Of a stretch of 64,000 bases of DNA, positions 1 through 64,000 are shown piece after piece. Positions within the stretch are counted from its first letter, which is position 1; each line of letters opens with the position of its first letter. The stretch covers positions 124,001 through 188,000 of the forward strand of contig JACRLR010000007.1 in NCBI GenBank assembly GCA_016219645.1, given 5' to 3'. Source of the stretch: Nitrospirota bacterium. Lineage in GTDB: Bacteria > Nitrospirota > Nitrospiria > Nitrospirales > Nitrospiraceae. Position numbers and translations under genes: made by a program. The notes under the pieces are model-generated. The model did no database searches and had not been told where the DNA came from. It saw nothing but the letters and a program-made list of their open reading frames with translations.

Positions 1-1308
1 ACGAAAATAGGCTCGCGTCCCTGGAGGCGGGGTGGCTTCCGCCCGAATGATTTCGACGTCCTGTACGATACGTTCGATCAAGTGACTACGCTCGAGCGTA
101 AAGTAGAGACCTCTGTCAGGACGGACGTCGTGATATTGAAGATCCATTAAGCGGATTCGTGGATCGTCCCACCCACAGCCCTTCCGCTCCATATAGGATT
201 CCATCATCTGGCGTTTGGCCACCCAATCCAATTCCCGCACCAAGAGCCGGGGGTCCTGCTCCAACCGATCCAACACGTCTTCCCAACGGACAAGGATGTC
301 TTTCGTGACTTGAGGCAGATCGCGACAGGCATAGTAACCCATGGCGGCCTTCAAATACGCTCGTTGAATTTCCACCGCCGTTGTTGATCGCCCCCCCGTC
401 AGTTTGAGGGCTTCCTTCATGCCGACATCGCGAGACACCTTCTTGATGCTTCTAACTGGATCATCCAACTCAAATTGCGGAAGATCCACTCCTGCATCGA
501 GCAGGTCCAGGACAATGGACAAGGTGCCGACCTTGAGGTAGGTCGAAAGCTCCGCCATGTTGGCATCGCCCACGATCACGTGCAATCGTCGGTGCTTGTC
601 ATGCTCTCCATGCGGCTCGTCCCGTGAATTGACGATAGGCCGCCTGACCATCGTATTCAGGTCGACGAGGCACTCGAAAAAATCCGCGCGCTGCGAGATC
701 TGATAATCCGTTGGGCTGGTCTGATTTTCTGCGCCGACCTTGCCTGCCCCTGCAAAAACAAGTCGCGTGACAAAGAATGGCGCCAGGACCTTCACGATGC
801 GCTCGAAAGGAACCGCACGGGACATGAGATAATTCTCGTGATAGCCGTAGCTGTTGCCCTTGCCGTCCGAGTTGTTCTTGTACAGCACACAATGGTCTCG
901 TCCTGTAACACGCACCATCTGTGCGAGGCACTGAGCGAGAATCCGCTCACCGGCTCGTTCGAAGGCGACGATCTCTCGCGGGTTATTGCACTCAGGGGTG
1001 GAGTATTCAGGGTGGGCGCCGTCAACGTAGAGTCGTCCCCCATTGGCCAGCACCTTATTCAACTGACGGTTGTATTCAGGATTGGGCCGCTCCCGCTCTC
1101 CCTCGACCTCGAATCCGCGCGCATCGAGCAGCGGATTTTCATTTTCATAGTCCCACACGGCAAGAGGGGCCGGCAGACCTGGATAGTGCCCGATGACAGC
1201 GATGGAATTGGACACAGGGTCGGCTGCGGCAGGATCGCGCGACGCGATGCCGAATTCTGTTTCTGTCCCCATGACGCGGGGAATCGTCAGCGAGATAGGG
1301 TCCTGCAT
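1..1308 (-). CDS. dop: Dop, Pup deamidase/depupylase (3' end outside window)
   Basis: Removes Pup from pupylated proteins and deamidates the Pup C-terminal Gln, acting with the bacterial proteasome. The first 436 residues are visible; the family is about 500 long, so roughly 65 residues lie before base 1. Seen: the N-terminal GTETEFG motif (residues 14-20), RLYVDGAHPEYSTPEC with Asp96 at the position of the catalytic Asp of Dop, NSDGKGNSYGYHENYLM, and HVIVGDANMAELSTYLKVG. The VDGAHPEYS version and the C-terminal match to actinobacterial Dop separate it from the ligase PafA, which has LDVGSHPEYAT. The ATG lies 12 bp after the ARC stop, so the two are probably cotranscribed. No clear Shine-Dalgarno precedes it. 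Pup, PrcB/PrcA and PafA would be expected just past the window edge. Confidence 0.93.
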   Translation of the reverse strand, partial: MQDPISLTIPRVMGTETEFGIASRDPAAADPVSNSIAVIGHYPGLPAPLAVWDYENENPLLDARGFEVEGERERPNPEYNRQLNKVLANGGRLYVDGAHPEYSTPECNNPREIVAFERAGERILAQCLAQMVRVTGRDHCVLYKNNSDGKGNSYGYHENYLMSRAVPFERIVKVLAPFFVTRLVFAGAGKVGAENQTSPTDYQISQRADFFECLVDLNTMVRRPIVNSRDEPHGEHDKHRRLHVIVGDANMAELSTYLKVGTLSIVLDLLDAGVDLPQFELDDPVRSIKKVSRDVGMKEALKLTGGRSTTAVEIQRAYLKAAMGYYACRDLPQVTKDILVRWEDVLDRLEQDPRLLVRELDWVAKRQMMESYMERKGCGWDDPRIRLMDLQYHDVRPDRGLYFTLERSHLIERIVQDVEIIRAEATPPPGTRAYFR

Positions 1309-1320
1309 AGATGTGATGTC

Positions 1321-3090
1321 TTAGAGATAGTGCCCTGTCGTAACGGTTTCGATCTGACGCGACTCGCCCGGACCTCCACTGATCGTCCGAAGATGCACGA
1401 TCTTCTCGCCTTTCTTTCCGGAGATCTTCGCCCAGTCGTCCGGATTGGTCGTGTTGGGCAGGTCTTCGTGTTCCTTAAACTCCTCACGGATGGCCCGGAT
1501 CAAATCCTCGGATTGAAGACCACGGCCTTCCTTTGCGATCGCCCGTTTGACGGCAAACTTTTTCGCGCGTGACACGATGCCTTCGATCAGCGCACCGCTC
1601 GCGAAATCCTTGAAATAGAGCACTTCCTTTTCGCCATTTGCGTATGTGACCTCAATAAACTTATTCTCTTCCGATGACGCATACATCGCCTCGACCGTGA
1701 GATCGGTCATCTTTTGGACCAAGGCCTTGGCGTCTCCCCCATGGCGAGCCAAATCTTCCTCTGAAAACGGCAGGTCGATACTCAGATACTTCGAGAAAAT
1801 ATCCTTTGCCGCCACCACATCGGGACGACCGACCTTGACTTTTACATCTAACCGTCCGGCGCGAAGCACGGCCGGATCGATGAGATCCTGGCGATTACTG
1901 GCTCCGATGACAATGACATTGCGCAGCCGTTCCATCCCGTCGATTTCAGAGAGAAACTGAGGGACGATCGTCGATTCAATGTCGGAAGAGATTCCGGTGC
2001 CCCGTGTTCTGAACAGCGCATCCATTTCGTCGAAGAACACGATGACCGGATTGCCATCCGCCGCCCGCTCTTTCGCTTTCTTGAAGACTTCCCGGACTTG
2101 CCGTTCGGATTCACCGACATACTTATTGAGCAATTCCGGACCCTTCACATGCAGAAAATAACTCCGCACTTCTTTGCCGGTAAGATGTCCCAGCTTCTTC
2201 GCGATCGAATTCGCGACTGCCTTGGCGATCAATGTCTTTCCACATCCGGGCGGGCCGTAGAGCAAGACCCCCTTCGGCGCGCTCAACTTGTACTCTGAGA
2301 ACAGAGCCGGGTGAAGAAACGGCAATTCCACCGCATCGCGAACCTGCTCCAACTCATGCTGCAACCCCCCGATATGCTCATAGTCCACATCAGGCACTTC
2401 TTCCAATACCAATTCTTCTGCCTCGGACCTCGGCAACTTTTCGACGACATAGCCGGACCGGGGATCATAGAGTAGATGATCGCCCACGCTCAAACGTTCG
2501 GCCAGCAGCGGATCGCCCAGTTCCGCAACCTTTTCTTCGTCGAAATGCAACGTCACCAAGGCCCGATTACCTTCCAGGACATCCTTGAGCCGCACCACTT
2601 CACCCTGGATATCGAACCCCTTGACCTCAATGACGTTTAATGCTTCGTTCAGGACTACTTCCTGCCCCTTGCGCATCGCACTCCCATTGATCGATGGGTG
2701 CAGGCTCACTTTCATCTTTCGTCCGGACACATACACGTTTCCCGTTCCGTCACTGTTGAGACTGGAAAAGATGGCATAGGCTGAGGGAGGCGCTGTCAGT
2801 TTTTCAACTTCGGCGCGCAACGATTCGATGTGCGCCTTCGCTTCCTGAAGCGTGGTGACAAGCTTTTCGTTCTGTTTGGTGGCTTGTTCGAGCTGGTAGC
2901 GCGATTGGTACAGCCGGCGGATTTCTTCCTCCATCGACTGGATCTGCACACGAAGCTTCTCAACTTCGCGAACATGTTCGTCATTGCGTGATGCCACGTC
3001 CGTATTCCCTTCAGCCAACCGCTTCGTGATCTGCGTGACAGAATCCCGGAGAGACCGGAATCGACCCGGACTTTCTTTCTTGCCGTCCAT
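1321..3090 (-). CDS. arc: Proteasome-associated AAA+ ATPase ARC/Mpa
   Basis: Hexameric AAA+ unfoldase that recognises pupylated substrates through its N-terminal coiled coil and feeds them to the 20S proteasome. The protein has 589 residues from the chosen ATG. Order: coiled coil (about 20-95), OB-type interdomain ending near 240, then the AAA domain with Walker A GPPGCGKT (about residue 280), Walker [10 protein letters not shown] and the arginine-finger region. It ends GHYL, with the penultimate Tyr typical of ARC/Mpa C-termini that dock on the proteasome. An upstream in-frame TTG at 3198 would add 36 residues of low similarity, so ATG 3090 is preferred. Identity is clear from near-complete similarity to mycobacterial Mpa motifs such as [14 protein letters not shown]. 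Confidence 0.95.
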
Positions 3091-3222
3091 GGCGCCACTC
3101 GAGAAACGCGAAACCCCTTGCTGAATCGAGAAGTCCTTGTCTGCGCGGATTCTATCACCCGTTCCCGGGGTGGTCAACCGGACGACGGCAATCTGCAACG
3201 AGATATCGATGCATGACGCACA

Positions 3223-3855
3223 TTATGGTGCAGGTGTCATGGCGTCGAGAAACTCGCGCGTCGCCGACTCTACATCGGCCGCACCGAGAATCGCCCTGAT
3301 CACTGCGACACCGAACGCTCCCACACCCAACATTTCACTCGCACGCGCCGCCGTCACTCCGCCAATCCCGATAATCGGAATGTCGACCAGTCGGCAGACC
3401 TTCTCAAGAGTGTGAATGCCAAGCGGCGGACCGAACGCCTGTTTGGATGGTGTTTCATAGATCGGGCCGAGGATGACATAGTCTGCACCCTGCGACTCGG
3501 CCCGCACTGCCTCTTCACTCGTATGGACGGAAACACCCAAAAGACGTTCCGCGCCCAGCAACTTCCGTGCGATCCTCACAGGGAGACTATTGCTTCGCAA
3601 ATGAACGCCGACGCCCTCCAGCCCCAACGCGACGTCGATCCTATCATTGATTAGGAGTTGAGATCTGTGTGGGGCAGTCACGGTCTGTACCTCACGAACC
3701 AGCGACACGAGATCTCCGGCTGAGAGATCACGTTCACGGATTTGGATCGCAGGTCCCGCGGCTGTGAGCACTCGCTGTAGAAGGGGGACCAACGGACGCC
3801 CATTGGTCTGATGGCGATCCGTCACGACAAGAAGACGGCTGGAGAGTGTCGGCAT
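3223..3855 (-). CDS. thiE: Thiamine-phosphate synthase family (ThiE/TenI)
   Basis: TIM-barrel protein of 210 residues of the ThiE/TenI family. ThiE joins HMP-PP and thiazole phosphate to give thiamine phosphate; TenI paralogues aromatise the thiazole tautomer. Seen: QIRERDL (where ThiE has QLREK), GVHLRSNSLPV, GADYVILGPIYETPSK and IIGIGGVT. The GVHLR form, rather than GVHLGQxD, and the shortened N-terminus leave a TenI role possible. It lies downstream of thiS-thiG on the same strand but is separated from them by a repeat element, so cotranscription is uncertain. No strong ribosome binding site precedes the ATG. Confidence 0.8.
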   Translation of the reverse strand: MPTLSSRLLVVTDRHQTNGRPLVPLLQRVLTAAGPAIQIRERDLSAGDLVSLVREVQTVTAPHRSQLLINDRIDVALGLEGVGVHLRSNSLPVRIARKLLGAERLLGVSVHTSEEAVRAESQGADYVILGPIYETPSKQAFGPPLGIHTLEKVCRLVDIPIIGIGGVTAARASEMLGVGAFGVAVIRAILGAADVESATREFLDAMTPAP

Positions 3856-3888
3856 CAGGGAAATACTTATTCAGAAATGCTGAGTCCT

Positions 3889-4235
3889 CAGCAGAATGCT
3901 CAAAACGACCGTCCAGCAAGGTCGCAACGAATTATCACTTTATAAGGGATGGCTGGGATGATTCCGACTGCGCGCAGCCTTTGCACCCGCCCACCCACTG
4001 GCACGCCGAGACGTGCCCTTAGCCCGAGCGAGGGCCTTCCGATTCTCCTTAACTCCCTTTAAGGGAGCGGCCGAGGCTGCCCTTTACTGCGCGCATCGAA
4101 CGAGCACCTTCCGAGCGTGGCGTTCTGCGAGCAAGAAGGGCACCTGGCCGCTCGCTTTCCATCCTTCTGAGGCCGCGGCGTTGCGCGAGCACGGGAATCG
4201 CCCCAGCCACCCCCCATCTTTTCAGCATTCCGCTA
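3889..4235. repeat. MITE-like repeat R2 between thiG and thiE
   Basis: The ends are imperfect inverted repeats: CAGCAGAATGCTCAAAA at the left, and at the right a sequence whose complement reads TAGCGGAATGCTGAAAA. The first ~45 bp resemble the left part of the repeat at 27357-27487, including GTCCAGCAAGG. The right tip supplies the TAG stop of thiG. The interior (about 3940-4200) has no recognisable gene; open frames there lack family similarity and ribosome binding sites. No transposase is present. Confidence 0.65.
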
Positions 4236-5006
4236 GAGCATGCCTTCGATGGGACTGCTTGCCGTCGCATACAGTTTTCGCGGGATTCGCCCTGCCTTGT
4301 AGGCAAGCCGACCGGCAAGCACCGCATACTTCATCGCCTCAGCCATAGCAATGGGATCCTGAGCCCCTGCAATGGCTGTGTTCATGAGCACCGCGTCCGC
4401 GCCCAATTCCATCGCAAGGGCTGCATCGGACGCAGTCCCAACACCGGCATCGACGATGATCGGCACCTTGATCATCTCCATGATGATCTTCAAATTGTAA
4501 GGATTGCGGATACCGAGGCCCGACCCGATCGGCGCCGCCAACGGCATGACGGCCGGACACCCAATGTCAACGAGCTTCTGCGCCACAATCGGGTCGTCGT
4601 TCGTATAGGGAAGCACAATAAAACCTTCCTTGACGAGGATCTTTGCCGCTTCGATCAATCCGGCCGTATCGGGGAAAAGGGTCCTCTCGTCGCCGAGCAC
4701 TTCGAGCTTGATCAAATCGGACACGCCGGCGGCCCTGGCCAACCGGGAATAGCGAACGGCATCCTCCACGTTGTAACAACCGGCCGTGTTAGGGAGAATG
4801 GTGTATTTTTTGGGGTCGATATAATCGAGCAGGTTCTCCTTGGAACGATCGGTAATATTCACGCGGCGCACCGCCACCGTCACCACGTCCGCTCCGGATG
4901 CCTCAATAGCTTTTTTGGTTTCAGCAAAATCTTTGTATTTGCCGGTCCCGACAAACAGTCGCGAAGTAAACTCATGACCGGCAATGATCAAGCGATCATC
5001 CTGCAT
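4233..5006 (-). CDS. thiG: Thiazole synthase ThiG
   Basis: Forms the thiazole phosphate ring of thiamine from DXP, dehydroglycine and the sulfur carried by ThiS thiocarboxylate. It has 257 residues, the normal length. Seen: the ThiG signature [85 protein letters not shown] and the C-terminal ASSPIEGML. The conserved Lys that forms the Schiff base lies in the LIKLEV region. The start overlaps the end of thiS by 11 bp, indicating translational coupling. The stop TAG is the outermost triplet of the adjacent repeat. Confidence 0.96.
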
Positions 5007-5256
5007 GGGTAAAACCCCTTCCTATGGCCTGAGCGCTCACGGGCGCACCACCACCGATGAAGCTCAGAATCTCCACTCGATCGCCTTGGTTCAGACGTCG
5101 GTCATCGAAGTCCTTCCGGTCCATGATTTCCAAGTTCAGCTCCACCGCGACACGCTCGGCCTGAATGGCAAGCTCACGCAACAAATCCCCTACAGTGGTG
5201 TCAGCTCGACAGCCCCGCTGTTCGCCGTTCACCTGAATCTGAATCGAATCTTCCAT
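4996..5256 (-). CDS. thiS: Sulfur carrier ThiS with a C-terminal extension
   Basis: Ubiquitin-fold sulfur carrier of 86 residues that donates sulfur to ThiG. Seen: VNGEQ near the N-terminus, [10 protein letters not shown], the AVELN segment, and [12 protein letters not shown], the usual end of ThiS. The frame then continues for 15 residues ([16 protein letters not shown] counted after the second/third Gly) to a TGA inside thiG. Normal ThiS ends at the diglycine, which ThiF adenylates, so this tail would have to be removed or tolerated. I checked the codons from GGT GGT GGT to the stop and found no in-frame stop. thiF is not in this window. Confidence 0.88.
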
Positions 5257-5263
5257 CTAATTT

Positions 5264-5293
5264 ATCCTAGGGGAGCGGATTTCCTAATGTCAA
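5264..5293 (-). promoter_or_regulatory. Putative sigma-70 promoter for thiS-thiG
   Basis: On the minus strand there is TTGACA, an 18-bp spacer and TAGGAT. The predicted transcription start lies at or next to the thiS ATG (5256), so the message would be nearly leaderless. That leaves no room for a TPP riboswitch downstream of this promoter, and none was recognised. Confidence 0.4.
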
Positions 5294-5360
5294 CCAACCT
5301 GATCGCTTCGGGCTCTTGCCCCGCATCAGCGATCACGTCAAAATAGCAGTAGTACGGCCT

Positions 5361-5858
5361 ATGATATCTCCCCCAGAGCGTAACCGGCAAGTCGCGACTA
5401 TCTTTCGATCGATGGCTGAACGATTAGCCACCCAGCGAGCGAATCCCTATCGCGTCAGAGCCTATCGGAGGGCAGCGGATACGATCGAGGCCTTGGAGGA
5501 AGATATTGCGGATATCGCCGCACGGAAGACGCTGGAAGATATCGATGGAATCGGCCGGGACCTGGCGGAGAAGATTGAAGAGTTTCTCAGAACCGGGACG
5601 ATTCAGGCGTATGAAGCCTTGAGAATGCCGCTCCCCGATTCGGTGCAGGCCTGGAGAGACCTCCCGGGACTGTCCGAATCGCTTGTGGCCTACCTCTATT
5701 CTCGCCTGGGCATTACCACTTTGACCGATCTTGAACAGTTGGTGCGATCACACATGCTGCGTACGATACCAGGGTATTCAGGGTCCGAAGAGCGGCTGTT
5801 GGAAGCGATCGCCGCACGACAGCAGCTTCCCGTTACGAAGCACGAGGAAGCTCCTTGA
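5361..5858 (+). CDS. Helix-hairpin-helix protein resembling the PolX N-terminal domain
   Basis: 165 residues from the ATG at 5361; an upstream in-frame ATG at 5316 overlaps the divergent promoter region and is less likely. The segments NRQVATIFRSMAERLATQRANPYRVRAYRRAADTIE and LEDIDGIGRDLAEKIEEFLRTG match the 8-kDa DNA-binding domain and helix-hairpin-helix of family X DNA polymerases. A second HhH-like stretch is DLPGLSESLVAYLYSRLGI. The polymerase palm and PHP domains are absent, so it is a stand-alone DNA-binding module and not a polymerase. Its last 26 bp overlap the end of the convergent S41 protease gene. Confidence 0.8.
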   Translation: MISPPERNRQVATIFRSMAERLATQRANPYRVRAYRRAADTIEALEEDIADIAARKTLEDIDGIGRDLAEKIEEFLRTGTIQAYEALRMPLPDSVQAWRDLPGLSESLVAYLYSRLGITTLTDLEQLVRSHMLRTIPGYSGSEERLLEAIAARQQLPVTKHEEAP

Positions 5859-7203
5859 AGATCTTCCAGGTCTTCAGCATCTCGACCGCCTTTTGGAGTT
5901 GAACATCCTGCTCAATCGAGGGATCGCCTGAGACATCAACAGGAGAAGCCTGAGGCGTCGTGCCATTCTTCAGAGCACCCTCTTCCTGCCCTTTGCCATT
6001 CTGAGCCGGCTGATCTTTCCCCGGCACAACTGCAGACTTGGGCTGCTTCTGCTCCCCCTCCTTTTCACCAGACTTGGCTTCGCCTGCCTTGGCGACAGTG
6101 GTCGGTGGTTGGGATTTCACGACAATATCGGGCGTAATCCCCGTCGATTGGATCGAACGCCCTTTCGGGGTGTAGTACTTCGCCGTCGTGAGGCGGAGCC
6201 CGGAACCATCTCCCAACGGGAGAATGGTTTGCACCGACCCCTTGCCGAACGAGGTCGTACCGACAATCACCGCCCGCCCGTAATCTTGCAACGCACCTGC
6301 TACGATCTCAGACGCACTGGCGGACCCTTCATTGACCAAAATGATCATGGGCGAGTCATCCATCTGGTCTTTCCCTTTTGAGACCCACTCGTCCTTCTTG
6401 CTTTCACGCCCTTTGGTATAGACCACCAACTTTCCGCTTGGTAGAAACTGCTCGGAAACCTCAACGGCCGAAGTCAGCAATCCGCCGGGATTATTGCGGA
6501 GATCGAGAATCGTCGATTGGAGTTTCTGCTCTTTGAACTGCTTGAGCACCTTGCTCAAATCTCGCCCCGTCGATTCCTGGAATTGCGTCAGACGTACGTA
6601 TCCGATATTGTCCAGCACCTTCGATTTCACACTCTCAATCTTGATGGTATCGCGGACCAACGTAAATTGGAGAGCCTCAGGAACCCCCTCCCGCTGAATC
6701 GTGAGATTGACCTTCGACCCCTTGGGGCCACGCATTTTTTGAACGGCATCCATCAAGGTAAGGTCTTTCGTCGTTTCGTCGTTGACCTTGGTAATAAAAT
6801 CACCCGCCTTCACTCCAGCCCGGTGGGCCGGTGTACCCTCGATGGGCGCGATCACCGCCAAACGGTTCTCCTTCACCCCGATCTGAATACCCACTCCCCC
6901 AAACTCGCCCTTCGTTTCAACCTGCATTTCCTTATACATGTCCGCGGTCATGTAGGCCGAATGCGGATCGAGGGTTGAAAGCATGCCACGAATAGCTCCT
7001 TGAACAAGGTCCTTCACCTTTGTTTCATCGACGTAACTTTTCTGAACTTGAGTTAACACTTCGGAGAACGTCTTCAACTCTTCGTAGGTTTCCGTGGCAT
7101 GCCCCGTTTTCTCCAAACCTTTGCCGAGTAGCACACCCACGACCAGCGCCACTACCAACATAGGGCCCAATATCCAGAATCGTCGCTTGGGATCCTGTTC
7201 CAT
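5833..7203 (-). CDS. S41-family carboxy-terminal processing protease
   Basis: Periplasmic serine protease of the CtpA/CtpB/Prc type, 456 residues. Seen: an N-terminal membrane anchor (residues 10-27), the conserved region TLDPHSAYM, a PDZ domain (about 100-180, GEFGGVGIQIG), LDLRNNPGG (234-242), the catalytic serine segment GSASASE (293-299) and Lys321 in FGKGSVQ. The C-terminal 90 residues are rich in K, P, Q and G and are probably disordered. It is the last gene of the ftsE-ftsX-envC block, after a 114-bp gap. In other bacteria such proteases trim cell-wall hydrolases, which fits the neighbours, though a direct link is inference. Confidence 0.93.
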   Translation of the reverse strand: MEQDPKRRFWILGPMLVVALVVGVLLGKGLEKTGHATETYEELKTFSEVLTQVQKSYVDETKVKDLVQGAIRGMLSTLDPHSAYMTADMYKEMQVETKGEFGGVGIQIGVKENRLAVIAPIEGTPAHRAGVKAGDFITKVNDETTKDLTLMDAVQKMRGPKGSKVNLTIQREGVPEALQFTLVRDTIKIESVKSKVLDNIGYVRLTQFQESTGRDLSKVLKQFKEQKLQSTILDLRNNPGGLLTSAVEVSEQFLPSGKLVVYTKGRESKKDEWVSKGKDQMDDSPMIILVNEGSASASEIVAGALQDYGRAVIVGTTSFGKGSVQTILPLGDGSGLRLTTAKYYTPKGRSIQSTGITPDIVVKSQPPTTVAKAGEAKSGEKEGEQKQPKSAVVPGKDQPAQNGKGQEEGALKNGTTPQASPVDVSGDPSIEQDVQLQKAVEMLKTWKIFKELPRAS

Positions 7204-7317
7204 AAAATTAATGTCCTTTCCTAGTTCCCGTTCCCTAGAAGTCTATCTATATCATGCCATTCTTTTGCGACAAAGGGTCCTCCGACAAATACGTCTTTCG
7301 TTTCTTGAACCTCCGAC

Positions 7318-8505
7318 CTACCGTCTCGCCAACCATTGGAGAGGATCGATCGGCTCTGCCCCTTCGCGCAACTCAAAGTATAGAGTATTTTCCCCTGTCA
7401 TGCCTGTATCACCCGTTTCACCGATTGCTTGCCCGGCTCCCACCTGTGCCCCCACAGTGGTGAGTATCTTCGACGCGTGGGCATACAACGAAAAGAACCC
7501 GTTTGCATGATCAAGGATTATAACGAGTCCATATCCTTTCAACCAGTCTGCATACACAACGGCCCCCGGCATCACGGCATGAATGGTGCTCCCTTCAACC
7601 GTCTTGATTTCGATGCCTCTCCGCTGCACATAGGTATTGAAGGTCGGATGTTTCTGGCGACCGAAAAAGGAGACAATATTCCCGTTTGCCGGCCATGGCA
7701 GAGAGCCCTTAACCCCGCGAGGAGCGCTTCCCCCAGTCGGCGGCCGAGCCAGGGCCGCGCGGCGGCGTTGTTCCAACTCCCGCAAGAGACTGTCGATGCG
7801 CGATGCAGACCGTTCTAATTCTTGGAGCGCATGCTCATAGGACTCTTTTTCATGAGTAATCTTTGCAAGATAGATCTTCTTTTCTTTCTTGACCGATTTC
7901 ATCTCAGCCAATTGCTTCTCGGTGCTTTGCTTGTATGACAGCATCCCAACTCGCGCCTCTTCCCGTTGCCGTTCCGCTTCCTCCATACGAGTCATATCAG
8001 CTCGGAATGTGCCCATGAGGGCGTAATCCCGTTCGGAGACGGCAGAGAGATACTGAAGCCGACGCTGAAAATCACCATAGGAGTCCGAGGCCAGCAGGGT
8101 TTTCCAATGTCCATATCGGCCCTCCATATACTGCACTTTCAGTCGAGCCAGAATGGCGTCCTGACGCTCTCGCATACTCGCATGCAAACCGGCCAGCCGC
8201 GTATTGATGACCTCGATCTCTTGATCTTTTTTATGCAGCTGTCGGCTAATTTCCTGGTGCGCCTGTCGGTAGCGCAAGAGACGCTCGTCGAGTGTCTGAA
8301 TCCCCTGTAACAGGGACTCCCGCTTTTTCCCTGCTGCATCTGCCTGCTTGCGTGTCTCCTCGATCTGACCCTTGAGTTGATCGAGGGCTTTCCGTTCCTT
8401 CTCAATCTTGTCGATGATCGGATCGGCAGCCACAGCGGTCGACCAGGAATGACTCGCAAGCCCCCAGATCAGGACTCCGACTCTGACCGCCATCCAATAC
8501 CTCAC
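7318..8505 (-). CDS. envC: EnvC-like murein hydrolase activator (degenerate LytM/M23 domain)
   Basis: Periplasmic coiled-coil protein of 395 residues: signal peptide (about 1-27), long coiled coil (about 30-250), C-terminal LytM domain (about 270-395). Metal ligands of active M23 peptidases are missing: the first site reads RRGIEIK and the HxH site reads LYFELR, as in EnvC. It is therefore expected to activate amidases and not to cut murein itself. It starts at a GTG whose GTGA overlaps the ftsX stop, so it is translationally coupled to its expected membrane partner FtsX. Confidence 0.9.
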   Translation of the reverse strand: MRYWMAVRVGVLIWGLASHSWSTAVAADPIIDKIEKERKALDQLKGQIEETRKQADAAGKKRESLLQGIQTLDERLLRYRQAHQEISRQLHKKDQEIEVINTRLAGLHASMRERQDAILARLKVQYMEGRYGHWKTLLASDSYGDFQRRLQYLSAVSERDYALMGTFRADMTRMEEAERQREEARVGMLSYKQSTEKQLAEMKSVKKEKKIYLAKITHEKESYEHALQELERSASRIDSLLRELEQRRRAALARPPTGGSAPRGVKGSLPWPANGNIVSFFGRQKHPTFNTYVQRRGIEIKTVEGSTIHAVMPGAVVYADWLKGYGLVIILDHANGFFSLYAHASKILTTVGAQVGAGQAIGETGDTGMTGENTLYFELREGAEPIDPLQWLARR

Positions 8506-9401
8506 GCTTTGGCCCCGCCGAAACGCCGCATGGATACGAAGCTGCCTGCGACGCCAAGCCCCATCCCCACCGCAATCAAGGCAAGACAGACTGACGGAGG
8601 AAAAAAGGCAATCAGGTTGTCAAGTCCTGCAAATCGCCCCATCGTTCGCATTTGCTGCCGAAACAGTTCGTACATACATTTGAGCATGACCAGAGAGAGT
8701 GCGCTCCCTAAAGCGCCGAGTACCGCGCCCTCTAACAGATAGGGGACTCGGATAAAGCTGGACGTCGCCCCGATGAGACGCAAAATGGCAATCTCATCGC
8801 GTCGGGAGAATAGGGTGAGACGGATCGTATTGGCGATAATGGTGACGGCAGCCGCCGAAAGAATAACGCCGATGCCGATTGCGACCAGCTCGATCGATCG
8901 AATCACTGTCGCGAGGGCATCGATCCAGTCTTGATTATAATCGACCTTGGACACGCCGCCGACCTGCCTCATCCGTTCCGCCCATCGCTTAATGGCATCC
9001 GGCGAGTGAAACAACGGGCTGAGTGCCACGACAAAGGAAGCTGGTAAGGGATTCTGGCCCAGCCCTTCGAGCAAATGAGACTCTGAAGGAAATTGCGCCT
9101 TGAACTCTCCCAGCGCCTGTTCTTTCGAGATAAACAGCAGGGAGGCGACCGCACGATCACTCCGCAAATGCTGCTCTACCTCTGCAACGGAATCGGCGGA
9201 AAGGCGGTCATCAAGATAGACCATGATCTTGACATCGTCCTGGAGCGACCCGGCTGCGGTCCGCAGGTTGACGTAGACCAACAAAAAGACCCCGACGCAG
9301 GCCAGGGTAAAGGCTGTGGTCAAGATGGCGACCATCGTCGTCGTGCGGTTGGTCCGCATATTGACCCAGGATTCTTTGAGGAGATACGAGAGCGTTCTCA
9401 C
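8502..9401 (-). CDS. ftsX: Cell division protein FtsX
   Basis: Membrane subunit of the FtsEX complex that transmits ATP hydrolysis by FtsE to the periplasmic activator. 299 residues with four predicted membrane segments: one near residues 22-45, then about 170-195, 225-245 and 270-292. Between the first and second is the ~110-residue periplasmic domain that binds EnvC. Typical FtsX sequences include MVYLDDRLSADSVAEVEQHLR and the cytoplasmic segment SRRDEIAILRLIGAT. The ATG overlaps the ftsE stop by 4 bp. Confidence 0.93.
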   Translation of the reverse strand: MRTLSYLLKESWVNMRTNRTTTMVAILTTAFTLACVGVFLLVYVNLRTAAGSLQDDVKIMVYLDDRLSADSVAEVEQHLRSDRAVASLLFISKEQALGEFKAQFPSESHLLEGLGQNPLPASFVVALSPLFHSPDAIKRWAERMRQVGGVSKVDYNQDWIDALATVIRSIELVAIGIGVILSAAAVTIIANTIRLTLFSRRDEIAILRLIGATSSFIRVPYLLEGAVLGALGSALSLVMLKCMYELFRQQMRTMGRFAGLDNLIAFFPPSVCLALIAVGMGLGVAGSFVSMRRFGGAKA

Positions 9402-10066
9402 CCCATCACCCGCTGTTCCGGCAACAATCGACCCTGTGACAATGTGAGCACCCGCCGATTGACTTGCGCCATAACCAGGGGGTCATGCGTCGCCACCACG
9501 ACCGTCGTACCGCGAGCATTAATGAGTTTAAACAGTTCGATAATCTCGGACGTCAGGGCCGGGTCTAAGTTTCCGGTCGGTTCATCTGCCAATAGGACGA
9601 CGGGGCCGTTCACAATCGCGCGCGCGATACACACACGCTGCTGCTCCCCGGTCGAGAGGCCTGCGGGAAGTTGATCTCGTTTGTGCTCGACACCGACCGC
9701 TCGTAACGCCTCCGTCACTTTCCGACGAATGTCGGCAGGAGAAGTGCCTTGCACCAGCAATGGCAGCGCCACATTGTCGAAGACGGGCTTCTTCGGCAAC
9801 AGTCGAAAATCTTGAAACACTGTTCCCACTTTGCGGCGCAGATAGGGAATGTCTGACGGCTTGAGCGTCGTCACGTTTTTTTGCTGGACGAAAATCTGAC
9901 CCTCATCGGGCCGTTCGGCCCCGATGAGCATCCGCAACAGCGTTGATTTGCCTGCCCCACTAGGTCCCATGAGGAGGACAAATTCCCCCTTGCCGATTTC
10001 GAAGGTGACGTCCGAAAGCGCCAGCCGCTGATCATATCGCTTCGACACGTGAATCAGTTGGATCAT
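9398..10066 (-). CDS. ftsE: Cell division ATP-binding protein FtsE
   Basis: ABC ATPase of FtsEX, 222 residues from MIQLIHVSKRY. Seen: Walker A GPSGAGKST, Q-loop GTVFQDFRLLP (characteristic of FtsE), signature LSTGEQQR (the usual LSGGEQQR with Gly replaced by Thr), Walker B VVLLADEPTGNLDP and the H-loop VVATHD. An in-frame upstream extension to 10126 overlaps yraN and lacks similarity, so it was rejected. It lies 7 bp after yraN. Confidence 0.95.
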   Translation of the reverse strand: MIQLIHVSKRYDQRLALSDVTFEIGKGEFVLLMGPSGAGKSTLLRMLIGAERPDEGQIFVQQKNVTTLKPSDIPYLRRKVGTVFQDFRLLPKKPVFDNVALPLLVQGTSPADIRRKVTEALRAVGVEHKRDQLPAGLSTGEQQRVCIARAIVNGPVVLLADEPTGNLDPALTSEIIELFKLINARGTTVVVATHDPLVMAQVNRRVLTLSQGRLLPEQRVMG

Positions 10067-10073
10067 CGTCGCA

Positions 10074-10466
10074 TTACCAACGGAGGTCCTCTCCGGACAC
10101 TTCGAATGCATTCTGAATGTGTTCAATCTGCGCGGGGCCGGTGCCCACTCCTTGTAACAGGACGACGTCGAATCTGCACAGTCGATCTTTGATGTGGTGG
10201 CGGGCCAGATACAGAGCCGCTAACTGGATCAATTTCTCCTGCTTCCGTTGATGCACAGCGTAGATGGCTCCGCCGAATGCGCCGGTCCGACGCGCCTTTA
10301 CCTCGACGAAGACCAGCACGCGGCCGTCCTCCGCCACCAAATCCAACTCCCCCAATGGTGAACGCAGGTTGCGTGCCACAATCCGGTACCCCTTGTGCCG
10401 CAAATATTGTTCCGCTGCCGACTCCCCTTCTTGCCCAAAACTCCTCCTGGAATCAAGGCTGGTCAC
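10074..10466 (-). CDS. yraN: YraN/UPF0102 family endonuclease-like protein
   Basis: Small protein (130 residues) of the UPF0102 family with a PD-(D/E)XK nuclease-like core: GELDLVAEDG, VLVFVEVKARR and the preceding GYRIVARNLR. Members are often encoded next to rnhB, as here, where the start overlaps the rnhB stop by 4 bp (ATGA). Biological role is poorly defined; a link to DNA processing or recombination has been proposed for the family. Confidence 0.92.
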   Translation of the reverse strand: MTSLDSRRSFGQEGESAAEQYLRHKGYRIVARNLRSPLGELDLVAEDGRVLVFVEVKARRTGAFGGAIYAVHQRKQEKLIQLAALYLARHHIKDRLCRFDVVLLQGVGTGPAQIEHIQNAFEVSGEDLRW

Positions 10467-11134
10467 TGACCGGTCCTTGGCAATTCGCCTACCTCAGTCT
10501 GCGCAGGAAACCGCATGCGCTCATGCCCACGTAGGAGTTGTGCAACTGGAGCGAACGACCGTCGATGAATCGCGCAGGGACCATGTTGAGCGAGTCGTTG
10601 CAAATGCTCTACAGTCCCATACCCTTTATGGGAAAGAAAATTATAAACGGGATAGGTCTGATGGTACACCGCCATCATGCGGTCACGCGTCACTTTGGCC
10701 ACAATCGACGCTGCAGCAATGGACACCGACAGGGTATCACCCTTTATGATCGAGCGTGAGGGAATGGCAAGATTCGGCAATTCCACGGCATCGATGAGGA
10801 GGCAGTCCGCCGGAGCAGTGAGTGACGCCAGGGCGCGAGACATGGCGAGGCGAGTCGCTTCCAAAATATTGAGGCGGTCGATCTCCTGCTCGGTGGCAAC
10901 CCCTACAGCAACCGCTTGAGCCCGCTGCATAATCACGTCGTACAGTCGGGTCCGCTCAGGCTCGGAGACTTGTTTGGAATCGTCGACACCGTCCAGGCGG
11001 CAGCGAGTGGGCAAGATTACCGCTGCCGCGACGACAGGACCGGCCAGAGGGCCCCGTCCTGCTTCATCAAGGCCGGCGATACGGCGATAGCCGCGCCGTC
11101 TGGCTTCCAACTCAAATTCGTCGGTAGGTCCCAC
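10463..11134 (-). CDS. rnhB: Ribonuclease HII
   Basis: Cleaves RNA in RNA-DNA hybrids and at single ribonucleotides in DNA. Seen: GLDEAGRGPLAGPVVAAAV, carrying the first acidic residues, DDSKQ, VEIDRLN-like EQEIDRLNILEATRLAM, LIDA, KGDTLSVSIAAASIVAKVTRDRMM and the terminal YGTVEHLQ region. The GTG at 11134 was chosen because GCGGGG lies upstream and similarity begins close after it; a TTG at 11185 would add 17 residues. Confidence 0.93.
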   Translation of the reverse strand: MGPTDEFELEARRRGYRRIAGLDEAGRGPLAGPVVAAAVILPTRCRLDGVDDSKQVSEPERTRLYDVIMQRAQAVAVGVATEQEIDRLNILEATRLAMSRALASLTAPADCLLIDAVELPNLAIPSRSIIKGDTLSVSIAAASIVAKVTRDRMMAVYHQTYPVYNFLSHKGYGTVEHLQRLAQHGPCAIHRRSFAPVAQLLRGHERMRFPAQTEVGELPRTGQ

Positions 11135-11203
11135 GATGTGGCCCCGCGATGCGTCCGTAAAAGGGCACCTGACAGTCGTGGTCAATGGAATCGGAAAATG
11201 GGG

Positions 11204-11620
11204 TTAGGGCTTCGAGGCAGCTCCTGCCGGCTCCTCGGCCTTACGGGTAGTCCCCGGCTGCCCTTTGACACTCGCAACGAACTCTCGATCCTCTACCTTG
11301 GCAAACTTGCCCTTCTTCCCTCGGAGATAATAGAGCTTGGCCCGACGCACTTTGCCCTGACGCATGACTTCAACACGCGTGACGATAGGCGAATGGAGAG
11401 GAAAAATCCTTTCTACGCCGACACCGTAGGACACTTTACGCACCGTGAAGGTCTCCGTGTTCAGCAGCCCTTTCCGGGCGATCACCGCACCTTCGAACAC
11501 CTGAATACGCTCCTTTTCTCCTTCGACAACTTTCACATGCACACGAACGGTATCCCCAATCTGAAATTTGGGCACCGACTTTTTCGTAAAAGACTGTTGT
11601 ATGCGTTCCAAACGATTCAT
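11204..11620 (-). CDS. rplS: 50S ribosomal protein L19
   Basis: 138 residues from [10 protein letters not shown]. The core ([58 protein letters not shown]) is classic L19, which sits at the 30S-50S interface. The C-terminus is extended by about 25 residues relative to E. coli ([23 protein letters not shown]). A strong Shine-Dalgarno (GGAGGAGGGG) fixes the start. It lies 4 bp after trmD. Confidence 0.97.
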
Positions 11621-11624
11621 GCGA

Positions 11625-12407
11625 CTACCCCTCCTCCCCACATCGAACAGGCATGCCTCGCACACCTTCCCGAGTAAGTTCTTCCAATAGTTGTTGATCT
11701 TCGAGACTCAAAACCCGATCCTGCAAAAGATCCGGCCGTCTCTGAAAGGTGCTTCGTAGGGCTTCCTTCCGGCGCCACAGACGAATCGCCTCGTGATGCC
11801 CTGACAGCAATACCTCCGGGACGAGCATTCCTCGAACCTCTGCGGGTCTCGTATAGTGCGGATATTCGAGCAATGCATCGGCAAACGATTCTTCCACGAT
11901 CGATTCCGGATCGCCCAACACGCCCGGAACCAAACGGGCTGCGGCATCGATGAGCAGCAACGCCGGCAACTCACCTCCGGTCAGCACGTAATCTCCGACG
12001 GAAACTTCTTCTGGATGCAGGGCGAGCCGTACCCGTTCATCAACGCCCTCGTAGTGGCCGCAGAGAATGACGATTCGACGTGAGTCGGCTGCCAAATCTT
12101 GTGCATAGGCCTGTGTGAACGGGCGCCCGTGTGGAGACGGATACAACAACCGAACCTGTTCACCAACCTCTGCATAATCGGCTTGAATCTGTTCCACTGC
12201 TCGCAAGATCGGCTCGGCCTTCATGACCATCCCTGCCCCCCCGCCATAGGGCACATCGTCCGCCACCTTGTGACGATCGAGCGTGTAGTCGCGCAAGTTG
12301 CGCACGTGGACGTGCAACAGGCCTCGTTCTTGTGCTCGTTTGAGAATACTCTGGCCAAGCACGGGCGCCACCATGTCGGGAAAGAGCGTCAGAATGTCAC
12401 ACCGCAT
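11625..12407 (-). CDS. trmD: tRNA (guanine-N1-)-methyltransferase TrmD
   Basis: SPOUT methyltransferase that makes m1G37 in tRNAs and prevents +1 frameshifting. 260 residues from [12 protein letters not shown]. Seen: [46 protein letters not shown], the knot residues [34 protein letters not shown] and [12 protein letters not shown]. The start overlaps the rimM stop by 11 bp. Confidence 0.97.
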
Positions 12408-12930
12408 GACAACCCTCAGCCAAGTCCTCAATCCCGCGAACCATCATCTTGCGGCGCGCAAGATCCACCGATGTGATAAAACTTTTTGCCGCCGGAATGA
12501 GGACTTCCTCAGTCCCCTTGCGAACGACGAAGACGCGATTGTCCGGTATCTCCAAAATCGCCTCAATGACACCGACCACTTCCCCCCGCTCATTCTCAGC
12601 CGTCATGCCTATGAGATCGCATTCAAGATAGACGTCCGCGGGCAACGCAGCCGCTGAAGCGCGTGGCACTTGAATCAAGCCGCCGCGCAGCGTCCCGGCT
12701 TCCTCCGGCGTCGACACACCGGCAAAACCCATGATGTAGGCTGAGCCGGCACGCCGCACACGAGTGACCGTCCTGTCGACCATCTGTCCTGTCTGCTCTA
12801 GGATGTGAACCTCCGTGAGGTGATCCAGCCGGCCAGGCACATCGGTCAAGGATCGGACCTTGAACTCACCCCGCACACCAAAGGGGCGCTCGATCCTACC
12901 GATCGTGACCAAATCTTCTTGAGCCTGCAT
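12397..12930 (-). CDS. rimM: Ribosome maturation factor RimM
   Basis: 16S processing factor that binds S19 during 30S assembly, 177 residues. Seen: IGRIERPFGVRGEFKVRSLTD at the N-terminus and the PRC-barrel region YLECDLIGMTAENERGEVVGVIEAILEIPDNRVFVV, followed by EVLIPAAKSFITSVD. A GTG directly upstream (12933) is an alternative start. It lies 6 bp after rpsP in the widespread rpsP-rimM-trmD-rplS order. Confidence 0.96.
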   Translation of the reverse strand: MQAQEDLVTIGRIERPFGVRGEFKVRSLTDVPGRLDHLTEVHILEQTGQMVDRTVTRVRRAGSAYIMGFAGVSTPEEAGTLRGGLIQVPRASAAALPADVYLECDLIGMTAENERGEVVGVIEAILEIPDNRVFVVRKGTEEVLIPAAKSFITSVDLARRKMMVRGIEDLAEGCHAV

Positions 12931-12936
12931 CACGTC

Positions 12937-13221
12937 TTAGGCGCCATTTTTCTTCGCCACTTTTTCCGCTTCGAACTGTTTCCACACACCTGATCTGCGG
13001 AGTAACGTTCGAACGGTGACTGTCGGCTGCGCTCCTTGCCGCAACCAACTCAATACCCGTTCCTGCTTCAGCTCAGGCACACCCTGCTCCTTCAATGGGT
13101 CGAAAATCCCGAGAATTTCCAGGAATCGCCCATCGCGCGGCTTCCGAGAGTCGGCTGCCACAACACGGTAAAGCGGTCGTTTATGTCGTCCTGTCCTCGT
13201 CAATCTCAAATGAACAGCCAC
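12937..13221 (-). CDS. rpsP: 30S ribosomal protein S16
   Basis: 94 residues. The N-terminus MAVHLRLTRTGRHKRPLYRVV and the segment KPRDGRFLEILGIFDPL are diagnostic. First gene of the conserved rpsP-rimM-trmD-rplS set and 50 bp after ffh. An AGGAGGAGAAA-like Shine-Dalgarno lies directly upstream. Confidence 0.98.
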   Translation of the reverse strand: MAVHLRLTRTGRHKRPLYRVVAADSRKPRDGRFLEILGIFDPLKEQGVPELKQERVLSWLRQGAQPTVTVRTLLRRSGVWKQFEAEKVAKKNGA

Positions 13222-13271
13222 TGGATTTCTCCTCCTATGTACAAAATATCCATCATGAACATGCGCAACCC

Positions 13272-14621
13272 TTACCTCGACCGCATGAGTTGGGCAAACT
13301 GCCGGCGCCCTCCCGACCCTGCCGCCATAACCTTGGCGATTTTTCTCGCAGAAAGAAACTGTTTAATCAACCGATTCACCTCTTGCACGTTCGTCCCGCT
13401 TCCACGGGCAATACGCTTTTTTCGGCTTCCATTGATGATCGTATGGTCGCGCCGCTCCCGCAACGTCATGGAGTCGATTATCGCCGCGACTCGGTTCATC
13501 TCTCGCTCCGCGACCTGTCCTTCCATCGCTCCCTTGAGCTTCTGACCGCCCGGCAGCATCCCTAATATCTGATCGAGCGAACCCAGGCGATTCACCTGGC
13601 CCAATTGCGCACGGAAATCTTCCAACGTGAGCGCGCTGCCGGTTAGACGCTTCTGCGCTTCCTCCACCTGTTCGCGTGTAAAGGTCTCTTGGGCCTTTTC
13701 GATCAAGGAGAGCACGTCGCCCATTCCAAGAATGCGCGAGGCCATCCGATCGGGGTGGAATAATTCAAGCGCATCAAGCTTTTCACCCACGCCGAGGAAC
13801 TTGATCGGCCGGCCGGTCACTGCCCGGATCGATAACACCGCCCCGCCTCGGGCATCGCCTTCAACCTTGGTCAGTATGACGCCGGTCAGGCCAATACGTT
13901 GTTCGAACTGGCTCGCCATGGCGACGGCATCTTGGCCTGTCATGGCATCCGCCACCAAGAGCACTTCATGCGGGTGCACAGCGGCTTTCACCGCGACCAA
14001 CTCCCCCATCAACCCATCATCGATATGGAGACGCCCCCCAGTATCGAGCACGACGAGATCGTACCCCTGATCCCGTCCCCGCTCCACGCCCGCCTGACAG
14101 ATACGCACGACATCCGTCTGGGAAGCCTGGACGTGATCGACTCGATGCACGTCGATCTGAAGATCGCGTCCCAGACTCGCCAACTGATCGCCGGCTGCGG
14201 GGCGACGAGGGTCTGCCGCGACGAGAAGCACCCGTTTTCCTTGAGTCTTGAAGTATCGTCCGAGCTTGCCGCAGCTTGTCGTCTTTCCTGCGCCCTGGAG
14301 GCCCACCATCATAATGATGGTGGGGGGATTCGAGGCCAGCGCCAAACCGGCTTTCTCACGGCCCATCATCTCCCGCAGCTCTTCCCACACAACCTTCACG
14401 ACCTGATGACCAGGAGTCAAGCTGCGGAGGACCTCCTGACCGATTGCCTTTTCGCGGACTCTCTCGATGAAGTCCTTGACGATCTTGAAGTTGACATCGG
14501 CCTCGAGCAACGCGAGGCGGACTTCTTTCAGCGCTTCGGCGATGTTCTGTTCAGTCAGAACCCCAGAGCCGCGTAGCTTCTTAAAAATATTCTCGAATTT
14601 TTCGCTCAGCGAATCCAGCAT
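13272..14621 (-). CDS. ffh: Signal recognition particle protein Ffh (SRP54)
   Basis: GTPase that binds signal peptides and 4.5S RNA and targets nascent membrane proteins to FtsY. 449 residues: N domain (1-85), G domain with G1 GLQGAGKTTSCGKL, G2 DPRRPAAGDQL, G3 DTGGRL and G4 TKVEGDARGG, then the M domain (about 300-449) with GSGTNVQEVNRLIKQF. The C-terminus is shorter in Met and Gly than in E. coli Ffh. A probable promoter lies 83-112 bp upstream. Confidence 0.97.
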   Translation of the reverse strand: MLDSLSEKFENIFKKLRGSGVLTEQNIAEALKEVRLALLEADVNFKIVKDFIERVREKAIGQEVLRSLTPGHQVVKVVWEELREMMGREKAGLALASNPPTIIMMVGLQGAGKTTSCGKLGRYFKTQGKRVLLVAADPRRPAAGDQLASLGRDLQIDVHRVDHVQASQTDVVRICQAGVERGRDQGYDLVVLDTGGRLHIDDGLMGELVAVKAAVHPHEVLLVADAMTGQDAVAMASQFEQRIGLTGVILTKVEGDARGGAVLSIRAVTGRPIKFLGVGEKLDALELFHPDRMASRILGMGDVLSLIEKAQETFTREQVEEAQKRLTGSALTLEDFRAQLGQVNRLGSLDQILGMLPGGQKLKGAMEGQVAEREMNRVAAIIDSMTLRERRDHTIINGSRKKRIARGSGTNVQEVNRLIKQFLSARKIAKVMAAGSGGRRQFAQLMRSR

Positions 14622-14703
14622 AGCGCCACAAAGAAAAAGGCAATCGAAGCCTTAATCCAAAATCTCCGATCACCTCGAAAAATCTAGCAAAAGACCACTG
14701 GGG

Positions 14704-14733
14704 AGTCTAGAGGATGCAGAAGGTTGAAGTCAA
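14704..14733 (-). promoter_or_regulatory. Putative sigma-70 promoter for the ffh operon
   Basis: The minus strand reads TTGACT, 18 bp, TAGACT. It points into ffh with a leader of about 75 nt and lies back to back with the plus-strand promoter at 14754-14782. Confidence 0.5.
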
Positions 14734-14753
14734 GGGACGGAACATACATTTCA

Positions 14754-14782
14754 TTGACATGTCCCAGGCCTTTCGCTATGGT
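14754..14782 (+). promoter_or_regulatory. Putative sigma-70 promoter for the DUF4321 gene
   Basis: TTGACA, a 17-bp spacer and TATGGT. The predicted start is about 44 nt upstream of the GTG at 14833. This is the best match to the sigma-70 consensus noticed in the window. Confidence 0.6.
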
Positions 14783-14832
14783 CCAGCGAGAGATCCGTAA
14801 AACCATCGATACGAAATTGTAAGGCAGATACC

Positions 14833-15093
14833 GTGAGAAAATCATACGGGGTTCTGATCATTTTTGTGCTCATCGGTGGGTTATTAGGCGGAGTACTGGG
14901 GGAGATTCTCAGGATCATGGCCCCCCACGGCACTATTCAGTCGATCTTTGCCACCAATTTTACCCTCGGCATCACCGAGCCGTTGACCATTGATCTCGTT
15001 CTCATCAAGCTCACCCTCGGCTTCGCTCTAAAAATTAATCTCCTTAGCCTGCTCGGAATGTTCCTTGGCATCTATCTGTACAAGAACATCTGA
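14833..15093 (+). CDS. DUF4321-type small membrane protein
   Basis: 86 residues starting at GTG. Two membrane segments: about 6-26 (VLIIFVLIGGLLGGVLGEIL) and about 63-84 (near the C-terminal LLGMFLGIYLYKNI). The spacing and the Gly-rich first segment followed by a short loop and a long hydrophobic C-terminus match DUF4321 proteins of Firmicutes and other phyla, of unknown function. It has its own promoter and is convergent with uvrB. Confidence 0.75.
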   Translation: MRKSYGVLIIFVLIGGLLGGVLGEILRIMAPHGTIQSIFATNFTLGITEPLTIDLVLIKLTLGFALKINLLSLLGMFLGIYLYKNI

Positions 15094-15112
15094 CACGCTA
15101 ACCTAAGAAGAC

Positions 15113-15192
15113 GGTTATTTGGTTCGTTTGGTTCATTCGGTTAGTTCCGTTCAACCAAAAACCAGATAAACCAAATCAACCAAACAAACCAG
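15113..15192. repeat. Hairpin of degenerate TTTGGTT units (S1)
   Basis: The left arm is a run of 6-9 nt variants of TTTGGTT (plus strand), and the right arm carries the complementary AACCAAA variants, so the element folds into a long imperfect hairpin. It sits between convergent genes and starts 2 bp past the uvrB stop. It may act as a bidirectional terminator. Confidence 0.7.
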
Positions 15193-15193
15193 G

Positions 15194-17197
<2,004 letters not shown>

Positions 17198-17288
17198 GGG
17201 ACGACCTTTCGGCCGTTATCTTACCATCGAACGCAACACTGCTGCATAACAGAGGGGGCGCACATCAGACACCGACAACCCACGACAC

Positions 17289-17317
17289 ACCACCGGCCCC
17301 CTTCGGGGTCCGGTGGT
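17289..17317. terminator. Hairpin between uvrB and the DEAD-box helicase
   Basis: ACCACCGGCCCC pairs with GGGGTCCGGTGGT, with one bulged base and a CTTC loop. It lies 13 bp past the helicase stop on the minus strand. No T-tract follows on that strand, so it is a candidate intrinsic terminator only on the strength of the stem. Confidence 0.45.
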
Positions 17318-17329
17318 AGAGTAATTTCT

Positions 17330-18664
17330 TTAGTATCGTGAGTACCTGGGACGACCGGTCGAGGTCCCCGTTCGGTGAGCCGGTTTCTGGGTTTCACCCT
17401 CGCGGAATCGCCGACCGGATGGATCTGCGCTTCGGCGGAGCCGTTGGCGAGGGGCCTGCCGTTCGCTGACCTGCATGGGGGCTGGCGACGGCAACGCCAC
17501 CAAAACCGGAAGAGCGAGCTTCTTCGTTTCGATGCTTAATTGCCTCACCATTCGCAGATACTCACGCTCTTCGGACTGAGATAAAATCAAAAACGTCGCT
17601 CCATCCTTTTCCGCTCGACCAGTCCGTCCGGTCCGGTGCACATACGAATTCGGATTCGTCGGCAATTCATAGTGAATCACCTGAGCGACGTCCTGAATGT
17701 CGAGGCCTCTGGCCGCCACATCAGTTGCCACGAGGGAACGGAGACGACCGGCGCGAAACGCCCCCAGTGTCCGTTCTCGCTGGGCTTGGCTATGATTACC
17801 AGTCAACGCACCAACCGAAGCCGACTCTCCTCCCAAATGGGAGGCTAAGCGTCGCACCTTATACTTTTGATCACAAAACACCATCGACCGTTCGCCGCCA
17901 GTCACAGCCTGAAGCAGCGTATGCACAAGTTGCGTACGCGCATGATCTCCCGGCACAACGTAGTAGGCATGCACGATGGTCGTCGGAGTACTGATCCCCG
18001 GGTCGACGGAAATACGCGCGGGATCGCGCTGCATAGTCTGCGCAAGCGTCTGAATATCCCTCGAAAATGTCGCGGAAAACAGGAGGGTCTGGCGTTCAGT
18101 TGGAAGGAGACGAATGATCCGTTGAATATCGCGTAAGAATCCTCGGTCCAACATCTGATCGGCTTCATCCATAACCAAAAACGTCACCGCCCCCAGCTTT
18201 AAGTGACCGGACCCGGCCAAGTCGAGCAACCGACCTGGCGTACCGACTACCACGAGAGGAGGTCGTTGCAATGCACGGTAATGACGTTCAATCGGCGTCC
18301 CACCGTACACAGACAAAGAAGTTACGGACAGTGGAGCATACTTGCGTAGCTCCATTTCGATTTGGAGCGCCAATTCCCGCGTAGGCGCCAATACCAAAAA
18401 CTTCGGGCCTCGGGAATGACTCGGTCCGGACTTTGAATAGGGGCCCGTAGGTGCAGCAACTTCCCCTCGCATAACCTGTTCAATAATCGGCAGCAGAAAC
18501 GCCAGTGTTTTCCCACTCCCGGTTTTGGCTTGCGCCATGATGTCACGGCCTTTCACTGCCAACGGAATGGCAGCCTGTTGCACCGGCGTGGGCGTCACCA
18601 GACCCGCCTGTGCCAGGCGCTGGAGAAGGGGTTGAGGCAAATTCATCTCAGCAAACGTAGACAT
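17330..18664 (-). CDS. DEAD-box RNA helicase
   Basis: 444 residues from MSTFAEMNLPQPLLQRL, with the Shine-Dalgarno AAGGAG 8 bp upstream. Motifs in order: Q motif TPVQQAAIPLAVKGRD, motif I AKTGSGKT, Ia PTRELALQ, II MDEADQML (DEAD), III SATF, IV/V VATDVAARGLDIQDVAQVIHYELP and VI HRTGRTGR. The C-terminal tail (about 385-444) is basic and Arg-rich (RQRLRRSADPSGRR), as in RhlE/CsdA-type helicases that act on structured RNA and ribosome precursors. The RRM gene lies upstream on the same strand, separated by a terminator. Confidence 0.94.
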   Translation of the reverse strand: MSTFAEMNLPQPLLQRLAQAGLVTPTPVQQAAIPLAVKGRDIMAQAKTGSGKTLAFLLPIIEQVMRGEVAAPTGPYSKSGPSHSRGPKFLVLAPTRELALQIEMELRKYAPLSVTSLSVYGGTPIERHYRALQRPPLVVVGTPGRLLDLAGSGHLKLGAVTFLVMDEADQMLDRGFLRDIQRIIRLLPTERQTLLFSATFSRDIQTLAQTMQRDPARISVDPGISTPTTIVHAYYVVPGDHARTQLVHTLLQAVTGGERSMVFCDQKYKVRRLASHLGGESASVGALTGNHSQAQRERTLGAFRAGRLRSLVATDVAARGLDIQDVAQVIHYELPTNPNSYVHRTGRTGRAEKDGATFLILSQSEEREYLRMVRQLSIETKKLALPVLVALPSPAPMQVSERQAPRQRLRRSADPSGRRFREGETQKPAHRTGTSTGRPRYSRY

Positions 18665-18754
18665 AAAACTCCTTGTTAATGGACATACTTCCTGGAACTG
18701 CACGGTCCGGCCCTGCGAGGAGCCGAGAAACGCATCGAAGTGATGGGCAATGCT

Positions 18755-18794
18755 AGGAAGGGAAAATAGCGGGGCTGCCGGATGGGCAGCCCCG
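18755..18794 (-). terminator. Intrinsic terminator after the RRM gene
   Basis: A perfect 10-bp stem (CGGGGCTGCC with its complement, 18770-18794) with a 5-nt loop is followed on the minus strand by CTATTTTCCC. It lies 22 bp past the RRM stop. Confidence 0.8.
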
Positions 18795-18816
18795 ACGTGT
18801 GAATACTCGTTGTGGT

Positions 18817-19119
18817 TTAATACCGGTCGCCACCACCACGGCCACCGCGGCCGCCTCCGCCAGTGCGTGGTTCCTGAGGCCGTGCTTCGTTGACGGTCAA
18901 TGTGCGCCCGCCTAACTCAGTGCCGTTTAACGCAGTAATTGCTGCCTGGGCTTCTGCATCCGAGGACATTTCCACGAATCCAAACCCTCGCGACTGGCCG
19001 GTGAATTTGTCTGTAATAATCCTGGATGATGTCACTGCTCCATGCGCAGCAAACAAGGCACTCAGTTCCTGCTCAGTTGTGGAATACGGCAAACCGCCGA
19101 CATAGATCTTCGAACCCAT
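18817..19119 (-). CDS. RNA-binding protein with one RRM domain
   Basis: 100 residues. RNP2 is IYVGGLPY (residues 4-11), RNP1 is SRGFGFVEM (about 43-51), and the tail is Gly/Arg-rich (GGGGRGGRGGGDRY). This is the layout of bacterial and cyanobacterial Rbp proteins, often cold-induced. The start is fixed by GGAGGAG 7 bp upstream. Placement next to a DEAD-box helicase suggests an RNA-structure or cold-adaptation pair, which is inference. Confidence 0.93.
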   Translation of the reverse strand: MGSKIYVGGLPYSTTEQELSALFAAHGAVTSSRIITDKFTGQSRGFGFVEMSSDAEAQAAITALNGTELGGRTLTVNEARPQEPRTGGGGRGGRGGGDRY

Positions 19120-19566
19120 TGGGCTCCTCCTTTGAAAATGTATGTTGTCTTGGACTCGAGAACCACGTAAGGAAGGAATGGGCCGAAGACGCACACACCA
19201 TAGCGGCTCAAGGCTGGCTTCCGATCAAATTCCCGGGCAGAACCAAAACAACATCCGACTTAGGCCTTGTCACTCTCTTGTGGTATCACCACCAAGCCTA
19301 TCGCGATGACACAGGATGTACTGTACTCTTTAGCATCTTCAAATGCAAGTGATAACATGAGAATAATATATTACGTCCATCCCGCTTAGGACCGATTGCC
19401 CTGATTGCGGCTAACAGGATCCTGTTTGGGTTCTGGACAGTTCGTCTCTAATTCAGGAGGCCAGTTTGGATGCTAGTACGCCCTCCTGCCCTGCAGTATA
19501 ATCCCCCCTATGCCGATTCCCTCCTCCTGCCCGCGACCAAGCCCGCCAGGACGGGCCTCACACATC
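19120..19566. other. Intergenic stretch without recognised gene
   Basis: Divergent spacer between the RRM gene and the 19567 gene. It probably holds the RRM promoter and possibly a cold-shock-like leader, but I saw no convincing promoter pair, RNA gene or repeat in it. Confidence 0.5.
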
Positions 19567-20127
19567 ATGTTACTGGGCCATGTGTCTTGGTTTTTTCTCC
19601 TCACAGGTCTCGTCATGGGAATCGGCAGTTTCATGATGGCACAGGAGTCTGGTCATGCCGCGGCCCCAACAGCACTTATTGGAGCATCCATGGCTGTCCT
19701 CGCGATGTTCCAAGATGCAGATGTGCTTCCGCCTGAAGGCACTCCCGAGTCGAATCACATCATCAAATCAGTCATCCAATTTCAATCGGTGTTTACCAGA
19801 GGCAGCGATCCGGACGTGCAGGCTTTTCTGCGTAACGCGCTTGCGGCACAGAGGGGCAGCCATGCGCAGGAAGCCCTGTCGCAATTCCGTTCGACAGGTT
19901 GGACGTCGAACGTCCTTGAAGCTCTGAGTGATCAGTGGAATGCCGCGACAACCGATCAGCGAGAGAAGTTGGCGCCCGGGTTTCGCCAGTTCAATATCAG
20001 CCTGGAAGATTTCAATTCGTTGATGGAACTCGTCGCGAAAACACGTGTCAGCTTAGACCTACGGGGGCAGAACATCCACCAGGTCTTTGCGCAACGGCGG
20101 CGGGAGATGCCGGGCGGCACGCAATAA
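19567..20127 (+). CDS. Hypothetical protein with an N-terminal membrane segment
   Basis: 186 residues from MLLGHVSWFF. One or two hydrophobic segments (about 5-25 and 33-46) precede a soluble, mostly helical region (60-186) without recognisable motifs. An in-frame ATG at 19510 would add 19 Pro/Ser-rich residues and is less likely. It is followed after 16 bp by the RAM-domain gene and may be cotranscribed with it. I do not recognise the family. Confidence 0.65.
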   Translation: MLLGHVSWFFLLTGLVMGIGSFMMAQESGHAAAPTALIGASMAVLAMFQDADVLPPEGTPESNHIIKSVIQFQSVFTRGSDPDVQAFLRNALAAQRGSHAQEALSQFRSTGWTSNVLEALSDQWNAATTDQREKLAPGFRQFNISLEDFNSLMELVAKTRVSLDLRGQNIHQVFAQRRREMPGGTQ

Positions 20128-20143
20128 CAACAGGGAGGGCATA

Positions 20144-20380
20144 ATGGCAACAAAAGCTTATATTCTTATCAAAGTCAAAGCGGGGCGAACAAAGGATGTG
20201 CTGCAATCCCTCAAACGTCTTGCCGGGATCGAACAGGCTCACTCTTGTTTCGGACGGCCCGACATTATCCTTTTCATCAATGTCGCAGACGAACGAGCCC
20301 TCTCCGATGTGGTGATCACAAAGATTCACCAAATTGAAGGGGTCGAAGAGACAGATACGCATATCGTCGCCGATACTTAG
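20144..20380 (+). CDS. Stand-alone Lrp/AsnC ligand-binding (RAM) domain protein
   Basis: 78 residues from MATKAYILIKVKAGRTKDVLQ, preceded by GGGAGGG. The whole protein is one alpha-beta sandwich RAM domain (AYILIKVKAG, DIILFINVADERALSDVVITKIHQIEGVEETDTHIV) without the DNA-binding helix-turn-helix of Lrp. Such small proteins assemble as oligomers that bind amino acids or other small ligands; the ligand here is unknown. Confidence 0.88.
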   Translation: MATKAYILIKVKAGRTKDVLQSLKRLAGIEQAHSCFGRPDIILFINVADERALSDVVITKIHQIEGVEETDTHIVADT

Positions 20381-20391
20381 CTCAAGAATGC

Positions 20392-20440
20392 GCGTCGTTC
20401 GTCTCTCGCCAAAGAACCGGCTGCAATATTTTTACGAGAT
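20392..20440. repeat. 49-bp dispersed repeat, copy 1
   Basis: Matches 43358-43406 at 48 of 49 positions. It begins GCGTCGTTCGTCTCTCGCC and ends ACGAGAT. It sits 12 bp after the RAM-domain gene. Its function is unknown. Confidence 0.85.
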
Positions 20441-20444
20441 CCTC

Positions 20445-20482
20445 CCCTCGACGGGCTCAGGGCGTCCCGAGCCTGTCGAGGG
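20445..20482. repeat. Palindromic REP-like element overlapping a gene end
   Basis: CCCTCGACGGGCTC pairs with GAGCCTGTCGAGGG around a 10-nt centre. It encodes the last residues (SLDRLGTP and stop) of the Gfo/Idh oxidoreductase. GACGGGCTC/GAGCCTGTC hairpins of this sort are widespread in environmental bacterial genomes. Confidence 0.75.
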
Positions 20483-21473
20483 ACGCTTCACGGATTTCGC
20501 GAACGCTGACACTGGCCCCGTGAAGTTCAGCCGAGCGGTAGCAGGCATCAGCCGCCTCGACAGCCCTACATCCATCACGCCCCGTGATAGGAGGCGGCGT
20601 CTTCGTCTCGATGGCATGGGCGAACGCGGAAAGCGTAGCGAGGATCGTCTGCTGTGGTTGAACAACCCATTCCTGAGGCGCCTTGTCACCGAAGACGCCA
20701 GTGACTCGATGGTGAATCCAATCCGCTGCGATTTGCCCCTGAGTTCCAACCCACTCCGTTCTCCCGACCCGTCCCCCGACAACCCGTGCAATGTCCAGGA
20801 CACATGACATGCCGCTCTCTGTCTTGACCTGCACGATCGCCGTTGTGTCCGATGCCGATGTCGGAAGCTGATCCAACTCGCAACGGACGTCGACCACCTG
20901 CTCGTCCGTGAGAAAAGGCACCAGATCCAGGAGGTGAATTCCCAACTCCAAGAGGACTCCGCGTTGACCTTGTATTGGAGCGTGGCCTTCGAAACCGGTT
21001 CTCATTTCGACCCTGCTGGTGAAGGTGGCATACCGGAGCCGGCCGATCTTCGGCAAGTGATCTTTCACAAGAAGAATTGCCGAGTCGAAACGCATAGTCT
21101 GTGCTGTCATCAACAGCAGACCCGCTTCTTCTGCTGCCGTGACCATCGCTCGTGCTTCTTGGCCTGTCGTTGCTAACGGCTTTTCAATGAGGAGCGGCTT
21201 CCTCGCCTTCACAGCCTCGAGACAAATCTCAGGATAGAGCGATGGAGGGGTCACCACGACGATGGCCTCTACAGCCTGATCCGCAATCAGGGCGCGATAG
21301 TCTCCGTAGATCGGGATCTTTACTGTAGAAAGCCAGGGTGTTTCCTCCCCGATTCGTTTTCGGCAGAGAGCGGCAAGCCGCACATTCGGGAGATCGTGCA
21401 GGATATGATAGATATACCGGCTCCCATGCCGACCAGCACCGATGAGACCGATTCTAAGCGGCATCGTCGTCAC
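20457..21473 (-). CDS. Gfo/Idh/MocA-family oxidoreductase
   Basis: NAD(P)-dependent sugar or polyol dehydrogenase-like protein, 338 residues. Seen: the Rossmann motif IGLIGAGRHGSRYIYHI near the N-terminus, IVVTPPSLYPEICLEAVKARKPLLIEKPLATT (with the EKP motif) and the C-terminal Gfo/Idh domain from about 125. The substrate cannot be told from sequence. The final eight residues come from a palindromic repeat, so the original C-terminus may have been replaced. Confidence 0.88.
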   Translation of the reverse strand: MTTMPLRIGLIGAGRHGSRYIYHILHDLPNVRLAALCRKRIGEETPWLSTVKIPIYGDYRALIADQAVEAIVVVTPPSLYPEICLEAVKARKPLLIEKPLATTGQEARAMVTAAEEAGLLLMTAQTMRFDSAILLVKDHLPKIGRLRYATFTSRVEMRTGFEGHAPIQGQRGVLLELGIHLLDLVPFLTDEQVVDVRCELDQLPTSASDTTAIVQVKTESGMSCVLDIARVVGGRVGRTEWVGTQGQIAADWIHHRVTGVFGDKAPQEWVVQPQQTILATLSAFAHAIETKTPPPITGRDGCRAVEAADACYRSAELHGASVSVREIREASLDRLGTP

Positions 21474-21653
21474 GCACCCTCTATGATAGTAAAAAAAACT
21501 TTAGTCCTCATCGAAGGCTGGGTCAACTAATACCTGGCTAGGCTGTCAGTTTGACAGCCTGGCTGCTTGGTCCCTATAGTACTTGTGCTTGGTATCCGGC
21601 CGGTCCGAAGAATGTACGGTTGACAAAACCATAATAGAAAAGAGATTGCCGCA

Positions 21654-22451
21654 ATGACGTCGGCCACCGCTCCCTTTACATTAGACCAAATCGGCACCGG
21701 GACAGCCCGTTTTCCCAGTGGCGTCGCTATTCCCACCCGGACAGATTCCGCCGTCGATCCCTATAGCCAGACTCGGGTGCCAAAACATGTGCAGGTGGAA
21801 TGCATTCAGTTTTGGCCTCAGGAAAAAGCGCGCTACCCAGGTCTTGTCCTTTTGCATGAAGCCTGGGGGTTGACCGCACAGATCAAGGACCTTGGAGCCA
21901 GGCTGGCCTGTGAAGGGTACGGCGTTATTATTCCAAACTTATACGGGCGACTCGGTGGCATGGTGACAGCAAACGCAGAGGTTTCGGATGCTCTCATGAG
22001 CAAGTTGAACGAAACGCTCATACTGCAAGACATCAATTCCTGTTGTGAATTCTTGAATACGCGGGACCACATTAAACAAAATATCCATGGCGTGGTCGGC
22101 TTCGGCATGGGTGGATCGTACGCGCTTAAGTTCGCCTGCCAACGCAAAAGGCTTCGAGCAGCGGTCGTGTATTACGGCCGAGTGATGCAGCCAGAAACCG
22201 CGATCAAGGACCTCTTCTGTCCAGTTCTCTACCATCAGGCCGGTCAGGACCAGTGGGTGCCCAATCACGATGTTGACCGGCTTCGTGCGGCGGCAATGGA
22301 GTACAGGAAGCCTGTCGAAATCCGGACCTATCAAGAGGCCCTCCATGCGTTCTGCAATGAACAACGCTTGGAAAACTATCGTGCCGACGCTACGGCTGAG
22401 GCTTGGGAAGCAACGACCACGTTTCTCAAGACGTGCTTCCGAGGCGCCTAA
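21654..22451 (+). CDS. Dienelactone hydrolase-like protein lacking the nucleophile
   Basis: Alpha/beta hydrolase of the DLH family, 265 residues. Seen: GLVLLHEAWGL (oxyanion region), DLGARLACEGYGVIIPNLYGR, the nucleophile elbow GFGMGG, the acid AGQDQWVP and the His in YQEALHAFCNE. In DLH the elbow reads GxCxGG; here the Cys position is Gly (codon GGC), while the acid and His remain. The protein is either inactive as a hydrolase or uses different chemistry. The N-terminal ~45 residues are not part of the core fold. Confidence 0.82.
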   Translation: MTSATAPFTLDQIGTGTARFPSGVAIPTRTDSAVDPYSQTRVPKHVQVECIQFWPQEKARYPGLVLLHEAWGLTAQIKDLGARLACEGYGVIIPNLYGRLGGMVTANAEVSDALMSKLNETLILQDINSCCEFLNTRDHIKQNIHGVVGFGMGGSYALKFACQRKRLRAAVVYYGRVMQPETAIKDLFCPVLYHQAGQDQWVPNHDVDRLRAAAMEYRKPVEIRTYQEALHAFCNEQRLENYRADATAEAWEATTTFLKTCFRGA

Positions 22452-22462
22452 AGAGTAGCGTG

Positions 22463-23437
22463 ATGTACGGTCAGATTTTGGGTCTTCAACCAACCCGATC
22501 ACGGATCGGTCTCGCCCTAGCATTGGTGGCCATCGCGGTATTTGGAACCTGCTTCAATGCCGGCGCAGACGAAGCCCTCCCAAGTTCCATACCGGATTTC
22601 CCATCAGTCATTCGTACCCATTCTCATCAATTGGCCAAGATAGAGTCCGACAGGGATGCCATCAACCTGTTTGTGTCGGCGATCGGCCCCACGCTCCAAT
22701 TGGGCGATGCGGCAAGAACCTTGAGGATGAACCCCGCACCGGTCAAACTCATGAACGAACTCCTTGTACCGGATCTGACAGCGGCGGCCCATCGATTGAT
22801 AGGGAATCTGTCTGCCTGGCGCTTCGCCTCCACCGTGAGGGAGGCTGTGAAAGATCGGCAACTTGCGACAGTACACGAGCAATTATTCGGATCTCCGGAA
22901 GCCAGAACATGGCTGGATCAACAAAGTAATACGCCCTGGAACGACCCACTGACCCAGCTCTCCATCTTGATAACCTCTCCTGAATGGGCCAGGGAGAGTC
23001 AGGAAGATTCGATACCGACCCGGTTGGTATCGGTCCTGGAGCAAGCTACTCGCATGGAAGTCGCTGCCATGCAGGTCACTTACCAGGAATGGGATCGGAT
23101 CAGGAATTGGAAGGATCGGGTACGTGGGCTTCGCGGACAGGCTCGACTGTGCGGAACCTGGCAATGGATCATTCATAACCACCAGCGAAACCATCAAGAG
23201 CAGAAGTTTTCATTAGTCTTTCCATCTATAGGAAATACCCAGTCTCTTCCTTCGGGACTCGTGGAATCATTCGTACTAGGCGAGAACGTCTATTTGCGGT
23301 GGGAAACGGATCGCCTGGTTCAAGAAGATAGTCTGCAATTCAGCAAGGAGGGCCACCGCCTCGAAGGGACCTTCGTAAACTCCCAGGGAGGCTGGGGATC
23401 AATTAGCGGAAAGAGAACTGCCAGCTGCACACCCTAG
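22463..23437 (+). CDS. Hypothetical exported protein
   Basis: 324 residues from MYGQILGLQPTRSRIG. An N-terminal hydrophobic segment (IGLALALVAIAVFGTCFNAGADE) is a likely signal peptide. The rest is soluble with no motif I recognise; the C-terminal 100 residues (LCGTWQWIIHN... ...LEGTFVNSQGGWGSISGKR) look like a beta-rich lipocalin- or META-like domain. It starts 11 bp after the DLH gene and is probably cotranscribed with it. Confidence 0.7.
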   Translation: MYGQILGLQPTRSRIGLALALVAIAVFGTCFNAGADEALPSSIPDFPSVIRTHSHQLAKIESDRDAINLFVSAIGPTLQLGDAARTLRMNPAPVKLMNELLVPDLTAAAHRLIGNLSAWRFASTVREAVKDRQLATVHEQLFGSPEARTWLDQQSNTPWNDPLTQLSILITSPEWARESQEDSIPTRLVSVLEQATRMEVAAMQVTYQEWDRIRNWKDRVRGLRGQARLCGTWQWIIHNHQRNHQEQKFSLVFPSIGNTQSLPSGLVESFVLGENVYLRWETDRLVQEDSLQFSKEGHRLEGTFVNSQGGWGSISGKRTASCTP

Positions 23438-23487
23438 AACGGTGCGTGAAACGCGAGACTCACGCGAAGGGCGCGACGTAAGCCAAG

Positions 23488-23886
23488 TCATGCCTCGCCC
23501 TGCTTTTCCCGCCACACTCCCCACCCTAGAAGGAGCCAGCCAATTATGAATGCAAGCCCGCCAACAGGCGTCACAGCCCCCAACCATCTGATGCCCGCAA
23601 GGGACACCCCGTAGAGGCTCCCTGAAAAAAGAAGCATCCCGACGAGAAAGAGCCATCCGGATTTTTGAAGGCCTTGTGCTGGGTACCGATCAATGGCCCA
23701 AGACACAACACACAGTCCGAACGCGTGATACATCAAATATCTTGTTGCAATCTCGAACACCTGGAGCATCGGTGCATCCAAAATTTCCTTAAGCGCATGG
23801 GCGCCAAAAGCCCCGGCAGCAACGCCGGAACCAGCAATCACGGCCCCGAGCATCAGGAATTTCCGAGAGGGTGACCGACCTGTCAT
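23488..23886 (-). CDS. DUF423 (YgdD-type) membrane protein
   Basis: 132 residues with four membrane segments. The start region FLMLGAVIAGSGVAAGAFGAHALKE and the following YLMYHAFGL and LFLVGMLLFSGSLYGVSL are diagnostic for DUF423, a family of small inner-membrane proteins without established function. The gene stands alone on the minus strand and is convergent with the exported-protein gene. Confidence 0.9.
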   Translation of the reverse strand: MTGRSPSRKFLMLGAVIAGSGVAAGAFGAHALKEILDAPMLQVFEIATRYLMYHAFGLCVVSWAIDRYPAQGLQKSGWLFLVGMLLFSGSLYGVSLAGIRWLGAVTPVGGLAFIIGWLLLGWGVWREKQGEA

Positions 23887-24234
23887 AGTAGCCTCCTAGT
23901 TCGTGACCTGCGACTCTGTCCGCCTTATACACGTATTGTGCCGTCCCATACTAGCAGAGCGGACTGAGTCTCGATATGCCTCTTGAGAGCCCCTGCTGTT
24001 ATCCTTCCTCACAGTAAATACCTACAGAAGGTTGCGGTCACGGTTACGCATCCAGCCACTCCGATTTCCTCAGCTTCAACCTTCGCTCTTGACCTTTCCC
24101 CCACATGATGGGCCTTCAACATTCTGCAGGGATAAGAGATATGGAGCCACCCCATACCCTACCATTGGGAGTCAGCCTCCCCCACCCACCGAGGTATAGC
24201 CAGGAAACCCATTCCGGCTTATCCTGCGAATACC
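23887..24234. other. Intergenic stretch without recognised gene
   Basis: Divergent spacer between the DUF423 gene and the PilZ-like gene. Open frames are short and without similarity, and I saw no RNA gene, repeat or strong promoter. Confidence 0.5.
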
Positions 24235-24237
24235 ATG

Positions 24238-24612
24238 ATGACACTGGCGAAACAACAGACCAGTTGGGCCAGCCCGAAGTTCACGATTGACTGCCTGCTG
24301 GCAAGCGTGAGCAGGCAACTTGAAGCGGATGGGTGCGTGCTCGAATTCTCAGAGACCGGCTGCACACCCACTACCCCGGACCAGATGGTTGTAGGGGACT
24401 TCGTAAAAGTCCAATTATGGCTGGAAGGAGAGGAGTCCTTTATCGACATCCGGCTGGCGGAAGTCAGACACGTTCGCGATCACTGGATCGGGCTGGAAGT
24501 GATCCAGGTGAGCCAACATGACCGGATGAAACTGAAACGGTTTATCGAAACCCCCGCAGCTATGCGCACCGAAGAGCCTGCTCTTCTTCATCATCTACTT
24601 GTTCGGGCATAG
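24238..24612 (+). CDS. PilZ-like domain protein
   Basis: 124 residues. The order of strands (ASPKFTIDCLLASVSRQ, GCVLEFSETGCTP, GDFVKVQLWLEGEESFIDIRLAEVRHV, HWIGLEVIQVS) resembles a PilZ beta barrel. The RxxxR and (D/N)xSxxG c-di-GMP motifs are degenerate: FSETG stands where DxSxxG is expected, and no clear RxxxR is seen. It may be a non-binding PilZ variant. Two consecutive Met codons leave the exact start open. Confidence 0.65.
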   Translation: MTLAKQQTSWASPKFTIDCLLASVSRQLEADGCVLEFSETGCTPTTPDQMVVGDFVKVQLWLEGEESFIDIRLAEVRHVRDHWIGLEVIQVSQHDRMKLKRFIETPAAMRTEEPALLHHLLVRA

Positions 24613-24766
24613 CTCGGCGTCCATCTATCAAGGTGGAATCAACAACACCGTGGATCGCCCAATCAATTGGCTCGTAGCATGGGGCGACACGATGCCGCTG
24701 CACATGTCGATGTGACATCCGGGAGATCATTACGGATTCAAGGACATACTAATTCGAAATTGCAGA

Positions 24767-25333
24767 ATGATCATAAGAAGACATCGGTCTCTGACATCGA
24801 CGCCCAAGATGCTGGACAGCTTCTTGGGGGTTTCTTTTGGCGCGACGGGGGCTCCTCCCCAGTCTGCTGATTCGCATAGGTCAGGACTGCCTGTCTCAAC
24901 CTCTCCGTCGTCACATTCTCCGGGTATTGTTCGCTCAGCCCTGAAGAGATTTGTGGCGCAGTTCTTCTCCGCAGACCGCCAAGAAATCCAGGCACAGCCG
25001 GATAGCCTCCCCAGTCATTTCGCAACCGAGCCCGAAAAAAGCGATGCACCTGAATCTCTTCTAAAAGCAGAGCAGGAGCGAACCAGGCTGTTGAAGCAGG
25101 AACTCCTGACCGTTCGCTCGGCACTGAAACAGATGAATGACTTACAGACGGAGCTCGCAGTGGAACGGGAAACCGGGAAACAGTTGGTCAAATTCCTCGA
25201 GGAGGCTGAACAGGAAGCCCGGAAGGTTCCCATCCTTGAGCAATTGTTGCAGCAACGAGCGGGCCTCGAAGACTCAGTCGACAAGTACCTTGCCGGCGAA
25301 CAACCCTTCACACAAAGACCTGAAATACCCTGA
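24767..25333 (+). CDS. Hypothetical coiled-coil protein
   Basis: 188 residues at most; ATG 24809 (MLDSFLG) is an alternative start, and no ribosome binding site decides between them. The N-terminal 90 residues are Ser/Pro-rich, and the C-terminal half (about 95-175) is a charged helix with heptad character (LLKAEQERTRLLKQELLTVRSALKQ). No family recognised. Confidence 0.5.
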   Translation: MIIRRHRSLTSTPKMLDSFLGVSFGATGAPPQSADSHRSGLPVSTSPSSHSPGIVRSALKRFVAQFFSADRQEIQAQPDSLPSHFATEPEKSDAPESLLKAEQERTRLLKQELLTVRSALKQMNDLQTELAVERETGKQLVKFLEEAEQEARKVPILEQLLQQRAGLEDSVDKYLAGEQPFTQRPEIP

Positions 25334-25457
25334 GCCTATCTATGCGTTGCCCGCTACTGTTCAAAAGATCGAACGGGCAGACACGATTGGCTACCGCAGT
25401 TCTATCGTGATACAGAACTTTAAACGGTGATCCTACTCAGCGTGGTGGAACAGCTTC

Positions 25458-25547
25458 TGGTGCCGGAGGCCGGAATTGAACCGGCATGCGCCTTTTGGGC
25501 ACGAGGGATTTTAAGTCCCTTGCGTCTGCCAATTTCGCCACTCCGGC
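25458..25547 (-). tRNA. tRNA-Leu, anticodon TAA
   Basis: On the minus strand a 7-bp acceptor stem GCCGGAG pairs with CTCCGGC, followed by discriminator A and an encoded CCA. The D arm, the anticodon arm with loop CTTAAAA (anticodon TAA), a long variable arm (CGTGCCCAAAAGGCGCAT) and the T arm with GGTTCAATTCC are all visible. The long variable arm and the anticodon identify leucine. Confidence 0.97.
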
Positions 25548-25695
25548 AGCGGGGGCCACAGTGGCGGGACTCTAGCATCGGACTCTAGGTCGGTCAAGGT
25601 CGACCCCGCAGATGCGGGACAGGCACCCTCCTCAGCCCAGAGGCGACGGAGGGAGCCGGTCCCCACAAGTCCGATCGCTGAGTGAGTCTATCTAA

Positions 25696-25956
25696 CTAGG
25701 CTGCTTCGATCTGCGGCCTCTGCTCATCCTTGCGGATGAGCGACTTACTGCGATCCATCATGTCTTTCATGCCAGCTTGAACCGTCCGGCTCCATCGAGC
25801 CGCTTGCACCTGGGCTTTCTTTGCATAGCGACCGACACCACGCCGGGTGTCTACGCCCGTTTGCGGCGCAATAAGTAATCCAATTCCCGCTCCAACCACC
25901 ACCCCGCCTGCGAGCAACGCTGCGACTTTCGCTACCTGACGTCCCTGGTCTGACAT
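25696..25956 (-). CDS. YtxH-domain protein
   Basis: 86 residues from MSDQGRQVAK, with a strong GAGGAGG Shine-Dalgarno. It has one membrane segment with the YtxH signature (LAGGVVVGAGIGLLIAPQTGVDTRR) and a basic, helical C-terminus. YtxH proteins are small, stress-associated membrane proteins of unclear function. Confidence 0.88.
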   Translation of the reverse strand: MSDQGRQVAKVAALLAGGVVVGAGIGLLIAPQTGVDTRRGVGRYAKKAQVQAARWSRTVQAGMKDMMDRSKSLIRKDEQRPQIEAA

Positions 25957-26421
25957 GGTGAACCTCCTCAATGCAGTTAAATCGGACATGTGACTGCCGA
26001 CAACCTGGCTGCTGACGCTCTATCGATACAGCAGTAAGCGTGCCAGGGGCAGAGCTACGACATTCTCTAGGAGTCTGCCAAGTCATGCCTGGCGCGAGAC
26101 CAAGGAGATGTGGTCAGAAGCGAGACAGCAGGCTCCAAGAAACTAGAAGCCTACTGATCGGAATATGTTGAAGATTTTTCCAGGACGAGCGTGACCCAGG
26201 TGCCTGCGGATGGTTTGCCGGAGCAGGTTGTGACGATTCCGGCAGACTGCCAGGATGTGTCACAACCCCATCCTACAATTAAATTGGATTAATTTTCAGT
26301 TGCGTTTTCCTCACAGATCGTGACACAGGCGTGACAGAAAACCAACATGCGAAAGTTGCAGATCGCTCAAGCCGGCTCTGGGCAACGGTCAGGATCGATT
26401 TCTCAAGAGGCGATCGGCTGC
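25957..26421. other. Intergenic stretch without recognised gene
   Basis: Divergent spacer between ytxH-like and lgt. Three GTGACR/TGTCAC-type motifs occur between about 26230 and 26340, including GTGACACAGGCGTGACAG, around an AT-rich block. This could be a regulator site, but no promoter could be tied to it. Confidence 0.35.
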
Positions 26422-26450
26422 TTGCAATGGGTGAGACCCTCACCTATGAT
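26422..26450 (+). promoter_or_regulatory. Putative promoter for lgt
   Basis: TTGCAA, 17 bp, TATGAT. The spacer holds the small inverted repeat GGTGAG/CTCACC. The -10 box ends 8 bp before the ATG at 26459, so the transcript would be leaderless, or else translation begins at the in-frame ATG 26477. Confidence 0.45.
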
Positions 26451-26458
26451 CCAGCAAT

Positions 26459-27289
26459 ATGCCACATGACGCACTAATGACTCGGTTGCACGCGATCCCT
26501 TATCCCAACATTAGCCCGGTCTTCCTTGAGCTGGGACCCCTGCAGTTTCGCTGGTATGGTCTGATGTATCTGATCGGACTGGCTGGTGCCTATTTCCTGA
26601 TCCGACGTCGAGTGGAATCGAAGGGCCTCTCCATGACGAAGGATCAGGTCTACAATATGATCGTGTGGGCAGCGTTCGGGGTGTTTATCGGAGGGAGACT
26701 CGGCTACACGCTCTTCTACAATTTTTCATACTATGTGCAACACCCACTCAGTATCGTGGCTGTTTGGGAGGGAGGCATGTCCTTCCACGGTGGTCTACTT
26801 GGCGTCATCGTCGCCTTATTTTGGTTCAGTCAGCGCCAGGGCATTCCCGCCTATCAGATCGCAGACTTGGCAGCAGCCGCGACCCCCATCGGGCTGGGAT
26901 TCGGACGACTCGGCAATTTCATCAACGGGGAATTGTACGGCCGAGCTACCGATGTCGACTGGTGCATGGTTTTTCCAAGCGGGGGGCCAGCTTGCCGCCA
27001 TCCCTCACAGCTGTATGAGGCAGGGCTTGAAGGCCTGTTCCTGTTTACCCTGATATGGGTCATCTCAAAAACCGCACCACCGCCCGGCACCCTCTTCTGG
27101 AGCTTCATCGCAGGCTATGGAGTCTGTCGGATGATCGTGGAATTCTTTCGCGAACCGGATGCCCAGCTTGGGTTTGTCCTCGGATCCTTTTCCATGGGCC
27201 AACTCCTTTCCTTCCCTATGGTCGTGGTGGGAGTCTTCATGCTTGTCCTTGGATATCAGCGGAGGACCTTGATTCAAGCCAAATCTTAG
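26459..27289 (+). CDS. lgt: Prolipoprotein diacylglyceryl transferase
   Basis: Transfers diacylglyceryl from phosphatidylglycerol to the lipobox Cys of prolipoproteins. Inner-membrane protein of 276 residues with seven segments. Seen: the N-terminal QFRWYGLMYLIGL, GGRLGYTLFYN, WEGGMSFHGGLLG (with the essential His), the signature GRLGNFINGELYGR and HPSQLYEA. It provides the enzyme for the lipoproteins encoded elsewhere in the window. Confidence 0.97.
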   Translation: MPHDALMTRLHAIPYPNISPVFLELGPLQFRWYGLMYLIGLAGAYFLIRRRVESKGLSMTKDQVYNMIVWAAFGVFIGGRLGYTLFYNFSYYVQHPLSIVAVWEGGMSFHGGLLGVIVALFWFSQRQGIPAYQIADLAAAATPIGLGFGRLGNFINGELYGRATDVDWCMVFPSGGPACRHPSQLYEAGLEGLFLFTLIWVISKTAPPPGTLFWSFIAGYGVCRMIVEFFREPDAQLGFVLGSFSMGQLLSFPMVVVGVFMLVLGYQRRTLIQAKS

Positions 27290-27356
27290 GAGATTCGTAA
27301 AATCGATGTTGGCCCGAGCGAACTTCGAGGTTCGTACGCATGACGGGAGAACAGTC

Positions 27357-27487
27357 CAGCAGGATGCTCAAAAAGTTTGTCCAGCAAGGCCGCAGGCGAG
27401 TCGAAACCGGAGGCGTACCCTCGGGGGTACGTTGAGGATTTCGATGAGCCGAGAACGAAGCTGGCAGACTTTTTCAGCATCCTGTTA
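27357..27487. repeat. MITE-like hairpin repeat R1
   Basis: 131 bp. The left end is CAGCAGGATGCTCAAAAAGT; the complement of the right end is TTAACAGGATGCTGAAAAAGT without its first base, so the termini are inverted repeats. The centre holds GTACCCTCGGGGGTAC, a second inverted repeat, so the whole element can fold into one hairpin. It lies between convergent lgt and the metallopeptidase gene, whose TAA stop is the outermost triplet of the element. Confidence 0.8.
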
Positions 27488-27850
27488 ATACGGCATCTCG
27501 TCGTCATCAAGTCCGACATGATGTCCCAGCTCATGGACCACTGTGTCACGGACCTCGTGAATAACTTCGGCCTTCGTCCGGCAAAGGCGGAGTATAGGCC
27601 CTCGATAGATAGCGATACGGGCGGGGAGCTCACCGGCAGGCTGGAAAAACGACGTCTCATCGATCGGGACGCCCTGATACAGACCTAACAGATCGTCTTC
27701 TGACTCTAATTCAAGATCTCGCAGGATATCGGACGAAGGCTCCTCTTCGACCACGAAAGAGACCTCGTCGGCGAGCCTCGCGAAACGGGCCGGCAATCCG
27801 GCAAGTGCCTCTTGGATCCAGGCATTGAATTCTTCCGGCGAGACAGTCAT
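27485..27850 (-). CDS. Small zincin-like metallopeptidase (DUF1025 type)
   Basis: 121 residues from MTVSPEEFNAWIQEAL. The C-terminal HELGHHVGLDDDEM contains HExxH and the following acidic residue expected for zinc binding, and RIAIYRGPILRLC precedes it as in this family. The substrate is unknown. The open frame extends upstream to 27943, but only through a repeat (S2), so the ATG at 27850 is preferred. The stop lies at the tip of repeat R1. Confidence 0.88.
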   Translation of the reverse strand: MTVSPEEFNAWIQEALAGLPARFARLADEVSFVVEEEPSSDILRDLELESEDDLLGLYQGVPIDETSFFQPAGELPARIAIYRGPILRLCRTKAEVIHEVRDTVVHELGHHVGLDDDEMPY

Positions 27851-27855
27851 GGGAC

Positions 27856-27960
27856 GTTTATCTGGTTCATTTGGTTTGTTTGGTGTATCTGGTTTATTTT
27901 GTTCCTCCGGGTCAACCAAAGACACCAGACAAACCAGATACACCGAACAAACCTAAGAAC
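27856..27960. repeat. Hairpin of degenerate TCTGGTT/TTTGGTT units (S2)
   Basis: The plus-strand left arm repeats 6-10 nt units such as TTTATCTGG and TTTGGTTTG. The right arm, after TCCGGG, repeats the complements (ACCAGACAAACCAGATAC). It starts 6 bp past the addA-like stop and ends 5 bp before the metallopeptidase ATG. Confidence 0.7.
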
Positions 27961-27966
27961 GGTCGG

Positions 27967-30900
27967 CTAGACATCGACGGCGAGGCCAAGCCGCAAAAAA
28001 ATAAACTGAAACGAGAGAGACGGGACTCCTAATGCAGTTGCAACGGCCTGAGAATAACTCTCGGCTTGAGATCGGTAATAATCCACCTTGCGCCGTACGT
28101 CCTCAGCTGCCACATCATCTGTCTTATAGTCGGCGATCCAGATCCGGTCGTCAAGCCTGTAAATCAGGTCTATCGCCCCTTCCATCAGTTGAAATTCGCC
28201 TACCGACATGACGAATGGGACTTCTCGCCCAAGCACCGTCGCACGTTGCAATCTCCCGTATGGTTCGGAGGAAAGGAAGCGCTCGAAGAGACCCGCAAGA
28301 TCCTCCGTCATATCGGCCCTCATTCGAGAATGATTTTGCCCTATATAGCGATCAATCGTCTGTTCGATCACAATACCGATCTCGGAACAGGGTCTGGCAA
28401 AGTCCCACTGTTCAAGTACCGCATGGGCACAGACCCCGGTAAGCCGAGCCACATCGGGATCTCTCCCTGTCACGGCATGTGGTGCCCCCCCCTCGACTCG
28501 GCCACCTGTCAGACTAGAAGGAGTCACTCGTCGCGGTGTTGTACGGCGGTTCTCCCATTCAAGCTTCCTGGCCTGGCGGCGGATGGGGATGGAACCAAGG
28601 GGCGGTTTAGGAGCCATGGTGGAGAGAGACTTTTGGCTATGCCGCCTCGCTTCCTTCGTGGCCGACGTCATGACTCGAGTGAGCCGACTCGTTCCGATAC
28701 AAATTTGGTCAGCCGCTGAAGGGTTCACCTCATCAACAATTGTTTCTCCAAGCAGAGAGAGAACCGTGTCATGTCCCGGCTTCGCGGTCAGCCCGCCTGA
28801 TAGGACCAATAGATCGCGCGCTCTTGTCATGCCGACATACAGGAGACGCCGCTGTTCCGCTTCTTCACGCGCAGCCATCTTCATCTCCACCAGCAGGGCT
28901 CCGAGATTCGAACGGCTTCCAAGCCGTAGACTATAACAGCGACTCGACCAATCATGATGAATGGATGGCCCTTTGTGAGAATTTTTTGCCGCCTGGTGCA
29001 GTCCGGGAAGAATGACCACGGGAAACTCCAATCCCTTGGCCTTATGGATGGTCAACACGCGGATTGCCTCCAGTGATTCCTCAGCCAGGGCGCTTTCCGC
29101 CTCAACCGGTTGCTCGGATACTCTGGTCATCATTAAGTCAACAAACCCGGTCAAGGTGAGATGGGGACGATCGGCCAATGCTTCGGCCATCTCCCGGACC
29201 TTCCGCAGGTTGGCCACACCTTGCTCGCCGTGGAGCGATGCCGCAGCTAATTCCAGAATGGGCAATCTATCGAAGATGAGATCGATGGCGTCAGGCACAG
29301 GCCTAAAAGGGGTGAGCCGATGCAGCTCAGCCAAATGCTCATAGAGCCGCCGTACCAGTTCTGCCTGCGGATGGTTCCAGGCAGATAGCCTTTCCCGATG
29401 CTGGTAGTCTAACCCCTCTCTTTGCTGAAGGGCCAACAGATCCCGATCCGTCATGCCGCCAAGGGAAGATCGCAAGACTCCTACTAACGCAATCCTGTCG
29501 TACGGATTGTCGACGACGCGGAGAAGGTTGACCACATCGATGACCTCCTGCCGCCGATAAAAATGCTTTTCCCCATCTGTGATATAGGCGATGTCATAGC
29601 GGCGAAGGGCATCGAGATAGACCTCTGTCTGGGTCAACTTCCTAAAAATCAGTGCAATGTGTCCCGGCTGGAGCGGGCTTTTGTGCCGATCGCGATCCAT
29701 GACCGTCGTCCCCGAGAGAAGCTCTTCCTTTAGCCAACGTGCTAGCGCTTCCGCCTCTTCCCTGGTTGCAGCCTGACCATCGAACTCCTCGTCGCCCTCT
29801 CTCGGTGTCACGAGTCGGAGCTGCACACCGGAGACTGAGACCTCAGGCTGTCGTTGCGGCCTGACTGCCAGCGGTTCATTGGCCGGCTGAATGTGTTCTG
29901 CCTGTTGAAAGAGCCGGTCAAAGACATTGTTCACGACGTCGAGCACGGCCCCGTCGCTGCGAAAATTCGTCACCAGGGAATAGACGCGTCCCCCGGCAGC
30001 TTGAATTTTCTCCACCACTCGTTCGAAGGCTTCGATGTCGGCTCGGCGAAAGGCATAGATCGATTGCTTCGGATCTCCCACGATAAATAATTTACCCGGC
30101 TCTAAGTCTACGTCCTGCCATGAGGTCTGATGGCTGCCCGCCCGTTCACCAAGGTAAACGATGATCTCGTACTGGATCGGATCTGTGTCCTGAAACTCAT
30201 CGACCAAGATTGCCCGATAGGTTTGTTTAATCCTGGCACGGACTGCCGAATGATCGCGTAAGAGGGTTTTGGCCCGTGCCAGCAATCCATCGAAAGCAAT
30301 CCACCCGGAGGTAAGAAAGCCGTGCTGGATCTGATCGAGGAAGGGTCTCACGAGTGTCACGACGTCCTGAAAGTAGGACTGGTCAACTGTAAGTAGTTGT
30401 TGGGCCAGCCCGATGATGGAAGCCGCCTCCTGAAATGCCATCTCATCCCATCCTGTAGGCGCCTTTCCCAGGTCTTTCTCCAAAGTTGCCCGTTCATCCT
30501 CTGTGAGATGAATGAGCCCCGGTACCCCCTGCTCCAACAGGAGTGTCATCGATTGCACTGCAGCAGCCAGCATCTGTTCTGCCTTACGCCGTTTGGGTCG
30601 ATCCTGTATGGCAAGAAGAGCAGCGGCTCGGCTATGCATGGCGACGATCCAGTCTCGGAAGGGACCCTCAAGGGGAAGGGATCGGCACTGACGTTCCAGC
30701 TCATGGAGATCCACAAAATCCCCGGCGAGAGCCTCGGTAAACTGCCGAAGATCGTCGAGAGTGACCCCAGCCAGGACTCGACGCCAACGGTCATGCTGTG
30801 ATCCGGCTGATCCGAGTTCGTCGTCCAACCAACAATCCCAAGATGAATCAAACAATTCCTTAAAATTTGACCCGTCATCCTCTTGAAATAATGGATCAAT

Positions 30901-31317
30901 TCCTGACTCTACCGGATGGAGCCGCAAGAGATGTGCGGCAAAACTATGCAGGGTGCCGATCTGGGCTTTATCAATCTGCTCAAGTGCAACCTTGGCCCGT
31001 TCGCCGACCTGTTCAGCGGAAAGATGATAGCGAGTCCGGAAGACGGAGATTAGATCATCGGTCAGCTCTGTCAAACGAAGGAGCTGCTCGCGCAGCCGCT
31101 TCTTCATTTCAGTCGCAGCCTTGTTAGTGAAAGTAAGGGCCACAATCTCCGTGATGGCCAAGGGGCTTGGTTCTCTTAGAAGAAGGTTGAGGATGCGATT
31201 GACAAGAATCGTGGTCTTGCCGGTCCCGGCCCCCGCCATCACCACGACATTGTGGTCCCAGGTTGTCTCTGCCAGGAGCCGAGCCTTGGAGTCCGAGAGT
31301 GTCAGGAGATCACTCAT
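27967..31317 (-). CDS. addA: UvrD-family helicase/nuclease, AddA-like
   Basis: 1116 residues: the helicase and nuclease subunit of an AddAB-type recombination enzyme that processes double-strand ends. Seen: Walker A MAGAGTGKTTILVNRI (about 27-42), ALTFTNKAATEM, motif II VDEFQDTD, motif III GDPKQSIYAFRRAD, motif IV/V VLTIHKAKGLEFPVVILPG, motif VI RLLYVGMTRA, and a C-terminal PD-(D/E)XK nuclease with GAIDLIYRLDDRIWIADYKTD. The start overlaps the addB-like stop by 8 bp. The symbol reflects architecture; it could be annotated only as an exonuclease V-type beta subunit. Confidence 0.9.
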   Translation of the reverse strand: MSDLLTLSDSKARLLAETTWDHNVVVMAGAGTGKTTILVNRILNLLLREPSPLAITEIVALTFTNKAATEMKKRLREQLLRLTELTDDLISVFRTRYHLSAEQVGERAKVALEQIDKAQIGTLHSFAAHLLRLHPVESGIDPLFQEDDGSNFKELFDSSWDCWLDDELGSAGSQHDRWRRVLAGVTLDDLRQFTEALAGDFVDLHELERQCRSLPLEGPFRDWIVAMHSRAAALLAIQDRPKRRKAEQMLAAAVQSMTLLLEQGVPGLIHLTEDERATLEKDLGKAPTGWDEMAFQEAASIIGLAQQLLTVDQSYFQDVVTLVRPFLDQIQHGFLTSGWIAFDGLLARAKTLLRDHSAVRARIKQTYRAILVDEFQDTDPIQYEIIVYLGERAGSHQTSWQDVDLEPGKLFIVGDPKQSIYAFRRADIEAFERVVEKIQAAGGRVYSLVTNFRSDGAVLDVVNNVFDRLFQQAEHIQPANEPLAVRPQRQPEVSVSGVQLRLVTPREGDEEFDGQAATREEAEALARWLKEELLSGTTVMDRDRHKSPLQPGHIALIFRKLTQTEVYLDALRRYDIAYITDGEKHFYRRQEVIDVVNLLRVVDNPYDRIALVGVLRSSLGGMTDRDLLALQQREGLDYQHRERLSAWNHPQAELVRRLYEHLAELHRLTPFRPVPDAIDLIFDRLPILELAAASLHGEQGVANLRKVREMAEALADRPHLTLTGFVDLMMTRVSEQPVEAESALAEESLEAIRVLTIHKAKGLEFPVVILPGLHQAAKNSHKGPSIHHDWSSRCYSLRLGSRSNLGALLVEMKMAAREEAEQRRLLYVGMTRARDLLVLSGGLTAKPGHDTVLSLLGETIVDEVNPSAADQICIGTSRLTRVMTSATKEARRHSQKSLSTMAPKPPLGSIPIRRQARKLEWENRRTTPRRVTPSSLTGGRVEGGAPHAVTGRDPDVARLTGVCAHAVLEQWDFARPCSEIGIVIEQTIDRYIGQNHSRMRADMTEDLAGLFERFLSSEPYGRLQRATVLGREVPFVMSVGEFQLMEGAIDLIYRLDDRIWIADYKTDDVAAEDVRRKVDYYRSQAESYSQAVATALGVPSLSFQFIFLRLGLAVDV

Positions 31318-34300
31318 CGTGCACCTTCTGTTTTCTCAACTTGCGCAAGACACGGGCCTGAGATGACTGGTGCGAGCGCCACCCAACCATATCGTCGTGA
31401 CGGCGGCAGGCGCCGGAAAATTCGCAGTAGTCGCAATAGCCATCGGGAAGAATAAAAAAATCTCCTCTCACGATGCCTGCAACTAATGTGGAGAGCGTCT
31501 GTCGGATCATTTCGCCGGTATGGCCAGTCCAGAGGCCCGCGTCGAACGTTGAACGAGAGACCGGTTGCTTCCACTGTGGGGCCAGAAAGAGCAATTGAAC
31601 ATCGGTTACTGCGGGAAGCGAGGGTAGAGTCATGCTGGCATAGAGCGGCGGTTGCAGTCGCAATCCGCGCACGGCCGACAAGGCCAGGTTGCGGTCCACG
31701 GCGCTGATGTCATGACCCTGTTTAAACTTATAGTCCACGATACGGAGCGCTGGTGGATCAGCTCGGTAATCGACACGGTCCAGGGCGCCATGAATCTTCA
31801 TGGAGCCGGACAACGAATCGGACTCCAGTGGCACAACGCCCTGGACGGACGCTTCAAAAGCGACAGGACGGAATCCGGTCGCAAGATACTCCACCTGGTC
31901 CGACGAGACAGCAGCAGTCACCAACTCAGCCACCTGTTCACGCGCCAGCGTCCAGAGCAGGGCATGCCCTGTTCCCTGACTTGCCGCATGGGTGGCAAAG
32001 GCCTCGGTGACTGCCTCTTGTACCGTAGAGCGCACCCTAACTTCATTCAGTGAGCTATCAGGCCATTGAAGCGACACCAACCGTTCATAGCTCAGTCGCA
32101 GTGATGCATGCACAAGAGTTCCGATCGTTAAGGGAGGCAGGTGGTCCTGCTGGAGCCGTCGTACTGGCTCCAATCGAAGAACTTTTTCCGCGAAGTACTG
32201 AAAGGGACAGGTCGCATACCGTTCCAATGCTGTCGGCGAGAAACTCCGATCGATGACAGCCGGTGACTCAGACGCCTGTATGCCGATCAGGCCGTCGAAA
32301 GGGCCCAGCTCAGGCGATTCTCGTTCAATCGTTTTCAGTGTTACGAGCCCCTGTTCCAAGAGGCGGCGGTCTCGCCCTATTGTATCGAGCACCGGGAGCG
32401 CATCCTGTCCTTGCAACAGGCAACCCAAGGCCAACTCCTCGGCAGGTAACAGGTCTTGAATTGAGGGCTGTTTGCTGATCCGTTGAGTCAGCCGTCGGGG
32501 GACTGACTCTTCAAGCTGTCCGACGAATCGTGGATCGCGCATCGCGATAGCGACAAAACCAGACGGCGCCATGACCCGCCCTGTTTCGTCTGCTCGCTGG
32601 TACGAGAGATACAGCCGATTGGTTGCCGACCGGCTGAGGAGCTCAAACAAGAGTCGCTCTTCTTCATGTCCCGCTAATTTCTCATCAATCTTGTAGCCCA
32701 GGGTCGATTCCAGAACGGTTCGTTGCCGGTCACGAAGAAAGGGGTCTTCCTGCACGTATCGTGGAAAAACCTTCTCGTTCATGCCAAGCACAAAGAGCGT
32801 GCGAAATATCCGACCTCGAGCCGTCATGGCATCCAACACCTGAACACCCTGGTGCCGTCCCTCTTCGATGGGGATGCTCGTTTCATCCAAAACTCGCTGA
32901 AACAATTGGACCCACTCCTCCCAAGAGAGATCTCCTCCGAGCGGGTCCAACTCTAGCAATCGGTCCAGCGCAGATCGAATCAGTAAGCCAACCTCAGTGA
33001 GAGTTGTCGGCCCGGATGACTCGGCTGATGTTCCATCGAATAGGTCCGGTACGTGAATATGGGATTTCACCAGGGCGAGAAATGCATCGGTCAAGGTTCC
33101 AATCGATCCTTGAGCTGGAAGAGTCCGACATTCATGGATCAGTTGCGACACGACTTCCCATAAATATGTGAGCTGAGTCACCTCGAATCTCCCGACCGTT
33201 GTCACATCGTCTTCGTCAGATCCTGCCTCTGCATCGCGGAGAATCGACAAACTGGCCGGCGATCCCAAACGCTTCCACTCCACCTCCCCTTTCGTAATAC
33301 CCAAGGTGTAGACCAGCGAACGCCAGATATCGGGACGGAAATTCGTGCTGGAGGAGTCGCCGCCCTGTGAGCGACAATAGAACGGAGATGTGATCACATC
33401 CAGCATGGCCGCGCGGTCGAAGTCGTTCAATGGGAGCGATGCCAGGCGCAAGAGAACTTTGACCAATGGTTCGCGCGCCAGCGGCTTCCCGGCCGTTGAC
33501 GTGAAGGGCACCAGATGACGATCAAACACCGACTGGAGCCGAGCCTGATAGGGCTCCAATGTACGTGCCACCACTCCGATCTCATCGAAACGATAGCCGT
33601 TCACCTCGGTTAAGGTCAGAATTTCACGACAGACCGTCGCCAATTCCTCCTCAACCCCGATAACGTTTATCACGGAGAGTTCGACTAATTCCGATGTTGC
33701 GGTTCGGTCCCCTTCCCCACTCCGATCCTCATGGCTGTCTGCCAGCGGAAGAAGATGGCGTTCAAAGAATTGGCGGGCAAAGCGAAAGGCCTGGCGGTCT
33801 TGCAATGGAAAATACAACGTGGTCGGCACAACGCACGTGACCGATTGAAAGAATGACAGTTGGACCTGCGAAAGATCGTAAAAGCCATAGTAGAAGAGGT
33901 GTTGCAGCCCCTTGAAAAACGAGGAACCTGAGAGATCTTGGCCGAATGAAGCAGCCAGGTCATCCGGAGAGCCGACTCCGAGAGACCGACTGGCTTCCTT
34001 GACGGCTGCATGCAGCGTGAATATGGAATGGAGCCAGACTTGGTCTTCTTCTTCAAATACCCCTTCCGTGAGTGCCTTCAATGCCGTTGCCGGCGCAACC
34101 ACCGCGTCTTTCAAATCGCGAACCGTCGCCCAGAGACCTTTCCAGGTTCCTGGTGAGGGAGGCAGCCGCGTGAGAGGTTCAAGCCCTGGAAGCTTTCGTC
34201 GAACCACCTGCCGCACCAATTGCTCACAGAAGAAATCGTCGACCAGTTGCAGAGGCGACGCCTGACTGGTCTCAGAGACCGGCGAGAGATCATCACGCAG

Positions 34301-34516
34301 ACGGAGGGCCAGTTGGTGGAACGTTAGAAAGTGTACATTGAGGAATGCGCGCGGCTCATGATGAGTGAGTACTTCATTCAGATGCTCGACCAGAGAGGCC
34401 GAGGGGACAATGACGGCGAGTGGAGCAAAGGGATCTTCAGTTTTACAGGAGCGAAGGTCCTCGACCAGGGCACGTTCAAGAACTGGATGAAAAGGACCTG
34501 TGACGATGCGAAGCAT
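31310..34516 (-). CDS. addB: AddB-like PD-(D/E)XK nuclease subunit
   Basis: 1068 residues. The N-terminus begins with IVTGPFHPVLERALVEDL and lacks the Walker A of Bacillus AddB, so its helicase-like part is probably inactive. The middle holds superfamily I-like segments, such as VQVLDAMTARGRIFRTLFVLGMNEKVFPR. The C-terminal nuclease contains YATCPFQYFAEKVLRLEP, GALDRVDYRADPPALRIVDYKFKQG and CDYCEFSGAC. The four cysteines match the iron-sulfur cluster pattern of AddB. The gene pairs with the overlapping addA. An S4 repeat lies directly upstream of the start. Confidence 0.88.
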   Translation of the reverse strand: MLRIVTGPFHPVLERALVEDLRSCKTEDPFAPLAVIVPSASLVEHLNEVLTHHEPRAFLNVHFLTFHQLALRLRDDLSPVSETSQASPLQLVDDFFCEQLVRQVVRRKLPGLEPLTRLPPSPGTWKGLWATVRDLKDAVVAPATALKALTEGVFEEEDQVWLHSIFTLHAAVKEASRSLGVGSPDDLAASFGQDLSGSSFFKGLQHLFYYGFYDLSQVQLSFFQSVTCVVPTTLYFPLQDRQAFRFARQFFERHLLPLADSHEDRSGEGDRTATSELVELSVINVIGVEEELATVCREILTLTEVNGYRFDEIGVVARTLEPYQARLQSVFDRHLVPFTSTAGKPLAREPLVKVLLRLASLPLNDFDRAAMLDVITSPFYCRSQGGDSSSTNFRPDIWRSLVYTLGITKGEVEWKRLGSPASLSILRDAEAGSDEDDVTTVGRFEVTQLTYLWEVVSQLIHECRTLPAQGSIGTLTDAFLALVKSHIHVPDLFDGTSAESSGPTTLTEVGLLIRSALDRLLELDPLGGDLSWEEWVQLFQRVLDETSIPIEEGRHQGVQVLDAMTARGRIFRTLFVLGMNEKVFPRYVQEDPFLRDRQRTVLESTLGYKIDEKLAGHEEERLLFELLSRSATNRLYLSYQRADETGRVMAPSGFVAIAMRDPRFVGQLEESVPRRLTQRISKQPSIQDLLPAEELALGCLLQGQDALPVLDTIGRDRRLLEQGLVTLKTIERESPELGPFDGLIGIQASESPAVIDRSFSPTALERYATCPFQYFAEKVLRLEPVRRLQQDHLPPLTIGTLVHASLRLSYERLVSLQWPDSSLNEVRVRSTVQEAVTEAFATHAASQGTGHALLWTLAREQVAELVTAAVSSDQVEYLATGFRPVAFEASVQGVVPLESDSLSGSMKIHGALDRVDYRADPPALRIVDYKFKQGHDISAVDRNLALSAVRGLRLQPPLYASMTLPSLPAVTDVQLLFLAPQWKQPVSRSTFDAGLWTGHTGEMIRQTLSTLVAGIVRGDFFILPDGYCDYCEFSGACRRHDDMVGWRSHQSSQARVLRKLRKQKVHDE

Positions 34517-34521
34517 CTAGT

Positions 34522-34611
34522 ATTGAATGGTTAATGGCTGATGGTGAATAAAGAATGCGCGTTGATCCGACATGTACCATGCACCATTCATCATCAACCA
34601 TTAACCATTCC
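34522..34611. repeat. Hairpin of degenerate ATGGTTA units (S4)
   Basis: The left arm GAATGGTTAATGGCTGATGG is mirrored by a right arm of ATTCATCATCAACCATTAACC type. The spacer also carries CATGTACCATGCACC. It lies 5 bp past the zinc-ribbon stop and just upstream of the addB start, in the same position type as S1-S3 but with a different repeat unit. Confidence 0.65.
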
Positions 34612-34616
34612 TTGTA

Positions 34617-34772
34617 CTAGCCGGTTTCCGGCCCCAAGAGCTCTCCGTTACAATCCACGCAGCACCAGTCGCCATCGATAAACGCCATCGGGTCACCGCA
34701 CATGGGACAATCCGGCGGAGGTCCCTTCTCGATGACAGGGAGCTCTGGCAATTCATTATCCTCGTCGATCAT
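34617..34772 (-). CDS. 51-residue zinc-ribbon protein
   Basis: Small gene read as MIDEDNELPELPVIEKG followed by PPPDCPMCGDPMAF and DWCCVDCNGEL. The CxxC and CCxxC pairs, 14-15 residues apart, form a probable zinc ribbon. It starts with ATG at 34772, 15 bp after the thioredoxin-fold gene stop on the same strand, and both are likely cotranscribed. Function unknown; such proteins often bind nucleic acid or act as small adaptors. Confidence 0.75.
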   Translation of the reverse strand: MIDEDNELPELPVIEKGPPPDCPMCGDPMAFIDGDWCCVDCNGELLGPETG

Positions 34773-34787
34773 AGAGTGATCCGTCCC

Positions 34788-35051
34788 CTACTCGCGCGGT
34801 TTCATTTTGAGCTGCAACGCCTTCTCAGCGCTCTCCCGGCTCGGCACACCAACAAACGTGAGCCGCCCATCAATGATCGTAGCCGGCACCGCCCTTACCG
34901 AATGTCGATCTGCGAGGTTTCTCCCATCCTCTGTCGTAATATCTACCTCGCGATAACTGAAGCTATATTTCACCCGCAACTGTTTCCACAAACTTTTTGC
35001 TGACGGGCAGGCTCCACAGCTCGGTGAAACTAGGAGCAAGATATTGGGCAT
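34788..35051 (-). CDS. Thioredoxin/glutaredoxin-fold protein
   Basis: 87 residues. The active site is SPSCGACPSAK (CxxC), followed by the cis-Pro segment VRAVPATIIDGRLTFVG. Its length and sequence suit a small glutaredoxin-like thiol oxidoreductase without signal peptide, so cytoplasmic. It is the first gene of a two-gene unit with the zinc-ribbon protein. Confidence 0.88.
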   Translation of the reverse strand: MPNILLLVSPSCGACPSAKSLWKQLRVKYSFSYREVDITTEDGRNLADRHSVRAVPATIIDGRLTFVGVPSRESAEKALQLKMKPRE

Positions 35052-35223
35052 CGGTTCCTCCGGTCGTGGGCGATCTTAACACCGGGGTGAATGAGGCAGC
35101 AAGCGAAGGGGAAGTGGAGGGCAACCTGGCTGTCCTCCTGCTCGCGGAACGCGCGTACTCGAGGACTGACCAGGCTACCCTTGGAAGAAAATAAGGGATG
35201 AAAAGTAGTGTTTGACCAGTGTG

Positions 35224-36642
35224 CTAGCGTTCGGCCTCCGTAAGGTCGCCCTGTTCATCCATCTCTTCCAGATCTGCTTCTGCTTTGGCCTTGAGGGTCG
35301 AGGGATGCAGACCATACTTCCTGAGCATTTTGTAGAAATCCGCCCGATAGCGCCCAGCAAATTGGGCGGCACGAGAGATATTGCCACCGGTCAGTTCCAG
35401 CACATTCTTGAGATAGGTCTTCTCAAACTCTTCCTTTGCTTCCGTCAGTGGCTTGAGCGGCGCATCCGGTGATGTGCCCATCGAAGGTAACAGGTCGGGG
35501 GTAATCATGTCCTGACGGGTCATCACGGCGGCCTTCTCAACGACATTTTCCAATTCGCGGACATTGCCAGGCCAGGGATGAGTGATCAATCGATTGAGTG
35601 CAGCCGGCGTAAAGCCACGCAAGCTCTTATTCGCCCGTTTCGCACTCGCGGTCAGGAAGTGTTGTGCCAACAAGGGGATGTCTTCTCGACGATCGCGAAG
35701 CGGTGGGATAAACAACGGGACAACCGAAATACGATAGTACAGATCGTTCCGGAATGAGCCGTTCTTGACCGCTTCACCGAGGTCTTTATTGGTTGCGGCA
35801 ACAATCCGCACATCGATCTTCGTCGAGACTTCAGAGCCCACTTCGCGGACTTCCCGTTCCTGCACAGCCCGCAACAATTTGACCTGCATCGAGAGCGGTA
35901 TTTCGCCGATCTCGTCAAGAAAAAGCGTACCACCGTTGGCGCTTTGAAACAGCCCTCGCTTCGCGCCATGGGCGCTGGTAAACGCACCGCGCACGTGCCC
36001 GAAGAGTTCGGACTCGAAGAGCGTTTCGGGGATGGCCGCGCAATTCAGGGCGACAAACGGCCCCTTACTCCGTCGGCTGTTCGCATGAATGACACGGGCC
36101 AAGACTTCTTTGCCGGTACCAGTTTCCCCGAAAAGAAGAATGGTCGCGTCCGAATCCGCCACCTGCACTACCTGCTGGAGGATGCGCTGCATCGCCGGAC
36201 TCCGCGCGACGATGTTTTCCATTCCATACAATTCGTTGACGAGAGACTTCAGTCGCTGAATCTCTCCTCTCATCCGTTGTGGAGAAAGCCCTTCCTCGAT
36301 TTTGGCCTTGAGTTCTTTGTCATCGAACGGTTTCGTGAGATAGCCGAAGGCTCCCCGCTGCATCGCTTCCACGGCATTGGGGATACTGCCGTGGGCCGTC
36401 AAGATGATCACCGGAAGGCCCGGATGAATCCGCAGCAATTCTTCCGTCACATCTAACCCGTCTTCGCTGCCCAGCCGGAGGTCGGCAACGACAAGGTCGA
36501 ACCGGTCTTTCTTGGCTGCCGCGATGGCCTCACGTCCGGTTGTGCAACCAGTGACGTCAAAACCCATAGCGGTCAACCGCATCTTGACAAGATGCAGCAG
36601 TCCTTCTTCATCGTCGACTACGAGAATATGTTCCTTTTCCAT
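35224..36642 (-). CDS. Sigma-54-dependent response regulator (NtrC family, GlrR/QseF-like)
   Basis: 472 residues: receiver (1-120, phosphoacceptor Asp54, Lys104), AAA+ domain with Walker A GETGTGKE (172-179), and a C-terminal Fis-type helix-turn-helix (GGNISRAAQFAGRYRADFYKML). The sigma-54 contact loop reads GAFTSA (219-224) and not the canonical GAFTGA. It is the third gene of a kinase-lipoprotein-regulator operon, the order of glrK-qseG-glrR in enterobacteria. Its target promoters are not evident in this window. Confidence 0.95.
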   Translation of the reverse strand: MEKEHILVVDDEEGLLHLVKMRLTAMGFDVTGCTTGREAIAAAKKDRFDLVVADLRLGSEDGLDVTEELLRIHPGLPVIILTAHGSIPNAVEAMQRGAFGYLTKPFDDKELKAKIEEGLSPQRMRGEIQRLKSLVNELYGMENIVARSPAMQRILQQVVQVADSDATILLFGETGTGKEVLARVIHANSRRSKGPFVALNCAAIPETLFESELFGHVRGAFTSAHGAKRGLFQSANGGTLFLDEIGEIPLSMQVKLLRAVQEREVREVGSEVSTKIDVRIVAATNKDLGEAVKNGSFRNDLYYRISVVPLFIPPLRDRREDIPLLAQHFLTASAKRANKSLRGFTPAALNRLITHPWPGNVRELENVVEKAAVMTRQDMITPDLLPSMGTSPDAPLKPLTEAKEEFEKTYLKNVLELTGGNISRAAQFAGRYRADFYKMLRKYGLHPSTLKAKAEADLEEMDEQGDLTEAER

Positions 36643-36652
36643 GAAACTCCTT

Positions 36653-37441
36653 CTACGGTGTTACCGGTTCCGGCACGGTCGGAGACGGTGCGATCGTCGA
36701 TGGGGGACGAACGGGACGAACCTTATCCCGCATTTCCTGATCGATGCGCTTCAATGCTTCCAGCTGGCTCGCCAACTCCTCTATTTTCTTCTCTCGATCA
36801 GACAATTGCTTTTGCAGCGACAGCACCATACCTGTATCCGATAGGCCTCGAGCGGAATCTTTGAGATCTCTCCTTCCGCTGGCCGTATCCCCTTTCCGGT
36901 CACGCTCGGCTAATTCACGCTGGAGGCCCTCCAGGGATTGGGCGTCGGCTTCCTTCATTGCCCGCAGTTGTTGGATCGTCAGCTCTCTGTCTAGCAAGTC
37001 TCGCACCAGACGATCGGATGCCTGCCCCAGGATCGCCTGACTCTCTGATATGGCTGGAGCCGCTATGACGGACTGGACCCAGGTCTGCTCCGTGGGGGAG
37101 CTGTGGTACTCAAGTAATTGTAACCAGAGCTTACTAGAGGAGGCCATCTGGCTTTTGGGCGACACGGCGATGACTTTCTCGAAATACTTCGACGCGCTAT
37201 CCCGACTTTCGTAGAGCCCCAGCAGTGCGCGTGTAAAGTACACATGATCACAGGAATTATGCTCGGCACACTTGGGGATGAGCGCCTCTTGCTTTTTTGC
37301 CAAGGAATGAAGGAGTCTGGCCTCTCCCGCATCCACGACGAAGTAGGGTTGGGAAAACTGTGGCGCAGGCGACCATGCCGCACATCCAGCCAGAACGAGA
37401 CAATACAAGGCTCCCCAGATGAAACCGTGGGCAGCCTTCAT
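36653..37441 (-). CDS. Lipoprotein of a two-component operon (QseG-like position)
   Basis: 262 residues. The signal peptide ends in the lipobox VLAGC (Cys20). After a helical region resembling TPR-like repeats (about 45-130) follows a long charged coiled coil (about 150-240) and a Pro-rich tail. It lies between the kinase and the regulator, overlapping the kinase stop by 4 bp and ending 10 bp before the regulator. By analogy with QseG it may link the outer membrane to the kinase; sequence similarity to QseG itself was not demonstrated. Confidence 0.8.
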   Translation of the reverse strand: MKAAHGFIWGALYCLVLAGCAAWSPAPQFSQPYFVVDAGEARLLHSLAKKQEALIPKCAEHNSCDHVYFTRALLGLYESRDSASKYFEKVIAVSPKSQMASSSKLWLQLLEYHSSPTEQTWVQSVIAAPAISESQAILGQASDRLVRDLLDRELTIQQLRAMKEADAQSLEGLQRELAERDRKGDTASGRRDLKDSARGLSDTGMVLSLQKQLSDREKKIEELASQLEALKRIDQEMRDKVRPVRPPSTIAPSPTVPEPVTP

Positions 37442-38910
37442 GCTATTTCTCCCGGCTTCGTGAGGGGGAGAACGAATCGTACCGTCGTCCCCTTTTTGAC
37501 TTCGCTTTCGATCCAAATCCGTCCTCCATGCGCCTCGACCACTTTTTTTGCCAGGGCCAAGCCCAGCCCACTGCCTGGCGTCCCGTGCTTGGCCTTTGTG
37601 CGCCCTTGATAGAAACGTTCAAAGATATAGGGAAGGTCTTCGGCCTGAATACCGGGACCTCCATCTGTCACGCTCACTTCGAGGACTCCCGCTCTTTGAT
37701 CCGGCCTCATGAGCACTTTCACAATGCCCCCTTCCGAGCTGAATTTCAATGCATTTGAGAGCAGGTTATCAAGCACTTGTTCGACTCTCAGCGCATCCGC
37801 CTTCACCCAGACACGTTGTTCCGGCGCTTCCAGCAACAGTTGCACGTGCTTGGCATCGGCAAGGAGTTGCACCTTGTTAACCGACATATCTGTGATCCGC
37901 TTGAGATCGGTCGGGACGATCCGGTATTCCATCATGCCAGCGTCCATTTTTGAGAGATCGAGAATGGTCGAGATGAGAGTGATCAGTCGGCGGCTGCTGT
38001 CTGCCATGATGCGTAAGGTCGTGCGCTGTTCTTGCGATAGGGGGCCGGGAATTTCATCGAGCAGCAAATGAGTCCCTTCCTGGATCGAAGCCATGGGTGT
38101 GCGTAATTCGTGGGAGACATGGGCCAGGAACTCCCCCTTCATATCATCCAGTTCTTGTAGTTTTGTGCCCATCCAATTCACGGAGTCGACGAGGTCTCGC
38201 AGCTCACTGGGGGCCCGGATATTCAGCGACGTGCGAAAATTTCCCTGCCCGATCTGTTTGATATGGTTCTGGACTTGTCGAAGCGGGCGCAGGACCGTAA
38301 AACTGGCCACGCCGGCGAGTGCAATGCCGAAGACAAGCGCGAGCAATACCAATTGCTCCGTCACCGCTTCGGCTTGCGCCGAACTTTCCCGTGACCGGCT
38401 CACACCGACACTGATGCCGGTCTCGTGAAGATTGATAAACTGCTGGAGTGTGGCAGTGATGCGGTCCATCAAAGCATCTCTCCGGCCCTCATAGCCCACG
38501 GACGGAGAAGTGGCGGGCGACCCGCCATGCTCCAACTCCGCGCGAAAGATCATCAGGCGTTCTTGCTGTAGGTGCTTGGTGTCTTGAAGGAGTTGAATCC
38601 CTTTGGGCGTGAGTTCCTGCGTTTCGAGACTCTGGAGTCCACGATGAAATTCGTCGACCTCTTCATCGAAATGTTGCAGGAACGTGGCATCGCGTACGGC
38701 CAGATACTTCTTTTCGCTGTTGAGTTGGGCATAGAGCACCCCGAGCAGCCGTTTGGCCGATTCGATCGCCGGGTAATGGTGCGTAGCCATGTTGGCGCTC
38801 AGCGAAGTCAGCTGGCGCAGTTGAAACAACGCGTATAGGTTCACCCCTGCCATCACCACGATGATGACAACAGAGGTCAAGACAATCCGCCAGAAAATCG
38901 ATAAGCGCAA
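37438..38910 (-). CDS. Membrane histidine kinase (GlrK/QseE-like)
   Basis: 490 residues, TTG start. Two membrane segments (about 8-28 and 187-207) enclose a helical periplasmic sensor of about 155 residues of four-helix-bundle type. HAMP follows (about 208-258), then HisKA with SHELRTP, and HATPase with N box LSNALKF, G1 DGGPGI, F box FERFYQG and G2 GSGLGLAL. The first gene of the operon with the lipoprotein and sigma-54 activator. The signal is unknown. Confidence 0.93.
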   Translation of the reverse strand: MRLSIFWRIVLTSVVIIVVMAGVNLYALFQLRQLTSLSANMATHHYPAIESAKRLLGVLYAQLNSEKKYLAVRDATFLQHFDEEVDEFHRGLQSLETQELTPKGIQLLQDTKHLQQERLMIFRAELEHGGSPATSPSVGYEGRRDALMDRITATLQQFINLHETGISVGVSRSRESSAQAEAVTEQLVLLALVFGIALAGVASFTVLRPLRQVQNHIKQIGQGNFRTSLNIRAPSELRDLVDSVNWMGTKLQELDDMKGEFLAHVSHELRTPMASIQEGTHLLLDEIPGPLSQEQRTTLRIMADSSRRLITLISTILDLSKMDAGMMEYRIVPTDLKRITDMSVNKVQLLADAKHVQLLLEAPEQRVWVKADALRVEQVLDNLLSNALKFSSEGGIVKVLMRPDQRAGVLEVSVTDGGPGIQAEDLPYIFERFYQGRTKAKHGTPGSGLGLALAKKVVEAHGGRIWIESEVKKGTTVRFVLPLTKPGEIA

Positions 38911-39045
38911 GGGAGAGGCCCTTTCTCAGCCTTGGAAATCGACGATATCTGTATCAGCTGTAGGCAATTCCATACACTATTTTCCCATGTCACTCAAGCA
39001 ATCAGGCAAACAAGCGCCCGCCCGTACCATCCTCACGGCTCATCT

Positions 39046-39239
39046 CTAGCCCGCATTATTCATGACTGTTCGTGGCGAAATCGCCAAGCCGCGTTGTGAG
39101 ACCGGCGCGCGGAGCCCGGAGGACCTGAGGCGTACTCATGCAGTACGTCGAAGGTCTGAGGGGCGAGCCCGCCGGCCCAGGCTTGTCGCAACAGCGGATT
39201 GGCGATTGCAGGAGAAGAGTCATAAATAATGCTGGCTAG
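39046..39239. repeat. MITE-like repeat E1
   Basis: 194 bp bounded by CTAG on both sides. The left end is TAGCCCGCATTATTCATGA and the complement of the right end is TAGCCAGCATTATTTATGA. The centre contains the inverted pair GCGTACTCATGCAGTACGTC. The right TAG, read on the minus strand, is the stop codon of the neighbouring membrane protein gene. No coding similarity is seen inside. Confidence 0.8.
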
Positions 39240-40108
39240 TTGAATGGCGAAATAAATCGGCGCTGGCGGCGCGATACCCCATGCAGCGATGCAAAGAGAT
39301 GGCCACGAAACAACAACATCGCCACAGCAAGGGGTGGCGTCAATAGGATCCCGAGATACCAACTGATTGAAGAGGGAATCCCCACGTAGTCCAGCCAACC
39401 TCCGAGGATCGTGAACGGCAGCACGAGGAGCTGGGAAAAATCCAAACCTGCCCCCCTCCCCAGGCGACTGGAGAGAGAAAAGAGCGATTGCAGCCCCATG
39501 GGTGAGAGGATGATGGGGATGAGAATCACCGCAAACGGAAGAAACCATTCGATCCAATTCTCAAGGACGAACTCATAGGAGGTCTTGAACACCTCCAACG
39601 GAGAACCATGCCGCACTTGATAGATAATCTCCGGCGCCGGGTTGAGCAAGAGAAAGAGGAGCAGAAAAACACCGTACGAGAGGAGTTGCCCATAGGGATT
39701 CGTCTGCATCGTCATATCGAGCGCCATCAGCGGCAGCCACATGATAAACCCAACGCCGATGACATCCCAGAAGTAATGACCGACACTGCCGACAATGTCG
39801 CGGAAGGTGAGGGCTCCTGTGGGGCTGATCGATTGCTCGATCAGACTCAGGGTGGCGCCGACCAAGAGCGCATTCACCGCGCCCAGCAGAAACCCTCCGA
39901 CCATGCCGAGCGGCGATGCGATCTGGCTTGCCACCATGAGCAAGAAGCCGAATCCCACCACGGCTATTATGGCCATCCAGCCCCGGACGAGGGACCGTCC
40001 AGTTTTGCGCAAGGCGTTCCGATAGAGTGCCAGTGTTTCGGTGAGAATGCGGGGCATGAAAGACAATAGTCTGTGGGAACTTGTCCGGTCAAGCCAATGA
40101 ATGCTCAT
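39236..40108 (-). CDS. Hypothetical multi-pass membrane protein
   Basis: 290 residues with about six hydrophobic segments (near 45-65, 70-90, 120-140, 145-160, 195-215 and 250-275). No motif I recognise; it resembles DUF4013-like or other uncharacterised integral membrane proteins only in general layout. ATG 40057 (MPRILTETL) is a plausible alternative start 17 codons in. Its stop codon is the outer TAG of repeat E1. Transcribed divergently from clpB. Confidence 0.75.
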   Translation of the reverse strand: MSIHWLDRTSSHRLLSFMPRILTETLALYRNALRKTGRSLVRGWMAIIAVVGFGFLLMVASQIASPLGMVGGFLLGAVNALLVGATLSLIEQSISPTGALTFRDIVGSVGHYFWDVIGVGFIMWLPLMALDMTMQTNPYGQLLSYGVFLLLFLLLNPAPEIIYQVRHGSPLEVFKTSYEFVLENWIEWFLPFAVILIPIILSPMGLQSLFSLSSRLGRGAGLDFSQLLVLPFTILGGWLDYVGIPSSISWYLGILLTPPLAVAMLLFRGHLFASLHGVSRRQRRFISPFN

Positions 40109-40183
40109 GAGAGGTTGACTTCCTCCATCCTATGATTATGTGACTGGTATCGAGTCACACGGGTGAACTGAGAGGACCGAACG

Positions 40184-42778
40184 ATGGACATGAATCGCAT
40201 CACAATCAAACTACAAGAGGCGCTCCAGACTGCGTCGTCTCATGCCTCGAGACGAAGTCATCAGGGGATCGAGGTGGAGCACCTCCTGCTTGCGTTCGTG
40301 GAACAGGACGGAGGTCTCGCGTCCTCCCTCCTCGAACAAGCAGGGCTGTCGCTGTCCTCTGTTCATCAGGCAGTGGAACAGGCACTCGCAAAACTGCCTC
40401 AAGTACAGGGGGCCGGAGCAAGCCCAGGCCAGCTCCACATCGCCGCCCGGCTGAGCCAAGTCCTGGCCAAGGCCGAAGACGAACAACGTACGTTGAAAGA
40501 CGACTATCTCAGCGTCGAACATGTCATCCTCGCCATGGCCCAGGAGGGGGGAGTCTTTAAGAAACTCGGCCTGACGAAGGAACGGCTGTTAGGAGCACTT
40601 CAGCAGATACGAGGGTCTCAACGTGTCACGAGCCAGGATCCGGAAAGTACATACCAGGCTTTAGAAAAGTACGGCCGCGACCTCACCAGGTTCGCGGGGC
40701 AAGGAAAACTGGATCCTGTCATAGGACGCGACGAGGAAATCCGTCGAGTCGTGCAGATTCTGTCACGGAGAACCAAAAACAACCCCGTACTCATCGGCGA
40801 GCCGGGCGTCGGGAAAACAGCCATCGTCGAAGGACTTGCCACTCGCATTATCAAGGGGGATGTGCCCGAAGGGCTGAAAAAGAAACGCGTCGTGACCCTC
40901 GATATGGGATCATTGGTGGCCGGCGCGAAGTTCCGCGGCGAATTTGAGGAACGATTGAAGGCTGTTCTCAAAGAGGTGCAGGCGGCAGAGGGACAAATCC
41001 TGCTTTTCATCGATGAACTGCATACGGTCGTGGGAGCTGGGGCAGCAGAGGGAGCCATGGATGCGGCCAATCTGCTCAAGCCCTTGTTGGCCCGCGGCGA
41101 ATTGCACTTGATCGGCGCGACGACGCTGGATGAGTATCGAAAGCATATTGAGAAGGATGCCGCCTTGGAGCGGCGGTTTCAGACCGTGTTGGTCGATCAG
41201 CCGATGGTGGAAGATACCATCTCGATTCTGCGGGGGCTCAAGGAACGTTACGAAGTGCACCACGGCGTGCGTATCAAAGACGCCGCACTGGTCGCTGCGG
41301 CGAAACTCTCGAACCGGTATATCGCCGACCGCTTTTTGCCGGATAAGGCCATCGATCTGGTCGATGAAGCGGCAGCCCGCCTGCGTACTGAAATCGACAG
41401 TTTGCCCGCGGAACTCGACGAAGTCTCCCGCAAGGTGTTGCAGCTGGAGATTGAGCGGGAAGCCTTACGGAAAGAACAGGATCCGTCCAGCCAGGCCCGG
41501 CTCACCACACTTGAGCTGGAACTGGGTGAGAAACAGGGCGATCTGCAGGCGCTCAAGACTCGATGGGATTCGGAAAAAGCCTCGGTGGCACGGCTGCGAA
41601 AGACTCGCGAAGCGATGGAGGGGATCAAGCAGGAGATGGAACGGGCGGAACGGGCCTACGATCTCAATCGAGTCGCAGAGCTGCGCTACGGAGAGTTGCC
41701 TCGTCTCGAGCGGGAACTCACCTTGGAACAGGAACAGCTCGGCAAGAAGCAGGGTGAAAGCCGGTTGCTCAAAGAAGAAGTCGACGAAGATGATATCGCA
41801 GCTATCGTGAGTCGCTGGACCGGAATCCCCGTCGCCCGGCTGGTCGAAGGTGAAACGGAAAAGCTCCTCAAGTTGGGCGAGTTGCTCCATCAGCGCGTGG
41901 TGGGCCAGGATGAAGCGGTGGAGGCAGTTGCCGATGCCGTCCTCCGTGCGCGTTCCGGCATCAAAGACCCAAATCGGCCCATTGGCTCGTTTCTGTTCCT
42001 TGGCCCGACCGGAGTTGGAAAGACCGAGTTGGCACGGACCCTTGCCGCAACACTCTTTGATAACGATGCCAATCTGATTCGAATCGATATGTCCGAGTAC
42101 ATGGAAAAACACACGGTGGCCCGCCTGATCGGAGCCCCTCCGGGCTATATCGGCTATGAAGAGGGCGGACAACTGACAGAAGCCGTCCGGAGGCGCCCAT
42201 TTTCCGTCATCCTGTTCGACGAAATCGAAAAAGCCCATCACGACGTCTTCAACGTCTTACTCCAAGTCTTGGATGACGGACGATTGACAGATTCTCAGGG
42301 CCGGACCGTCGATTTCAAGAATACCGTCTTGATCATGACGTCGAACATCGGCAGCCCGCAAATTCTTGACGCGCAGCAGCGGCATGCCTCCTATGACGAG
42401 GTCTGCGCTCTCGTCATGGTAGAGCTACGGGAGCACTTCCGTCCTGAATTTTTGAACCGTGTCGACGAGACCGTGGTATTCCATGCTCTGGGAACCGAAC
42501 AGCTCACGAAGATCGTGGAGATCCAACTCGAGCGGTTGCGGACACGTTTGACAGAACGACGGATCTCGTTGTCCGTGACGCCAGAAGCCCTACGCTATCT
42601 GGGTGAACGCGGCTACGATCCCACCTATGGGGCGAGGCCGTTGAAGCGATTGATCCAACAGGAGGTTGAGACGCCGATGGCGCGTCAATTGGTCAAGGGA
42701 GAACTGCGCGATGGAGATACCGCGACCGTGGAGTTGAAAGACAGGCAGATCGTCATCGTACCAACGATCGCGGGCTAA
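40184..42778 (+). CDS. clpB: ATP-dependent disaggregase ClpB
   Basis: Hsp100 chaperone that with DnaK rescues aggregated proteins. 864 residues: N domain (1-145), NBD1 with Walker A GEPGVGKT (about 206), ClpB-type coiled-coil middle domain (about 400-520), NBD2 with GPTGVGKT (about 605) and a C-terminal D2 small domain. The middle domain and the lack of an IGF/IGL tripeptide loop separate it from ClpA and ClpC. No CIRCE element or sigma-32 promoter was identified upstream. Confidence 0.98.
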
Positions 42779-42789
42779 CAGGCGAAAGG

Positions 42790-42889
42790 CCGGTCTATCT
42801 GGTTGATCTGGTCTGTCTGGTTAGCTAAGAGTCGATCTTACTCGACCGAGTGACAAGACAGACCAGATAGACCGAATAGACCAGATGAA
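42790..42889. repeat. Hairpin of degenerate TCTGGTT units (S3)
   Basis: The left arm CGGTCTATCTGGTTGATCTG and its continuation repeat 6-10 nt units. The right arm, from about 42853, carries the complement (GACAGACCAGATAGACCG). It starts 12 bp past the clpB stop and lies between convergent genes. Confidence 0.7.
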
Positions 42890-42898
42890 CAAGACTCT

Positions 42899-43324
42899 TC
42901 AGCCCAGGACGACAGACCCTCCCTTTAGATCGTGCATTGTGCCGCTGACACGCAATTTGTCGATGTTCCATCCGGTGGGAGACACCTGGAACACATGGCC
43001 TTTCATCGTGTGGAACTCCCCTTTCGTCAAGGCCACCACGCCAGGCGCTTTCACATCGATTTGTAAGACGACGGTCCCCGAGACTGCGTGTGTGAACCGG
43101 AGACTCTTCGACGTCGCATTCACTTCGTAGGCACGCCGTTCGTTGATCATCAGGGTACTGTCGATGAGTTTTGCCGTCACTTTTCCGCCTGCGTCGAACA
43201 ACGCAAAGGTGACGAGTAAGTCGCCCGTCGTCGGTTTCAGCGCCACTTGAATCTGGGGAACGCCTTCTATTTCAATCATGCCATCTGTATCGCGATACAG
43301 GTTCGAACCGACTTCTATATCCAT
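42899..43324 (-). CDS. Hypothetical protein
   Basis: 141 residues from MDIEVGSNLYRDTDGM. It is beta-rich with alternating hydrophobic residues (IEIEGVPQIQVALKPT, DLLVTFALFDAGGKVTAKLID, GTVVLQIDVKAPGVVALTKG) and no signal peptide. No family recognised. It is preceded by the 49-bp repeat region and convergent with clpB across the S3 hairpin. Confidence 0.7.
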   Translation of the reverse strand: MDIEVGSNLYRDTDGMIEIEGVPQIQVALKPTTGDLLVTFALFDAGGKVTAKLIDSTLMINERRAYEVNATSKSLRFTHAVSGTVVLQIDVKAPGVVALTKGEFHTMKGHVFQVSPTGWNIDKLRVSGTMHDLKGGSVVLG

Positions 43325-43357
43325 ATGTGGCCTTCCTCTTCGTCCGTCGTTCGTGAA

Positions 43358-43406
43358 GCGTCGTTCGTCTCTCGCCAAAGAACCGGCTGCAATATTTTCA
43401 CGAGAT
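43358..43406. repeat. 49-bp dispersed repeat, copy 2
   Basis: 48 of 49 bases match 20392-20440. Here it lies inside a larger inverted repeat: CGTGAAGCG upstream and CGCTTCACG downstream (about 43351-43423) can pair. Confidence 0.85.
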
Positions 43407-43436
43407 ACGCTTCACGATTCACGGTTGTCGAGGCTG

Positions 43437-43652
43437 TTATGACTTCTTGATACGATCCAAAATCAGTGCGACACAGCCGCCGAGCAGTCCCCCTCCCACG
43501 ATGGTCGTAAGCACTTCCACCAACTTCAGTCCCCACACGGACCCCTGCGTTTGCATAGCCTCCCGAATACCGCCTTGCAGCAAAATCACCGCCAGCGCCA
43601 TGGTAGAGCCGACAGCGAACCACCACAAAAAGACTTTCATCGAGGGCCACAC
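43437..43652 (-). CDS. Small hypothetical membrane protein
   Basis: 71 residues with two membrane segments (about 6-26 and 41-63, VLTTIVGGGLLGGCVALIL). The GTG start at 43652 has a GAGGA motif at suitable distance; ATG 43640 is an alternative. It follows the comM stop by 9 bp and is probably cotranscribed. Confidence 0.65.
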   Translation of the reverse strand: MWPSMKVFLWWFAVGSTMALAVILLQGGIREAMQTQGSVWGLKLVEVLTTIVGGGLLGGCVALILDRIKKS

Positions 43653-43661
43653 AAATGATCC

Positions 43662-45194
43662 TCAAAACTCCATTCGCCGGTCGAGACTGCGATATTGAAT
43701 AGCTTCCGCCACATGCAGCGGTTCAATATTATCAGACCCAGCGAGATCGGCGATAGTTCTCGCCACCCGTACAATGCGCCCATGGGCCCGGGCAGACAAG
43801 CCGAGCTTGGTCAAAGCCCGCCCTAGGAGTTCTTGAGCCGGAGCCTCCAGGCCACAGTACTGCTTCAGGAGCCTCGGCTTCAACTGGGCATTCGCGTGAA
43901 TCCCGGCATCACGATATCGTCGCCGCTGAAGATCCCTCGCTCCGAGGACACGCGCGCGAATTGTGGCGGAACTCTCCGGCAGAGGGCCGTGATCATGCAA
44001 GTCTCGCACGGAGACCGCTGGAACCTCGATGTGAATATCGAGTCTGTCTTGAAGAGGCCCTGACAACTTGGCTCGATAGCGACGAATTTGCTGCGGGCTG
44101 CAGACACATTCACGCGTTCGATCCCCGTAGTATCCGCAGGGACAGGGATTCATCGCGGCAATCAACATGAAGCGCGCAGGATAGCGCAGCGACCCGCTGG
44201 CCCTGGTGAGGGTGACATGCCCATCTTCCAATGGTTGCCGCAATCCGTCCAAGACCGGCCGGCGAAACTCCGGAGACTCGTCCAAGAACAACACGCCATT
44301 GTGTGCTAACGACACTTCGCCAGGCCGGGGAACGGCCCCGCCTCCGATGAGTCCGGCATCGGAAATACTATGATGCGGGGCGCGAAACGGGCGGACCGTC
44401 AACAACGAATAATGAGCCGGCAATTGGCCGGCTATGCTATGGACACGGGTGGTTTCAATCGCTTCTTCCGGGTCCATCAGGGGCAAAATCGTCGTGAGAC
44501 GTTTGGCTAACATGGTTTTGCCTGACCCAGGCGGTCCCACCATCAGGACATTGTGGCCCCCAGCTGCAGCGACCTCCAGTGCCCGCTTCGCATGGTCCTG
44601 TCCCTTCACTTCGCTATAGTCGTCCTCGATAGGGCCTGTCGAAAAGAACTGGTTCCTGTCAGCCTGCGCCGGGCTCAGAGACACCGTACCATTCAGAAAT
44701 GCCACAGCCTCAGGAAGCGTGTGAATAGGGTATGCCCTCACACCTTCTACCATAGACGATTCTTGGCTATTTTCAGCCGGTAAGAGCAGCCGATACCCGG
44801 GCCGACAGGCAATCCCGATGGATAAGGCGCCTGCAATCGCCTTGATATGCCCGTCCAACGAGAGTTCGCCGACACACACACAGTCTTGTACATGCTGAGG
44901 CAGAATGACTTCTTCCGCGACGAGAATGCCGATGGCAATGGCCAGATCAAGCCCTGGCCCCTCCTTCTTGATTCCCGCGGGAGCGAGATTTACGGTAATC
45001 TTCTTGGCAGGAAAGTGGAAACCGGTATTCTTGAGCGCGGAGCGGACACGGTCGCGGCTCTCCCGCACCGTCGCATCCGGAAGCCCCACGACCGAGAATT
45101 GGGGAAGCCCTCCAACGATGTCGACTTCCACATCGATCAGATGGGCATCGATACCGACGAGTGCAGCACTGAGAACCTTTGCGAGCATGGGCAT
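43662..45194 (-). CDS. comM: ComM/YifB-family magnesium-chelatase-like AAA+ ATPase
   Basis: 510 residues. ComM is a hexameric branch-migration helicase acting on natural-transformation recombination intermediates. Seen: N-terminal Lon-protease-like fold (MLAKVLSAALVGIDAHLIDVEVDI, VNLAPAGIKKEGPGLDLAIAIGIL), Walker A GPPGSGKTMLAKR, Walker B LFLDESPEF, AAMNPCPCGYYGD with the conserved Cys residues, and a C-terminal Mg-chelatase domain. ATG 45188 (second Met) is an equally good start. Confidence 0.95.
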   Translation of the reverse strand: MPMLAKVLSAALVGIDAHLIDVEVDIVGGLPQFSVVGLPDATVRESRDRVRSALKNTGFHFPAKKITVNLAPAGIKKEGPGLDLAIAIGILVAEEVILPQHVQDCVCVGELSLDGHIKAIAGALSIGIACRPGYRLLLPAENSQESSMVEGVRAYPIHTLPEAVAFLNGTVSLSPAQADRNQFFSTGPIEDDYSEVKGQDHAKRALEVAAAGGHNVLMVGPPGSGKTMLAKRLTTILPLMDPEEAIETTRVHSIAGQLPAHYSLLTVRPFRAPHHSISDAGLIGGGAVPRPGEVSLAHNGVLFLDESPEFRRPVLDGLRQPLEDGHVTLTRASGSLRYPARFMLIAAMNPCPCGYYGDRTRECVCSPQQIRRYRAKLSGPLQDRLDIHIEVPAVSVRDLHDHGPLPESSATIRARVLGARDLQRRRYRDAGIHANAQLKPRLLKQYCGLEAPAQELLGRALTKLGLSARAHGRIVRVARTIADLAGSDNIEPLHVAEAIQYRSLDRRMEF

Positions 45195-45372
45195 TTCCGG
45201 TCAAGCAGCAACAATGCTGAATTATAGGAATCCTGTTGAATTGTTGCAATCGAAACGACAGGTGAAGGCGGGAATATGGTTCCATTTCGTAGCGGCCCAG
45301 GTATTTAGGCTGGAGACTGCAGACTGAAGTCTATCTATGAGTATGCGGGCTAAAAGCTATCCACCTGAGCAG

Positions 45373-45618
45373 TTACGATCGTTTCTTGATATCCAAAATG
45401 TCCTGCTGGAACCGGTCGCGTGCCGCCAAGATGACTTTCCGCCGTTTCCACCGGCCCCAAGTCCACCATCGAAGGCGATCCTGAAATGTAACGATCGGCG
45501 CCGGAGCGCTCCCACTTGGAGCATGCTGAAAATCGTAGCCCTGGTGCTTGGCGCGATTTTCAAAAAATCGGCGGTAGAGATGATCGTACAACCCTTTCCC
45601 CGAATCGCCGCCGTCCAC
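45373..45618 (-). CDS. Small basic hypothetical protein
   Basis: 81 residues starting at GTG 45618 with a perfect AGGAGG 6-7 bp upstream. Sequence features: YDHLYRRFFENRAKHQGYDF, then RLRWWTWGRWKRRKVILAARDRF. It begins 8 bp after the DUF255 gene stop and is therefore likely cotranscribed and translationally linked. Family not recognised. Confidence 0.65.
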   Translation of the reverse strand: MDGGDSGKGLYDHLYRRFFENRAKHQGYDFQHAPSGSAPAPIVTFQDRLRWWTWGRWKRRKVILAARDRFQQDILDIKKRS

Positions 45619-45626
45619 GCAACCTC

Positions 45627-47705
45627 CTACAATAACAGCTCCAGCTGCCGGCGCTCCGTCACTGGAGACGAACAAGTCTGACGATGACACACAAATGCCG
45701 TCGGGTGCCCATTCACCGTCGCCTTCCCTGCGGCAAGCGGCAAGTCGGATTCCCCGACACGACGAGTCGTGTCGGCCACCAGCACCGTACGATTCGGCAG
45801 ATACCGCTGATGAACCGTCGAGAGCAACGATTCGGTTCGTGCATCGCCGCGAGTGCCAAGGACCACAATTTCCTTCGGCGTCGTCAGGTACCAATCTAGC
45901 GAACAGAGCATGGCTGATGAACCATAGGCGTTATGCCCCATCACGCTCCGGAAGACCCGAAATAGATGCTCTGCCCGATCATAATACTGCTGCTCTCTTG
46001 TGAAAGAGAAGAGTCTCAACAAGACCAAGGCGACAATAGCATTGCCGGATGGAATCGCGCTATCAGTTCCGGACTTCATGCGATGAAGAAGGGCTTCATG
46101 GTCGCGACTGGTATAAAAGCACCCGCCCGCTCCCTCATCCCAATATCGATCCAGCAGATGGTCCGTCATCTCGCGAGCCTGCTCCAGATACCACCGATGC
46201 GACGTCGCCTCAAACGCATCCAACAACGCAGCGGCGAGACAAGCTGCATCGTCCAGGTATCCATTCACACGCCCCTTCCCTGCCGTGACCGCACGATAGA
46301 CCCGCCCGTTCTCAACCGCATAGTCCAAGAGGAATGTGAGCGCCCGTTCGGCGGCAGTGAGATAGGCGGGAAGCCCGAATGCCTGGTAGGCATCAAGGTA
46401 GGCGGAGACCATCATCGCGTTCCAACTCGTGAGAATATTGTCATCCCGCTCCGGTTTTATCCTACGCTCTCGTGCTGCTAACAATTTCACCCTGGCATGC
46501 CGCAACGCTTGCAGCGCGTCCGGCGCGATCTGAGTCCCACCGAGCCGATTCAACACGTTCATGCCTTCAAAATTTCCGCTCTCCGTCACTCCATAGTGTC
46601 GGCAGAACTCCTCAGCCGCATTGGCGCCCAGCACCGAAACAATTTCTCCCGGCCCCCACACGAAGTAGGCTCCCTCATGCCCCTCACTGTCGGCATCCTG
46701 TGCAGCATAGAACGCGCCGTCCGGATGCGTGAGTTCACGGCGAACGTACTCCAAGGTCTCTCCCACCACCTCACGAAACCGATCCTCCCTGGTGAGACGC
46801 CATCCATCAAGATAGATCCGTACCAGTTGGGCGTTGTCATAGAGCATCTTCTCGAAATGGGGAATCAGCCACTGGCCGTCCACCGAGTAGCGATGAAAAC
46901 CGCCGCCAAGATGGTCGTAGATTCCGCCGGCTGCCATAGTTCTCAGCTGTAACAATACGAGTTCTTGATAGGAGACGTCTTTCGTCCTAGCCGTCTGACG
47001 CAGTAGCAGGCTCAGCGGGGGAACCGTGGGAAACTTCGGCCCATCACCGAATCCGCCGTGGACCGGATCGAAAAACTGCCCGAGGCTCTTTGCCGCTTCG
47101 TCAAACAAACCATCCGTCAAGGGGTCTGTCGAGGGTTGCGGAGTCCCGACCCGCAGCAATCCTGTTTTGACTTTCTCCACGTTCTTACAGACATCCTCTC
47201 GATGGTTCCGATAGGCTTCGACGACACCTCGCATGACCTCAGGAAATCCCGGCAGATTATGCCGGGGTGACGGTGGGAAATACGTCCCCCCATAAAAGGG
47301 TTCCTGGTCAGGGGTTAGAAACATCGTGAGGGGCCACCCCCCGCCCCGCCCGAGAAACACCTGGGCAGCTTTCTGGTAGATCTCATCCAGATCTGGACGT
47401 TCTTCTCGATCAACCTTCACATTGATGAAGTCTTGATTCATGAGCGCGGCAATCTCGCCGTTTTCGAAACATTCATGCGCCATGACATGGCACCAATGGC
47501 AGGCCGAATACCCGATCGACAAGAGAATCGGCTTGTCCTCTGCTTTCGCCCGTGACAGGGCTTCCTTGCCCCAGGGATACCAATCCACCGGATTCTTCGC
47601 ATGCTGGCGAAGATAGGGACTGGCTTCTGTGATGAGCCGGTTCGGAGATCGGTCCATGGGTAGAGCTGGATCTGTCATCGCTTCTTCGTTCCTATCATTC
47701 GCCAT
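45627..47705 (-). CDS. DUF255 thioredoxin-domain protein (YyaL/SPATA20 type)
   Basis: 692 residues. An N-terminal thioredoxin-like domain (about 15-175) with SACHWCHVM (CxxC) and the family signature NPVDWYPWG; the rest is an (alpha/alpha)6 barrel of the glycosidase-like type seen in SPATA20. Function is not established; a redox or sugar-modifying role has been suggested for relatives. The first 123 codons are duplicated at 49411-49778. Confidence 0.93.
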
Positions 47706-47757
47706 AGTACCTTGCTACAGGCTGCTCTGCAATGAACCAGTCAGACTATGTTATAGT
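47338..47757. repeat. Duplicated left flank, copy A (DUF255 5' part plus upstream)
   Basis: Aligns without gaps to 49411-49830, with six mismatches in about 417 bases compared by eye. Contains the first 123 codons of the DUF255 gene and the shared region ending in TTATAGT upstream of both M28 genes. Confidence 0.95.
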
Positions 47758-47783
47758 CCACGCGACCTCGAGAGGCTTATCGC

Positions 47784-49340
47784 ATGAACTGTGCGCAGCG
47801 CGGCTGTTCTTCCTTCCTTGCAACGGTCGCTCTCTTGGGGATCATCCTCATACTGCTGCCGCTGGGAAGCCAATGCTTTGCCCAATCGGAGGAAGACCAT
47901 CGTGCATGGCTTCGAGCCCTCGATGGCCTGTCGGGAGATCGGATGCTTGCCGACGTGACCACACTCAGTAGCCCTGCCTACAATGGCCGCCAAACAGGAA
48001 CAACGGAGGATGCTGACTCGGCAAAATGGGTCGCGGATAGATTTCTTGTTTCGGGTCTTTCATTGGCCAGCGTTAGCCTCGATCCAACCAGCCCTGCGAG
48101 GCAGGGCCATGGATACGGAGAAGGATACATGACCGCGGCTGTCACAGTGCCAAAGATAGCCCCGAACCCGGCGCTCCGCATTTCAACCGCCAATGACTCG
48201 ATCATCCTTCAACCAGGGAGAGACTATCTCCCGATCCTCGATTCACCCTCCGCGGCAGTTCGCGGGCCAATCGTCTTTGTCGGTTATGGAATTGTCGACA
48301 AGGCCCAGGGGATTGACGATTATGACGGAGTCGATGCCACCAACGCGATCGTCTTGTTTCTCCGAGGCAAACCGACCCATTACAAGAGCGCCATCAGCCA
48401 TGCGGACAAGGTGCGCCTCGCGCGTCAGAGAGGCGCCATCGGCTATCTCACTGCCACGGGGCCTGTGCTCAGCTCCTATGAGGGCCGGCGGGGTGTCACG
48501 GGACAGCCCGGTGCTTTTTATGGACTCTCACTCCCTTCAGAAACGCTCCCTGGCGCCTGGATCAGCACAACTCTGGCCGAGCAGATTCTGGCTACACCGG
48601 ATCATGTACCGCCAAACCGACTGCATGGCTTGCAAGAACATCTGAATCGCTCCCCTGCCACACAATCGGTCAGCACCGGCCGATTGGGCTCGCTCGCTTG
48701 GCAGACAAGCGTGGAAGAAGGCTCCCTCACAAATGTACTCGCCTTCTTGCCCGGCAGCGATCCGCAGAAGACCCATGAGGTCCTCGTGATCGGCGCCCAT
48801 CGTGACCACTTCGGACAACAGGCCGGCTTGCTATTTCCCGGCGCAGACGATAATGCCTCCGGCACGGCAGTGATGTTGGAAGTCGCCCGCGCAATTATGA
48901 CGGCAGGCGCAAGGGGCACACGAACCATCTTATTTGTCTCGTTCAGCGGAGAAGAACAGGGGCTCGTCGGATCACAGCTCTATGTCGAACAGCCTCTCGC
49001 GCCGATCAGCTCGACCAGGGCTATGATCAATATCGACCATGCGGGGATCGGAGATGGCCGGTTGACGATCGGTGTGACGGGATTCGAGAAGAGCCTGGCG
49101 CTCGAAGCGGGACAGACTGTCGGCCTTGCCGACAAACTCGACCTGTACGGATTTTTCCCCGGCGGCGATCATGTTCCGTTCAAAGAAGCTGGAGTGCCAA
49201 CCGTCACCGTCGTCAGCAGCGGCATCCACCCGCACTTCCATCAACCAACCGACAAGGCCGATACGGTCAACAAGGACATCCTGCTGGTCGCGGCCCGCTA
49301 TGTCCTCGCGCTGACCTGGATGTTGGCGGGAGGGCAATGA
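47784..49340 (+). CDS. M28-family metallopeptidase, copy A
   Basis: Exported aminopeptidase-like protein of 518 residues with a signal peptide (about 1-33). A PA-like insert ([20 protein letters not shown]) precedes the M28 catalytic core. The two-zinc site is intact: [14 protein letters not shown], general base and ligand in SGEEQGL, NIDHAG and the C-terminal HPHFHQPTD. The stop overlaps the start of a truncated lipoprotein frame by 4 bp. Likely expressed from the region ending TTATAGT (47757). Confidence 0.93.
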
Positions 49341-49411
49341 ACTCGATCTTCGCGAAGATCGGTTTAGCGGCCGCCCTGTTGCTTGCCCTTGGCAGTTCCC
49401 AATCCTGCAGC
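49299..49411. repeat. Duplicated right flank, copy A
   Basis: 112 of 113 bases match 51370-51482. Covers the last 14 codons of the M28 gene and the first ~25 codons of the lipoprotein gene, up to the duplication joint. Confidence 0.95.
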
Positions 49412-49498
49412 CCCCGCCCCGCCCGAGAAACACCTGGGCAGCTTTCTGGTAGATCTCATCCAGATCTGGACGTTCTTCTCGATCAACCTTCACATTGA
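49337..49498 (+). pseudogene. Truncated lipoprotein gene fused at the duplication joint
   Basis: The first 25 codons ([19 protein letters not shown] and on to SQSC) equal those of the gene at 51408. After base 49411 the frame runs into the reverse strand of the DUF255 fragment and stops after 53 codons. It keeps the signal sequence and the ATGA overlap with M28 copy A, so a short exported peptide could still be made. Confidence 0.85.
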
Positions 49499-49778
49499 TG
49501 AAGTCTTGATTCATGAGCGCGGCGATCTCGATGTTTTCGAAACATTCATGCGCCATGACATGGCACCAATGGCAGGCCGAATACCCGATCGATAAGAGAA
49601 TCGGCTTGTCCTCTGCTTTCGCCCGTGACAGGGCTTCCTTGCCCCAGGGATACCAATCCACCGGATTCTTCGCATGCTGGCGAAGATAGGGACTGGCTTC
49701 TGTGATGAGCCGGTTCGGAGATCGGTCTATGGGTAGAGCTGGATCTGTCATCGCTTCTTCGTTCCCATCATTCGCCAT
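49411..49778 (-). pseudogene. Truncated DUF255 gene (first 123 codons)
   Basis: Near-identical copy of the start of the 45627-47705 gene, including SACHWCHVM. The remaining 569 residues are missing. Past the joint the frame stays open antisense to the lipoprotein start and M28 copy A until 48972, giving a theoretical chimera of 268 residues. Confidence 0.9.
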
Positions 49779-49830
49779 AGTACCTTGCTACAGGCTGCTC
49801 TGCAATGAACCAGTCAGACTATGTTATAGT
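49411..49830. repeat. Duplicated left flank, copy B
   Basis: Counterpart of 47338-47757. Ends at TTATAGT; downstream of that the two loci diverge abruptly. Confidence 0.95.
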
Positions 49831-49857
49831 TCTGCATTACCTTAAAAGGTTCACTGC

Positions 49858-51411
49858 ATGAACGGCTCGACGCGCAGCGGCACTCTCTCCTTTGTTGTCG
49901 TCATTCTCCTGGGAACTTTCCTTTGCCTGCTTTCCCTCGATGGGCGCGCCTTCGCACAATCGGAGGAAGACCAGCGTGCATGGTTTGGTGCACTCAAGAG
50001 TCTGTCGAGCGAACGGATGATCGCCGACGTTCGCACGTTAAGCAGTCCGGCGTTCAACGGACGGCAAGCCGGATCCGCCGACGACCTTCGCTCTGCGCAA
50101 TGGGTTGCACAGGAATTGACTTTGGCAGGGGTACAACTACCGCTTATTGACAACAAGGGAATCGCCTTCCCCTCTCCCGGGGCCAGCAAGGAAGAGCCCG
50201 CTGGCATCATGGCCTCGATGGTCTCGACGCCACTCCTCGAACCCGACCCGGTTGTTCGCACCGGCGCAACGGACCAGTTGGTCACAGCGCAGTTGGGTAG
50301 AGACTACCTCCCGGTCTTTGACTCCCCCTCTGCCGATCTCCAGGGTCAGGTCGTCTTCGTCGGTTACGGCATTGTCGATCCCGCTCAAGGCATCGACGAT
50401 TACGCCGGCGTCGATGTGAAGAACTGCATCGTGCTCTTCCTGCGTGGCAAACCGGATCACTACCCAAGCCCTGTCAGCCACGCCGACAAGGTCCGCTTCG
50501 CACGAGCTCGAGGAGCCTTGGCCTATCTGACCGCAACAGGGCCGATTATCAGCCCATATGAAATTCGCCGCGGCGCCACGGGAAGGCCCAGCGCATTGTA
50601 TGGGCAGCTCGCCCCTGACCAAGCCCTCCCTGGCGCATGGATCAGCACGAAGTTGGCCGAGACTCTCCTCGCCGGAAGCAGCGATGAGTCCAATCCTGAC
50701 CACCTTCGCACCCTCCAAGAACAGCTCAATAACGCCCCAGCAGCGCGATCGCGCCTAGTCAATCGATATGCATCTCTCCATTGGAAAACCACGATAGAGG
50801 ACGGCTTGCTGACGAACGTGGTGGGGATGATTCCTGGCACAGGGCCGGAGGCCATCATCGTTGGCGCCCATCGAGATCATTTTGGCCGCCCTGCAGGCCT
50901 CTTATTTCCTGGCGCTGACGACAATGCATCAGGAACGGCCATAGTCCTGGAGGTCGCACGGGCCCTTGGGAAAATCGACCTACGTCCTCAACGGACGATC
51001 CTCTTTCTATCATTCAGTGGACATGAGAAAGATTCGCTCGGGTCACGCCTCTATACATCGAGACCTGTCATCCCCCTCGGCTCAACGAAGGCCATGATCA
51101 ACATCGACCATGTCGGAGTGGGAGACGGAGTGTTAATCCTCCGTGTCACAGAGTTTAAGAAATCCACGTTAAAGGAAACAGGGTACGCAGTGGGTTTGGT
51201 AAGAAAGCTTGACTATTACGGATTCTTGCCAGGCGGCGACGACGAACCGTTCAAAGAGGCAGGAATTTCAACCGTCAGCATCGCAAGCGGCGGGGCCCAC
51301 CCGCACATGCATCAGCCTACCGACACCGCCGACACGATCAATCCGGAAATTTTGCGGAACATAGCACGGTATGTCCTCGCGCTGGCCTGGATGTTGGCGG
51401 GAGGGCAATGA
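49858..51411 (+). CDS. M28-family metallopeptidase-like protein, copy B (catalytic Glu replaced)
   Basis: 517 residues, collinear with copy A but, by eye, only about 60-70% identical in protein. Signal peptide (about 1-32). Zinc-binding segments [20 protein letters not shown] and HPHMHQPTD are kept. The segment that should read SGEE reads SGHEKDSLGS: the general-base Glu is His (codon CAT, 51022-51024), while the second, zinc-ligand Glu remains. It is probably catalytically impaired. The stop overlaps the lipoprotein start by 4 bp. Confidence 0.92.
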   Translation: MNGSTRSGTLSFVVVILLGTFLCLLSLDGRAFAQSEEDQRAWFGALKSLSSERMIADVRTLSSPAFNGRQAGSADDLRSAQWVAQELTLAGVQLPLIDNKGIAFPSPGASKEEPAGIMASMVSTPLLEPDPVVRTGATDQLVTAQLGRDYLPVFDSPSADLQGQVVFVGYGIVDPAQGIDDYAGVDVKNCIVLFLRGKPDHYPSPVSHADKVRFARARGALAYLTATGPIISPYEIRRGATGRPSALYGQLAPDQALPGAWISTKLAETLLAGSSDESNPDHLRTLQEQLNNAPAARSRLVNRYASLHWKTTIEDGLLTNVVGMIPGTGPEAIIVGAHRDHFGRPAGLLFPGADDNASGTAIVLEVARALGKIDLRPQRTILFLSFSGHEKDSLGSRLYTSRPVIPLGSTKAMINIDHVGVGDGVLILRVTEFKKSTLKETGYAVGLVRKLDYYGFLPGGDDEPFKEAGISTVSIASGGAHPHMHQPTDTADTINPEILRNIARYVLALAWMLAGGQ

Positions 51412-51482
51412 ACTCGATCTTCGCGAAGATCGGTTTAGCGGCCGCCCTGTTGCTTGCCCTTGGCAGTTCCCAATCCTGCAGC
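51370..51482. repeat. Duplicated right flank, copy B
   Basis: Counterpart of 49299-49411 with one mismatch. Identity resumes abruptly 14 codons before the M28 stop. Confidence 0.95.
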
Positions 51483-52004
51483 ACCCGTCCAAATCTCGTC
51501 ATCCATCAATCGGAGGCTCTTTCGGTCATCCTCCGGGAGCGGCCGGCCGGATACCCCTCACTCGAACCCTATCGCCACCCCTACACAATTCCACCCCAAA
51601 CGGCATTAGCTATTCTGGGATCCCTCGATTATAGCGAAGGCTCTTTCCTGCCGTTTTCACAGGGATATCCACACCGCGTGTTTAGCCGCCGTCAGGCAGA
51701 ATTGCTGGCGCCTGAATTATCGAAAGCGTTGAGCATGGCTCTGCCGCAGGAAGTAGTCGCTTTCACCTTGGCCGATGAAGAGAAGCCTGACCGGCGCACA
51801 AAAGGGCTAGGTTTTGTTCTCGGAGACGAGTTGCATGTGATCATCGAAGAGCTTCGGAAGCCTTTCTACGAAGGAGAGCAGAAATCGTATCAACAGCAGT
51901 TTTTTCGATGGGAATTGATTCCGGGCGACAGGCAGCGGCATTACACAACCAGTCCTGGAGGAAAGGGGGTGCTCACCAACTGGATCATAACCCCGCTTCG
52001 GTAA
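51408..52004 (+). CDS. Hypothetical exported protein, possible lipoprotein
   Basis: 198 residues. The N-terminus is a signal sequence (about 1-23) ending SSQSC, a poor lipobox because Leu is not at -3; either signal peptidase could act. The mature part (YPSLEPYRHPYTIPPQTALAILGSLDY, LGDELHVIIEELRKPFYEG) has no recognised motif. Translationally coupled to M28 copy B, suggesting that the pair works in the envelope. Confidence 0.8.
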   Translation: MNSIFAKIGLAAALLLALGSSQSCSTRPNLVIHQSEALSVILRERPAGYPSLEPYRHPYTIPPQTALAILGSLDYSEGSFLPFSQGYPHRVFSRRQAELLAPELSKALSMALPQEVVAFTLADEEKPDRRTKGLGFVLGDELHVIIEELRKPFYEGEQKSYQQQFFRWELIPGDRQRHYTTSPGGKGVLTNWIITPLR

Positions 52005-52111
52005 GGCGGCTCGCTAAGGCCAGCCCCACAAGAGACTGTCCGATCTGAAATACCCCCTCGGGTTAGCGGGGATACCCCCATTCATCCATGTTCCCGCCAT
52101 CTCCACGCAAG

Positions 52112-52167
52112 ACCACCTAAAGAGGTATTGGATATTCCTACTAAGTACCACCTAACGAGGTATAGGA
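52112..52167 (+). promoter_or_regulatory. Tandem palindromic sites upstream of the porin
   Basis: ACCACCTAAAGAGGTATTGGA (52112-52132, first 20 bases quoted as site) and ACCACCTAACGAGGTATAGG (52147-52166) are direct repeats 35 bp apart. Each contains a perfect ACCT-N4-AGGT inverted repeat. Further upstream, 52050-52076 holds TACCCCCTCGGGTTAGCGGG with a second TACCCCC. The layout suggests a dimeric regulator, for example of the NarL/FixJ type. Confidence 0.55.
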
Positions 52168-52346
52168 AGTCCCTGGCACCTCAATTATCGTAGAGGCTCA
52201 TCGAATGCCGACGTATCGCCGGCGCCAGGGAGGACTGTCGACACCTGAACAATTGAAGGTGTCGAGCTCTACCCTGCCACATCTTGGCAGGAAGGCTGCG
52301 TGACGTGAGAACACATCGGCTCCGATTTCGGGGGCCCTCCAGTGCA

Positions 52347-53597
52347 ATGACTCCCGGATTGCGCGCCATCGCAGCCTGTGCGCTGTCCCTCTACTTGCTC
52401 GTTCCAAGCACGTTGCTCGCTCAGCCACCAGTACAGCCGCCGGCGACAACCACAGAAGATTCGTTTGAGCAGTTGAAGAGTAAACTCCGGCAGATCGAGG
52501 AGCAGCACCGCAGGGAACTATCCGACCTGAAAGAGCGTCTCGGGCTGGTAGAAAAGCAACAAAGCACATTGTCGGATGAGTTGACCCAGCGCATCAAGGT
52601 GGGCGCGTACGGCGCTGTCTGGTACCAGGATTTTAAAGGCCAGCGCTCCACCAATGACGGCAATTTTGAGATGTTGATGTCAGGACACATCCACGACCGG
52701 ATCCGTATCTATACGGAAATCGACCTGGGAATCCCGAGCGGAGAAGCGATGGCGGAGCAAGCATACGTCGATCTCCTTCTGACTCAGCCGTTCAACCTCC
52801 GTGCCGGCGTACTACTGATTCCGTTCGGCAAATTCAACCTCGATCACTTCGACCCCCGCCGAGACCTGACACGCCCGCCTGCTGTGGCGACTGTCGTGAT
52901 CCCGACAACATGGGGCGACTTGGGGTTTGGCTCCTTCGGGTTACTGCCGATCTCCGACAACGTCAAGGCCACCTACGACATTCAGGTGATCAACGGACTC
53001 ACGGACCAGTTTGCAAGTGCCCCTACGAACACAGGACTGCAGCAAGGGAAAAACGGTTTGCACACTGACAACAACGGCAACAAGGCGCTCGTCGGCCGCG
53101 GGACCTTCAAACTCTTCGACCAGTACGAAATTGGATTTTCAGGCTACCGCGGGGCCTACAAGCCCAGCGGGAGCGACATGATCACCGGTATGGCGCTCGA
53201 TGGGGAATTCAGGCCTCGGAACGTGAGCATTCTGGAAAATTTCGTGCTCAGGGGGGAATTCGCCCGTTTTGATATCGAAGGATCAACGGCACCGTCGAGT
53301 TTGTGGGGCTACTATGCTCAGCTTACCTACCGCTTCTGGTTTTCAGGCTTGAACTCGACTGTCCTCGGACGCCAGTTCAGCAACCCGACCTTCGCGCTCG
53401 TCGGCCTCATCGGCCATACGAAAACCAATACCACCGCGAGTCCCACGGGCAGCCTGTCCGGAGATCAGTATATTATCGGATTCAATTACCGTCCGGTCGA
53501 AGACTACGTCATCAAGGCGGAGTATCAATTCAATCACGGCCAGTACCAACAGAATCCCTACGATGGGTTTCTCACCTCCGTCGCGTGGATCTTCTAA
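52347..53597 (+). CDS. Beta-barrel porin with N-terminal coiled coil
   Basis: 416 residues from MTPGLRAIAACALSLY, with a signal peptide cut near LLAQ. A short coiled coil (about 38-80, EQLKSKLRQIEEQHRRELSDLKERL) is followed by an outer-membrane barrel with alternating strands and a terminal aromatic, AWIF. The barrel contains GAYGAVWYQDFKG and EIDLGIPSG, similar to phosphate-selective or OprO/P-like porins in general layout, but the substrate cannot be assigned. First gene of the porin-SBP-kinase-regulator set. Two hairpins (52238-52265 and 52273-52291) lie between the palindromic sites and the ATG. Confidence 0.82.
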   Translation: MTPGLRAIAACALSLYLLVPSTLLAQPPVQPPATTTEDSFEQLKSKLRQIEEQHRRELSDLKERLGLVEKQQSTLSDELTQRIKVGAYGAVWYQDFKGQRSTNDGNFEMLMSGHIHDRIRIYTEIDLGIPSGEAMAEQAYVDLLLTQPFNLRAGVLLIPFGKFNLDHFDPRRDLTRPPAVATVVIPTTWGDLGFGSFGLLPISDNVKATYDIQVINGLTDQFASAPTNTGLQQGKNGLHTDNNGNKALVGRGTFKLFDQYEIGFSGYRGAYKPSGSDMITGMALDGEFRPRNVSILENFVLRGEFARFDIEGSTAPSSLWGYYAQLTYRFWFSGLNSTVLGRQFSNPTFALVGLIGHTKTNTTASPTGSLSGDQYIIGFNYRPVEDYVIKAEYQFNHGQYQQNPYDGFLTSVAWIF

Positions 53598-53607
53598 CGG
53601 CCATATC

Positions 53608-54066
53608 ATGAATCTCTCGCCCCATACAAGACGCCGCTGGCCGGAAGCGCTGGCCATCGCGGCCGCCATCTGGCTGTGCGCTGCCGTCGCCCAGGCGGAA
53701 ATGTTCGCTGTGATCGTCAACAAGAGTAATCCCAGCAACCAACTGAGTGCCAGCACCGTCGCCAGCATGTATCGAGGGGAGACTCTCCACTGGCAGGGAG
53801 GCGACAGGGTCAAGTTGGTCAATCGTGAAATCTCATCCGAGTCGAGACATATTTTCTATCTTCAGGTGCTGAATGCCAAACCGGACCAAGTCTTCTATCG
53901 CCAAGGCACCCCGGTTCCCGTACAGAGCGTCATCGAGCGCTCTGACGACGCAGTCATGCGCTTCGTCGGCAGCATCGAGGGTGCGATCGGATATGTCAGC
54001 CTGTCACGGCTCAAACAGATCGACGAAGCCCTCGTCAAGGTGGTTCTGATCATCGAGAAACCATGA
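53608..54066 (+). CDS. Small PstS-like periplasmic substrate-binding protein
   Basis: 152 residues with a signal peptide ending VAQA. The mature part (FAVIVNKSNPSNQLSASTVASMYRGETLHWQGGDRVKLVNRE, VMRFVGSIEGAIGYVSL) corresponds to a half-length phosphate ABC transporter substrate-binding domain. No ABC permease or ATPase genes are nearby, so it more probably acts as a sensor accessory than in transport. It starts 10 bp after the porin stop and ends 10 bp before the kinase. Confidence 0.82.
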   Translation: MNLSPHTRRRWPEALAIAAAIWLCAAVAQAEMFAVIVNKSNPSNQLSASTVASMYRGETLHWQGGDRVKLVNREISSESRHIFYLQVLNAKPDQVFYRQGTPVPVQSVIERSDDAVMRFVGSIEGAIGYVSLSRLKQIDEALVKVVLIIEKP

Positions 54067-54076
54067 AGACATCACG

Positions 54077-55975
54077 ATGTTGACGCGTGTGCTAAGAAAT
54101 TCATTGTCACGCAAGCTGATGGCCCTCTTCTTCGCCGTCTTCTTTATCTCTGTCTGCGGCTTGACCTACTTCGCCTATACATCCAGTCGCGACTCCATGC
54201 TCCAGGAATTCAAGATCCGAGGGCGAACGCTCGCCAAGGCCATCGCCTCAGAGGCCCGTACCTATTATGACGGGCAGGATGTTGAGGGATTGACTTCCCT
54301 TCTCCAGTCTCTTGGTGAAGGCGAGGACGTTGTGGCGATTCTCGCTTATACAGTGTCGACAACCCCGTGGATAGAATATTCAGGAATTGAACTCACTGTT
54401 GAAGACCTGGATTTTCCTGACATCGGCGATATCTGGCAAAGAGATCTCGCGCTGAGGAAAGGACACAATGTCTCGGAGTTCGGAAACGTCGTGGTCGAGT
54501 CATCGAACCATGCGAGGAAGGACGGTCTGGTCGCCGCTCCACCCGCCGGCTGGGTCAGGGTCTTCCTGGACCGAAGGGCGCTCGAACGGCGCCTCAACGA
54601 ATTGATCGCCCGGACCCTCTTGGTCAGCGCCCTGACCACCCTGGCCGGAGGCGCCCTGTTCATCCTGCTGCTCAGACGATCTCTACACGTAATCGGCCCC
54701 CTCACAGCAGCAACCAAGAGAGTGGCGCAGGGAGATTTGCGCCAGACTGTCCCGCTGTCAAGCAGCGATGAGCTGGGCGAGTTAGCGAGCTGCTTCAACA
54801 GCATGACCGAGCAGTTATTGAATACCACTGTGTCCAAGAACTACGTGGACAACATCATTCGTTCCATGAACGATACCCTCATCGTCTTCAACCCGGAAGG
54901 CACGATACGCAGCGCCAACCTGGCGACCCTGAATCTCCTCGGCTACGAGGAAAGTGAATTGGTGGGAAGAGACGCTTCCATGATCTTTCCGTCGAACGAC
55001 AACCCGCTGCGCCAAGACACGTATCACGACATGCTCGCCCGTGGCTCGATCAATCAGACCGCGACGACCTATCGCGCGAAGAATGGCCGAACATTCCCGA
55101 TGCTTTTTTCCGCCGCCGTCATCCGGAACGAGGATGGAGCTCTTCAAGGAATTGCCTGTGTCGCCAAGGACATTGCCGAACTGAAGCAAGCGGAGGAGGC
55201 AATCCAGGAGGCCAACCAGAAACTGAAAATGCTCGACCAACTGCGATCGAATTTTTTCGCCGATATCAGCCATGAGCTTCGAACGCCCCTGACCGTCATA
55301 CGCGGCGAAGCCGAAGTGACTCTGCGAGGCAAAGACAAGCCGGTCGCCGAGTACAAGACCACCCTGGATCGGATCGTCACCCTTACGAACCAGCTCAACA
55401 AACTCGTGAGCGATCTGCTGTTCCTCGCACGATCAGAGTCGAGCACGTTGGAAATCGGCAAACAGCCGGTCCTGTTGCTCGAAGTCCTGCAGGAAGTCCA
55501 TCGGGAAGCCCAGGTCCTCGCCATGCGCCGTGGCGCCGTAGCGGACCTGACAGCTCCGCCGGAGTCTTTCATTGTGGATGGAGATCCCCATCGCCTGCAG
55601 CAACTATTCATGACTCTGGTCGACAACTCGGTCAACTATTCGATCCAGGGCGGGACCGTCGAGATCCGTGTCTCGAAATCAGGCAGCAATGTGGCGGTCA
55701 TGATCATCGACGATGGGATTGGAATCCCGGTTGAGGACCTTCCTCACGTCTTCGAGCGCTTTTATCGGGCGAAGCGACAGCAGAGGCCCACCCTCCATCC
55801 TGGTTCGGGTTTAGGGTTGCCGATCGCGAAATGGATTACGGAAGCTCACGGAGGAGCGATCTCTATTGCCAGCATCGTGGACAGGGGGACTACGGTGACC
55901 GTTCAGCTTCCTCTCAGCACGGCTGAGCATAATTCGAATCTCTCCTCTCCAGTCAGACAGGAGGTACGGCGATGA
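54077..55975 (+). CDS. Membrane histidine kinase with HAMP and PAS domains
   Basis: 632 residues. Two membrane segments (about 13-33 and 180-200) with a ~145-residue periplasmic sensor between them; HAMP (about 201-255); PAS (about 260-375, NDTLIVFNPEGTIRSANLATLNLLGYEESELVGR); HisKA with SHELRTP; HATPase with NSVNYS, DDGIGI, FERFYRAKR and GSGLGLPI. The domain order is that of PhoR-like kinases. The stop overlaps the response regulator start by 4 bp. Confidence 0.95.
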   Translation: MLTRVLRNSLSRKLMALFFAVFFISVCGLTYFAYTSSRDSMLQEFKIRGRTLAKAIASEARTYYDGQDVEGLTSLLQSLGEGEDVVAILAYTVSTTPWIEYSGIELTVEDLDFPDIGDIWQRDLALRKGHNVSEFGNVVVESSNHARKDGLVAAPPAGWVRVFLDRRALERRLNELIARTLLVSALTTLAGGALFILLLRRSLHVIGPLTAATKRVAQGDLRQTVPLSSSDELGELASCFNSMTEQLLNTTVSKNYVDNIIRSMNDTLIVFNPEGTIRSANLATLNLLGYEESELVGRDASMIFPSNDNPLRQDTYHDMLARGSINQTATTYRAKNGRTFPMLFSAAVIRNEDGALQGIACVAKDIAELKQAEEAIQEANQKLKMLDQLRSNFFADISHELRTPLTVIRGEAEVTLRGKDKPVAEYKTTLDRIVTLTNQLNKLVSDLLFLARSESSTLEIGKQPVLLLEVLQEVHREAQVLAMRRGAVADLTAPPESFIVDGDPHRLQQLFMTLVDNSVNYSIQGGTVEIRVSKSGSNVAVMIIDDGIGIPVEDLPHVFERFYRAKRQQRPTLHPGSGLGLPIAKWITEAHGGAISIASIVDRGTTVTVQLPLSTAEHNSNLSSPVRQEVRR

Positions 55976-56646
55976 ATATTCTTCTGATCGAGGATGACGA
56001 ACGCATTTCCAGCTTCATCAAGCGGGGCCTTGTGGCAGAAGGCCATGTGGTCGACATCGCCCAGAGCGGCGAAGAAGGCTTGGACAAGGGTATGGCCCCC
56101 TATGATGTGATTATCTTGGATTGTCTCCTGCCCGGAAAACATGGAGATGAAGTATGCCAGGCCCTGCGGCAGGATGGGGTCCAGACCCCGATCCTGATGC
56201 TCACCGCAAAGGATGGCCTCCAGGACAAGATCCATGGGTTCGATTGCGGCGCAGACGACTACTTGACCAAGCCCTTCGAGTTCGAGGAACTACTGGTGCG
56301 CCTCAAGGCCTTATCACGGCGCAAGCCCCTCATCAAGGCCAGCGCGCAACTGAAAGTGGCCGATCTCACGCTGGATCGAGATTCGCAAGAAGTGCATCGC
56401 GGGGGGACAAGACTCACACTGACCCGCAAGGAGTTCCTTCTACTTGAATATTTAATGGCCCACGCAGACAAGGCCGTCAGCCGAACGTCTATACTCGAGC
56501 AAGTGTGGGGCTATCATCATGACACACTCACGAACAGCATAGATGTGTATATCGGCTCTCTTCGCAAGAAAGTCGATGCCGGGCGAGAGGCCAAACTCAT
56601 TCATACAGTGAGAGATTTTGGCTACAAGATCACGGAAAGGAGCTAA
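55972..56646 (+). CDS. OmpR/PhoB-family response regulator
   Basis: 224 residues: receiver (1-120; acidic pair Glu7-Asp9, phosphoacceptor Asp50, Lys in LTKPF) and a winged-helix DNA-binding domain (about 125-222, LTLTRKEFLLLEYLMAHADKAVSRTSILEQVWGY). Partner of the upstream kinase. Regulators of this family bind direct repeats with 11-bp period, and such a pattern occurs 64 bp downstream of this gene. Confidence 0.96.
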   Translation: MNILLIEDDERISSFIKRGLVAEGHVVDIAQSGEEGLDKGMAPYDVIILDCLLPGKHGDEVCQALRQDGVQTPILMLTAKDGLQDKIHGFDCGADDYLTKPFEFEELLVRLKALSRRKPLIKASAQLKVADLTLDRDSQEVHRGGTRLTLTRKEFLLLEYLMAHADKAVSRTSILEQVWGYHHDTLTNSIDVYIGSLRKKVDAGREAKLIHTVRDFGYKITERS

Positions 56647-56709
56647 CCACGAGATAGACCAGCCTCAGTTTCCCTTCTTTTCCTTCCAATCCCAACATTT
56701 TTAGAAATT

Positions 56710-56738
56710 CTTCATCTGTTTTTCAGCTACCCTTCATG
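56710..56738 (+). promoter_or_regulatory. Three 7-bp direct repeats with 11-bp period
   Basis: CTTCATC, TTTCAGC and CTTCATG are separated by TGTT and TACC. The 7+4 spacing is that of PhoB/OmpR-type boxes. It lies between the OmpR-family regulator and the 39-residue peptide gene. Confidence 0.45.
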
Positions 56739-56846
56739 TGGCCCCGGCAGAATGGCACCAGGCAATTCGATCGGACTCAATCGTTATAGAACGTAGGTAG
56801 CTCAGGGGCTTGCGGAAAGCATCATACAATGGGGGAGGGGCACACC

Positions 56847-56966
56847 ATGCAATTTCATCTTTTCACAGCACTCTTCCTCAGTTGGGTGGGCGCTTCACTC
56901 ACGATCGGTCTTTTGATGTTCATCGCATCATTCGACCGAGATCCCGGAAATGATTTTAAGCCCTGA
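56847..56966 (+). CDS. 39-residue single-pass membrane peptide
   Basis: Reads MQFHLFTALFLSWVGASLTI, then GLLMFIASFDRDPGNDFKP. One membrane segment (about 5-29) is followed by a short acidic tail. GGGAGGGG lies 7-8 bp before the ATG. It sits in the gap between the OmpR-family regulator and the stand-alone receiver, downstream of the 11-bp-period repeats. Function unknown; it could modulate a membrane kinase or the porin. Confidence 0.6.
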   Translation: MQFHLFTALFLSWVGASLTIGLLMFIASFDRDPGNDFKP

Positions 56967-57054
56967 GTAGGCCCATGGCGCCAACGAGCACAGACAGGTC
57001 CACTCCACCGGCTGAGCCGTCACAATGAATGGGCCAGATGAAGGAGAAAATGGG

Positions 57055-57495
57055 ATGGGACTAGAACTCCCTTCGCACAATAACAAACGAATCCTTCTGG
57101 TTGAAGACGACAGGCGGATCATCAATTTTATGCAGCGAGGCCTTGAGGCTGAAGGCATAACACTGGACGTCGTCTCGGCCAAAACCCCAGCACTCCACCT
57201 GACTGAATCCCGTCGTTACAACACCATTATCCTTGACATCTATCTTGGAGATGAGAACGGCCTGGATATCTGCCGGACCCTCCGGCAGCGCTCGATCGAT
57301 ACTCCGGTCCTCGTCATGACGGCCAAGGATAGTATGGAGCTGCGGGAAGCCAGTGCGACCGCCGGGGCCAACGCATATCTCCCGAAACCATTCTCTTTCG
57401 ACGATCTACTCAGCACACTTGAGAAAATGCGCCAAGCCTATCTGACAATTGACATAACAGTCCCAACGGGGTTTCCTGCGCAAGTCCGCGCCTGA
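57055..57495 (+). CDS. Stand-alone response regulator receiver
   Basis: 146 residues from MGLELPSHNN, with GAAGGAGA upstream; an in-frame ATG at 57025 has no Shine-Dalgarno. Receiver with VEDDRR, phosphoacceptor Asp61 (TIILDIYLG), MTAKDS and the Lys in YLPKPF; no output domain. Its helix 1 (FMQRGLEAEGI) closely resembles that of the 55972 regulator (FIKRGLVAEGH), so the two are probably related by duplication and may share the same kinase. Confidence 0.9.
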   Translation: MGLELPSHNNKRILLVEDDRRIINFMQRGLEAEGITLDVVSAKTPALHLTESRRYNTIILDIYLGDENGLDICRTLRQRSIDTPVLVMTAKDSMELREASATAGANAYLPKPFSFDDLLSTLEKMRQAYLTIDITVPTGFPAQVRA

Positions 57496-57537
57496 ACCAC
57501 GCAAGACCAATGTATTTTCCTGACCGTGGAGGCCGAA

Positions 57538-57894
57538 ATGGAACAGAAACAGTGGGAATGGGCGATGACCGATAGTCAGAACGGCCACAGCGAGCGGGCC
57601 GCGTTGATGAGACCGATCCCGTATGAGATGACGCCATCCGCCGGCGCCGGAGCCCCAGTTTTAGCGGCTCGCTGTGGGAAGGTGCTCTCGCTGAACATCA
57701 GCAGCGGAGGGATGCTGGTCTTGATGGACCAGTCCCCGGAGATCGGGCAGGTGCTCAGGGTCCTGATTCCGACACCCATCTTGCAGACAGAAACACCGAC
57801 CCTTGCCGAAGTCCGCTGGACAAGAAAACTGCCGTTTGAGCAGCCCGATGGGAATGAGGCACATTTTGTCGGGTTGAGATTCATGTTTTGCTGA
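57538..57894 (+). CDS. PilZ-domain protein
   Basis: 118 residues from MEQKQWEWAM; a GTG 12 bases upstream is possible. The segment VLSLNISSGGMLVLMDQSPEIGQVLRVLIPTP contains NxSxxG, and RWTRKLP...HFVGLRFMF closes the barrel, as in c-di-GMP-binding PilZ. An RxxxR is not evident at the usual place. Next to the stand-alone receiver on the same strand, 42 bp apart. Confidence 0.8.
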   Translation: MEQKQWEWAMTDSQNGHSERAALMRPIPYEMTPSAGAGAPVLAARCGKVLSLNISSGGMLVLMDQSPEIGQVLRVLIPTPILQTETPTLAEVRWTRKLPFEQPDGNEAHFVGLRFMFC

Positions 57895-58086
57895 ACCTCA
57901 CATCATAGCGTTATGCGCTAAACACAACGCGGGCTCGCAAGGCCAGCGGATTCTCCGAAGTCACTCAGGCAGACATGTGCCAACTCCTGCCAGTGACCTA
58001 GAAGTCTGCCCGAGGACTGTCATTTGTGCTGCGGCAGACGATCCCCAAGCCTTCAGGTTGCAACGAAGGATTCCCCGGACAAGGTT

Positions 58087-58521
58087 TTAAGGAATCTCGT
58101 CGAGAAGAGTGGATTGGATCGTCGGCAACGGTGCAGTTTGGCGGGGAGGACCGGGGAGGACGCGTGCTACGCCGGCCTGGTTGGTGCCCTGGATCAGTCC
58201 AATCGAAAGTTGCGGCCCGAGCGTAGTCACAGCCCCGCTCCAGGCCTGACCAGTTGTGGGATTCCGAAAGCTATACGATTGAAAATTGTTCCCCGGGTTG
58301 TAGAGAAATCCCTGCGTGCCTTGATTGTCGAGATAGAGACTTCCCGGCCCAGGCAGTGTGAACAGCGGGGCAACCCCTCCATTGAAGGCACGAACACTGG
58401 AGATTGTCTGCCCCCACGCCTTTGCATCCAACGACGGAAGCGTGAACAACGGCAGGGCCAATAGGGAGAGCAGCAGGACTGGCACGATCGTTCGCTTGAC
58501 CCTAGGGGGCTGTAATCTCAT
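58087..58521 (-). CDS. Hypothetical exported protein
   Basis: 144 residues. A signal peptide (about 1-37, TIVPVLLLSLLALPLFTLPSL) is followed by a Gly/Pro/Asn-rich mature region (GPGSLYLDNQGTQGFLYNPGNNFQSYSFRNPTTG) without recognised family. Divergent from the TolC-like gene. A TATAAT-like box lies immediately upstream of the ATG on the minus strand. Confidence 0.7.
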   Translation of the reverse strand: MRLQPPRVKRTIVPVLLLSLLALPLFTLPSLDAKAWGQTISSVRAFNGGVAPLFTLPGPGSLYLDNQGTQGFLYNPGNNFQSYSFRNPTTGQAWSGAVTTLGPQLSIGLIQGTNQAGVARVLPGPPRQTAPLPTIQSTLLDEIP

Positions 58522-58533
58522 TATAATTAGTCC

Positions 58534-58562
58534 ATGACAGACAGGCTGGGTTTCATTATAGT
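58534..58562 (+). promoter_or_regulatory. Putative promoter of the TolC-like gene
   Basis: ATGACA, 17 bp, TATAGT. The predicted transcript begins near 58569, downstream of the first in-frame ATG (58563), which supports the ATG at 58599 as the start. Confidence 0.5.
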
Positions 58563-58598
58563 ATGCACAAAGACCTCTTGTCGATTAAAGGGTGCGTC

Positions 58599-60164
58599 AT
58601 GGAGCTGGGTACCGGGATCAATCGATGGTGGTATACATGCGGCTCTGCCGTCTGCATAGGCCTGCTCCTCTCACCCAGTCTCAGTTGGGGTTCGGATGAA
58701 AGCAAATCCCCGCCTGCCGAACAACGCGAAACTATATCCCTCGCCGACGCGGCCATTCGCGCGCTGCAGCATAATCTTGACATCAGCATCAGCCGCCAAA
58801 CAAAAGAGAGTCGGCTGGCCGACATTACCGTTGAACAGGCCAAGTTCGACCCGACTCTTAGCGTGAACGGCCAGTACAACCGGATCGTGAGCCCGCTCAA
58901 TCGGCCCGTGTTCGGCGCTACCGGCAATAGCCTGACCGGGATTGACACGTTTGACCAACGCACCCGATCCGTCACGTTGGATGCCACGACAAATCTACTG
59001 ACCGGCGGCAACATCGATCTGAACTATAGCCCGTCGCGAACCAATGTGAACCAGAACCTGGCCACAGGGTTCCTGTTCAACCCTTCCTATACAGGTGGCC
59101 TCGCGCTCACCCTCACACAGCCTCTGCTCCGCAATGCCGGCATTGGCATCACCAAGACCTTCATCCTGGTCGCTCAGAATAATGCTATTGTGGAAGAACA
59201 TGTCTTTCGCGATCGCGTCCTCTCAGTCCTCGCCACCGTGGAACAGACCTATTGGGAAGTCGTCTTCGCCAATGAGAACCTGAAGGTTGCTGAAGCTGCC
59301 TTGAAGGCGGCACAGGAGCTCGGCGCCAGCAACCGCGCGAAGGCGAAGGCCGGCATCATGTCGCTCGTCGATGTCTTGCAAGCCGAGGCGGCCGTTGCGT
59401 CGCGGGTGGAGCAGGTCCTGGTCGCGGACAAAGCGATCCGGGACCAGGAGGATCAATTGCGCCGGTTGCTCAATCCAGGAGAAGAAAACCTGCGTCAAGA
59501 CGTCCGAGTGACTCCCCTCGACAAGCCGACCGTAACTTTGGAACCCATCAGCCTGGAAGAAGCCATCGACACGGCCATCGAGTTACGGCCGGAAATCGCC
59601 CAGGCAAAAAAGAACACGGAGACGAGCGAGCTCAACACAAAGTTTGCGAAAAATCAGATACTCCCGACCCTTTCGCTCCAAGGAACTATGGGACTAGCCG
59701 GGCTCGGGAAAGACTATACTGATTCCGTGAACCAGAACTTCAGCGGCGATTTCTATAATTATGGAGGAGGCCTTGTCTTAAGTTACCCGCTGGGCAACCG
59801 CTCAGCTTGGAGCACATACAACAAGCGGCAGCTGGAGGCCAAGAACGCTGAAGCCTCGCTGATGAATGTGCGGCAGCAAATTATCGTGGGAGTGCGCGAA
59901 GCGGTCAGGCGCGTCCAGACGGATTTCAAGCGGATCGAAACCACCAGATCGGCCAGAATCATGGCGGAGAAGCAGTTGCAGGCGGAACAAGAGCGACTGA
60001 AGGTGGGGTTGAGCACAACTCGCTTTGTCCTCGATTTTCAACGCGATCTTGCCATAGCCCAAGGGAACGAGTTGCGCGCCACAGTCGACTACAATAAATC
60101 GCTCTCCAATCTCGCGCGGCACAAAGCCACCACACTCGACCGTTATAATCTCCAGCTGAACTAG
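58599..60164 (+). CDS. TolC-family outer-membrane channel protein
   Basis: 521 residues from MELGTGINRWWYT. Signal peptide (about 1-31), then two OEP repeats with long helices (LADAAIRALQHNLDISISRQ; LEEAIDTAIELRPEIAQAKKN) and typical VLSVLATVEQTYWEVVFANENLKVAEAALKAAQEL. This is the trimeric exit duct of efflux or type I secretion. No membrane-fusion or RND/ABC pump gene is adjacent, so it may pair with pumps elsewhere. Its TAG stop is the first triplet of repeat E2. Confidence 0.93.
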   Translation: MELGTGINRWWYTCGSAVCIGLLLSPSLSWGSDESKSPPAEQRETISLADAAIRALQHNLDISISRQTKESRLADITVEQAKFDPTLSVNGQYNRIVSPLNRPVFGATGNSLTGIDTFDQRTRSVTLDATTNLLTGGNIDLNYSPSRTNVNQNLATGFLFNPSYTGGLALTLTQPLLRNAGIGITKTFILVAQNNAIVEEHVFRDRVLSVLATVEQTYWEVVFANENLKVAEAALKAAQELGASNRAKAKAGIMSLVDVLQAEAAVASRVEQVLVADKAIRDQEDQLRRLLNPGEENLRQDVRVTPLDKPTVTLEPISLEEAIDTAIELRPEIAQAKKNTETSELNTKFAKNQILPTLSLQGTMGLAGLGKDYTDSVNQNFSGDFYNYGGGLVLSYPLGNRSAWSTYNKRQLEAKNAEASLMNVRQQIIVGVREAVRRVQTDFKRIETTRSARIMAEKQLQAEQERLKVGLSTTRFVLDFQRDLAIAQGNELRATVDYNKSLSNLARHKATTLDRYNLQLN

Positions 60165-60344
60165 CCCGCATTATTCATGAAGCTTCTGCTACAAGCGTGG
60201 ATACGCGGCTGTGACGGGCAGTCTCGCCGTTCAGCCCTTCGACATACTGCACGAGTATGCCTCAGGGCTTCACGCCTCCGAGTGCCCGTCTCGCTTCGCG
60301 TCTGCACGCTTTCGCAACGAACCTTCATGAATATTGCGGGCTGA
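60161..60344. repeat. MITE-like repeat E2
   Basis: 184 bp. The left end is CTAGCCCGCATTATTCATGA; the complement of the right end is CAGCCCGCAATATTCATGAA. The centre contains GCATACTCGTGCAGTATG-like inverted sequence (ATACTGCACGAGTAT). Same family as E1, with matching ends and a similar centre but diverged arms. The left TAG is the stop of the TolC-like gene. Confidence 0.8.
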
Positions 60345-60352
60345 CCTCCACG

Positions 60353-61063
60353 ATGGCACCTGAGCCTGGCCTGTATGCGACCGCAGCTCAGGCCAAAGAA
60401 CGCGGAGCAGCTCTCGCGCTGTTCCCTGCCGCTACGACACTTGCCTTCTATGCCATTCCCGCTTCGCTCCAAGAACAGACGGTGATTCAGTTTGTGCCCC
60501 AAATCGTTGCCTACATAGCCTTAGGCCTTTGGGCCATGCGCAACCGCCCCTTCGTATCGCTACTTGGGCTGGGAAAGGGGAACCTATCGAACGGCCTCCG
60601 CTGGGGACTGTTGACAGGTCTGCTCCTCAGTTGCCTGAATACGCTCGTGATCCTCACAGTTTACCCGCATCTGGGCTATGACATCAGTTTCCTCAAGACC
60701 ACACCTCATGGCCGACTCCCCTTCTTGATCATGGTTCCCTGGTTTATCACTAGCATTGCCTTCTTTGTCGAACTGAATTTCCGTGGATTTCTCCTCGGCC
60801 GACTGGCCGCACTTGAATCAGGACTGTGGAGGTCCGGCTCAGTCCAACGTTTCTCGCCGCTCGCCCTCATCACCTGCGCACTGATATTTGCTTTCGACCC
60901 CTTTATGGTGAATACTTTCCAGCACCTGCATTGGATCGCACTGTGGGACGGTCTCATCTGGGGAATCATCTGGCTACGTACGGGCAATCTCTACATCACG
61001 ATCGTTGCGCATGCAGTCGAAGTGATGGTGATGTATCTGGCGGTGAGAGCGGCGATTGAGTAA
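60353..61063 (+). CDS. CPBP-like (CAAX protease family) membrane protein
   Basis: 236 residues from MAPEPGLYATAAQ with seven or eight hydrophobic segments. FFVELNFRGFLLGR corresponds to motif 1 (EExxxR, here VExxxR); HLHWIALWDGLIWG and YITIVAHAVEV correspond to motifs 2 and 3, with the last Asn replaced by Val. With two positions altered, protease activity is doubtful. The open frame upstream to 60257 runs through repeat E2 and is not part of the gene. Confidence 0.7.
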   Translation: MAPEPGLYATAAQAKERGAALALFPAATTLAFYAIPASLQEQTVIQFVPQIVAYIALGLWAMRNRPFVSLLGLGKGNLSNGLRWGLLTGLLLSCLNTLVILTVYPHLGYDISFLKTTPHGRLPFLIMVPWFITSIAFFVELNFRGFLLGRLAALESGLWRSGSVQRFSPLALITCALIFAFDPFMVNTFQHLHWIALWDGLIWGIIWLRTGNLYITIVAHAVEVMVMYLAVRAAIE

Positions 61064-61096
61064 GAATCTTTTGATCGGCACTTCGATAACCACGCG

Positions 61097-62116
61097 ATGA
61101 ACCCGTCGTTTTCAAGCCAGCTCATCAATGATGTCTTCGGTGACCCCGGCATCTATGTGGAGATCCGCTGGTCTAAAAGAGCCCTGCTCTTTGATCTCGG
61201 TCACAATGATGGTCTTGGGCCAACCAGATTGTTGAGGGCCAGCGAAATTTTCGTGTCCCACACACACATGGACCACTTCATCGGGTTCGATACTGTTCTT
61301 CGCGTGGCCTTAGGGCGAGGCAAGACACTCAGGCTGTTCGGCCCTCCCGGATTGATCGACAATGTGCAGGGGAAGCTCCGAGGCTATACCTGGAATCTCG
61401 TCGACGGTTACCCCCTGACCCTCGACGTCCAAGAGTTTCACCCTCAGGAAATCCGGCGGGCACGGTTCAGCGCAACCAACGGATTCCACCTGGTTGAACA
61501 ACCGGCCCGCCCTCTCGCGTCGGAACCATCCACAGGCCAATTTATTGTCCTCAACGATCCCATGTTCACCATCAGCGCAGTCGCCTTGAATCATCGCATC
61601 CCCTCGTTCGCCTATTCCCTGCAGGAGCAGTTCCACATCAACGTCAACAAGGAGAAACTGCATGAGGCCGGCCTGCCTATCGGCGCATGGCTCAAAGACG
61701 TGAAGCAATATATCTGGCAGGGCCAGCCGGACACCTTCCACTTTATGGCCACGCTCTACGATGAGCATCGCCGGCAAGAGCGCGAATTCGTTTTAGGAGA
61801 AGTGAAGGAACGGTTTCTCACCATCTCCCGCGGGCAGAAGCTCACCTACGTCGTTGACGCGCGATACGACGAAGAGAACGAAGCGAAGATCGTATCACTC
61901 GCCCAAGGCGCGGATCTCTTCTATTGTGAATCCCCGTATCTGGATACCGATGCCGGAAAGGCCCGCGACCGCTACCATCTGACCGCAAGGCAGGCCGGAC
62001 TCATGGCACGCAAGGCCCAGGTTCGCGACTTCGTTGTGTTTCACTTCTCTCCACGGTATACCGGTCAGGGTGAAGTATTGGAGCGGGAAGCGATGGATGC
62101 GTTTCAAGGAATCTGA
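61097..62116 (+). CDS. Metallo-beta-lactamase-fold protein, RNase Z-like
   Basis: 339 residues. SHTHMDHFIGFDTVLR is the HxHxDH zinc motif. Other ligands are probably in NHRIPSFAYSL (His with following RIPS, a hallmark of RNase Z-type proteins), DARYDE and the C-terminal FHFSPRY (HxSxRY, an RNase Z feature). Related to tRNase Z but without the long flexible-arm sequence; its substrate may be different. Confidence 0.88.
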   Translation: MNPSFSSQLINDVFGDPGIYVEIRWSKRALLFDLGHNDGLGPTRLLRASEIFVSHTHMDHFIGFDTVLRVALGRGKTLRLFGPPGLIDNVQGKLRGYTWNLVDGYPLTLDVQEFHPQEIRRARFSATNGFHLVEQPARPLASEPSTGQFIVLNDPMFTISAVALNHRIPSFAYSLQEQFHINVNKEKLHEAGLPIGAWLKDVKQYIWQGQPDTFHFMATLYDEHRRQEREFVLGEVKERFLTISRGQKLTYVVDARYDEENEAKIVSLAQGADLFYCESPYLDTDAGKARDRYHLTARQAGLMARKAQVRDFVVFHFSPRYTGQGEVLEREAMDAFQGI

Positions 62117-62128
62117 GGAGGACCTACA

Positions 62129-62467
62129 GTGAATGACGTCATGAAGTATGCCCTGTACTTTCTGTTGGGGGGGACAATCGTCAGCCTCTCCACCTACCTC
62201 GGCTCTCAAGGCAAGTCCTTCCTCGCTGCCTTTGCCAGCACCTTTCCCGCCATCACCGGCGCCACATTTGTGCTGATCTATCTGAACGGCGGCAACGAGG
62301 CGATCGTGAGCTACGCAAAAAGCTTGCTGTGGTTCGTTCCGCCCTGGGTCGTCTATGTCATTGCCATGATCGTGGTCGTCCCCCGCTTCGGCTTCTGGCC
62401 CGCCATGATCGGGTCCCTCGTGTTGTATTTGGGCTGTGTGGGGCTGGTGAAGATTGGCTTGAAATAA
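62129..62467 (+). CDS. Small membrane protein, GlpM/DUF3147-like
   Basis: 112 residues starting at GTG, with GAGGAGG 7 bp upstream. Four membrane segments (about 5-22, 30-50, 62-82 and 88-108). The pattern FPAITGATFVLIY, then LWFVPPWVVYVIAMIVV resembles E. coli GlpM and DUF3147 proteins; the match is by eye. Follows the MBL-fold gene by 12 bp and is probably in the same operon. Confidence 0.65.
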   Translation: MNDVMKYALYFLLGGTIVSLSTYLGSQGKSFLAAFASTFPAITGATFVLIYLNGGNEAIVSYAKSLLWFVPPWVVYVIAMIVVVPRFGFWPAMIGSLVLYLGCVGLVKIGLK

Positions 62468-62568
62468 TCGACCGGGTCATTGGCGCTGGGCAGGTCCATG
62501 TGACTGGAAATGCCGGCTAGCCCCCAAGGGGGATGGCGTCCCGACTGCCCGCTGAATACGGCCTGATC

Positions 62569-62895
62569 CTACTGTGGCTCCACAACCACCGCTGTGCCCA
62601 CGGCAGTGACCATCAGCATGCTGCTGTTGGCGCCGATCGTTTCATAGTCGATATCGATGCCGACGATGGCGTTGGCGCCCAGATGACGAGCCTGCTCGCG
62701 CATTTCACCAAGTGCAATGTCTTTGGCCTTGCGTAGTTCGGCTTCATAGGCCGCCGATCGGCCGCCCACGATATCGCGAACCGACGCGAAAAAATCGCGG
62801 AAGATGTTCGCGCCGAGGATGGCGTCTCCGGAGACCAACCCTAAATACTTGACTGCATGCTTTCCATCAATGCTCGGTGTTGTTGATAAAATCAT
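62569..62895 (-). CDS. YbjQ/UPF0145-family protein
   Basis: 108 residues from [12 protein letters not shown]. Seen: [63 protein letters not shown]. These are signatures of the UPF0145 family, which forms ring-shaped oligomers of unknown function and is sometimes annotated as a heavy-metal-binding domain. GGGAGGGAG upstream supports the start. Confidence 0.93.
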
Positions 62896-63071
62896 AACTC
62901 CCTCCCGTTGTCCGGCCCATCCTCTCACTGTTGGAAGGAATCGCAAAGCCTTTCGCCGATTCCTCCGATACCAGAAGCGGCGGAGAAATTACAATTACCT
63001 AGGCACTCTTTTGGGGCTGTAGTATAACAACAGTTGACGGGCAAGACAGACCCATTGAGAAAGGACAGGCA

Positions 63072-63416
63072 ATGGCTGGATTTGTCATGCGAAAGAACAG
63101 CCGGCTCAAGAGACTGGTGCCAGTGCGATATCTTCGTGATGGGATCGCCGGTGAAGGAATCATAAAAGATCTCTCTCTGAGCGGGAGTTACATTACCGGG
63201 AATGAACCGGTCTCGATTGGAATGTCGCTCAACTTGCAAGTGTTTGTACCGGGAGACTCGGAGCCATTGCTGATCGATCACGCCGTCGTAAAATGGGTCA
63301 AGGGATCTGAATTTGGCGTAGATTTCGATACCTCCAGGCCAAAGGAAACCAAGCAACTCACCAAGGTCATCGCTTCACTGGTCAAAGCCCATCATGGCTC
63401 ACCCCGTAATGGATAA
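63072..63416 (+). CDS. PilZ-domain c-di-GMP-binding protein
   Basis: 114 residues. It has RLKRLVPVR (RxxxR region) and DLSLSGSYI (DxSxxG), followed by a complete barrel ending VVKWVKGSEFGVDF. With both ligand motifs present it is the best c-di-GMP receptor candidate in the window. Stand-alone domain, so it presumably acts by binding a partner protein. Confidence 0.9.
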   Translation: MAGFVMRKNSRLKRLVPVRYLRDGIAGEGIIKDLSLSGSYITGNEPVSIGMSLNLQVFVPGDSEPLLIDHAVVKWVKGSEFGVDFDTSRPKETKQLTKVIASLVKAHHGSPRNG

Positions 63417-63436
63417 GTGGCGATCGAACAGCTCGG

Positions 63437-63838
63437 CTCAGGTCTCTGAATATCCACTCCATATAATAAAGGCATGGCCGGGTCCTCGGCCAAGCCAGCT
63501 GAGCAGGGGTTGGCCGATATAATACGCAGCTGCTGTCCCGCCAGCCTCCGTTACGCCCCGCCTGTCCCAGCAACCCCGCAACCAGCACCCGCAACAATGG
63601 AGAGAGGCCTGCTTTGCCACGAAGGAGATGGCCTGGCCTTGCCAAACTGACCGTGACCATGCTAGCGTGCCACGGTTATAGCGTTCGGGAGATGACCTTC
63701 TCCTCGTACAATTTCGTGCGGGGAGGAACAGCATAAAATTCATATCGACGTCACGGACGTCGCTCGACTTGAGAATAAGGGGGCAACCCCTCGCCTGTGA
63801 CAACAGGCGCTCTGCAAGTCTTGAGAGGAGGTGAAGGC
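63437..63838 (+). promoter_or_regulatory. rpsB leader: Non-coding region with a structured rpsB leader
   Basis: About 400 bp without a recognisable gene. The last 150 bp hold three stem-loops: GGAGA/TCTCC (63688-63703), CGACGTC/GACGTCG (63746-63762) and CGCCTGT/ACAGGCG (63792-63809). They end 30 bp before the rpsB start and could be an S2-binding autoregulatory leader or attenuator. TATAAT-like boxes occur near 63460 and 63497 without good -35 partners. Confidence 0.45.
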
Positions 63839-64000
63839 ATGGGAGTGGTTTCGATCAAGGAATTGTTGGAAGCCGGTGTCCATTTTGGACATCAAACGAA
63901 CCGATGGAACCCGAAGATGAAAAAGTTCCTCTTTGGAGAGCGCAACGGTATCTATATCATCGATCTTCAACAAACACTGGCTCGAATGGAGCAAGCCTAT
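63839..64000 (+). CDS. rpsB: 30S ribosomal protein S2 (3' end outside window)
   Basis: The first 54 codons are visible: [20 protein letters not shown], then [26 protein letters not shown]. This is the invariant N-terminus of S2. A strong GAGGAGGTGA ribosome binding site precedes the ATG. The elongation factor gene tsf would be expected to follow outside the window. Confidence 0.97.

Follow-up and report, generated by a model that had tools for sequence, protein, structure and literature searches.

Two palindromic elements at gene ends in a Nitrospirota genome, very probably MITEs of an IS1380-family insertion sequence with a YTAR target

Two palindromic elements and their flanking genes

Two small palindromic elements, E1 and E2, are located in the window (the whole stretch of 64,000 nucleotides analysed here, from a Nitrospirota bacterium), each at the end of a gene. 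E1 is 186 bp long (39050-39235), with tips CCCGCATTATTCATGA (39050-39065) and CCAGCATTATTTATGA (39220-39235, minus strand). It is flanked by the 4-bp sequence CTAG on the left (39046-39049) and on the right (39236-39239). The left copy is assigned as a target-site duplication from the flank sequence and from an empty site of equal length in the genome G030 (see below). The complement of the right copy, also a target-site duplication, supplies the TAG stop codon of a membrane-protein gene on the minus strand (39236-40108), for which no Pfam match was found. E2 is 176 bp long (60165-60340); it is a member of the family of E1 but is oriented the other way, with tips CCCGCATTATTCATGA and CCCGCAATATTCATGA. 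Its 4-bp left flank, CTAG (60161-60164), contains the TAG stop codon of an outer-membrane efflux (OEP/TolC-like) gene on the plus strand (58563-60164; PF02321, 1e-45). Its right flank is CTGA (60341-60344), probably a drifted copy of the duplication. The next gene after E2, also on the plus strand, is CAAX-protease-like (60353-61063; PF02517, 1.7e-06).

The original prediction, made from the letters of the window, placed the two elements at 39046-39239 and 60161-60344. Both spans are confirmed and take in the two 4-bp flanks, and the predicted lengths of 194 and 184 bp correspond to 186 and 176 bp plus 8 bp of flanks. The shared 19-bp ends are recovered as four matches at up to 3 mismatches, compared to a chance expectation of 0.01. 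The central palindrome is present in the form CRTACTC..GAGTAYG, and both genes read AAC TAG at the border, with the stop codon at 39236-39238 (minus strand) for E1 and at 60162-60164 for E2. The arms of the two elements had been described as different. However, with E2 inverted they are 76% identical over 176 aligned positions, and E1 and E2 fall into one cluster of 26 with 24 other full-length copies of the genome. E1 and E2 are therefore two copies of one MITE family of Nitrospira-type bacteria.

Other repeats are also found in the window. A 60-bp direct repeat (20392-20451 and 43358-43417, 90% identical, containing GCGTCGTTCGTCTCTCGCCAAAGAACCGG) has matches in the whole genome only at these two positions, and is possibly the pair called R1 and R2 earlier. 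Direct repeats of about 300 bp at 47335-49707 and 49134-51490 (98% and 82% identical, with a spacing of about 2.07 kb) are probable tandem gene duplications.

Copy number, target site and probable IS1380 source

The genome (3.65 Mb in 71 contigs) contains 78 tip matches at up to 2 mismatches, compared to 0 for the reversed control. These correspond to about 47 elements or fragments, 34 of them with both ends and none with a transposase gene, and the elements are mostly 176-209 bp in size. The tips are present in 36 of the 61 genomes searched, some of which have about 150 matches, and some exact tips are found in other phyla as well. A literature search for the tip sequence or for Nitrospira MITEs gave no match.

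The only strong signal at 113 insertion sites is a 4-bp YTAR (C 63% or T 28%, T 86%, A 86%, G 77% or A 22%), with weak C and G as its neighbors. Exact 4-bp duplications among these sites include 31 of CTAG, 7 of CTAA, 5 of TTAA and 3 of TTAG. Where the target is not palindromic (CTAA or TTAG), direct copies number 10 and inverted ones 1. Therefore, the 4 bp represent target sequence that was duplicated, located outside the inverted repeat. In the sister species G030, which is the nearest relative of our genome at both loci, the E1 site is empty and has a single 4-bp stretch, with a stop codon already in place. An ungapped alignment (89% identical) places CTCATC-CTTAT-TTGAATGG of G030 against CTCATC-TCTAG-E1-CTAG-TTGAATGG of our genome. 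As the empty site carries the stop codon, this codon is older than the insertion of E1. An in-frame TAR within YTAR must already have been a stop before the insertion; the stop codon is part of the target, and both are duplicated together. The earlier suggestion of a palindromic target that contains the stop is thus supported, both by the direct duplications and by the empty sites of relatives, which already have the stop. It had been considered that the TAG could belong to the element by chance; it is instead a part of the target. Since the flanks of E2 are mismatched (CTAG and CTGA) and CTGA is the sequence at this position in most empty relatives, we only infer a duplication for this element.

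At two other sites of the genome, L067 and L059 (G000, C40:111257 and C20:160547), members of a different subfamily are found at exactly these targets in G023 and G004, respectively. Two insertions into one YTAR, or conversion, may account for this. Hot-spot insertion was considered for L067 (G023) and L059 (G004) and set aside, as the coincidences are not clearly above chance given the number of genomes compared.

An insertion sequence with these tips is found in the relative G013 (L104/L298). It is about 1.7 kb long, begins with CTAG and CCCGCATTATTCATGA, contains a transposase ORF, and is followed by CTAA. The transposase (P0001) is a member of the IS1380 family (NCBIfam NF033539, 4.7e-118; PF13701, 1.3e-128), and a family-wide search finds full-length homologs with 81-93% identity. 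Five more copies (L300, L301, L302, L303 and L305; transposases 81-86% identical) have YTAR at both ends. Each of them has one CCCGCATTATTCAYGA-like end and one CCYGRATAATTCACGA-like end; in the MITEs, both ends are of the former type. The MITE tips show 0 mismatches to those of the IS copies in G013 and G141, and 1-4 mismatches to most other tips. Outside the tips, the interiors of the MITEs are palindromic and unlike that of the IS.

The terminal inverted repeats and the 4-bp YTAR duplication are therefore common to the E elements and autonomous IS1380 copies, and the elements are short, gene-less and multicopy, with empty sites in relatives for both E1 and E2. E1 and E2 are very probably non-autonomous copies (MITEs) of an IS1380-family insertion sequence that targets YTAR. 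This kind of element is already known, and the E family is a new MITE family of that kind. No IS1380 transposase (PF13701) was detected in our genome, a 71-contig assembly in which a copy could sit in a gap, and as a result the family appears to be orphaned here. Long inter-tip spans on other contigs (L122, L200, L207, L226 and L237) were considered as autonomous elements and rejected. They have no transposase relative, several enclose ordinary genes, and they look like adjacent separate MITEs.

There are differences from other known systems. A 5-bp repeat is listed for the Paracoccus element IS1247, which is also of the IS1380 family (PMC3281130). The eukaryotic piggyBac elements, for which IS1380 is an outgroup, duplicate TTAA and rarely CTAA or TTAG, and their tips often start with CCC (PMC10813416); in comparison, the E family favors CTAG over TTAA. 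Precise excision of E elements, by comparison with piggyBac, is only suggested. The REP/BIME, Correia, RUP, YPAL and similar bacterial repeats are also multicopy intergenic hairpins, but have other ends, targets and lengths, judging from their descriptions (PMC2229807 among others).

Stop codons, E2 history and alternative explanations

E2 is found at the same tolC stop in seven other genomes (G022, G013, G016, G031, G027, G018 and G023), and short remnants are found in G009 and G021. The site is empty in many other species, which mostly read AAC TGA CGGCCTCC (for example AAC TGA CGGCC). In all the E2-bearing species examined, the copy on the stop side is TAA or TAG, and the other side is CTGA or CTCA. 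The copy of the duplication that serves as the stop would have been kept, and the opposite copy would have drifted. A tree built from the flanks does not group the filled species together, and empty ones lie among them. In G025, G026 and G019 the site is empty, yet its right flank is of the shorter kind that is usual at filled sites, pointing to a clean loss of E2. The sites in G030 and G005 look never filled. Exchange between species or repeated insertion may also have contributed to this distribution.

The copies themselves show further features. In G018 and G023 (among L288-L294), an unrelated hairpin of about 60 bp is inserted at the central CTTCGACATACTG palindrome of E2. The G027 copy carries a CTTCGAC..GTCGAAGG-type repeat, such that hairpin repeats are nested in a hairpin repeat. 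The element at L059 is 93-94% identical in G022 and G031.

The association with stop codons is weaker than originally predicted. All four elements of the window had been described as stop-anchored, which holds for E1 and E2 but, having come from a small sample, does not hold as a rule. Exact gene-stop ends are found for 10 (strong) to 13 (possible) of the 47 copies in our genome, compared to 42 of 426 other non-coding YTAR sites (Fisher p 0.02-0.001). For the other genomes the numbers are 19 of 80 copies, compared to 105 of 2101 non-coding YTAR sites, or 52 of 458 for CTAG only (Fisher p 4e-8 to 0.004). The size of this enrichment is uncertain, as the genes were called with a home-made periodic Markov gene caller that misses genes. 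Roughly three quarters of the copies are away from stops, an outcome that the original prediction had itself named as contrary to it, and nearly all of these are in intergenic DNA. Only 2 of the 47 copies here and 0 of the 80 elsewhere are inside genes, compared to 352 of 778 (about 45%) and 848 of 2949 (about 29%) YTAR sites that are coding. The direction of the elements relative to the upstream gene has no clear bias (6 versus 3, by inspection).

The modest stop excess can be explained, we infer, by the choice of target together with selection against gene disruption. The enrichment over other non-coding YTAR sites would also be produced by elements that seek stops, with the transposase or a partner targeting translation termination or transcript ends (for example by ribosome-release or terminator coupling). 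However, this is very unlikely given the large majority of copies that are not on stops, the lack of sequence information beyond weak C/G neighbors outside the 4 bp, the uncertain size of the enrichment, and the fact that survivorship accounts for an excess. A different parentage of the family is even less probable. IS701 uses YTAR targets, and elements of the IS701 or IS5 type are able to use CTAG/YTAR-like targets in general. In Pseudomonas syringae, MITEPsy1, a relative of ISPsy2 from the IS5 family, is also small and gene-less with inverted ends, and it inserts at and duplicates CTAG or YTAA (PMC3189936); unlike the E elements, it is 100 bp long and has other tips. Against this parentage, the IS701 domain PF13546 is absent from our genome, and a scan of 60 relatives gave just two hits to it, of which one fell below the cut-off. 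Moreover, several genomes show the E tips around IS1380 transposases, and the transposase of the IS bearing these tips is of the IS1380 rather than the IS701 type. We consider an IS701 or IS5 origin extremely improbable.

Alternatively, the elements could have been co-opted as 3′-end hairpins (stabilizers of transcript ends, or terminators), and some would for this reason be located at stops and conserved. The hairpins of E1 and E2 are very stable on both strands and fold far better than shuffled sequences (z about -7 to -11). The family forms one long hairpin in which 96% of the pair cells are standard, and 19 pairs show compensatory changes on both sides. The covariation score of 0.292 is above all slid controls (0.034-0.062) and all shuffles, with the shuffle control being inflated by relatedness. 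In addition, E2 shares 91-99% identity with its counterparts in six species (G031, G022, G018, G016, G027 and G013; the value is 0.795 for the degraded copy of G023), compared to 61-71% identity to our genome at tolC third codon positions in the E2-bearing species compared (62-71% for the six species). On the other hand, E1 and E2 contain no U-run and no terminator-like site (a GC-rich hairpin followed by a U-run), and neither is matched in Rfam at the gathering score, where the sole match in the window is a tRNA. There is no asymmetry between the RNA strands for pairs predicted on both strands (29 G-T versus 24 A-C cells), as expected for selection on DNA rather than RNA; an apparent G-U excess disappeared once the counting was limited to these pairs. 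E2 is also dispensable: the sister species G030 lacks it, as do others, and the copies in G009 and G021 are degraded. Compensatory changes can arise by arm-to-arm templated repair of palindromes. The hairpin is explained equally well by maintenance of the palindrome at the DNA level, whether through such repair or because transposition requires it, and by a function in the transcript. Co-option is regarded as unlikely.

Proposed mechanism and implications

A DDE transposase, like P0001 of the relatives and its homologs with 81-93% identity, would recognize the CCCGCATTATTCAYGA tips and excise the element. The excised element would be joined to target DNA cut with a 4-bp stagger at YTAR (in most cases CTAG), and repair would then duplicate the 4 bp. 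The tips, the target and the duplication are observed features, and the cutting and the mobilization in trans are presumed. YTAR holds TAA or TAG on both strands. An insertion at a stop would keep one copy of the duplication as the stop of the gene, and both neighbors would remain intact. Since such insertions would be harmless and insertions in coding regions would be purged, copies would build up in intergenic DNA and be modestly over-represented exactly at stops. This accumulation and the stop excess are observed statistically, and selection is their probable cause.

An apparent stop-codon rule thus becomes a target rule: the 4-bp target is a stop on both strands, and insertion at the end of a gene spares both neighbors. 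A broader proposal is that an IS lineage with such a two-way stop as its target uses gene ends as safe harbors, and that some of its MITEs, such as E2 at the tolC stop, are now conserved 3′-end hairpins that evolve far more slowly than adjacent synonymous sites; we regard this as speculative and rather unlikely. For Nitrospira, which are important nitrifiers, a defined MITE family is now available, with an IS1380 source identified in relatives and a measured target. With the orthologous copies of E2, it can be tested directly whether MITE hairpins persist because they have a function.
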